38,122 bases of DNA from Planctomycetaceae bacterium. Its GTDB lineage: Bacteria > Planctomycetota > Planctomycetia > Pirellulales > Thermoguttaceae. Under the pieces are notes generated by a model. The model searched no databases and was not told where the DNA came from. It worked only from the letters and a program-made list of their open reading frames with translations. A program made the position numbers and the translations under genes. Location of the stretch: assembly GCA_031277105.1 (NCBI GenBank), contig JAISLW010000129.1:1-38122 (forward strand), read 5' to 3'. Positions 1 through 38,122 of the stretch are shown piece by piece (the first letter of the stretch is position 1; the number at the start of each line of letters is the position of its first letter).

Positions 1-47
1 CTAATGAGCGAGGTTTAACATCTTGGCGTCTCTAAAAATTCATTTCT

Positions 48-215
48 GTCCCATTAGGGACAACATGTTGGTAGAAAAGCAATGTCAAAAATATATTTGT
101 CCCGCTAGGGACAACATGTAAATACAACCTTAACCTTTATTGCGTCCTTAACGGGACGCTAAAAAAAATTCGTATCATCTTTTTCTACCAACATATTGTC
201 CATAACGGGACAAAT
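48..215. repeat. Palindromic hairpin element E1, left copy
   Basis: The element begins with the hairpin GTCCCATTAGGGAC followed by AACATGTTGGTAGAAA. It ends with the near reverse complement of that block (TTTCTACCAACATATTGTCC plus an ACGGGAC hairpin), so the whole is MITE-like with ~30-bp terminal inverted repeats. Two further hairpins of the GTCCC/GGGAC type lie inside. A close copy in the opposite orientation lies at 11012-11178, and a half copy at about 21600-21655. It has no coding capacity. Just before it, at 26-46, is GCGTCTCTAAAAATTCATTT, which matches the end of the MITEs at 9182 and 10499. Confidence 0.85.
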
Positions 216-243
216 ATTTATTGTTACAAAAAATGCCGGAATG

Positions 244-512
244 CAAGCATCTCGTCTGTGTTCCTTCAGATTCGCAGGCATTCGCCTGGTGTTTCGTCAG
301 ATGCGCAGGCGAAACGCCTGTATCCCAGGATCGCGGGCGTCTCGCCTGCATGCGGTTGTACTCAACCGCTGGTGAGCGAGGTTTTGATCGTAACCGCTTT
401 ATCGGTTGCCTATCGGCAAAGTGCAGGCGAGACGCCCGCGATCCGTTGGTCTCGCCTGCTTTTCAGGATCGCAGGCGTCTCGCCTGTGATCCTTTTGTCG
501 AAACGGCTGCGT
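244..512. repeat. Cluster of GTCTCGCC-type palindromic repeats, left copy
   Basis: The stretch is built from repeated units related to GCAGGCGAGACGCCCGCGAT and its reverse complement. It also holds a short CGGTTGTACTCAACCG palindrome followed by CTGGTGAGCGAGG. The same modules recur in inverted orientation at about 14480-14735. It is GC-rich against an AT-rich background, and its open frames translate as repetitive Arg/Ala/Gly-rich peptides, so no gene is called here. It resembles REP-like extragenic palindromes. Confidence 0.8.
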
Positions 513-838
513 TTATTCTGTCTGGACGGTTGCGTTCTTTCTCAATTTTTTTGTTACAAAAAAATTGTCCCTTTTGTCTCACTTATCCCTTTAAAAAAGT
601 TATTTAATCGTGTAAAAAAATTTTGGGATATTTATAGATTAGTTGCGCATAAAACGGGTAAAAAAGCGCTCAAATTATCGTCTAAAATTAAAATTTAAAA
701 AATTTTCTATCAAGGAAATAAAAGGGCGCCAGGCGATTTATGCGCAGCGCAAAAAAAATAATTAACAGCGCCCAATATCCACAATGTAAAATTAGAGTTA
801 GTTAAGGAAAAATCACAATTTTATTTTTATTGATTTTG
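513..838. other. Intergenic region upstream of the VWA gene
   Basis: Position 550 onward carries TTGTTACAAAAAAATTGTCCC, a module that recurs near 2185, 14470, 14745 and 17820. From 700 to 838 the sequence is AT-rich, with a GGGCGCC...GGCGCCC-like imperfect palindrome near 724-778 that could be a regulatory site. No gene is seen. The promoter of the VWA gene probably lies here, but no confident -35/-10 pair could be assigned. Confidence 0.4.
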
Positions 839-901
839 ATGAGATTTTTTAAACTGTTTTTATTTTGCTTATTGTTGTTTTGTTTTTATGAATTTAGATA
901 A
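839..901 (+). other. Possible 20-codon hydrophobic leader peptide overlapping the VWA start
   Basis: An ATG at 839 opens a short frame of mostly Phe, Leu and Cys (it begins MRFFKLFLFCLLLF) and stops at 899-901. It overlaps the VWA start codon at 888 in another frame. The arrangement would allow translational coupling, or it could be a leftover signal peptide separated from the gene by a frameshift. AT-rich DNA easily produces such frames by chance, and the only AAGGA-like site (about 813) is too far upstream to act as its ribosome binding site. Low confidence. Confidence 0.15.
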
Positions 902-2102
902 TTTTCAGCGAGTATTTTCGCGTCAAGATGTTGCCGATGAATTTTTTTATCCGTTGGACTGTTGCGTAGTTGACAATGGTTTATACAAGATTCGTCCGGG
1001 TTTGAATTATCGGATGTCGCCTTCGGGCGGTTTGCGTATTATTCCTGATCCGCGTAGCGCCGCTAGTGAAAATTTTATTCGTAGTATTCACGATTCAAAC
1101 CGAACCGATATGGTACGTTTGATTTCGTCTATACAAACAATACGAAGTAATCCGGATTTTAACAACGTGATTTTGTCGGCGAGTTCTGCTAATACTTACG
1201 ACGCATTACGAAACGGCGGTAAACGTATTATGTTCGGTATTGACGCAAGAAACGAAATGTACCGCGACGAATATAAAGCCGCCGCAGTTTGCTACAAAAA
1301 TATCAAACACGCCGCACAAAAAGCAGGATTTAATATCTCATCTGAAATCCCATTTGAAGAATCCGGCGGGTTTGAAAGTTTGAAATCATGGGCGTCAGGA
1401 ATACATTACGCAAAAAAATTTAATCCGCTCTTGGCGGCGCTTTTAATTCCGCTTTTATTGCTGGCGCTTTATCTAATGTTACAGGCTTGCAATCTGATGC
1501 AAGGCGCTTACTCAAAATTATCAGAAGCGTTTCGTAAAGGCATGGAAACCGACGCCGTAATAGTTGTTCTGGACAAAAGCGGAAGCATGGAGTGCTGTTT
1601 CGACAAAGTAAAAGAACAAACTACGGCGCTAATAAAACAACAACGCAAAAAATGGAGAAACACATACATAGATTTGATTCCTTTTGACTCGTATCCGTCG
1701 CCCGCCTTTGGAGAATTAAAAAAATTAGACGACGACGCCGAAAAAAACGTAATCGAAAAAATACCAACTCTAGCAAGCGGAGGAACCTTGATCATACCCG
1801 CTCTCGAACAAGCCGTAAAAGAAATCGATAAACACAAAAAACCAACTACAATCATACTCGTTACAGACGGAGAAGATAATAACGATAACTCAATAAAAAA
1901 TATAACCGAAAATCCAGAAAAATTACGCGACCTAATAAACGATAAAAAATTAGCAGAACACGGACTAATCATAAACACCGTCGCCGTACTAAGACCAGAC
2001 GTACAAAAAAATCTAAAAAACCCATACCACGAAAATTTACAAAAATTATCAAAAGAATTCAAAGGCGTTCACGAAATATGGGACTTTTCAAATAAACCGT
2101 AA
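888..2102 (+). CDS. Membrane-anchored von Willebrand factor A (VWA) domain protein
   Basis: The protein has 404 aa. Residues 1-175 form a soluble domain I do not recognise. One transmembrane segment follows at about 179-200 (LLAALLIPLLLLALYLML). The rest, from about 221, is a VWA domain with an intact metal-ion-dependent adhesion site: D229-K-S231-G-S233, T300 in SGGTLIIPA, and D327 in VTDGED. VWA domains bind ligands through a divalent metal, and bacterial ones often pair with ATPases or GTPases. The C-terminal third is very Lys/Asn-rich. The ATG at 888 has no Shine-Dalgarno, like most genes here. It is the first gene of a + strand set that includes a P-loop GTPase and an Hsp70/actin-fold ATPase. 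Which side of the membrane the VWA domain faces cannot be decided from sequence alone. The VWA call is firm; the biological role is unknown. Confidence 0.85.
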   Translation: MNLDNFQRVFSRQDVADEFFYPLDCCVVDNGLYKIRPGLNYRMSPSGGLRIIPDPRSAASENFIRSIHDSNRTDMVRLISSIQTIRSNPDFNNVILSASSANTYDALRNGGKRIMFGIDARNEMYRDEYKAAAVCYKNIKHAAQKAGFNISSEIPFEESGGFESLKSWASGIHYAKKFNPLLAALLIPLLLLALYLMLQACNLMQGAYSKLSEAFRKGMETDAVIVVLDKSGSMECCFDKVKEQTTALIKQQRKKWRNTYIDLIPFDSYPSPAFGELKKLDDDAEKNVIEKIPTLASGGTLIIPALEQAVKEIDKHKKPTTIILVTDGEDNNDNSIKNITENPEKLRDLINDKKLAEHGLIINTVAVLRPDVQKNLKNPYHENLQKLSKEFKGVHEIWDFSNKP

Positions 2103-2108
2103 AATAAA

Positions 2109-2159
2109 AGGGAATAGGGGGTAGGGGATAGGGGGTAGGGGATAGGGGGTAGGGGATAG
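2109..2159 (+). repeat. GGGGATAGGGGGTA tandem repeat, G-quadruplex-capable
   Basis: About three and a half copies of a 14-bp G-rich unit sit 7 nt after the VWA stop and about 150 nt before the lipoprotein start. Runs of four or five G separated by 2-3 nt (TA or ATA) fit the canonical G-quadruplex pattern on the + strand, so the RNA could fold too. It is followed at 2160-2180 by an AGCTTTTTAGAAAACTAG block that also neighbours the C-rich tract at 14782-14857, in the opposite orientation. Confidence 0.75.
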
Positions 2160-2295
2160 CTTTTTAGAAAACTAGATAACAATTTTTTGTTAAAAAAAAA
2201 TTGTCCCACTTGTCCCTCAAAAATCGCCAATACGTAATTTGCTAAAAAACTTTCCGTGAACGATTACAATTACTTTTAACCACAAACTTAATTTT

Positions 2296-2300
2296 AGGAG
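2296..2300 (+). promoter_or_regulatory. Shine-Dalgarno AGGAG of the lipoprotein gene
   Basis: AGGAG lies 8 nt before the ATG at 2309. It is one of only two clear ribosome binding sites in the window; the other is at 8576. It fixes the lipoprotein start. Confidence 0.75.
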
Positions 2301-2308
2301 AACTCAAA

Positions 2309-3553
2309 ATGACAAAAATTTGTTCAAAAAGATTTTTCGTTACAATAATGCTAGCGCTCGTTATTAGCGCCAACGGTTGCTCAAAATCTAATGCCGACGC
2401 TGATAATAACGCCGGTAATGCTGATGATTCAAACTCAACAAATTTATACATCGCACAAACAACCCCAAAAATTAAAAACGACGATAAACCAAATAATGAT
2501 AAACCCAATAATGATAAATCAAACGATGATAAATCAAACGACGACCAATCCGAAGTGAAAGTCCAAACCTTCGACGGAGCAAAACTACTAGGAAAAATTA
2601 AATCAGAAAACGACTCCGTTATGCAACTAGCAAAACTACTCAAAAACGAAAAATTCCCATACTCTTGCCTAGACGTAAATGCAGAAATCAATCCCAGACC
2701 AATTACAATCGAAGGTAACAACCTAACATTAGAAATAAAAATCACAATAACCGTAAACGAAAACAAATTTAACGCCTTCGCAAAAAAACTAAACGCTTTA
2801 CTCACAGAATTAAAAACAGAAAGCGGAACTGTTACATTAAAAGGCGAACCAAGTCGTCGTAACGAAGATTTAATAAAAAATACGATTTATTTCAAATTAC
2901 CAATAAACGAGAATAAATCAAACTTTCGTATTAGTATTTACACTAAAGGTGATCAATCGCTCACGAATACAGATTGGAATTATTATGACTTATCTCCTAA
3001 ATTTGCCCTTTTGTTTTCTGCATATCAAAATTTAATCGTTTGCGCCGACGTCGCATTAAATAATGAAGCGCAAAAAAATATTAAGTCAATTAGAAAGGCT
3101 TGTTGCTTTACGCAACTTTTAAAAACAGAACGTTCGCCTTATTTCTATAATAATAATACAATATATATACGCACACCAAACAATGGTGGGCAAAGTTTTA
3201 GACATGAAAAACAAAATTTTGAATACGGACTTGATAAATTTGTTAATGAAGGTTCAGCAGTAGTTGAAAATGATCTTAAATATATCCGTGAATGTCTTCA
3301 AGAAAAAAATTATGATCGTTTATATATTCCATATTCGGCACACATTTTTCCATTTCCAGACTTAAGTGTTGCTCAAGAAGAAATTTTTATTTATCCTTCA
3401 CGTGCATTTACCATAACTGACAAAATAACAATAACGTCGGAGGAGTTGTCGTCAGTTAAGTCGATAGTTTGTCGTGCGATGAGTGAGAATCCTACGATGG
3501 ATGAGTTTTATAAGGAGTTGCCGGAATTGTTGAACAAGTTTAATCCTCGATAA
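2309..3553 (+). CDS. Predicted lipoprotein of unknown function
   Basis: The protein has 414 aa. The N-terminus is a lipoprotein signal: basic residues (MTKICSKRFF), a hydrophobic stretch (VTIMLALVIS), then a lipobox-like ANGC with Cys24 as the probable lipidated residue. An Asp/Asn/Ser/Lys-rich linker follows to about residue 80, with short repeats of the type NDDKSNDDKS that could span part of the periplasm. The remainder (about 85-414) is a globular region with no family I recognise. The start is supported by AGGAG at 2296. It lies 206 bp after the VWA gene on the same strand and precedes the GTPase and Hsp70-like genes. I infer that it is the envelope-exposed part of the same machinery, though it could be an unrelated passenger. 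Codon use shifts from A-rich to T-rich at about 2930, which may mean a fused or recombined 3' half. Confidence 0.8.
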   Translation: MTKICSKRFFVTIMLALVISANGCSKSNADADNNAGNADDSNSTNLYIAQTTPKIKNDDKPNNDKPNNDKSNDDKSNDDQSEVKVQTFDGAKLLGKIKSENDSVMQLAKLLKNEKFPYSCLDVNAEINPRPITIEGNNLTLEIKITITVNENKFNAFAKKLNALLTELKTESGTVTLKGEPSRRNEDLIKNTIYFKLPINENKSNFRISIYTKGDQSLTNTDWNYYDLSPKFALLFSAYQNLIVCADVALNNEAQKNIKSIRKACCFTQLLKTERSPYFYNNNTIYIRTPNNGGQSFRHEKQNFEYGLDKFVNEGSAVVENDLKYIRECLQEKNYDRLYIPYSAHIFPFPDLSVAQEEIFIYPSRAFTITDKITITSEELSSVKSIVCRAMSENPTMDEFYKELPELLNKFNPR

Positions 3554-3895
3554 TTTTTTGTTGCGCAAAAGACGGATTGCAGCGTTTTTGGTTACGTTTC
3601 GTCTCAACAGAATTTTTTTTGAGGGACATGTGGGACAGGAGGGACGAGTGGGACAATGTTGTTGGAATTTTGATTTTTTATGATTTGTTTGATTTTTATG
3701 TTAATCACACAAATCATAGTTTTGACAACTTGCAGGCGGGACGGTTGCGTTCCTACGGACTATTTTTTGTCCACAGATTACACAGATTAAAAAAATTATT
3801 TTTAAAACTAATTCCGCATTCCGCATTAAAAAAATTTTGTGAGCGGTTACAAGTTATATTAACTAGCATTACCATTTTTTACCAATAATTACGCG
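3554..3895. repeat. Intergenic mosaic of short repeat modules
   Basis: No convincing gene is seen. The gap strings together modules that recur elsewhere in the window: a GAGGGACATGTGGGACAGGA block (about 3620-3655), a GGGACGGTTGCGTTCCTA block (about 3738-3756) related to the terminator at 21677, TTGTCCACAGATTACACAGA (about 3768-3788), an ATTCCGC tandem pair near 3812, and GAGCGGTTAC at 3841. The frame 3577-3888 runs through these modules and is not a gene. A promoter for the GTPase gene may lie within the last 60 bp but was not resolved. Confidence 0.6.
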
Positions 3896-5971
3896 ATGGA
3901 CAAAGAGATAATTTATAAGGTTGAATCGATACGTCAAGGTTTTTTGCAATTGATAGAGATATTTATTGGCGATATGCCTGATAAATGTCCTGATAGTTTG
4001 CGTGATCTTGTTTCTAATTCTGATAGTTTGAAGCGTATAACGGAGGCTTTAAAGCTTGCTTCTGAGTCTCCTCGCGTTCGTCGTGTTTGCGAAGGTAAAT
4101 TTACGTGTACATTTGTTGGTTCTAGCAGTCAAGGTAAGACGACTTTTTTGTCTGAGATGTTTCCTGATCTTACGGATCGCGGTTGGCTTGTTTGCGACGC
4201 TAAAGATACGACTTCGCAGAGCCTTTGCATCGAATACTCCCCGCGACAAAATACGACCGTAACGGCTCACTCTTACAACTACGCCGAATTGGTGAATTTT
4301 ATTAATCTTAGCCGTCAAGATTGCGAGAATAACGGCATATCAGTTACATTTGACCAATCTAGCGGTCGGATTCAAATCGACGGTACAAATATGAACGTTG
4401 CCAAAAAAAATTCGGACGCATTCAAATTTTCGCGTAAACTCGATTTGATTCCATTTTCCGGCAGTTACGAAGTCGATGAGCAATACGGCAACCGTGATTT
4501 TGTCCGCTCGCTTACGACCAAAGACGCAATTGTAACCGAGCCGATTATCAATATAGAATCGACCGATTATAACGCTCTCCAACTACGCGCCTTGATCAAA
4601 AATATTCAACTCCGCAGTAATTACAAACGATTATTTGAACTTGTTGAAAACGACGCCGAACTTGAGCGTATAAATTTTATCGATACGCCCGGTCAAGGCA
4701 CAGCCGCATCCGTCAATAAAGACGAGATTCTATTTTATTGTCTAGGCGAAAAATCAAAAAATATCGTTATCCAACTCTGGCGCGACGACGAACTCGACTT
4801 CCTCGTCCACTTTATGCGTTGTAAAGAACAAAGCCAGTTCCAAAAACTCTGGATAGAAATTGAGTCTCAGCTTTCCGCCGAAGAAGTGCGCGGTCTTGAA
4901 GACAGATTGATTTTACTTATGAACAGCGCCCGTGATTTTTGCGAAGATGATAATATTAAATTACGTTACACTAATCCTGAAAAATTTAAGTCCAACGAAG
5001 ACCATTTTAAATTAGTTCTCAAAGAAAACGCATTAGATAAAATGAGCCACAAAGGAACGCTCAAACCTGCTGCGATATGTTTTGTCGATACTTTTTATAG
5101 TTTTAGTTCTAAAGGCGATTACGCCGAAACATTCGCTAGATATAAACCCGTAATGAACAAATGGACAGAACGCAACAGCGCCGGTTACAAAACGCTCGAA
5201 GAAATGGGCTTGGTCGAATCTTTCAAAGAAAACGTCGAGGCGCTTTGCGATCCCGAAGATCGCGGTCATAGTTTTTTTCTCAAAACGATACTTCGCATAG
5301 TTGAAAAAAACGGTCCCAAAATGTTAGTTCAAAAACATCTCAAACGAAGCGGTATCGCAACTATTCTCCAGAAATTGTCCGACGTAATACATTATTATTA
5401 CGGCGACGACGGTTCTTTGACTTCAGCCGCATCAAAAGAGGCGCTCGAAAATCTTGGCAAAACGCTCGGATTAACCGACTATTTTTCATACGAAAAATTT
5501 GTCGAAAAAGAATTTCAGATTAGTAAATTCGGCTTGATGATAGACGAGTTTTTAAAGAATAATCCCGAACCGACGGATATTTCCGAACTGTTCAGAACGC
5601 TTTGCGTCAACTTAAATTCGATAATCAAAAAAGTAGCGGGCGCTTCAGACGATACCCGCGTCGCAATTCCATTCGTTGAACGCGAAATCGACCATCTCTA
5701 CAAAAAAAACCGCAAACTTTGGGGTTACGCTAACACCACAATTTTCAACACGTCCCAAATCGATACGGCAAAAAATATCGTCGCATACGCATTGGTAATG
5801 CACGCCAAAGAGTTGCTCGCCCAAATATTCCCGATACAACAACCGCACGCCCCCGATACCGAATTGCGACAAACCGGCGACGATAAACAAAAAGCCGCCG
5901 AACTCATCGCAACCATCGACGGTCTTAATAACAATATACAAAAATTATACGACCAATACGGAGTAAAATAA
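3896..5971 (+). CDS. P-loop GTPase, SrfC/dynamin-like
   Basis: The protein has 691 aa. A Walker A motif sits at about residues 75-82 (G75-SSSQ-G80-K81-T82), and a G3/switch II motif DTPG starts at D263. The ~180 residues between them are longer than in small Ras-type GTPases, as in large dynamin-like or SrfC-type GTPases. A hydrophobic strand ending LLMNSARD at about 340 could be a degenerate G4, because the canonical NKxD is not obvious. The C-terminal half is helical and charged. The stop is separated by 1 nt from the ATG of the next gene, an actin/Hsp70-fold ATPase, so the two are almost certainly cotranslated. A large GTPase beside an Hsp70-like protein recalls the srfBC pair annotated as virulence factors in Enterobacteria; I assign it to that type from motifs and context, not by alignment. 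The ATG at 3896 has no Shine-Dalgarno. Confidence 0.75.
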   Translation: MDKEIIYKVESIRQGFLQLIEIFIGDMPDKCPDSLRDLVSNSDSLKRITEALKLASESPRVRRVCEGKFTCTFVGSSSQGKTTFLSEMFPDLTDRGWLVCDAKDTTSQSLCIEYSPRQNTTVTAHSYNYAELVNFINLSRQDCENNGISVTFDQSSGRIQIDGTNMNVAKKNSDAFKFSRKLDLIPFSGSYEVDEQYGNRDFVRSLTTKDAIVTEPIINIESTDYNALQLRALIKNIQLRSNYKRLFELVENDAELERINFIDTPGQGTAASVNKDEILFYCLGEKSKNIVIQLWRDDELDFLVHFMRCKEQSQFQKLWIEIESQLSAEEVRGLEDRLILLMNSARDFCEDDNIKLRYTNPEKFKSNEDHFKLVLKENALDKMSHKGTLKPAAICFVDTFYSFSSKGDYAETFARYKPVMNKWTERNSAGYKTLEEMGLVESFKENVEALCDPEDRGHSFFLKTILRIVEKNGPKMLVQKHLKRSGIATILQKLSDVIHYYYGDDGSLTSAASKEALENLGKTLGLTDYFSYEKFVEKEFQISKFGLMIDEFLKNNPEPTDISELFRTLCVNLNSIIKKVAGASDDTRVAIPFVEREIDHLYKKNRKLWGYANTTIFNTSQIDTAKNIVAYALVMHAKELLAQIFPIQQPHAPDTELRQTGDDKQKAAELIATIDGLNNNIQKLYDQYGVK

Positions 5972-5972
5972 A

Positions 5973-8504
5973 ATGTCAAACATAATGTCAAATTTTATGG
6001 CAAATAATACCGTCACGACAAACGTCCCATACTTCCACGTAATTCCTAAAACAGGCGTTCAAGTGTGCAGGTCGTTTGCAATCGATCCTAAAATTCTTCC
6101 GAAAGACGTAACGCCGGATAAATTATGGGCGGACGCAGTCGCATACGCTCAATCAAAAGAATTTAAAGAAAATCAATTGATTAACCTCATTTCTGAACAC
6201 GTCGCATGTTCTTATCCGCTGACGGTAGAATCGACGGGTTGGATGTCTTGCCAGACGCAATCGGCATTTTTTAGGTTAAATAGAAACAGCCAAACCGGCG
6301 CAATAACAGCCGACTTAGTAATCGATACTAACTCAAACGCAGGGCGACAACTCAAAAACGATATTCCATGTATGATCAAACGTTCCGGCATATTCACAAT
6401 GAAAAAACCTTACGAAGTTGCAGGTTTTCACGTACTGCCGCCCGAAGACGCCCCCGGAGTAACCGGCGCTTTATTTATCGACTTCGGCAATACCGGAACA
6501 ACTTGTCTCTTTGCGCCTATCGGAGTTTCAGAACTCTCATTAGAACCTTTACAACTAGAAAATTGCTGGGATCCAAATTACCTTAAACGCTCAAAAAACG
6601 ACCGCGAAATTTTACACTCAAACGTCCTCCTAATGCAAATCGATCTGATCAATAAATCGCCTTGGATAGTAACCGGAGAACGCGCAAAAGAACTAATCAA
6701 ACTTAACCCTCGCGTTACTTATCTATACTCCCCCAAAAAATACATCCGGCATTGGGCGGAACACTTAAAACCAAGCGAACCGACAACCGGATACGAAGGC
6801 ATCATCGGCGTAAGACACGGCATGTTTCCAACCATCGGACTAATCGAAGATAGCCTGCGACAACTCTTGCAAATGATACAAGGCAGCATAACAAACCCCA
6901 AAAGCGCCGCGCCGTTTCCAGTTAAATGCCCAATTATTAACCAAATTATGCTGACCTATCCGTTGACTTGGCGTAAAATTGACCGCGAATTATTCCAAAA
7001 AATATTCACCGAAGTCGCAGAAAACGTACTCGGCGCATACTCGCTCGTTCAAGATAAATTTCATGTTGAAATGGTCTGTAGCGAACCTGTTGCAATAGTC
7101 GCTTATCTGATCTGGGAAAACTTCTTCCTACTCGGAATGAGCAACGCACAAATAATGCGCAGCACACTCGGTAATCTCGACAACACCGACGAATTACGAA
7201 TTTTAGTAATCGACATCGGAGGAGGCTCGACAGACATCGCATTAGTCGACGTCGACTGGCAATACAACGAAACTGATAACGTCGTCGACGCAACTTTTCA
7301 AATGGTCGATACAATGCGATTCAATCGAGCGGGAGATAGACTCACTCACTTCATCGTTACAGCAATCTGGAACTTCTTCAAACAAAAATATAACTTCGAC
7401 GAAACACTCGACCTACAAACACAATCGCCAAATCCGTCATTCGATCAAAGAATTAAAAGAACTATATTATCAGAAATCACAAAATTAGCCGAATCCGCAA
7501 AACCAGAAATCTCAAAACTAAAAGAATGGAAATTGTCAGAAACAGACGAACAAATGATTTTACACTATCTCGGCGACGTCGCATCAAATAGCGGCGGCAA
7601 TTTCAATACAGTCAACGAATTTATCTTAACGCACGATATGCTCAAAGAATGGATACGACACGATCTACAAGGCATCAAAACGCACGGCGAAATGGGCTTC
7701 ATGGATATTTTTATCTATCTGAAAGAATTAAGAGAGTATCTTGAACGCGAAAATAAAAGACAACCAAACCAAATAATCCTCAGCGGACGCACGTCAAAAA
7801 TGCCATTTATACGACAATTTGTTGTAGAAAGCTTAAAAATACCATCGCACCGCGTAAGAACTATTGACGAATTTTGGCACGAAAATATCCGCACGCAAAC
7901 ACACACCGATATATCAAAAATGGCAGTCGTACTCGGCGCACAAAGATTCAGAACCGGCACAAATATACGTTTCGGATACAAAGAAAGCGAACCCGTTTTT
8001 AATCATTACATCGGAACCGTCGTCAACTCCATCGGAGGATTCCAATTCGCAACTATATTCATCTGCCCTGGCGATACAAGACCCGCAAGCTTCGCTATCG
8101 ATATTCCAAAAAGAGGAAACATAATGATCGGGCATTGCTTTCGCACAAACGGACAAGTCGAAGTACTCGCAAGCATATCAAGTAAATCAGACGAAAAAGA
8201 AACCGTTGAACTATTCTTTGAAGATGATTTCACCATCTCCATAAAAGATAAACAAAATATATTATTCTCCGAAAGAGTCGCAGGTGGAGACGAAGTTTTC
8301 GCCGACAACTTCTGCGATACCGGAAAAATTGACGAACATCCAAAAGGATTCATCGCCGAAATCATCACAAAATTTACGCCCGCCGCAAAAAAACCTATTC
8401 CTGTTACGCAAACGCAACAAACAAACCCAACAATCCCAAAAAACCCCACGCCACCGCCGCCGCCAATAAGAAAAATACCAAGACCAACCATAAAACCAAG
8501 ATAA
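5973..8504 (+). CDS. Actin/Hsp70-fold ATPase, SrfB-like
   Basis: The protein has 843 aa. It carries the three nucleotide-binding signatures of the actin/Hsp70 superfamily. Phosphate-1 is at about 167-178 (LFIDFGNTGTTC), phosphate-2 at about 413-428 (LVIDIGGGSTDIALV), and the adenosine motif at about 600-612 (ILSGRTSKMPF). The N-terminal 160 residues include IPKTGVQ, reminiscent of the start of SrfB-family proteins, followed by an unassigned beta-rich region. The last ~35 residues are a Pro/Thr-rich basic tail (NPTPPPPPIRKIPRP), a possible docking segment. Its length is between DnaK (~640) and SrfB (~1000). There is no DnaK-type substrate-binding domain that I can identify. It begins 1 nt after the GTPase stop, without its own Shine-Dalgarno, so translation is probably coupled. 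The ATPase fold is clear, the SrfB affinity probable, and the substrate unknown. Confidence 0.8.
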   Translation: MSNIMSNFMANNTVTTNVPYFHVIPKTGVQVCRSFAIDPKILPKDVTPDKLWADAVAYAQSKEFKENQLINLISEHVACSYPLTVESTGWMSCQTQSAFFRLNRNSQTGAITADLVIDTNSNAGRQLKNDIPCMIKRSGIFTMKKPYEVAGFHVLPPEDAPGVTGALFIDFGNTGTTCLFAPIGVSELSLEPLQLENCWDPNYLKRSKNDREILHSNVLLMQIDLINKSPWIVTGERAKELIKLNPRVTYLYSPKKYIRHWAEHLKPSEPTTGYEGIIGVRHGMFPTIGLIEDSLRQLLQMIQGSITNPKSAAPFPVKCPIINQIMLTYPLTWRKIDRELFQKIFTEVAENVLGAYSLVQDKFHVEMVCSEPVAIVAYLIWENFFLLGMSNAQIMRSTLGNLDNTDELRILVIDIGGGSTDIALVDVDWQYNETDNVVDATFQMVDTMRFNRAGDRLTHFIVTAIWNFFKQKYNFDETLDLQTQSPNPSFDQRIKRTILSEITKLAESAKPEISKLKEWKLSETDEQMILHYLGDVASNSGGNFNTVNEFILTHDMLKEWIRHDLQGIKTHGEMGFMDIFIYLKELREYLERENKRQPNQIILSGRTSKMPFIRQFVVESLKIPSHRVRTIDEFWHENIRTQTHTDISKMAVVLGAQRFRTGTNIRFGYKESEPVFNHYIGTVVNSIGGFQFATIFICPGDTRPASFAIDIPKRGNIMIGHCFRTNGQVEVLASISSKSDEKETVELFFEDDFTISIKDKQNILFSERVAGGDEVFADNFCDTGKIDEHPKGFIAEIITKFTPAAKKPIPVTQTQQTNPTIPKNPTPPPPPIRKIPRPTIKPR

Positions 8505-8514
8505 AATATACGCG

Positions 8515-8538
8515 TCTCTAAAAAATAATTTTTAGAGA
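8515..8538. terminator. Perfect 10-bp inverted repeat after the Hsp70-like gene
   Basis: TCTCTAAAAA, loop ATAA, TTTTTAGAGA. It lies 11 nt after the stop at 8504 and could act as a weak, AT-rich terminator or mRNA stabiliser. The arms match the GTCTCTAAAAA ends of the MITEs in this window, so it may be the collapsed remnant of one. Confidence 0.4.
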
Positions 8539-8575
8539 TACCAAATTAAAATTAACTATTTAAACATTTAATTAA

Positions 8576-8580
8576 AGGAG
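8576..8580 (+). promoter_or_regulatory. Shine-Dalgarno AGGAG of the small coiled-coil gene
   Basis: AGGAG lies 8 nt before the ATG at 8589, the same spacing as for the lipoprotein gene. It supports this small gene as real. Confidence 0.7.
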
Positions 8581-8588
8581 AAATTAAA

Positions 8589-8981
8589 ATGAATTTTTTA
8601 AACAATATCAGTAACAAATATATTTTGAATATTTGTTTTTTAACTGTAATAGCAATTCTAGTTTTGGAGTTGTTTATTGGCGGCGCTTTGTCATTTGTCA
8701 ACGGCAAAATAAATAACCTCGAAAACCAAAACAAAACTATAGAAACAATCATCGACAAAGGCAGTCTTGAGTCAAAAATTGAAACGCTTGAGAAAAAACA
8801 CGGCAATAAATTTGACGAAATAAACAACGCTTTAACAGCCGAAATAAACAACCTGAAAACTGAAATAAACTCGCTAAAAAAAGAATTGGAAAATTCACAA
8901 CGCCGATTAATTCAAATAACAACGCCAACGTTACCGCCGTTGCCAAAAACGAATCCAGCGCCTACCGGAAACATTCAATAA
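8589..8981 (+). CDS. Small membrane-anchored coiled-coil protein
   Basis: The protein has 130 aa. One transmembrane segment lies at about 12-36 (ILNICFLTVIAILVLELFIG). A heptad-type coiled coil follows at about 40-105, rich in Asn, Glu, Lys and Leu (IETLEKKHGNK, EINNLKTEINSLKKELE), and the protein ends in a Pro/Thr tail (TLPPLPKTNPAPT). The tail resembles the Pro-rich end of the Hsp70-like protein just upstream. No enzymatic motif is present. A strong AGGAG and the 84-bp spacing from the previous gene support a real gene in the same transcription unit. A plausible role is an oligomerising membrane anchor or scaffold for the GTPase/ATPase pair; this is inferred from architecture only. Confidence 0.75.
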   Translation: MNFLNNISNKYILNICFLTVIAILVLELFIGGALSFVNGKINNLENQNKTIETIIDKGSLESKIETLEKKHGNKFDEINNALTAEINNLKTEINSLKKELENSQRRLIQITTPTLPPLPKTNPAPTGNIQ

Positions 8982-9006
8982 CGGTAACCGTTCACGGTAT
9001 TTTTTT
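8981..9006 (+). terminator. Candidate intrinsic terminator after the coiled-coil gene
   Basis: It begins at the last base of the stop codon. ACCGT-TC-ACGGT forms a short stem followed by a run of seven T (9000-9006). The stem is the recurring GTAACCGTTCACGG motif, so the terminator role may be incidental. Confidence 0.4.
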
Positions 9007-9054
9007 ATATTTTTGAATTTATTTGTAACTATTCAGTAGGTATATTTTTTTATT

Positions 9055-9557
9055 ATTTAATTTTTTCGTTGCTTTGTATTCGTCCCGATAGGGACGGTAT
9101 TTTCATAACCGCAGGTCGCTGACCTGCGGTTAAAAGTCAACACACAACTCTGCCCCGATAAGGGCAGTACGTTTTGCGTTAGGGCATCTCTAAAAATTCA
9201 TTTGTTTAGGTAGGCGGCTCAAAAAATTAAACACCGTGCCGAAACGCCGCATTAGAGTTTATGATACCAATAAATTTTATTATTTCACAACGTCTAAAAT
9301 ATGTCTATTTGACACGTTATGAATTATTGAAATTTATTGGTAGCATAAACTCCATTGCGGCCCAAAAAATAAACACAGCGGCGAAACATCGCCTACCTTT
9401 TTGCAAAAAAATGAGTTTTTAGAATTTCCCTAATGTCAATAAAGTCCTGCCCTTTCGGGGCAGCAAGATTGTGCGGCTTTTAACCGCAGGTCGCAGACCT
9501 GCGGTTATGAAAGTTACGCCCTTATCAGGGCGAATATTGATCGCCTACACATCAAAA
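9055..9557. repeat. Palindrome-of-palindromes element, copy 1, split by a MITE
   Basis: The left half holds three hairpins: GTCCCGATAGGGAC (about 9089), ACCGCAGGTCGCTGACCTGCGGT (about 9109-9132, 10-bp arms) and TGCCCCGATAAGGGCA (about 9152). The right half mirrors them in reverse order: CTGCCCTTTCGGGGCAG (about 9448), CGCAGGTCGCAGACCTGCG (about 9486-9504) and CGCCCTTATCAGGGCG (about 9520). Each half is roughly the reverse complement of the other. An uninterrupted direct copy lies at 37859-38122. No gene is present in the 890-bp gap it occupies. Confidence 0.85.
9182..9430. mobile_element. 249-bp MITE flanked by TA, nested in the palindromic element
   Basis: The left end GGGCATCTCTAAAAATTCAT and the right end, reverse complemented as GGGAAATTCTAAAAACTCAT, form terminal inverted repeats. 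Inner arms GTTTATGATACCAATAAATT and their near complement at about 9336-9355 extend the palindrome almost to the centre. Both sides carry TA (9180-9181 and 9431-9432). The uninterrupted sister element at about 37985 reads GCGTTAAATAATGTC, an apparent empty site. It has no coding capacity. The TA target suggests mobilisation by an IS630/Tc1-mariner-type transposase encoded elsewhere. Confidence 0.8.
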
Positions 9558-9659
9558 AACAAAGTAATCATAAAGATACTACTTAATAGTTACAATTTTT
9601 AAAAATAATTACGCATTAAAAAACATCCGCTAAATTTCCGTGAACGGTTACCAATAACG

Positions 9660-9770
9660 TTATACAGTTCGTACTTGAAATTCAGTGATTTAAAAGCGTC
9701 AAAGCCTGCCGTCCGAAAGCTAGGCAGGCGAAGGTAAACGCAAACTCAAGTGCGAACAGTTTAAACTGTT
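9660..9770. repeat. ~105-bp palindromic repeat, copy A
   Basis: The outer arms CAGTTCGTACTTGAAATTCA and CAAACTCAAGTGCGAACAGT surround an inner hairpin of GCCTGCCGTC...GCTAGGCAGGC. Copies in the opposite orientation lie at 14092-14193 and 17931-18022. It lies 100 bp upstream of the last gene of the island. It is non-coding. Confidence 0.8.
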
Positions 9771-9871
9771 TATTTGGAAATAGAATCCAAAACGTTTTTA
9801 GGAATAATTTTTGTTATAAAAAAACTAATTCTTAATTTCTATCCTATATTTTTTTAACCTTTTGCAAATTT

Positions 9872-10492
9872 ATGACTACATTTTTTTTGATTTGTTTTGT
9901 GTTGATTTTTTTGTTGATATTAGCGTTATTATTTTGTTTTAATTTATTGTTATTGCGTCTTGGCGTGATAGACGATCAGATTGTTAATTTGCGATCCGAG
10001 TCGGGCGGTCAATTTACGGATCAGGAGTTGGTTAAACTTTTGCGTCGTATTTTAGTTGATGCTGATTTGAGTTCGGAGTTAGGCAATCGCGGATTAGAAA
10101 CGCCGTTACGTAAGCCGCTTTATGAACCTGCGAATGAACAGACGAATACATTTTTAGCGTTAGTGCGTTTAATTTCAAATTTACCGCGCGAAGGCGTCGA
10201 CGATCAATTAAAGCGTATTGCCGCGTTATTTCTATTGCAATTCAAGTTAGGACTGGACGCTGAAATTTTTATGAGATCAATTTCGCAAATAATTTCAAGA
10301 TTAAAAAATCAATCTTATCACGGCGCTAAAATTGCAGAAATTCGCACGCCGCTTATTGGCGATGCGATAGATTTATCTTGGATGTTTCCGTGTTCTGTTC
10401 CGGCGGGTTTCAGGGTAAAATCGCCTTTGGGCGTAGGCTTATTTGACGAAACCGGAAAACTAATCGCCAAAGCAAACGTAATAGGAAAATAA
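9872..10492 (+). CDS. Membrane-anchored protein with weakly GrpE-like C-terminus
   Basis: The protein has 206 aa. A strong N-terminal transmembrane segment at about 4-29 (FFLICFVLIFLLILALLFCF) is followed by a helical region, about 30-150. The C-terminal ~55 residues look beta-rich (PLIGDAIDLSWMF, then VPAGFRVKS, then GKLIAKANV). The pattern of a G..[IF]D motif, a P-x-G turn and a closing G-x-x-I-x-x-A-x-V resembles the beta-wing end of GrpE nucleotide-exchange factors. That would suit a partner of the Hsp70-like ATPase encoded at 5973, but identity is low and I have not aligned it, so the product is best called hypothetical. The ATG at 9872 has no Shine-Dalgarno. A repeat-filled gap of 890 bp separates it from the preceding gene, so it may have its own promoter. 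Confidence 0.7.
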   Translation: MTTFFLICFVLIFLLILALLFCFNLLLLRLGVIDDQIVNLRSESGGQFTDQELVKLLRRILVDADLSSELGNRGLETPLRKPLYEPANEQTNTFLALVRLISNLPREGVDDQLKRIAALFLLQFKLGLDAEIFMRSISQIISRLKNQSYHGAKIAEIRTPLIGDAIDLSWMFPCSVPAGFRVKSPLGVGLFDETGKLIAKANVIGK

Positions 10493-10498
10493 AAAAGT

Positions 10499-10786
10499 GG
10501 GCGTCTCTAAAAATCCATTTTTGGGAGAACCGATCAATCATTCGATGTTTCTCTAAAATTTTAATACGCTTTTTACCAAACCTAATTTCTACCTAATTTT
10601 TCTGAACAAAACAACATCAGTAGAAAATGATGTAAAAATAAACATTCTTATCTCATTAAAATAAAATCATAATGAGGTAATGAGGTTGTGGTGTGTTGTC
10701 ATACGTTGCTACTGAGGTTGTTGTGTAAAGAAAAATTAGGTTAAAATGAGGTTTGGTAAATTAAAATTAAATCAAAATGAATTTTT
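10499..10786. mobile_element. ~288-bp MITE-like palindrome
   Basis: The left end GGGCGTCTCTAAAAATCCAT matches the TIR of the 9182 MITE. Long inner arms (TTTTACCAAACCTAATTTCT at about 10573, and its near complement at about 10741-10765) make most of it a hairpin. The right end (AAAATGAATTTTT) stops abruptly at a GTAACCGTTCGCGG motif (10787), so the right TIR looks truncated. The interior is unlike the 9182 element, so it is a different subtype with shared ends. It is non-coding. Confidence 0.65.
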
Positions 10787-10849
10787 GTAACCGTTCGCGG
10801 ACAATTTTTTAGCCAATTGGGCGTCTCTAAAAATTCATTTGCTCAAGGG

Positions 10850-11325
10850 AACTTCTAAAAAACACAAATTTATTTTTATTAACCACAGAGAACACAGAGT
10901 TCACAGAGAAGAAAATTTTTAAAAACTATTTGTAACCGTTCACGTAAATTTAAGCAAAAGATTTTAGGGGATAGTGCATAGTGTGTATCGGGACAATTTT
11001 CGTAACAATAAATATTTGTCCCGTTAGGGACAACATGTTGGTAGAAAAAAATGATATGAATTTTTAGCGTCCCGTTAAGGACGCAATGACGGTTAAGGTT
11101 GTATTTACATGTTGTCCCTAGCGGGACAAATATATTTTTGACCTTGCTTTCTACCAACATGTTGTCCCTAGCGGGACAGGTAGGATAAATATTTATTGTT
11201 ACAATAAATCTATCCCCCTATCCCCTACACTTTAACCCCTAAAATCTAACGCTTAAAATTTCCGTGAACGGTTACAAAATTTCCTCTGTGGTTAATAAAA
11301 ATAAGATCTGCGTTTTTAGGTGTTT
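10850..11325. repeat. ~475-bp near-palindrome between convergent genes
   Basis: Left-arm modules, in order: TTCTAAAAAACAC, TTTATTTTTATTAACCACAG, TTTGTAACCGTTCACG, ATTTTAGGGGATAG, CGTAACAATAAATATTTGTC. These reappear as reverse complements in reverse order on the right (for example CTGTGGTTAATAAAAATAA at 11285-11303, CCGTGAACGGTTAC at 11262 and CCCCTAAAATC at 11236). Element E1 (11012-11178) occupies the centre. It could fold as a cruciform, or as a terminator-like RNA hairpin for both the 10492 gene (+) and the 11330 gene (minus), which converge here. A GGGCGTCTCTAAAAATTCAT fragment lies just outside, at 10819. Confidence 0.75.
11012..11178. repeat. Palindromic hairpin element E1, right (inverted) copy
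   Basis: Read in reverse complement it matches 48-215 almost throughout, including GTAGAAAGCAAGGTCAAAAA and the AACATGTAAATACAACCTTA block. A few substitutions and a short indel in the A-run distinguish the copies. Together the two copies bracket the six-gene + strand cluster. Confidence 0.85.
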
Positions 11326-11329
11326 GGAT

Positions 11330-13987
11330 TTATTGGTTTGGTGGATTTTTTGTTTTTAGTTTTTCTAGGAATGATTCTTTGAAGGTTTTTTTTGCGTTTA
11401 TTCCTCCGACGTCTGGCGTTTTGAATAATATTGGATCAGGTTTTACGTTGTTATTATGGAATTTTATTAACATTTTTATATTTTCTTTTTCAAGATTTTC
11501 CATTTTATCGCGTTTGTTTTGATAATAAGCATATTCGGCTTTTTGATTGTCATTCCATACATTCGCTTCCGTATATGAACCGCAATACGGCGCCGCTAAA
11601 TCAATCCAACACGCTAAAATTTCCATCTCCTTCGGCGATAACTTTACGTCGTTATGACCTTTCTCCAAAATTGAAATCAATTTACTTTTCGCCGAACCCG
11701 TATAATACTCATTCGACACTGCCGGAGAAGTCGGCGTACAAGGCAACAACATCGGAGGTATCGATTGAACATTCATCCAATTTACAATCTCATTAGGTCG
11801 CCCATTTTTAACAAGATTAATATACGCTTCGCTGAAATTACGTCCTGCGTTGTTGTACCGTTCTTTTGGCTTCGGCTCATAACGTTTTTCAAGCAGACTA
11901 AACGGCGCATTCGACCCGTCCGCCAACTTCTGCTCCGCTCCCTTATGACAACCCGCACAATTTTTACTCAAAATCGGCTGCACATCCAACGGAAAACTAA
12001 ACCCTCGATCTGCCGCAACCAACGGAACAGGTTTTTGCGGCGCCTTTCGTAACGCTAGTTTCGATACCGGCGTATCGCCGCCTCTGTTATACGGCGTCTC
12101 ATTTTTATTTTCATGGCAGCCGATACACGAAAATAATTCGCCAGGCTGCAACGTCGTCCAACTCCGCATCGTCTGGACAACCTTGCCCTTCTCATCTAGC
12201 ATCTGAAAATATAACGGCGTTCTCGCAGGTACTTCAAAAAACGCCGAACCGTCTTTTTCAACCGGAACATTGCCAATAACCCGCTTCACATCCCACGAAG
12301 CATTGTCAATCGAAATCGGCGTCGATACGTCCGCGCTGCCCGCAACGCCGCGATTGTTATTACCGCAAACCCCCGCCGCACGAAACTCCAACGCCACAAC
12401 ACGAATCGACTTAACAACGCCACGCTCAACTCCCTTTAACCCCGGCCCCTCATAAATATCCTGAACATAATATTGTCCCGTCTCCTTCGTATAATCCACA
12501 GCCGACGCCCGCAATACCGGCGTTTTACGCGACGCAAGCGGAATTTGTTGACTACACGAAATCGCTGGATCAAACGCTAACAACTCCCTGTTGCCGTCAA
12601 CATCAGTCAAATAAACCCCAAAAGGCGTAGTATAGTTATTCCGGTTTACGCCCTCCGGCAAATACGTAACAAGATAATGCGTCTCGTCAACCGGATAAGG
12701 ATACTGAAACTGATCGCCGCCTTGACCGTACTGATCAACTTTAACCGGTTTCGTTTCTTGCACCGGCGCTATTAGTTGAACGCCTTCGTTTTCCTGCGTT
12801 CCTTTGCTGCGGTCAATTATTATCAATTTACCCCGCTGATGCGTGTGATGCCCGCTCGCAACAGCAACCACTTTTTGCGAATTCGGAATCATACGCGCAT
12901 GTAAAATCGTCGTCGGAAACCATGAATTATTACCGTAAAATTCAGTTTGCGCCGTGCCGTCGTAATTCATTTGAAATAACGGTTGCGGATAAAGTTGACC
13001 GCGATCATTGTAATCCCATCGCGTATAAAGCACGCGACCGTCTTCTGTTACCGTCGGATAATTTGTATGAACTTGATCAAAACCAATACGCCGCATAAAA
13101 CGACCTTCGTTGTCCATAATATAAAAATTGCAAACTTCCGTCCACCAACAATCGACAATCTGCACGCAACGCGTCGATGCGAACAAAATATTACCATCCG
13201 GCAAATAACAAGGTTCTATATCGGCGAAGCCCGTACCATGCGTTAATTGCTTTATGTTTTTGGAGGCGACGTCGTATTCGTAAAGATGGAAATCGTCAGA
13301 TACGTCGTTGTGTCGCATTGAAAACAATATTTTTTTGCCGTCGTAAGAAATATCAGGGTCGCGCAAAATACCTGTTTTAGTCTCATGCAACGTATCAGAG
13401 GTAACAGTTCCGTCGGCGCTAATATTCAATAAACAAAGAGCGGCGCCGCAACGCCAATCGCGATTATGACGATTTTTTTCCGCCATTTGAGCGTCGGTAG
13501 CGTTTTCTGTATAAGCATAATGACTGCCGCCAAGTACGCAATGTTTAGTGTAAACAAGTTGCGGAAACTTCTGATGCAATATCGCAAGACGCTTGACGCG
13601 CCGCAAATTCGCCGCCTCCAAATAAAGAGTCTTCCATTGCGGATCGTTACCAGGCAATTTCTGATCTGATAGCTGTTGTAATTTAACGTCGAATTTTTTT
13701 GTTTCGTCTTTGGCGTTGAGTTTTTCAAGATCGTTGATAACTTTCTTGACAATTTTCGTTTCGGCATTGTTATTTTCGGACGAAGTAAAACAGTCCGAAA
13801 TTTTTAAGCCAAAATCTTGATACAGCCAATCGGCATGTAATCTTTCAATTGGAAATGCCGGTTGTTGTGCAAAAATGTTATTGCTTGTCGTCAGCCAAAA
13901 GATCGGCAATGCGAACAAGCAAAAATTAACCGCAACAGCGGCATGTTGAAATAAATTCAATTTAAGTTGGTTAAATATTTTTCTCAT
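11330..13987 (-). CDS. HzsA-related beta-propeller protein with two c-type haem sites
   Basis: The protein has 885 aa. The N-terminus has an export signal (hydrophobic AVAVNFCLFALPIFWLTT, then NIFAQQ), so it is probably periplasmic. Residues ~150-560 contain PD40/TolB-like propeller blades (PDISYDGKKILFSMRH, EPCYLPDGNILFASTR, YPTVTEDGRVLYTRWDY). Two haem-attachment motifs follow, C621-IGC-H625 and C677-AGC-H681. The end (GSAKSKLISILEKGHNDVKL, then ACWIDL.APYCG) is the conserved tail of Planctomycetota proteins related to the hydrazine synthase alpha subunit. Such proteins are widespread in non-anammox planctomycetes, and no hydrazine synthase beta/gamma genes are nearby, so hydrazine synthesis is not implied. 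The natural role is unknown; electron transfer or binding of a small molecule or polymer is possible. The ATG at 13987 puts the signal sequence right at the N-terminus. No operon partner is seen. Confidence 0.85.
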   Translation of the reverse strand: MRKIFNQLKLNLFQHAAVAVNFCLFALPIFWLTTSNNIFAQQPAFPIERLHADWLYQDFGLKISDCFTSSENNNAETKIVKKVINDLEKLNAKDETKKFDVKLQQLSDQKLPGNDPQWKTLYLEAANLRRVKRLAILHQKFPQLVYTKHCVLGGSHYAYTENATDAQMAEKNRHNRDWRCGAALCLLNISADGTVTSDTLHETKTGILRDPDISYDGKKILFSMRHNDVSDDFHLYEYDVASKNIKQLTHGTGFADIEPCYLPDGNILFASTRCVQIVDCWWTEVCNFYIMDNEGRFMRRIGFDQVHTNYPTVTEDGRVLYTRWDYNDRGQLYPQPLFQMNYDGTAQTEFYGNNSWFPTTILHARMIPNSQKVVAVASGHHTHQRGKLIIIDRSKGTQENEGVQLIAPVQETKPVKVDQYGQGGDQFQYPYPVDETHYLVTYLPEGVNRNNYTTPFGVYLTDVDGNRELLAFDPAISCSQQIPLASRKTPVLRASAVDYTKETGQYYVQDIYEGPGLKGVERGVVKSIRVVALEFRAAGVCGNNNRGVAGSADVSTPISIDNASWDVKRVIGNVPVEKDGSAFFEVPARTPLYFQMLDEKGKVVQTMRSWTTLQPGELFSCIGCHENKNETPYNRGGDTPVSKLALRKAPQKPVPLVAADRGFSFPLDVQPILSKNCAGCHKGAEQKLADGSNAPFSLLEKRYEPKPKERYNNAGRNFSEAYINLVKNGRPNEIVNWMNVQSIPPMLLPCTPTSPAVSNEYYTGSAKSKLISILEKGHNDVKLSPKEMEILACWIDLAAPYCGSYTEANVWNDNQKAEYAYYQNKRDKMENLEKENIKMLIKFHNNNVKPDPILFKTPDVGGINAKKTFKESFLEKLKTKNPPNQ

Positions 13988-14091
13988 ATTGTTAAATTGT
14001 CAACACATTAAATTACAGTCCCAGCAATAAACGCATTGCTAAAGAACCAAAAATTTAAAATGCAAACATATTAAAAAGGGTTAAAGGGTTA
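13988..14091. other. Upstream region of the HzsA-related gene
   Basis: This AT-rich stretch must contain the minus strand promoter of the 13987 gene, or that promoter lies within the adjoining palindrome. No convincing -35/-10 pair or operator could be picked. No Shine-Dalgarno precedes the start. Confidence 0.3.
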
Positions 14092-14193
14092 TAAACTGTT
14101 CGCACTTGAATTTGCGTTTTACCTTCGCCTGCCTTGCCTTCGGGCGGCAGGCTTTGACGATTTTAAATCGCTGAATTTCAAGTACGAGCAGTA
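14092..14193. repeat. ~105-bp palindromic repeat, copy B
   Basis: AACTGTTCGCACTTGAATTT ... CTTCGCCTGCC/GGGCGGCAGGC ... GAATTTCAAGTACGAGCAGT. It is in the opposite orientation to copy A at 9660 and the same orientation as copy C at 17931. It is non-coding. Confidence 0.8.
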
Positions 14194-14217
14194 TATTTGC
14201 GTTCCCGTCTGCATACG

Positions 14218-14450
14218 TCAAAAATGTTTGCTAAACGATTTTGATTTTCTCTGATATTCTAATATATATCGTCCAGAACGGATAAATAACGTAATCAAAA
14301 AAAACAGAAACAACAAAAGACAAATAACAAACGCATTGTAGCCAACGATAAATAAACATACAATCCCCCCTAAAATTTCGGAATACGAAATTATTTTTGG
14401 GAACTGTTCACGGAATTTTTTTATTAAATTACGTTTTGGCAATTTGAGGA
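14218..14450 (-). pseudogene. Possible remnant of a small membrane protein
   Basis: On the minus strand an open frame ends at 14218 and encodes two adjoining hydrophobic stretches (ILGGIVCLFIVGYNAFVICL and LLFLFFLITLFI) followed by a basic tail (RYILEYQRKSKSFSKHF). Upstream it runs into repeat-derived sequence. The only ATG of the frame (14568) lies inside the GTCTCGCC repeat, and no ribosome binding site is seen. It may be the tail of a gene destroyed by repeat insertion, or chance in AT-rich DNA. Low confidence. Confidence 0.2.
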
Positions 14451-14479
14451 ACAAGTGAAACGATTTTTTGTTACAAAAA

Positions 14480-14735
14480 ATCGAGAAGGAACCCAGACGA
14501 AATGCCTGCGATCCTGAAGTGCAGGCGATCCTGAAATACCTGCGATCCTGAAGTGCAGGCGAGACCACCGGATCGCGGGCGTCTCGCCTGCAATTTGCCG
14601 CAAGGCAAACAAAAAGGCTGTTGAGATATAACCTCGCTCACCAGCGGTTGAGTACAACCGCCTGCAGGCGAGACGCCCGCGATCCTTCGGTCTCGCCTGC
14701 ATTTCAAGATCGCAGACGAGACATCCGTGTTCCTT
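14480..14735. repeat. Cluster of GTCTCGCC-type palindromic repeats, right copy
   Basis: It contains CGGATCGCGGGCGTCTCGCC, then ACCTCGCTCACCAGCGGTTG, then the reverse-complement unit, bounded on both sides by TTTTTTGTTACAAAAAATC and GAGAAGGAAC-type blocks. It is an inverted counterpart of 244-512. It lies between the divergently transcribed HzsA-related and rhamnosidase genes. Confidence 0.8.
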
Positions 14736-14781
14736 CTCGATTTTTTGTTACAAAAAATCTGTTATCTAGTTTTTTCAAAAC

Positions 14782-14857
14782 TATCCCTCTACCCTCTACC
14801 CTCTACCCTCTACCCCCTACCCCCTACCCCCTATCCCCTACCCCCTAATAATTACCC
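14782..14857. repeat. CCCTCTA/CCCCCTA 7-bp tandem array, G-quadruplex-capable on the minus strand
   Basis: About ten 7-bp units change from CCCTCTA to CCCCCTA/TCCCCTA and end 28 nt before the rhamnosidase start. Preceding it is a TATCTAGTTTTTTCAAAACT block. It is the same repeat family as 2109-2159, in the opposite orientation. The array is so close to the start codon that it probably overlaps the promoter or 5' leader of the gene. Confidence 0.75.
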
Positions 14858-14884
14858 CGCTTTTATATTTGTTGTAATTCGGTT

Positions 14885-17740
14885 ATGATTTTTTTTATGA
14901 GAATTATTTGGATTATATTTTGTTTTTTGTTTATTTTGTCGGCGTTTATTCGAGTTGTTTATTCGGAGACGCAAATTGTTAATCCCAAAGTCAACCGGCG
15001 TATTGAACCTGTTGGTATTGAGAATAATAAACCCGTCTTCCGCTGGAATCTGGACGATGATATTCGCAACACTTCACAAAAAAGTTACCGTATCACCGTT
15101 GCCGCCGCCCCCGAAACGCTTGACGGATCGCCTGATTTTTGGGATAGCGGCTGGATTGAGTCGGATAATTGTATTGATGTTGAGTACGCAGGCAAAGAAT
15201 TAAATTCATCCCAAAAATACTTCTGGAACATACAAATCCAAAACAATCGCGGACAAATCGCTAAACTCCCCAAACCTGCAACTTTCACCGCCGGAATCTT
15301 TCACGACAGCCAATGGAAAGCAAAATGGATAACAATGAAACGCACCGCCTCCGAACCGCTGCCATTATTCCGCAAATCATTTTTCGTTACAAAAAATAAT
15401 AACAAGACAATAAAACACGCCGTCGTTCATATCTGCGGACTCGGACATTACGAATTACGTCTTAACGGTAGAAAAATCGGTCAATCTTTTATCGACCCGG
15501 GTTGGACAAATTACAAGAAAACATGTCTTTATAGCAGTTACGATATTACAAATTTACTCCAATCAGGCGAAAACGTTTTCGGCGTTCTTTTGGGTAACGG
15601 AATGTACAACGTCAGCGGCGGAAGATACGTAAAATTCAAAGGCTCATTCGGATTGCCAAAATTAATCGCACAACTAGAAATCACATACTCCAATAACACA
15701 ACAGAAACAATTATCACCGACGAATCATGGAATTGCTCTTACAGTCCGATAATATTTTCTTGCGTTTACGGCGGCGAAGATTTCGATGCGACGCGACTTG
15801 AATCAGGTTGGGATATGCCTAATTTTAACGATACAAATTGGCGCAAAGTTATATTAACAGAATCGCCAGGCGGCGCTCTACTAGCCCAAGAAACGCCGCC
15901 CGTCGTTGTCGCCAAAACATTGAAACCCGTCAACTTGAAACGATTAAATAACGGACATTATCTCGCCGATTTCGGTTACAATTTTTCAGGTCGCCCGCGA
16001 ATTTTATTGCGCGGCGCCGCCGGAAAAAAAGTTACTATCAAAACCGGAGAACTACCAAACAAAATCTGGCAAGGGCATAGTTACACCTACACACTCGCCG
16101 GAAACGGTAAAAATTTACCGCTAGAAAACGAAACCGATTTATCGTACAATAATTCAACGCCGGATAAAAATCTAGAATTGATCTTGCCAAAATTCAGCTA
16201 CTTCGGCTTCCAATTCCTACAAATCGAAGGCGCCGTCCGCCCCGAAGACCGCACAAATAACGCAAATAATAACGACGACGATTTGCCGGAATTAGTTAGC
16301 ATTTGCGCCGATTTCACAACAAGCGCCGCCGAAAAAGTCGGCGAATTTAATTGCAGCAATGAAATGTTTAACGAAATCGACGCAATGATAAATAGATCGG
16401 TTCAAAGCAATTTACAAAGCGTATTGACCGATTGCCCGCATCGCGAAAAACTCGGATGGCTAGAAGTATCGCACCTGATGAGTCCGTCAATAATGAGCCG
16501 CTACGACGTGCAAAATCTTTACCGCAAAATTTGCCGCGATATTTCCGAAGCACAACTCGATAACGGACTCGTTCCCGATATTGCGCCGGAATATACGCGT
16601 TTCCAAGCCGGCTTTTTTGAGTCGCCGGAATGGGGCGGCGCCGCCGTAATAATCCCTTATCAATTAGCATACGTTTACGGCGACAAAAAAATTCTTGACA
16701 AGCAACGCCAGACGATGAAACGTTACATCGATTACTTGACAACAACCAGAAACGATCAAGGTTTGGTCAAAGCCGGACTTGGCGATTGGTACGATTGGAC
16801 GCCGCAAAAAGGACACGCAGGTTACGCACAATTAACGCCGCGTGAATTGACCGCAACCGCTATGCTTTACCTCAACGCCGCCATCTACGCAAAAATTACC
16901 ACAGATAAAAACGAAAAAAAAACATACGCAAAACTCGCAAAAGAAGTCAAAAAAGATTACATCAAATCATACGGAAAAATAAACAATACCATCGCTACAA
17001 ACTCGCAAGGCGCATTAGCGCTCTCTATCGCCCTGAAACTTTACGAAAACAACAATAATAAAGACAAAGACGACGACAACATTATCGTTACGAATATTCT
17101 TGAACAACTCATTAAACGAATCGAACAAGATCAATTCGCTCCCACAACAGGCGAAGTTACATTCCGCTATCTGCTAGAAACACTCTCCGAATCCAAACGC
17201 AACGACATTATTTGGACAATTCTTTCACGCACTGAAAAACCAGGTTACGGATACATGCTCAAAAAATTAAATATGAAAACCTTGTCCGAAAGATGGGATA
17301 AATACGGCGAGTCAATGAATCATTGTATGTTCGGTCACGCTCAAGAATGGTTTAGCCAAAGCGTCGTCGGAATCCGTTTGCCGCGAACTTCGGATATTTT
17401 TCGTAACGAAAAAATTACGCCTTGTAATTACGTAATTGCGCCGAAACCGGTAGGCGATTTAACATCGGCGACAGGATTTTGGAATAGCCCGTTTGGTAAA
17501 ATTGAATCGCAATGGCAGATCAAAAATAACCGGCTCTTTTGCCGCGTCAAAATTCCAGCAAACCTAACTTGCAACGTCGAAATACCCACAAAAGGAAACG
17601 AAAACGACGTCGCTCTTGACAAAATCCCATTAAAACAACATAAAATAAATTTTACCCCCATACAAGAACCAAACAACAAATTTAACATAATAACAATGAA
17701 ATTAGGATCAGGCGTCTATGAGTTCGATACAAAATGGTAA
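14885..17740 (+). CDS. Exported alpha-L-rhamnosidase, glycoside hydrolase family 78
   Basis: The protein has 951 aa, a usual GH78 length, and would hydrolyse terminal alpha-L-rhamnose from plant or microbial polysaccharides. A signal peptide (IIWIIFCFLFILSAFIRVVYS, cleavage after YS) is followed by a fibronectin-like domain, an N-terminal beta-domain (HICGLGHYELRLNGRKIG), a second beta-domain (LADFGYNFSGRPRILLRGAAG) and an (alpha/alpha)6 catalytic domain. The catalytic region contains D516-CPHR-E521-KLGW and G631-LGDWYDW. D516 and E521 align with essential acids of characterised GH78 enzymes. The Asp of the usual GWTGD is replaced here (GWLEV), with Glu527 one position earlier, a variant also seen in other family members. 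ATG 14885 and ATG 14897 are both possible starts; the latter gives a more typical signal peptide. No transporter or rhamnose-catabolic gene is adjacent, so it appears to be a stand-alone gene. Confidence 0.9.
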   Translation: MIFFMRIIWIIFCFLFILSAFIRVVYSETQIVNPKVNRRIEPVGIENNKPVFRWNLDDDIRNTSQKSYRITVAAAPETLDGSPDFWDSGWIESDNCIDVEYAGKELNSSQKYFWNIQIQNNRGQIAKLPKPATFTAGIFHDSQWKAKWITMKRTASEPLPLFRKSFFVTKNNNKTIKHAVVHICGLGHYELRLNGRKIGQSFIDPGWTNYKKTCLYSSYDITNLLQSGENVFGVLLGNGMYNVSGGRYVKFKGSFGLPKLIAQLEITYSNNTTETIITDESWNCSYSPIIFSCVYGGEDFDATRLESGWDMPNFNDTNWRKVILTESPGGALLAQETPPVVVAKTLKPVNLKRLNNGHYLADFGYNFSGRPRILLRGAAGKKVTIKTGELPNKIWQGHSYTYTLAGNGKNLPLENETDLSYNNSTPDKNLELILPKFSYFGFQFLQIEGAVRPEDRTNNANNNDDDLPELVSICADFTTSAAEKVGEFNCSNEMFNEIDAMINRSVQSNLQSVLTDCPHREKLGWLEVSHLMSPSIMSRYDVQNLYRKICRDISEAQLDNGLVPDIAPEYTRFQAGFFESPEWGGAAVIIPYQLAYVYGDKKILDKQRQTMKRYIDYLTTTRNDQGLVKAGLGDWYDWTPQKGHAGYAQLTPRELTATAMLYLNAAIYAKITTDKNEKKTYAKLAKEVKKDYIKSYGKINNTIATNSQGALALSIALKLYENNNNKDKDDDNIIVTNILEQLIKRIEQDQFAPTTGEVTFRYLLETLSESKRNDIIWTILSRTEKPGYGYMLKKLNMKTLSERWDKYGESMNHCMFGHAQEWFSQSVVGIRLPRTSDIFRNEKITPCNYVIAPKPVGDLTSATGFWNSPFGKIESQWQIKNNRLFCRVKIPANLTCNVEIPTKGNENDVALDKIPLKQHKINFTPIQEPNNKFNIITMKLGSGVYEFDTKW

Positions 17741-18074
17741 AAAATTTTATAACCGTTCACGGAAAATTTTGTTTAATAAATTATGTACTGGAATTTTTGA
17801 GGGACAGGAGGGACAATTTTTTTATAACAAAAATTTGTTATCTAGTTTTCTAAAAAACTATTCCCTAACCCCTAAAAATTTATCGCCTAAATTTTCGTGA
17901 ACGGTTACGATTATTTTTATAAATCTTTTTAAACTATTCGTACTTGAGTTTGTGTTTACCTTCGCCTGCCTAGATTTCGGACGGCAGGCTTTAAATCGCT
18001 GAATTTCAAGTACGAGCAGTATAATCTACGTAATCTGTGGACAAAAAAATATACAACCTAACCATTATTTTTTG
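17741..18074. repeat. Intergenic repeats, including ~105-bp palindrome copy C
   Basis: Two CCGTGAACGGTTAC-type motifs (17749-17762 and 17895-17908, opposite orientations) bracket a GAGGGACAGGAGGGACAA block and TTGTTATCTAGTTTTCTAAA. Copy C of the ~105-bp palindrome spans 17931-18022. TAATCTGTGGACAAAAA follows at 18029. No gene is seen. The promoter of the TPR gene probably lies after 18022 but was not resolved. Confidence 0.7.
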
Positions 18075-21000
18075 ATGAGAATAATATACGATTATTTTAA
18101 GCGGTTATTTCAGGTTTTTAGTTATTTGTTTTTTATTTGCGTTATTTTATTTTTTGTTTTTTCTAATTATTGTCTTGCTCAGACGGATGCGGTTCGCGGG
18201 CGTGAATTGGCGAAGTTGCATGAGCGTTTTTGGCAAGTTCTTATTGATTCGCCTCGTCGCGGCGTTACGTTTGATCGTATTTATGAATTTTACGACGTTT
18301 CAAATGAAGTTGAGAAACTTATCGATAAGAGTTTGGAACTAACGCGGCGATTTCCCGACGACGGGCGATATTGGTTGTTGCTGGGTTTGATTTATGAACG
18401 TTGCGGCGATACTGCGAAAAGTATAGACGCATACGGTCGCGCGGTTAAATTTTCCACTAGCGATCCGCTTGCGTTTTATTATTTTGGCGAAATGTTGATC
18501 AAGTGCGGCGAATTGAGCGAAGGGCTAAAGATGCTTGAAATCGCCGTGCAAAATCAACCTGCCAGTAAAAAAGAATTGCGTTCTATTCTTTTGGCGATTG
18601 GTAAATGCGCCGGACGTTTAGGCGATTCTAAAAAAGCCGCCGCCGCATGGAATCAATTAGAACAACTTTACCCAAACAACGCCGAAATTATTACAACAAT
18701 AACAAATATCCTAGAAAATGAAGGACAAATCGACGAAGCGATTAAACGTTACGAAAAATTTCTAAAATCACAAAATAACGGTTACGCATTCGTGCGGCTT
18801 AAATTGTCAATGATTGGATTAAAAATTAGAAACGATAAAAATTTTTCGCCCGTTGATGATTATGCGGAATTGTTGGACAAACTTGATTCTGAAAGTTGGT
18901 TAGCGGAAATAGTGCGAAAGCGGATGGAACTATATTTTTCAGAGCGGGACAATTTGACGCCGCTTGCGGAATTTTATCAAAACAGACTTAAAAAACGCCC
19001 AAACGAAATCGCTACAATTTTACAACTAACAAATCTGCTCATAAAACTTGACCGTAAAAATGAAGCGTTGGAAACGCTTGAAATTTCTGTTACAAAAAAT
19101 CCAAATGAAATTTTATTGCGTCGCGCGTTAATCGACGTTTATGTTACAAAAAATCAACTTGACGATGCGCTTGCGCAATATCAAAAAATCGACGCAATCA
19201 AACCCGCCGCTAACGCCGCTAATGCCGCCGAATATTTAACCGCATGGGGCGAACTAATACTGAAAACAAACAGACCCGATAAACGCGCCGAAGCGATTAA
19301 AATATGGGAACGAATGATAAAATTGTCGCCGAAAGAGCCGCAGGTTGCAATTCGGGTCGCCGAACTTGCGGCGCGGTATGATATTATTGACGCCGCTGAA
19401 AAATATTATAAATACGCCGTTGAATTGCGACCCGACGCCGCTGAATTTCGCGAATATCTGGCGATTTTCTATTACCGCCAATCAGAGATAAAAAAAGCAA
19501 TTGCAACTATCCAATCTATCGCCGAAAATAAAAACAAAAACGCAATTTCATTAACGCGCGCCGGCGATTTATTGCAATCAATTCACGCTGACAAAGAAGC
19601 GCTAGACGCTTTTGAAAACGCCGTTAAACTTGCGCCGCGCGACGTTGCGATAAGATGGAAATATATTGAATGTTTGACGAAAAACGGCGCTATCGACGAC
19701 GTAATTTCGCAACTAATTGAAACGGATAAATTGATCCAAACAGACGATGAATTTGACATATTTTTACGCAACGAAACCCGTTTCATGTTGCAAAGAGCGC
19801 AGATAGAAAATATATTAAAAAAATTATCAAATAAAATTTCAAATAATATTACCCAACTTGACGCAACTAAAAATCAACTGCGGCGTAATTATTGGCGGCT
19901 TGCGGTTTATAATCAGTATGCGGGCAAAATTGAAACCGCAATCAAAATAATGGACGAAACAATCGACTACGAAAAAAATATCAACAATAACAATAATTCA
20001 AATATTACGCAAATTACAGAATTATTATCGTTACAAATATTATCGGCGGCGGCGGAATTATACGGCAAATGTAACGCTACTGATAAAGCAATAAAAATTT
20101 TACAAATCCTCGCAACACAAGACAACGCACGAAAAACAATTTTCAGCCGCCGTCTTGCGGAGTTGCAAATTAAAAACGGAAACGCCAACGAAGCAACGCA
20201 AACGATTAAGCAATTACTTGAAACGGGAACGTCGGATGCGTCTGTAATTGCGCCGTGCGCAGAATTACTTTTTAAAACAGGACAAATTAAAGACGCTATT
20301 GATCTTTTACGTAAAAGTTTACGGAGCAATAATAAAAACTTATTGATTCAACAAACGCTTGCGGAATATTTGGCGGAAGACGGGCAATTTACAGAAGCGA
20401 TAAATTTGCTGAAACAGTTATTTGCCAAAACGCAAAACGTCGAGGATAAAATGCAGTTGACAAAAAAATTGACGGAGTATTTTTTATCTTTAGAGACGCT
20501 GGATAAAAATAATGTTAAAGAGAAAAAAACTGTCAAATTAAGCGGCGATAAAATAAACGAAATTTTAGATACGGTAAAAAATCAAACGGATAAACGCGCG
20601 ACGGTTCTTTGTGTTGCGGTTGCGTATGAGGTTTTATCTGATTTTGCGGCGATGCGGTCAGAACTTGAGGGATTTTTAATTGAGACCGGCGGCGGGCTAC
20701 AGAATAATAGACGGAAAGACGATTTATTGTTACGAAAATTAGTCGTAGCGACGGAAAATTTACACGATTATGAATCGGCGGTTAGGTATCAGGAATTGAT
20801 TTGTAAGGACAATAATAATTCGTCCGAATTGGACAAGTTATTTGCGCTTTATGACGTCAACGGTAATCGTGAAAAAATTTCGCAACTTTTTATGAGACAA
20901 ATTTTGAATAAAACGGATATTAAAGAACAGATCAATATGATTGACAGGATGATTTGCAGGGAGGAATATGAGGCGGTTGATCACGTGTTGTCGTTTTTTG

Positions 21001-21578
21001 AGATACATGAGGAGTCGAATTGGGAAATAATGTACAGGCAAGTTGCGGTTGCGGCGTATAGAAAACAAAAAAATCTGTCCGAACTAGCGCGAAATTTCCG
21101 TATGCAAAATTTCGCCGTCATAAAAATTGCAAACGACTCTGATGACAACAACAATAACAATAATATCAATATCAATAATAAACGTAACGAATATTCAACA
21201 GACGAGCAACTTACAAAATATCTGGACGATCAGTTTAACAATAACGCTTGGAAACTTTCGGGTAAATTTCCGACGACGGATTTTTCAATTTGGGGCAATG
21301 ATGATTTAACAATGTTGGAAATTTTTAGGCGGCAGGAAGTTTTTTTATTAACGTTGCGTAGAGAGAATTTATTGCGTAATATGAATTATCGTACATTTAA
21401 TAATGTCCCGCCGCCAAAGCCGTTTTATAAAGTCGATGATTTAGCGGAGGCAAAATTTATTGTATTGGGCTGGCTATTGCGGGAAGAAAAAATCGAAAAA
21501 ATAATCAACGACCATAACCCGACAACCAAAGAAATAAAAAGACTAAAAGCATTAGCAAACTCGCTAAACAAAAATTAA
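18075..21578 (+). CDS. Large exported tetratricopeptide-repeat (TPR) protein
   Basis: The protein has 1167 aa from ATG 18075; an in-frame TTG at 18072 is a less likely start. A signal peptide (VFSYLFFICVILFFVFSNYCLA, cleavage before QTDA) indicates export. The mature part is a solenoid of 34-residue TPR-like helix pairs, for example GRYWLLLGLIYERCGDTAKSI, then PLAFYYFGEMLIKCGELSEG, then RRALIDVYVTKNQLDDALAQ, continuing to at least residue 970. A Asp/Asn-rich insert (SDDNNNNNNININN) lies at about 1020. TPR solenoids bind proteins, so a periplasmic scaffold or assembly role is likely. No enzymatic domain is seen. A clear terminator follows at 21677. There is no operon partner and no Shine-Dalgarno. 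Confidence 0.85.
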   Translation: MRIIYDYFKRLFQVFSYLFFICVILFFVFSNYCLAQTDAVRGRELAKLHERFWQVLIDSPRRGVTFDRIYEFYDVSNEVEKLIDKSLELTRRFPDDGRYWLLLGLIYERCGDTAKSIDAYGRAVKFSTSDPLAFYYFGEMLIKCGELSEGLKMLEIAVQNQPASKKELRSILLAIGKCAGRLGDSKKAAAAWNQLEQLYPNNAEIITTITNILENEGQIDEAIKRYEKFLKSQNNGYAFVRLKLSMIGLKIRNDKNFSPVDDYAELLDKLDSESWLAEIVRKRMELYFSERDNLTPLAEFYQNRLKKRPNEIATILQLTNLLIKLDRKNEALETLEISVTKNPNEILLRRALIDVYVTKNQLDDALAQYQKIDAIKPAANAANAAEYLTAWGELILKTNRPDKRAEAIKIWERMIKLSPKEPQVAIRVAELAARYDIIDAAEKYYKYAVELRPDAAEFREYLAIFYYRQSEIKKAIATIQSIAENKNKNAISLTRAGDLLQSIHADKEALDAFENAVKLAPRDVAIRWKYIECLTKNGAIDDVISQLIETDKLIQTDDEFDIFLRNETRFMLQRAQIENILKKLSNKISNNITQLDATKNQLRRNYWRLAVYNQYAGKIETAIKIMDETIDYEKNINNNNNSNITQITELLSLQILSAAAELYGKCNATDKAIKILQILATQDNARKTIFSRRLAELQIKNGNANEATQTIKQLLETGTSDASVIAPCAELLFKTGQIKDAIDLLRKSLRSNNKNLLIQQTLAEYLAEDGQFTEAINLLKQLFAKTQNVEDKMQLTKKLTEYFLSLETLDKNNVKEKKTVKLSGDKINEILDTVKNQTDKRATVLCVAVAYEVLSDFAAMRSELEGFLIETGGGLQNNRRKDDLLLRKLVVATENLHDYESAVRYQELICKDNNNSSELDKLFALYDVNGNREKISQLFMRQILNKTDIKEQINMIDRMICREEYEAVDHVLSFFEIHEESNWEIMYRQVAVAAYRKQKNLSELARNFRMQNFAVIKIANDSDDNNNNNNININNKRNEYSTDEQLTKYLDDQFNNNAWKLSGKFPTTDFSIWGNDDLTMLEIFRRQEVFLLTLRRENLLRNMNYRTFNNVPPPKPFYKVDDLAEAKFIVLGWLLREEKIEKIINDHNPTTKEIKRLKALANSLNKN

Positions 21579-21593
21579 AAAAATAAAGACGTA

Positions 21594-21655
21594 ACATCTC
21601 TAAAAATTCGCATCATTTTTTTCTAGCAACATGTTGTCCATAGCGGGATAAGCGG
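21594..21655. repeat. Half copy of element E1 with MITE-end motif
   Basis: ACATCTCTAAAAATTCGCAT is followed by TTTTTTTCTAGCAACATGTTG and a degraded GTCCATAGCGGGAT hairpin, matching the right half of 48-215. GCGGGACAAGTGGGACAAAT follows. Confidence 0.7.
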
Positions 21656-21676
21656 GACAAGTGGGACAAATTGGAT

Positions 21677-21710
21677 GGAACGCAGTCGAGACGGTTGCGT
21701 TCCTTTTTGT
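21677..21710 (+). terminator. Intrinsic terminator of the TPR gene
   Basis: The stem is GGAACGCA (21677-21684) with TGCGTTCC (21696-21703), closing an 11-nt loop and followed by TTTTTGTTT. It lies about 100 nt after the TPR stop and abuts the stop codon of the convergent minus strand gene at 21711. Related TTGCGTTCC pieces occur at about 530 and 3745. Confidence 0.75.
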
Positions 21711-23720
21711 TTAGAAATATTTATTGAATGTTGCTCTTAGTTCGCCGTCGAATTGTCTATTTTTTCCGGTTAGCGGCACGGTGTAGCCTACTCCTAAACT
21801 TGTTTTTTTGTTGAACAATAACCTCGTTCCCAACGTCATATCTACCGCATGGAAGGAAGACGAATCATTGCCAATGTCAAATAAATAATTTCCCTGTTTG
21901 TAATATACGCCGCGTAATTTTTTTATTGATTGCGTCCAATGTAATTCAGCCGTGAAATTCATTGCCCAATTGCTAAATGAATTTGTTTGCGGTCTTGGTA
22001 TCATTGGATTGAGTCTCTGCGCAATAGTCATTGGCGCTTGCCCGTTGTACGTGTAATATTGCGGCGGCTGGTCGTTCCATATTTCTTGTCTCCTTAACCA
22101 ATATCCAATAGATAACGACGCATACAAATACGACCTGTCATACGTTTTCCCAATACTAATCATTCTCTTTGAATCCGGTTGCGTGAAATCGGCGATGTAA
22201 GTTGAGTCTCCAATCAACGCCCCGTCGCCTTGCAATATTGCGTTGAAAAATAATCTGTCATCCGGCACGACCGAAAATCCAAGATACGGCATAAAATGCA
22301 CCGTTCTGTTTTTCCATCTGATAATGTCCTTGCCTGTTCCGCGTTCCACAATACTCAAATCTTCCGCAATAGGCAGCGACACCCCAAAACCAGTCGTCCA
22401 AAGAACATTACGCCGCTCATAAATAACGTACTTCGTAACCGCCGTAAAATCACCCAACCGAAACTCATCAACATTATTTTCGCCAAACAACGTTAATTGA
22501 TTGTTCACCGTTACGGCAAGCGGAATGCGAAATTCAATAGACGCAATTTCATTTAATAACGTTTTTTCAAATCCGATTGTGAAACGGTTAATTTGAATCG
22601 GTATTTTTGATACGCCTTGCGTGAATTGTATATTGTGGAAATAATTGTAGTCGAATATGATTCTGTTTGTCGGCGTAATTGACATATTGTCCGCCGCTTT
22701 TTGTCTGCCTAATCCGTAAGCGCCTCCGCCGCCGACATGATACGGCACCGTATATTTAGCGAGGAAATTGTACGTAATTTGAGCGTCTTTTAGGTTGTTT
22801 TCGTGTTTGTAAGTGTCGCCGATGGGGTTTTGGAAAGATACGGTCGAATGGGTTTGGTCAAATACGACGCGTTCCGCTTCAACGCCGTAATTTTTTGCAT
22901 AGTCGATCAAATCGCCCGATGCGGTTACGTCAAAATCAGTCATTGCCGCCGTGCCGTTTGCAACCTTGCCAAGAAACGCCACAACCTCGTCGCGCATAAT
23001 ATCAGGGTAAGGTTTTTCAATTTTAAGATCATAAACTTGATTCGTGTTGACGGCGCCAGGCGTAGGCAATGAGTTAAGCGGTATCGGTTGAGCGCCCACT
23101 AACGAAGTAACATTGAACTTCAGCGTGTTGTTCTCAATTTCAGAATTAAGCAAGGCGTTACGGTTATAGGTAAACGTTTCAAGCGTAGTAAAAAAGTTTC
23201 CGCTTGAAATCGTCGATGGTTCAATTTGACCGCCGAATATTTCCATACCGCGTAAATTCCTGCCGACAAAACTATGCCGCGCCGTTATCTGTTGCCAACT
23301 CAATTTAGTAGGCTTGTTCTTACCACGACGCAATAACGGAAAAATCAAACTACGCCTTGCCCCGCCGTTATTATTACCGTTGATATTATTGCCGTTGTTA
23401 ATATTGCCGTTGTTAATATTATTATTTTCGATTGTAGTTGCGGGATCGAATTGTGCGTAAGACGCGTAAGGTTGATGTTGAATTTGTAATTGCGGTTGTT
23501 GTAATTGGCTCTGTTGTTGATACTGTTGTTGTTGAAATTGAAATTGTTGTTGTTGAAATTGCGGCGGTTGCGGTTGTAATTGTTGCGGTTGCGCATGAGG
23601 AACTGACGGCAAGTACGGATAAGGATAATTTGGTTGAGATTGTACAATCAACGGCTGACTTAAAACAAGCCAGATCATTATTGTAACGAAAATTATTATC
23701 CTAAAATTAAATGTTCTCAT
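21711..23720 (-). CDS. Beta-barrel outer-membrane protein with Gln/Pro- and Asn-rich N-terminal linker
   Basis: The protein has 669 aa. A signal peptide (IIIFVTIMIWLVLSQPLIVQS) precedes a low-complexity segment, about 30-120, of Gln/Pro repeats (QQFQFQQQQYQQQSQLQQP) and then Asn/Ile/Gly repeats (NNINNGNINNGNNINGNN). From about 330 to the end, alternating hydrophobic/aromatic strands (IEFRIPLAVTVNN, GDFTAVTKYVIYERRN, VLWTTGFGVSLPI, HAVDMTLGTRLLFN) and the terminal Phe (RATFNKYF) indicate an outer-membrane beta-barrel. It resembles the 'transporter/OMP' barrels common in Planctomycetota, but I cannot name a family. The giant autotransporter gene lies 347 bp upstream on the same strand; the gap is full of tandem repeats, so cotranscription is uncertain. 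The basic N-terminus MRTFNFR fits the chosen ATG. Confidence 0.75.
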   Translation of the reverse strand: MRTFNFRIIIFVTIMIWLVLSQPLIVQSQPNYPYPYLPSVPHAQPQQLQPQPPQFQQQQFQFQQQQYQQQSQLQQPQLQIQHQPYASYAQFDPATTIENNNINNGNINNGNNINGNNNGGARRSLIFPLLRRGKNKPTKLSWQQITARHSFVGRNLRGMEIFGGQIEPSTISSGNFFTTLETFTYNRNALLNSEIENNTLKFNVTSLVGAQPIPLNSLPTPGAVNTNQVYDLKIEKPYPDIMRDEVVAFLGKVANGTAAMTDFDVTASGDLIDYAKNYGVEAERVVFDQTHSTVSFQNPIGDTYKHENNLKDAQITYNFLAKYTVPYHVGGGGAYGLGRQKAADNMSITPTNRIIFDYNYFHNIQFTQGVSKIPIQINRFTIGFEKTLLNEIASIEFRIPLAVTVNNQLTLFGENNVDEFRLGDFTAVTKYVIYERRNVLWTTGFGVSLPIAEDLSIVERGTGKDIIRWKNRTVHFMPYLGFSVVPDDRLFFNAILQGDGALIGDSTYIADFTQPDSKRMISIGKTYDRSYLYASLSIGYWLRRQEIWNDQPPQYYTYNGQAPMTIAQRLNPMIPRPQTNSFSNWAMNFTAELHWTQSIKKLRGVYYKQGNYLFDIGNDSSSFHAVDMTLGTRLLFNKKTSLGVGYTVPLTGKNRQFDGELRATFNKYF

Positions 23721-23732
23721 GGCGATTTTTTT

Positions 23733-24066
<334 letters not shown>

Positions 24067-24067
24067 T

Positions 24068-27000
24068 TTAATAGCTGCGGTTATATCCGATATTTACGGC
24101 GTGTGCTTTTGATCTGTTTCCTCTTTCGAAGACGTAATCTAGGAATATTTGGCTTTGTTTTTTGTTTGTCAAGTAGTATCTGCTTCCGACTCCTAGTGTG
24201 GCGAAATCTCTTCCTGCTTTTATACCTTTTAGGTTTGCGGGCGTGATATTTGCGCCTGGTATTGACATATTTGTTGCGATGGTATCATTTCCTCCGATTT
24301 GTCTGCTGTACCATGATTGTGTTTCTAGTCTGAATCTGTCGTTAATTTTCCATAGCGAGTTTAATCCTGCTCGGAACATGATTTGGTCGATGGCGGCGCT
24401 TTTAATGTGTGTTTTGAAGTAATCGTTTTCGTCGAATGAATTGGTGTGAGCGTAACGTGCATCGACGGCGACGGCGGGCATGAATGCGATACCTGGTCGC
24501 CAATGTATTGGTCGGACGAGTTCTATGTTCCAAAATGCGGAATCGCCGTCGTATTCTGTTTTGGAGTAGCCGTAGGCGTGGGCGTAAGTGGCGGCGTCGA
24601 TGTTTTGCAGGGCGTAACGTTTGCTATCGTATTTTTGAGTTCCGAATCCGATGTAGGTATTGAGTTGTATTTCGTTGATGAATTGGTATTGTAAGTAAAT
24701 GCCGAAGATGAGGTTTTCCATTTCGATTTTATTTCCGTTTTGTGGTTGTGATAATTTTGCGTTTCCTGTTGCGAGTAGTATTCCGGCGAGTAGTGCGTTT
24801 CCGTATTGTTTATCGGCGCCGATATTGAAGCCGGAGGTATTTGTTTCTATATTTTGTGCGTTTCCGTCGCTTTTCATTTCTAGGTTATGGTTATTGATTG
24901 AGAACCATATATCTCTTTTTGCGTTACGCGGCGCTCCGCGTAGGACGGAGTAATTGTAACTATAATTATCGACGTCTTGAACTGAGAAAAAGTGATTTGA
25001 TATTGCGTTGAACGGGTTTGACAGCGCCATGTATTTTGCTTCGGAGTGTACGGCGGCGTTGGACAAAGTTGAGAATACTTCGAGTAATTGGTCGTCGTTT
25101 AGGTTCATTAGGCTTTTTTCAAATTCAGGTTGTTCCCAATGGTTAAAAACGTTTGAGAAGTAGTTTGCCAGTGTTGTGTTATTGGCGTTGAAGTTGTGTA
25201 ATTTTGCGTAATCGTTAAGTGAAACTGCGGAGTAAACCAAGTCCATTGCGTTGGCGGCGGCGTTAAATTCGACGCGGCGGTTCCATAATCCGGCGGTCTG
25301 TTCAAATTTTGATTTTAGGTTTTCTTGCGTTTGTGCGTCGAATGGTTTATCGGTTACGGCGATTAAGTTGTCGAAACGCGGTTTATTTGTTTGCGACGGT
25401 TCGGGTTCGTTTATGAATTTAACGTTTCCTTGAATATCGACTGTTGCGGCTCTGATTAGGTTACTGGCGGGTTCGATTATTAGGGTTGCGGTGTTTGCTA
25501 CTTTGAATGTTTTTTCGGCGTGGAACGCTTTATGATTTTTCAGCGTAACTTTTGCGGCGTTTAAAATTTCGATATTACCTTCGGTGTAGAGGTTATTTTC
25601 GAATGTAACGTTTCCGGCTGCGATTTTAACGTCGCCGTTCATGGTAGTTTTTTGACCCGACTGATCGATGAAGTCTGCGGCGACGCCGAAGAAGTCGCCT
25701 CCTGCGAATGTATAATTTCCGCCGCTGATAAGCAAGCCTGAAAAAGTGCGGGCGCCTTCTTTGATACCGGTAATTTTTACGCCGCTAGCGTCGTAAATTG
25801 GTTTACCGAGAATAATTTTATCGTCGTTTGCATCGATTTTGCCGTCTTGGTTAATATCGAGGTTAAGGTTAAATCCGTTTTGTTTTCCTTTTTCGTTGAA
25901 TATGAGGTAATCGGAGTGGTTAAAGTTTTCGTCGTTACCTTTATCGTCGAGCCAATTCCCTTTGGCTGATGTAGTCAAAAATCCGTTAGCGTCGCTTGAC
26001 CAAACGATACGTCTTCGATCTGCCGCGTTCATTGAAATATCAACTCGCAAAGTCGTATAATCATCAATTAGCGTGCCTTCGCTGCCGTATTGTCCGGAGC
26101 CGAAAAGCAACTTCGCATTCTGCCTACTCCCAGTAACATCGCCCCCCAATTCCAAATTAAACCGCTCCAAAATATCAGGCGGGAATGAATCCGTGCCTAA
26201 ACCCACGTTATCCGCAACTCCTTCGCTTTTTAATACGGTAAATAATCCCGTATTCCATGCGTTAATATTGATCGTGTTATTTTCAAGTACGCCAAGATCA
26301 GTAATATTGTAAACGCCGTCTTTGCTAGCGTAATTAAAGCCGGCGTAATGTGCGAGTAAAACTTGATCTGAAACATTGCCTTTCTTTACGTCGATGTTGA
26401 AGGTCGTATTTTTTATGTCAATGAGATAAACTAAATGATTCGCATTGTCGGCGGTTGGATCGGTGGAATAATCGGCTGTTGCGTCTAGCGTAATTTTTCC
26501 GATTAAGTTTTCGTTGCCGATGATTGAGGACGTTGTTGTGAATTTTTCGTTATCGGGGCTAACTTCTGCGCCGTTTAGTTCGATATAGTAAGCGCCGATG
26601 GTTCCGTTTCCTGCGATTTTACCGTTTTCGTTTACTATCATGTAGCCTCTGCCGCAAAATTCATAAACAGGTTGACCTGCGTCTGTAGTGAATTTTTCTT
26701 TAGCGCCGATACCTACTTTACTTTCTTTGCCGTTGGCGCCGACGCCGCCCGCTAAGCGTAACGTGCCGGAATTAACGTAAAAGTGAGTTCCGCGTCCTAA
26801 TTCGGCGCTGGTAAATTGTACGAATGCGTTTGGATTATCGGCGAAGTTTATTTCAAAGTAATTTTCTCCCGACGCTTGTACTAATTCGGTTGGGTCATTT
26901 GGATTAGCGTAGTATGCGATTGTTACGGGATCGATTATATCGACGCCGTTTCCGTTTTTGCCGCCTTCAAATTTAACAATATTATCGACGCCGACTAATG

Positions 27001-30000
27001 TTATTCCGTTTTGTCCTGTTTTATCGAAGTTGTTGAAAATTTTAATTGCGCCATCGGTGGTATCGAATATTAGTTGAGCGGCGTCTTCGAGGTAGATAGC
27101 GCCGCCGTAGCCGGAGAGCGTTTCGAGCGGTTTGGATAAGGGCGTTAAACTTCCGGCGTCAACGGTTGGGATTTGTTCGATGTAGTAGTGGCTTGTGTTT
27201 CCGGTGATGATTGTATTTCCGCCTATTGTTAATTTACCGCCGTCTGTAACTGATATAGCGGCGCCGTTGGCGGTAGATTTCACGCCGGAAATTGTGAACG
27301 TTTCGCCGTTGTTGACTTTGATAGTCAACTCTGCGCCAGGATCGACTACGATGCGGTTTGTTGCGTTGACGGAAGCATCGACTTTGATAAAGTTATTAGC
27401 GCCGATGGCGGTAATACGTCCGGCGGAGTTAGGTTCGTTTTGGTAAGTTTCTTGATATTTGCCGAATGCGTCTTGAACGCCGTAAATGATTGTGCCTCCG
27501 CCGCCGCTGGCGCCGTGATTTTCGAGTATTATTCCGTATTGGTTAAAGATGGGAACGTTTGTGTAAAGCGAGCCGCCGCTGTGAACGTAAATTTTACCGT
27601 TAGCGGTCAAACCGGCGAATTTGGAATTGGCGACTATATTTATTTGACCGATATTGTCGCGAGTTATTGAGCGTAATTCAAAATCTTTATCATAAACTTC
27701 AAGTCCGCCTAGAAGCATTTTATCGGAAGTTACCGTAAATATTTCTTGCGGAGTATCGTTGTTTAGCACGATCAAATTATCTGATTTAATATTATCTATT
27801 GACCAGTCGTCGCCGTCTTTCCATTCGATTACGTTACCGAATGGCGTATCGGATCGCAATTGAAGTATTAGTTTCTTTTGTCCTATTACCGCAAGCGCTA
27901 CGTTAGCGGCGCTTGCGAGTTCGTATTCGTCGTTTTCGCTGTTTACGCTAACATAATCCAGTTCGATCTCTTCGTCGATATTTACGTCAATATAGTGAAG
28001 ACTGGCGCCGTGATATTTTATAATCCATGAATCGTCGACTTGGCTGATGCGGTTATTTGCGCCGTTGACTTCCATTATTACGTATTTTGCGGGACCGATC
28101 CAATCGTCTAGTTTGATAGTATTGATTTGCATTTCGTCGTTTCCGAATGATATGTTTCCGTTGACGACGATTTTATCGGCGACTACTTTACCGTTGCCAT
28201 TCTCTGCGATATCGATATGAAATTCCGCGTCGTAAAAGACGAGATTTCCGTTGAAGGTCAAAGTTCCGACGTGTCGTAAAGCGTCGTTTTTATTTCCGAC
28301 GCTGCGGTCGTCCGGCGCTAGTACGGCGCTATCGGGGCTAATTATGCCGACGATTTCGGTTGTTCCTGCGGTGATTATGCCGTTGCCCGCAAGCGCCGCT
28401 TTATTGCCAATAAATAGTTTATTCGTTTTGCCAAGATCAATTGAACTCGTTACATCATCGTAATCGTTAGCGAGACGTAAAATTCCGCTTTCGGCTGTTA
28501 TGTTTCCGTGCGTGATATTTACGCCGCGAAGTTGAACGAAACTATCAGTATTTTTAAAATTAACTAACAACGCCGCCGAATCTTTCCAAACTTCTAATTC
28601 CTTAACCTGGTTTGGATCATTCGGGTCAATTATCGTTTCAAAAATATCTGGATTGATTGCGCGAATCGGATCGTCTAAAAATACGTGGAATATGTAGTCG
28701 CCTACATAACCTGGATCTTTGATAACATTTTTGATATGTTCGCCGGTAAATTTGATTAAGTTTTGGTTTCTGAATGAAATTGCGAGCGGTTTCTCTTCGC
28801 CGCTAACCGGATCAATATAATGATTACCTCGTAATACGACGTCGCCGTCTGATGTATCGAAATGGAGAACGTTTTGAATTGACGCATAAAATTCATTGTC
28901 AATTGCGTCAATTATATTTTGATAGTCGGGATTGGTGGTAGGAGTGTTCTTAACAACGGCGTTGTAATATGCGTCGTTAAAATGGCTATTGAGGTGAATA
29001 GCGCCGTAGGGGCGACCTTGATCATCGACGGGCGCGAGGTTATTTAGGAATGACAAATTACCTTTGATGTTTAGTTCGGACGACGAGCCTGCGAAAATTA
29101 CGCCTGCGTAAACTTCGTTCCATTCTAAATTGAAAAATTCGGCGTTGTTGTAAGGTCCGGTTTGATCGTGGTATTTGAATGATTTGTTGGGATAGGCGTT
29201 TGTATTGTTATATTTTTCTTGTCTTGCTTGTAGGTCCCATCTTGCTTTTTGGCTTGCGGCGTCGCCGTTGTTTCCTTCGATAGTCCATTTTGCGCCGTCT
29301 GCGCCTGCTGCTAGCGTTAAATTGTAAGTTATTTGATTTAATACTTCGTAATTGTAAGGCGGTTCGTAATAGACGCCGGACGAATTGGGATCGTTTGGAT
29401 TTGCGCGTGTAGGATCGGACGGGTCAAACGGGGCGCCGAAATCGATTAGTTCCGGCGCAACATAAAACCAGTTATTTGTCGCTAGTTGTTTTTTGTCGGC
29501 AGTTTTAATTAAAGTTGTGCGTTGTACCGGAACAGGCGCATCGTATAAATAATCGTATAAATAATAATCGTCTTCATCGTTGCTAGCTAGATTTTTTGGC
29601 AAGTCGTAGAAATAGACCATACCGCTTTGATCGTTTCTATCGCTAGCAATTCGCAACTCGGATAATAAATCCATCGGGCTTTCGTGAGTTACAATTGGAT
29701 TAGCGCCGGTAGGATTAGCGTTTTCTTGTAAATTATGATTGTTAATTGCGGCGGCAACGGCTTTGTAACTATCGGGATCAAAATCTGCGTCTTCTAGCGT
29801 ATTGGTTAGTTTTCCTAGCGCGTTATTTACGCCGAGTATTATTGTTCCGGTATCGTGAATTTGCGTGCCTTTTTCAAAACTTGTTGAGACGTGAAATTCG
29901 GTAAAACTTTGTTTAGTTGGCGTGTCAATATTTAATCTTCCGCTTACGGTTTGTCCGTTGTTGTCTATTAGCCATGCGTCGTCGTAAGTCAACGAGGTAG

Positions 30001-33000
30001 TTACGCCGAATTTATCATTCCATTCATCATAAACATAATTGTTATTATTTGTGTTATACGTATCGTTTAGTGTTCTTATTTTTTTGCGTAATAATTTTCC
30101 GGTAATGATGTTTTCGTTTTCCATGTCGAATTCTTTTTCGGCGCCTTCTCTTACGAAGGACTGCCAACCTCCCATTATTAGCATACCGGAGACTTGTACT
30201 TTGTTGTTTATTGTGATGCTGCTGCGGTCAAGTCCGATGCCGTCAAATATGACGTAATCGTTTGGATTATATTTTTCTATATCAGTAGTCCAGTACCATC
30301 TCCAATTAGCGTCGGTCGTGTTCCATTGGTTATTGGATTTAACGCCAGTCCAAAGTAAATCCTTATTACCGTAAGCCGTATTCGCTACAAGAATAAGACG
30401 ATTATAAGTACCGCCGACTGTATCATCGTTGCCTAAATTCTTTTGATATTTATTACCCGCATAATCAATCGCCTCGACAACATCTTTAACGTCGTTTTCA
30501 ACGTATAAATATGCGACTTGACGCGAGCCGAGCGGCAAACCTGCAACTGTTACTTCGATACCAAACTCGCTTGATATTGGCGCTAATAACGTAGTGGCAG
30601 TATTTCCGCTAATATCTTTGAACCAGTTAATATCTAATTTACCGTCGTCTTTGTAAGACCGCATTAGTTCAAACGTGCCTTCAACCCAGTTATTCAACTC
30701 GACTACAATTTTTCGATTAGGCGCCGTAATATCGCCCGTGATTATAATATCGTCTGATTGTTTAAATTCTAAATCAATTCGCGGTAACAATTTTGAGTTT
30801 ACATCGTCTGTATAAACTGTTTTTTTGTATTCGTTGATGGCGTGGGTGTTGAATAATTCTTTTGTCTTATCGAGTAGTTTTGGCATTTCTTCCAAAACGT
30901 ATTCGTCTGCCAAATCGACTTTATATTTTATTTGATTATTTTTATAAATTGGAATAGGATTACCTTCTCCGTCAAGAATTAGATTATTACTTTCGTCTTT
31001 CTTATATCCGATTATTCCGAAATTGAATTTAACGTCTGCGTCGAAAGTGAGTTTTCCGATGGCTTTGTAGTATGATTGCGGTTTACTGTTTGGGTTTGTG
31101 ATTCCGATGGAGGGGTTTGATCTTGCGTATGTAACCGTGTTGCGTCCGGGCGTCGCGCCCGCAAAACCTACGCCGCCTGGTATCTCAAATTTGTCATTGT
31201 CAGGCGAAATCAAAATATTATTTAAATATCCAGCATCGCCAATATTAATATTAGTCGCTTTAAATTTACCTTGACCGGAAAGTATAATATCGCCCGCTTC
31301 TAATTTAGTAGGATTTCCTGGCATTATTGTAGTAGTGGGTTTTCCGAAATTGATATCGCCGTTAGTTGTAAACGATGATAATAACGACGGATGACTTCCG
31401 GCTAAACGAAACGTACCCGCATAAATATCAACATTGCCTAGAGTAGCCGCATTGTAAGGATTCAAAATATTTTCGCCGACAAATTGCACGAATCCGGAGC
31501 CTGCTTTGCTCAACGTGTTACCGCCATCGGAAGAAGGAAGTATAGGATTAGCGGCGGCGGGATCATATTTATAACTTGCAATCGGGTCGTCGAAATAGAT
31601 GTTTCGTTCTCCGGTTAAAAATATATTTATGCCTGTTTCGAGGAATAGCGAGTTTGGCGTTGAGTTACTTCCTTTAACTTTGCTTTTATTATTTGCGAAG
31701 GCAATATCACCGGTTGCGGCGCTTGCGTTGAGTACGACGTAACCGTCTTTGGTAATATAAGCGGCGCCGCCGTCGCCTAGCGATTCGTTGTCGATAAAAC
31801 TTGTATTACCTGCGGCAATTAAGAAGTTACCGTAAAAAGCGCCGCCGTTACCATAATCAGCGCCGCCGATACCGACGCGGTTATTTAAAAAACTCGTATT
31901 AGAAGCATCTATTTTAGCGGCGTCATTAAAATCATAATTAAGTATTGTCGAATAACTTAAATTTTTATATCCAATAACGAGCCAATCGCTATAAATAGCG
32001 CCGCCGTATTCTTTGGCAAAATTACTAGAAAACTGGTTGCTGCCGGACAATATTACTTGACCAGGATTAGTAGCCGGTCTACCATCAGAGTCAATATAAA
32101 TAGCGCCGCCGGAGCCGTTATTTGCTTTATTGCCGATAAAATTTGAACTAATTTTATTGAAATTTCCGGCTGCAATGTTGAGATTATAATTCGTGTAAAT
32201 AGCGCCTCCGCCGCCGTTCACGTTTGCGTCAATATCACTTTGAAAATCTGACTCGTTACCTGTAAATATTAGATATTCGTTAGATTGGTATGATGTAGTT
32301 GGTAATAAATTCCAAGTCAGACCTGATGTAGGATTTACCACGTAAAGGGCGCCGCCGTTTCTGCCGGCTATATTACCGTTGAAGGTAACTCGACCGGATT
32401 GAAAATCGAATGTAGGCGTAAAAATAGCGCCGCCGTTGCTAGCTGCCGTATTACCGCTAAAATTCATCGCCGCTCCGGCTATTATTACTTTTCTAGCATA
32501 AATAGCGCCGCCGCCAGTTGTCAAACCAGGCGTACCGTCCGCATGATTGCCGACAAATTCTATTGATTTACCACTATTACCTGTAAATGTTAAATCATTA
32601 TTCCCAGCCCAAATAGCGCCGCCGTTATTGCCCGCAATATTATTTTCAAATAAAAACGTAGTATAGTAAGAATCGAAAACTAAACTATTAGTCAAATACA
32701 TACCGCCGCCATTATTATCCGCCTCATTATTCGACAATATAAAATTACGAAGACTATTCATGCCCGTAATCGTCCCGCCGTTAATATAAATAGCGCCGCC
32801 GTCGCCGTCATTGGAATAAGATAGTACGGGATAAGGCGCTATCATACTCTTAATATCGTATAACTGGCGTGCTTTGCTGTTATTATTACGCATTGCAAAA
32901 TCACGATTAGAAGTCATAAAATCTAAATTGCTGCCATTTCGTAAATCTATCGCGCTACCGCCGCCGCGAACATTTTCTATCGTCAACTTCGAAACAAAAT

Positions 33001-36000
33001 ATGTTCCAGTATTAGCATCAGTTCGAATATAAATCCGAAAGTCATTATCTGTACCGCTCGCATAAAATCTATTAGAGATCGCTACATCATCGTGACCGTG
33101 ATTATAATAGATTTCAATGTGAGGTCTGGTTACATCAGGATCAGACAATATTTGTACTACGCCTTTAGTCAATGTAGCGCCGCCATAAGAACCAAGCGCA
33201 AAATCATCGCCGTTACGTAATATAATTGTACTATCTTGCAATTTAATACCGCCGCGAAATTCATTGTTACCTGCAAGTCTAATCCTAGAATTTGTAACCT
33301 GTAATTGACCTGAATAATTATTATTCGTTTCAGTAAGCGTAGTCTTTGTACCGTCCGCTAATATATTGCCAACAAACGTAGGTATCCAAAACGGATCACT
33401 ACCTGACTGTTGTATATTCCTCACTACCATCTCGGCAACCGTCTTGCCGTTACCGCCAATAATAATTTGAAAGTTAGCGGGATTCCTGCCATCAACAGCT
33501 CCAATATTATTAGCCCAAAACCACGCATCAGTAATATTATAATCAAATATAACCGCATCGCCGTCAAGAAATCGTCCAGTGCCTGCATTCGCTATTTGTT
33601 GCGCAGTTGCTCCATAAAGTGGATCTAAAGGATTGGTAGGGTCGCCTTCATACGTTCCCATCCAGTTTTTAACAGTTAAATTCCAATTCAAGTTTGCGCC
33701 TTCAGCGGCATAAACAGTAAGGCTAGCATCTGAATCTGTATAACCTCTCCAAGTCAAAACATGGTTTTCATAGACGAGATTGTTAAGAGTAATTTCGAGG
33801 GCGTTAGCTGTGATATGACCATAAATTGAATCGCCAGTTTTACCAATATCTGGATGACCAAAAAAATTCCATATATCAGTTCTTCTAACACGGCTTGTCC
33901 ACCAACCCTGAAAAGCATCGTTTGCCCAAACAGGTTCAATTGGAATTACTTCACCGTTCAAACGAAACGACCAGCCCCAATTGTTCATTTGCTCATAATC
34001 CAAAATGTTGCGTGCTGAAGCATAAGTATTACTTGCTGTAGGTAAATTGGTAAGAAAATTTCCTGAACCGGTTATTTGTAAAATTGTGCTACTACTAATA
34101 GATGATGGTATTGCTTGAATCAAGCTTGTTAAATCGACGGTAATAGCGCCGCCTATTCTAACATCAGCATAAGCATACACGGTGTAGCCGGAAAGCCCTG
34201 CGCTATCAGTAACATTAACTCGGTCAGACGAATTGGCTGTAGTAGCTTTATCCCTTAAATCGACGCGGAAGTATGGCGAGGGTCCCAAGTCGAGTTGTCC
34301 GGCAAAAGTCAATGTTCCTACTTCGCCTTTATAATCTCCGGCATATATAACGCTTTTACCTTCTAAAATAGTTCTATAACCTGGACCAACTAGATTCCCA
34401 TCTTTGTCTCTTCTTGCGTTCGCTCGGATTGTTCCGTTCCCGCCGATTAAACCGTCAATTGTAGAGAAGGCTTCCGTAGACCTTATTATACCTCCACTTA
34501 ATACTAACAATTTGCTGCCGTTTGTATAAGCGGTTGTAAATTCATCGTAAGGATTTGTTTCAACGACAAAATGATTAAGTCCTACGCCATCGACGACGGC
34601 AGTGTTCGTCATTCCTACTTGACCGCCTATTCTTGCAAAACCTATTGTTCCTACTGTAATGGTTCCGGCTTCGCCTCTTGTATTTTCGACGGCGTTAAAA
34701 TAACCGTTTACGATATTCATGTTTCCGCCGTGTAAATTATATTTACCTCCGAAAATATTTACTCTACCGTAGCTATTTGCCGAACCGATAGTAACGCCGA
34801 AAGCGCCGTTGCCGTCAATTTTGCTATTTAGTAAGTTTAAAATTCCATCGTTGTAATATTCATTACCGCTAACGCCGACGTATAAATTCGCCCCGTTGTT
34901 AAAATTTAAACTGCTTCTGTCAACTTCGCCTACATTTGTACCTCTCGGTATTTTTTCGAGGCTATTTACGAGATTAACTTCGCTAGCGTTGTTGATCAAT
35001 AATCCCTTTTTCGTAGGCTCTGATACTACAGATTCTTCTTCCTCCCCTTCGCCTTCGCCTCCGCCTTCGCCCTCTCCTTCGCCTTCTTCTTCCTCTGTAG
35101 CAGCAGTAATAGGCGCGTGCGTCAGTGTAATTGAGCTCTCTTCGGAGGCATTCAAACGCGCATATTGCGTAAGGTCTATATTTCCGCTAGTAACATTAGC
35201 GCCGGATAAATTCATCGTCGCATACGAATGATAATTTGTGTAGAAATTAGAACTGATGTAGTGATGCGAAGTCAAGTCGATTGATCCGGTAACGTCGGCG
35301 CTACTTCCGCGCGCGAGATTAAAAACTGAATTAGCGCCGCGTATATCGATAATATGAGACCGAACCTTCGACCCCGCGCCCGCAACATTCAATACAGGAA
35401 GTACGTAAGTATTATCATGAGGATTTCTACTAATATCAAGATAATAGCTATGAATGTTAATATTATTTGTCGCCGCAAAACCAGCCTGATCTGAAACGTT
35501 GACAAGTGCAACAGTATTACCGTTTGTTGCGTTGCCAATATTCGCCGTTCCCGTATGCAACCACGTATCTTTCCCCGCAACATTTGTCAAACTCAAAGCG
35601 CCGGTTGTCCCTAAAGTTTGGGCGTATGCTGAAGTTGCGTGTAATAAATTTATCCTGCCCGTATCACCTGATAAAGCAACATTGAGTCTATCCCGAATAC
35701 TAAGATTCGATTGCAAACTCGTTACAGTCGAATTGTCCTCTATATACATTAAATTCGCCACAACATTCCCGCCGCTGTAAAGCGACAAAGAATGCGTATT
35801 ATTAACATCTATCAACGAAGCCTCCAACGCCCCGCCATTAGAAACAGCAATCGTACCATTTAACCCTACCGATCCGTGCGCTTTTAAAGTGGCGCCCGAA
35901 CCTGCAATCGTGATTGTACTTTGTCCGCCGCTAATATTAAGCGATCCGATTTCCGCCCGCCCGCCGTCAAGCAGATTCAATATCCCAAAACTACCAGACA

Positions 36001-37474
36001 CGCTGCCTAATGTTAAATCTGCGTATGAAATTGTCGGTCCAGTCGTACCAATATCTTGCGTTGTTAAAATCGATCCGGCGCCGACGACATTTATAATTCC
36101 TTTCGATCCGGCTTCTGTAGCGACTCTCACGTCTTCCGTAAATTGGGCAGTTGCGCCGTATGAAATATCCAACGAACTTGTCGATAAAGTAAAATAATCA
36201 CCGCCGCCGCTAACAATACCTTCCATCAACAATCCCCCAGCCGTCAACGCCGAACCCTTGCCATCAACAAGAACCCTACCAACCGTATCGGTTTTAGTAG
36301 TCCCGTCATACCCCTTGCCAATAAATAAATCATGATAAGTCGTAGTATATTCATAATCGCTTGAATAATAAAATCCAGTATAAGAAGGAGATTCATAAGT
36401 ATATGAAGCAATAGTAGCCAAACCGCCATTGGAAATAGTAAACAATGCGTCTTGAGTAATAACATTATCGCCCCATTGACCCGCATTGCCAACATAAAGA
36501 TTCCCCGCATGCTTCCACTCCGTCCGGTAATCATTGCCAATAACCGCATTAAAACGAGTCGTCATGTTAAAATAATTATCATACGTATCGGTAAAAGAAT
36601 AATCATAAGAATAATAATGATAAGAATAATCACGATCAGAATAATACCCATAAGGAGTAACACCCTGTGAAATATATACATCTGTGGTAATAGAATAAGA
36701 ATCGCCGCCACTGGTTAAAGATGTATTCCTTTCTATTGAATATGGATTTGTACCGTCGTCTATAGTTCCAGAATCAAATGTACTCTCAAATAATATCGGC
36801 ATACCTGTTTCCAAAATTCCGCCCTTAACAATAATGCCGCCTGGGAAAGTCGATGTTCCGTTAGGAATGCCGTTTGTATCTATAGTCCGAACATCGTTAG
36901 TCATATTGTGCAACCGGATCGTTCCTTTACCGGATTTAATAAATTGTCGATTTAACGTGTCGCCTTGAGTGGGATAAGTGAAATCAGACTTAACCGTTAT
37001 CGCCGGTCCTGCCGTCAAATTGCCCGTAGCAGAATCAAAATTATACGTCTGATAATTATAATCATTCATAATAAACGTAACGCGATCCGTTGGCGGCATT
37101 GATGGCGGGGATGAGTAGTCAATTGTATTTGGTAGTTTAATTGGCGATAGCGGATTTATGAACCAATCGCCTTGCGGATTAAGTTTAATACTAGGTTGTG
37201 GAAAATATGCCGCATTGTCCTCAATCAGAAACCTGCCCGTAAGATCCGGATAAAATCCCCGCAACTCATAAGGCACGCCATTAAGACGAGGATACGTAAT
37301 ATATACCTCGCCTGCAGAATACTTAACTATCCCAAACAAAATAATTATTATAGTCAACAGCGCAATAATCGACCGCAGCAAGATGTAAAGCCTCTTACCT
37401 GATTTCATTTTCAAATTCCATTTGTCAGGGTTCTGTCTGTTTTGCATTTTAGCCCTTGTTGTCAAATATTTCAC
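24068..37474 (-). CDS. Giant autotransporter adhesin with Pmp-like repeats
   Basis: The gene encodes 4468 codons in one unbroken frame. The N-terminus has a long signal region (KSGKRLYILLRSIIALLTII, then LFGIVKYSAGE). The first codon of the frame (37474) is GTG, and ATGs at 37447 and 37408 are alternatives; 37408 gives the most typical signal peptide. The passenger is Gly/Asn/Thr-rich beta-helix sequence (GSLNISGGQSTITIAGSGAT). Residues ~1555-1920 hold a run of chlamydia-type Pmp motifs, GGAIY-like (GGAIYINGG, NNGGGMY, NNGGAIW, NGGAIF, NGGALY) alternating with F..N (FSGN, FNGN). Unusual segments are Tyr-rich stretches at about 275-390, a Glu/Gly tract at about 795-815 and a dockerin/EF-hand-like DINQDGKIDANDD at about 3870. 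The last ~280 residues form an autotransporter beta-barrel ending in an aromatic residue (NIGYNRSY). The product is predicted to be surface-displayed and to mediate adhesion. Confidence 0.9.
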   Translation of the reverse strand: MKYLTTRAKMQNRQNPDKWNLKMKSGKRLYILLRSIIALLTIIIILFGIVKYSAGEVYITYPRLNGVPYELRGFYPDLTGRFLIEDNAAYFPQPSIKLNPQGDWFINPLSPIKLPNTIDYSSPPSMPPTDRVTFIMNDYNYQTYNFDSATGNLTAGPAITVKSDFTYPTQGDTLNRQFIKSGKGTIRLHNMTNDVRTIDTNGIPNGTSTFPGGIIVKGGILETGMPILFESTFDSGTIDDGTNPYSIERNTSLTSGGDSYSITTDVYISQGVTPYGYYSDRDYSYHYYSYDYSFTDTYDNYFNMTTRFNAVIGNDYRTEWKHAGNLYVGNAGQWGDNVITQDALFTISNGGLATIASYTYESPSYTGFYYSSDYEYTTTYHDLFIGKGYDGTTKTDTVGRVLVDGKGSALTAGGLLMEGIVSGGGDYFTLSTSSLDISYGATAQFTEDVRVATEAGSKGIINVVGAGSILTTQDIGTTGPTISYADLTLGSVSGSFGILNLLDGGRAEIGSLNISGGQSTITIAGSGATLKAHGSVGLNGTIAVSNGGALEASLIDVNNTHSLSLYSGGNVVANLMYIEDNSTVTSLQSNLSIRDRLNVALSGDTGRINLLHATSAYAQTLGTTGALSLTNVAGKDTWLHTGTANIGNATNGNTVALVNVSDQAGFAATNNINIHSYYLDISRNPHDNTYVLPVLNVAGAGSKVRSHIIDIRGANSVFNLARGSSADVTGSIDLTSHHYISSNFYTNYHSYATMNLSGANVTSGNIDLTQYARLNASEESSITLTHAPITAATEEEEGEGEGEGGGEGEGEEEESVVSEPTKKGLLINNASEVNLVNSLEKIPRGTNVGEVDRSSLNFNNGANLYVGVSGNEYYNDGILNLLNSKIDGNGAFGVTIGSANSYGRVNIFGGKYNLHGGNMNIVNGYFNAVENTRGEAGTITVGTIGFARIGGQVGMTNTAVVDGVGLNHFVVETNPYDEFTTAYTNGSKLLVLSGGIIRSTEAFSTIDGLIGGNGTIRANARRDKDGNLVGPGYRTILEGKSVIYAGDYKGEVGTLTFAGQLDLGPSPYFRVDLRDKATTANSSDRVNVTDSAGLSGYTVYAYADVRIGGAITVDLTSLIQAIPSSISSSTILQITGSGNFLTNLPTASNTYASARNILDYEQMNNWGWSFRLNGEVIPIEPVWANDAFQGWWTSRVRRTDIWNFFGHPDIGKTGDSIYGHITANALEITLNNLVYENHVLTWRGYTDSDASLTVYAAEGANLNWNLTVKNWMGTYEGDPTNPLDPLYGATAQQIANAGTGRFLDGDAVIFDYNITDAWFWANNIGAVDGRNPANFQIIIGGNGKTVAEMVVRNIQQSGSDPFWIPTFVGNILADGTKTTLTETNNNYSGQLQVTNSRIRLAGNNEFRGGIKLQDSTIILRNGDDFALGSYGGATLTKGVVQILSDPDVTRPHIEIYYNHGHDDVAISNRFYASGTDNDFRIYIRTDANTGTYFVSKLTIENVRGGGSAIDLRNGSNLDFMTSNRDFAMRNNNSKARQLYDIKSMIAPYPVLSYSNDGDGGAIYINGGTITGMNSLRNFILSNNEADNNGGGMYLTNSLVFDSYYTTFLFENNIAGNNGGAIWAGNNDLTFTGNSGKSIEFVGNHADGTPGLTTGGGAIYARKVIIAGAAMNFSGNTAASNGGAIFTPTFDFQSGRVTFNGNIAGRNGGALYVVNPTSGLTWNLLPTTSYQSNEYLIFTGNESDFQSDIDANVNGGGGAIYTNYNLNIAAGNFNKISSNFIGNKANNGSGGAIYIDSDGRPATNPGQVILSGSNQFSSNFAKEYGGAIYSDWLVIGYKNLSYSTILNYDFNDAAKIDASNTSFLNNRVGIGGADYGNGGAFYGNFLIAAGNTSFIDNESLGDGGAAYITKDGYVVLNASAATGDIAFANNKSKVKGSNSTPNSLFLETGINIFLTGERNIYFDDPIASYKYDPAAANPILPSSDGGNTLSKAGSGFVQFVGENILNPYNAATLGNVDIYAGTFRLAGSHPSLLSSFTTNGDINFGKPTTTIMPGNPTKLEAGDIILSGQGKFKATNINIGDAGYLNNILISPDNDKFEIPGGVGFAGATPGRNTVTYARSNPSIGITNPNSKPQSYYKAIGKLTFDADVKFNFGIIGYKKDESNNLILDGEGNPIPIYKNNQIKYKVDLADEYVLEEMPKLLDKTKELFNTHAINEYKKTVYTDDVNSKLLPRIDLEFKQSDDIIITGDITAPNRKIVVELNNWVEGTFELMRSYKDDGKLDINWFKDISGNTATTLLAPISSEFGIEVTVAGLPLGSRQVAYLYVENDVKDVVEAIDYAGNKYQKNLGNDDTVGGTYNRLILVANTAYGNKDLLWTGVKSNNQWNTTDANWRWYWTTDIEKYNPNDYVIFDGIGLDRSSITINNKVQVSGMLIMGGWQSFVREGAEKEFDMENENIITGKLLRKKIRTLNDTYNTNNNNYVYDEWNDKFGVTTSLTYDDAWLIDNNGQTVSGRLNIDTPTKQSFTEFHVSTSFEKGTQIHDTGTIILGVNNALGKLTNTLEDADFDPDSYKAVAAAINNHNLQENANPTGANPIVTHESPMDLLSELRIASDRNDQSGMVYFYDLPKNLASNDEDDYYLYDYLYDAPVPVQRTTLIKTADKKQLATNNWFYVAPELIDFGAPFDPSDPTRANPNDPNSSGVYYEPPYNYEVLNQITYNLTLAAGADGAKWTIEGNNGDAASQKARWDLQARQEKYNNTNAYPNKSFKYHDQTGPYNNAEFFNLEWNEVYAGVIFAGSSSELNIKGNLSFLNNLAPVDDQGRPYGAIHLNSHFNDAYYNAVVKNTPTTNPDYQNIIDAIDNEFYASIQNVLHFDTSDGDVVLRGNHYIDPVSGEEKPLAISFRNQNLIKFTGEHIKNVIKDPGYVGDYIFHVFLDDPIRAINPDIFETIIDPNDPNQVKELEVWKDSAALLVNFKNTDSFVQLRGVNITHGNITAESGILRLANDYDDVTSSIDLGKTNKLFIGNKAALAGNGIITAGTTEIVGIISPDSAVLAPDDRSVGNKNDALRHVGTLTFNGNLVFYDAEFHIDIAENGNGKVVADKIVVNGNISFGNDEMQINTIKLDDWIGPAKYVIMEVNGANNRISQVDDSWIIKYHGASLHYIDVNIDEEIELDYVSVNSENDEYELASAANVALAVIGQKKLILQLRSDTPFGNVIEWKDGDDWSIDNIKSDNLIVLNNDTPQEIFTVTSDKMLLGGLEVYDKDFELRSITRDNIGQINIVANSKFAGLTANGKIYVHSGGSLYTNVPIFNQYGIILENHGASGGGGTIIYGVQDAFGKYQETYQNEPNSAGRITAIGANNFIKVDASVNATNRIVVDPGAELTIKVNNGETFTISGVKSTANGAAISVTDGGKLTIGGNTIITGNTSHYYIEQIPTVDAGSLTPLSKPLETLSGYGGAIYLEDAAQLIFDTTDGAIKIFNNFDKTGQNGITLVGVDNIVKFEGGKNGNGVDIIDPVTIAYYANPNDPTELVQASGENYFEINFADNPNAFVQFTSAELGRGTHFYVNSGTLRLAGGVGANGKESKVGIGAKEKFTTDAGQPVYEFCGRGYMIVNENGKIAGNGTIGAYYIELNGAEVSPDNEKFTTTSSIIGNENLIGKITLDATADYSTDPTADNANHLVYLIDIKNTTFNIDVKKGNVSDQVLLAHYAGFNYASKDGVYNITDLGVLENNTININAWNTGLFTVLKSEGVADNVGLGTDSFPPDILERFNLELGGDVTGSRQNAKLLFGSGQYGSEGTLIDDYTTLRVDISMNAADRRRIVWSSDANGFLTTSAKGNWLDDKGNDENFNHSDYLIFNEKGKQNGFNLNLDINQDGKIDANDDKIILGKPIYDASGVKITGIKEGARTFSGLLISGGNYTFAGGDFFGVAADFIDQSGQKTTMNGDVKIAAGNVTFENNLYTEGNIEILNAAKVTLKNHKAFHAEKTFKVANTATLIIEPASNLIRAATVDIQGNVKFINEPEPSQTNKPRFDNLIAVTDKPFDAQTQENLKSKFEQTAGLWNRRVEFNAAANAMDLVYSAVSLNDYAKLHNFNANNTTLANYFSNVFNHWEQPEFEKSLMNLNDDQLLEVFSTLSNAAVHSEAKYMALSNPFNAISNHFFSVQDVDNYSYNYSVLRGAPRNAKRDIWFSINNHNLEMKSDGNAQNIETNTSGFNIGADKQYGNALLAGILLATGNAKLSQPQNGNKIEMENLIFGIYLQYQFINEIQLNTYIGFGTQKYDSKRYALQNIDAATYAHAYGYSKTEYDGDSAFWNIELVRPIHWRPGIAFMPAVAVDARYAHTNSFDENDYFKTHIKSAAIDQIMFRAGLNSLWKINDRFRLETQSWYSRQIGGNDTIATNMSIPGANITPANLKGIKAGRDFATLGVGSRYYLTNKKQSQIFLDYVFERGNRSKAHAVNIGYNRSY

Positions 37475-37858
<384 letters not shown>

Positions 37859-38122
37859 TTATTTAATGTATGTTTTCGTTGTTTTGTCTTCGTCCCGATA
37901 GGGACGGAATTTTCATAACCGCAGGTCTTTGACCTGCGGTTAAAAATCCATACAAAACTCTGCCCCGCTAGGGGCAGGACTTTTTGCGTTAAATAATGTC
38001 AATAAAGTCCTGCCCTTTCAGGGCAGAAATTATGTGCGGCTTTTTACCGCAGGTCGCAGACCTGCGGTTATGAAAGTTACGCCCTTATCAGGGCGAAGAT
38101 TTGATCAATCACACATCAAAAA
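37859..38122. repeat. Palindrome-of-palindromes element, copy 2 (uninterrupted)
   Basis: It has the same order of hairpins as copy 1 at 9055-9557: GTCCCGATAGGGAC, CGCAGGTCTTTGACCTGCGG, TGCCCCGCTAGGGGCAGGAC, then CCTGCCCTTTCAGGGCAG, CGCAGGTCGCAGACCTGCGG and CGCCCTTATCAGGGCG. The short centre GCGTTAAATAATGTC has no MITE. It runs to the window edge and may continue beyond. Confidence 0.85.

Follow-up and report, generated by a model that had tools for sequence, protein, structure and literature searches.

Organization of the window

The window (the whole stretch of DNA analysed, 38,122 nt) is the entire contig C47 of a 5.19-Mb draft genome in 553 contigs. It contains a short palindromic element flanked by the two halves of a longer palindromic repeat, here called the host repeat, a second copy of which is unbroken (Table 1). 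A reading of the sequence alone had proposed that this is a MITE lodged at the midpoint of a second palindromic repeat, and the junctions, the predicted fold and the 1416 matches to its ends elsewhere in the genome confirm the nested arrangement. As DNA the element folds at -50.8 kcal/mol, compared with -22.4 ± 3.4 kcal/mol for shuffled versions (z -8.3), and none of 200 shuffles folds as well. It is short and gene-less, with inverted ends and many dispersed copies, as expected of a MITE. In an alignment of 62 copies of 195–260 bp, window copy included, it is 87.6% identical to the resulting 241-bp family consensus. Its two ends are of different types, so that it is a hybrid within its own family. 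Read across the insertion, host repeat copy 1 runs GCGTTA (9176–9181), element, TAATGTC (from 9431); to the left of the element AATAAT, made up of a TAAT copy and two further bases, is missing.

Table 1. Positions of the MITE, its host repeat and related features in the window.
Feature	Position	Strand	Remarks
MITE	9182..9430	+	249 bp; palindrome; no ORF of at least 100 aa
Left terminal inverted repeat, type 1	9182..9203	+	GGGCATCTCTAAAAATTCATTT
Right terminal inverted repeat, type 2 variant	9409..9430	-	Minus strand reads GGGAAATTCTAAAAACTCATTT
TAAT, surviving copy of the 4-bp target duplication	9431..9434	+	Right junction as at C280 and C523
Host palindromic repeat copy 1, left half	9053..9181	+	Direct and inverted repeat search
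Host palindromic repeat copy 1, right half	9431..9538	+	Direct and inverted repeat search
Further type-1 end and type-2 end	10819..10861	+	Type 1 at 10819; type 2, GGGAACTTCTAAAAA, starts 28 bases on, at 10847
Host palindromic repeat copy 2, unbroken	37863..38101	+	Repeat search, sequence comparison
TAAT, empty 4-bp target site in the middle of copy 2	37994..37997	+	Second-best position for the target consensus

Further inverted arms (GGTAACCGTTCACGG ... CCGTGAACGGTTACC) enclose host repeat copy 1 at 8983–9652, roughly concentric with the MITE. Two large ORFs, both on the minus strand, are found elsewhere in the window: one of 4468 aa (24068–37474) with a match to Chlamydia polymorphic-membrane-protein repeats (PF02415, E 7.5e-9), and one of 885 aa (11330–13987) whose single domain match is to the hydrazine synthase alpha middle domain (PF18582, E 7e-36), a putative assignment. 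The window has no Rfam match at gathering scores.

Abundance of the family

The 20-base end of the MITE, which the earlier reading had suggested searching for, has 1416 matches in the genome with at most three mismatches, against one for the reversed control. Individual copies were examined in a sample of 121 of the 553 contigs (C1–C121; 1,101,824 of 5,194,260 bases), the contig numbering being assumed to be arbitrary; C10, C15, C25, C28, C56, C60, C75, and C79 are represented by 20 kb each. There are 418 ends in the sample, 186 of which form 93 inward-facing pairs of 60–400 bp. Most paired copies are 200–249 bp long, with a short class of about 80–110 bp, and 89 of the 93 are inserted outside ORFs of at least 90 aa, although only 28% of the sample lies outside such ORFs. 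The 1416 ends would correspond to about 700 elements if every end were paired, while scaling up the 93 pairs by the sampled fraction of the genome gives about 440. The family is ordinary in kind and unusual in abundance. The genome-wide BLAST searches covered 40 of 1157, 40 of 149, and 40 of 760 candidates.

A second family, mostly 189–201 bp long with ends GGTAACTTCTAAAAACCAC / GGCAACTTCTAATAACCAG, was also seen (L127:5304–5501, L125:3173–3369, L153:6299–6497, and others); with the end pattern GG[TGC]AACTTCTAA, 14 of 27 copies have 4-bp duplications, where 1.6 are expected. Nested palindromes recur as well. GTCCC...GGGAC hairpins lie within a type-1 MITE end, itself within a GCAGGCGTCTCGCCTGC palindrome, at 20–235, 327–507, 10994–11150, and 14450–14740 in the window and at L151:5657–5865, L063:9025, and L071:17930. 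These nests are partly in the same order, as if they spread as one unit.

Target duplications

Duplications were counted in 90 of the 93 pairs, three at contig edges having been dropped. Matching 4-mers flank 27 of the 90, compared with 2.8 after shuffling, and none of 1000 shuffles reaches 27. Repeats of 2 bp are at the chance level (10 of 90, 11.8 expected), and lengths of 3 and 5–8 bp are at or near it. Empty sites corresponding to duplicated copies, found in other copies of the interrupted repeats (for example L067, L115, and L149), hold a single 4-mer. The family thus duplicates 4 bp of target, and the window copy retains one side of the duplication.

The sequence-only reading had taken TA as the target, in the manner of a Tc1/mariner (IS630-type) MITE, and the window copy taken singly does read TA, element, TA. 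Across the family the flanking dinucleotides are mixed, with TA at 16 of 91 ends, and boundaries elsewhere do not coincide with TA, the observation which that reading had itself named as counting against it. Since 4-bp duplications are far above chance and 2-bp duplications are not, the TA interpretation is wrong for the family. It also fits the window poorly, as a TA duplication at the centre of copy 2 would make copy 1 four bases longer than it is, and it does not account for the doubled TAAT at the identical host site in C280 or for the IS5-family transposase found with similar ends (both described below). We consider a Tc1/mariner origin extremely improbable. The case illustrates how one copy with a small loss in its flank can point to the wrong transposon superfamily.

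The host repeat and its reused site

The centre of host repeat copy 2 (37986–38000) reads GCGTTAAATAATGTC, without an insertion. Among the 30 loci that best match copy 2 (L081–L110), most have an unbroken centre of equal length; some centres are shorter by 1–2 bases, and base variants occur in several. Copy 2 is therefore the usual state of the repeat, and the uninterrupted copy that had been pointed out in the window does exist, although it does not correspond exactly to the state before a TA-duplicating insertion. No element end precedes 40 of 46 distinct right-arm centres (in five of these 40 the left arm differs); as the 46 come mostly from loci retrieved through host-repeat or junction searches, the six occupied centres give a biased estimate of occupation. 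The repeat is also found in tandem on C45, C55, and C260 (L094, L101, L104, and L106), at spacings of, for example, 128 and 266 bp. Two PF01797 (Y1/REP transposase) matches were detected, and a possible link with the host palindrome was considered.

A search for the right junction gave 26 matches in the genome, against two in the control. The same site of the host palindrome is occupied on C47 (the window), C280, C452, C446, C505, and C523. On C280 the element is in the opposite orientation, GCGTTAAATAAT / element / TAATGTC, and TAAT is intact on both sides. C523 reads GCGTTAAATAAA / element / TAAAGTC, so that TAAA, which is known from a variant of the host repeat, flanks the element on either side. 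The right junctions on C505, C452, and C446 are as in the window; C505 is at a contig edge, the left flanks on C452 and C446 are not host repeat, and the C446 element is a 109-bp short form. The window element is 90% identical to that on C523 and 81% identical to that on C280, and the window and C523 elements could stem from one origin. Because orientation and size class differ among these copies, at least two independent insertions at this site are counted, and probably three.

Why the centre of the palindrome should be used repeatedly is best answered by its sequence. The 27 duplicated sites give the target consensus AAATAAC-AATT-GTTATTT, which was symmetrised, so that part of its palindromy comes from that step; in 20 of the 27 a pyrimidine precedes the 4-mer and a purine follows it. 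The host centre ranks second of 217 palindrome-core positions for this consensus and is among the best-scoring 1.1% of the positions sampled. Insertion at the centre is thus attributed to the fit of an A/T-rich target consensus there. A preference for hairpin loops, as the sequence-only reading had suggested, would instead have the transposase recognise hairpin or cruciform centres. The insertions in the window, on C280 and C523 and in others do share a dyad centre, and the stem score at insertion sites is slightly raised over 61 copies (4.71 vs. 4.45, p 0.049). This shift comes from the 43 copies without a duplication (p 0.009), however, and is absent from the 18 with one (4.17 vs. 4.38, p 0.73). 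Strong stems (score of at least 8) are not in excess (6.6% vs. 5.1%), and when 86 copies, aligned flank to flank, were compared with 3000 random intergenic points, six were at dyad centres where 6.9 are expected. Given that the sequence consensus already selects the host centre, recognition of hairpins appears very unlikely; no enrichment in hairpin loops or dyad centres was found, and hairpins are at most weakly preferred.

A candidate parent element

An intact ORF for a DDE transposase of 351 aa is present on C191 (3579–4631, minus strand). It scores 242.6 bits against NF033581 (IS5 family; cut-off 140) and is also above the cut-off for PF01609; among solved structures it has no match at E ≤ 0.01. 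The left end of this insertion sequence is GGGCGTCTCTAAAAATT, and the contig ends before the other. The other IS copies are partial, with ends of this kind. In that on C326 one end is GGGCGTCTCTAAAAATT and the far end GGGTATCTCTAAAAATTCATTT, the latter being the commonest end on the right side of the MITE; this copy is itself broken by a MITE (L172:1748–1982). At the IS ends on C191, C326, C418, and others the first ~17 bases are as in the MITE, these being the only end bases that the intact C191 element has in common with it, and the right ends on C326 and C12 share more. A transposon with related ends is therefore present in the genome, as had been anticipated, but it belongs to the IS5 family and not to IS630/Tc1. 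The IS630 parent was dropped on the strength of this find. The MITE is likely derived from this IS5-family insertion sequence, judging from the similar ends, which would also allow its transposase to move the MITE.

A common left-right polarity of IS and MITE was considered as proof of descent and proved weak. The right ends of the IS are mixed (GGGTA on C326 and C12; GGGCG on C418, C60, C449, C245, and C249; GGACG on C28), the five GGGCG copies having this, not GGGTA, at the end where the transposase starts.

Related transposases in other bacteria were examined at 15 loci, six of which have clear ends, five of these being GGNNACCTCTAAAAA. Five of the six are flanked by a 4-bp repeat (TTAT, TAAA, ATAA, TGAA, or TTAA); L188 has none. 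Within the genus, 10 of 20 other genomes have transposase matches (E ≤ 1e-20) and 15 of 20 have the MITE end pattern, with from 1 to 306 matches. Among 39 more distant genomes the end pattern is found in eight, with 13 matches in G028 and one in each of the other seven, and transposase matches are confined to G028. This genome represents another genus of the same family; its transposase matches number 14, and most of its ends are of a variant peculiar to it, GGGAATCTCTAAAAACTCTT. Among named genomes, the best transposase matches are to MAGs titled Planctomycetaceae bacterium. Six of the eight genomes behind such loci have the end pattern (13 to 306 matches), and the counts for these six, with the listed places too for two of them, coincide with those of surveyed genomes (for example, the L174 genome and same-genus G015). 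A planctomycete is therefore the likely source of the window. The isolate names of these MAGs resemble those used in termite-gut projects.

Copies with mismatched flanks

The remaining 63 of the 90 copies, including that in the window, have no matching 4-bp repeat. Half-site signals were counted in the 66 pairs without a visible duplication, at the 127 ends for which all 30 flanking bases were available. C is found at position -5 in 52 of the 127, nearly as often as at duplicated ends (24 of 54) and well above the 16% background, and G in three, against a background of 17%. One-sided loss would be expected to leave less C and more G than this (p 0.007 and 0.004, respectively), which suggests exchange of flanks between copies or joins made in assembly. 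Point mutation of duplications was rejected as the main cause; matches at three of four positions (10, vs. 13.3 shuffled) are not in excess. Age appears to play some part, since copies without a duplication are further from the consensus (85.3% identity, n=45) than those with one (88.4%, n=16; p 0.019), and the direct repeats of MITEs are described in PMC10969869 as waning over time. As a check on assembly chimerism, none of 79 elements shares a 119-mer with elsewhere in the sample, but this would follow by construction from assembly with words of that length and so has no bearing on the question. It is a tentative suggestion, with the odds somewhat against it, that the flanks of most copies come from different insertion events and that ectopic exchange among hundreds of MITEs has reshuffled the chromosome. 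If assembly error is not responsible, this would amount to rearrangement on a large scale. Given long reads, the surplus of copies with mismatched flanks could become a measure of MITE-mediated rearrangement.

Origin of the window copy

Taken together, the explanation that we consider highly probable is that of an IS5-related MITE which duplicates 4 bp at A/T-rich sites, and entered the host repeat at TAAT, with a later loss of six bases on its left. The MITE would be a non-coding relative of the IS5-family insertion sequence, moved by the DDE transposase of the latter through similar ends, GGG[CT][AG]TCTCTAAAAATT. Transposition would generate 4-bp duplications at sites resembling the consensus, one of which is formed by the centre of an abundant and unrelated palindromic repeat, where MITEs could accordingly land more than once. 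In the window, loss of AATAAT beside the left end after insertion would leave the arrangement GCGTTA / element / TAATGTC, which mimics an insertion at TA.

A chimera is the main competitor: the halves of the element would come from two insertions, at GTTA and at TAAT, joined by recombination between MITEs or in assembly. The mixed end types speak for it, and hybrid copies like that in the window have no duplications (0 of 11), compared with 27 of 79 others (Fisher p 0.030); the half-site counts given above likewise suggest that, in the family as a whole, flanks have been exchanged rather than lost on one side. The left junction, however, is found at five places with at most three mismatches, and the four outside the window are not in host repeat (one of them reads GCGTTA / GGGCG). 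Both flanks of the window copy belong to a single position within one repeat, for which a small loss is the simpler explanation. The target score of the left flank does not separate the two: it is poor in the window (-0.98), but the left flank of the intact C280 insertion is as poor (-0.62). We regard a chimeric origin of this copy as rather unlikely, and prefer insertion at TAAT followed by the six-base loss.

Comparison with known elements

Like the IS5 family, the present system has a transposase above the NF033581 cut-off, ends starting with GG, and a 4-bp duplication in five of the six related IS whose ends are clear. It differs in that the MITE is gene-less and that its duplicated 4-mer is A/T-rich, without a CTAG-like core; IS5 itself has such a core in its target. 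The IS630/Tc1-mariner MITEs (e.g., Nezha) follow a TA target rule. The present element resembles the Nezha-like ones in being short and palindromic and, in the window copy only, flanked by TA, but its family duplicates 4 bp and the transposase found is of the IS5 family.

Some IS are reported to be specific for REP palindromes (PMC1525189). The likeness to that account is of a mobile element recurring at a particular point within an extragenic palindrome; the insertions described here differ in occupying many sites, and the centre that they reuse fits an A/T-rich consensus. No paper on the element at 9182–9430 was noticed in a literature search that included PMC3733652, PMC4853749, PMC10969869, and PMC1525189.

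Close counterparts are also the prokaryotic MITEs (Correia, ERIC, Chunjie, and QMITE; PMC10969869), which are likewise under 500 bp, intergenic, and hairpin-forming, with inverted ends and many copies. A high case among them is ERIC, with 711 copies in Photorhabdus luminescens (PMC10969869); the 1416 end matches here, if all were paired, would bring this family near that figure. The nested insertion is real and well resolved and belongs to a known kind. It represents a MITE family that is heavily amplified and probably has an IS5-type parent, and for which the 4-bp duplication is resolved and a target consensus and a landing site reused within another repeat are at hand. Of most interest to a specialist are its abundance, that reused site, and the mismatched flanks of its copies.
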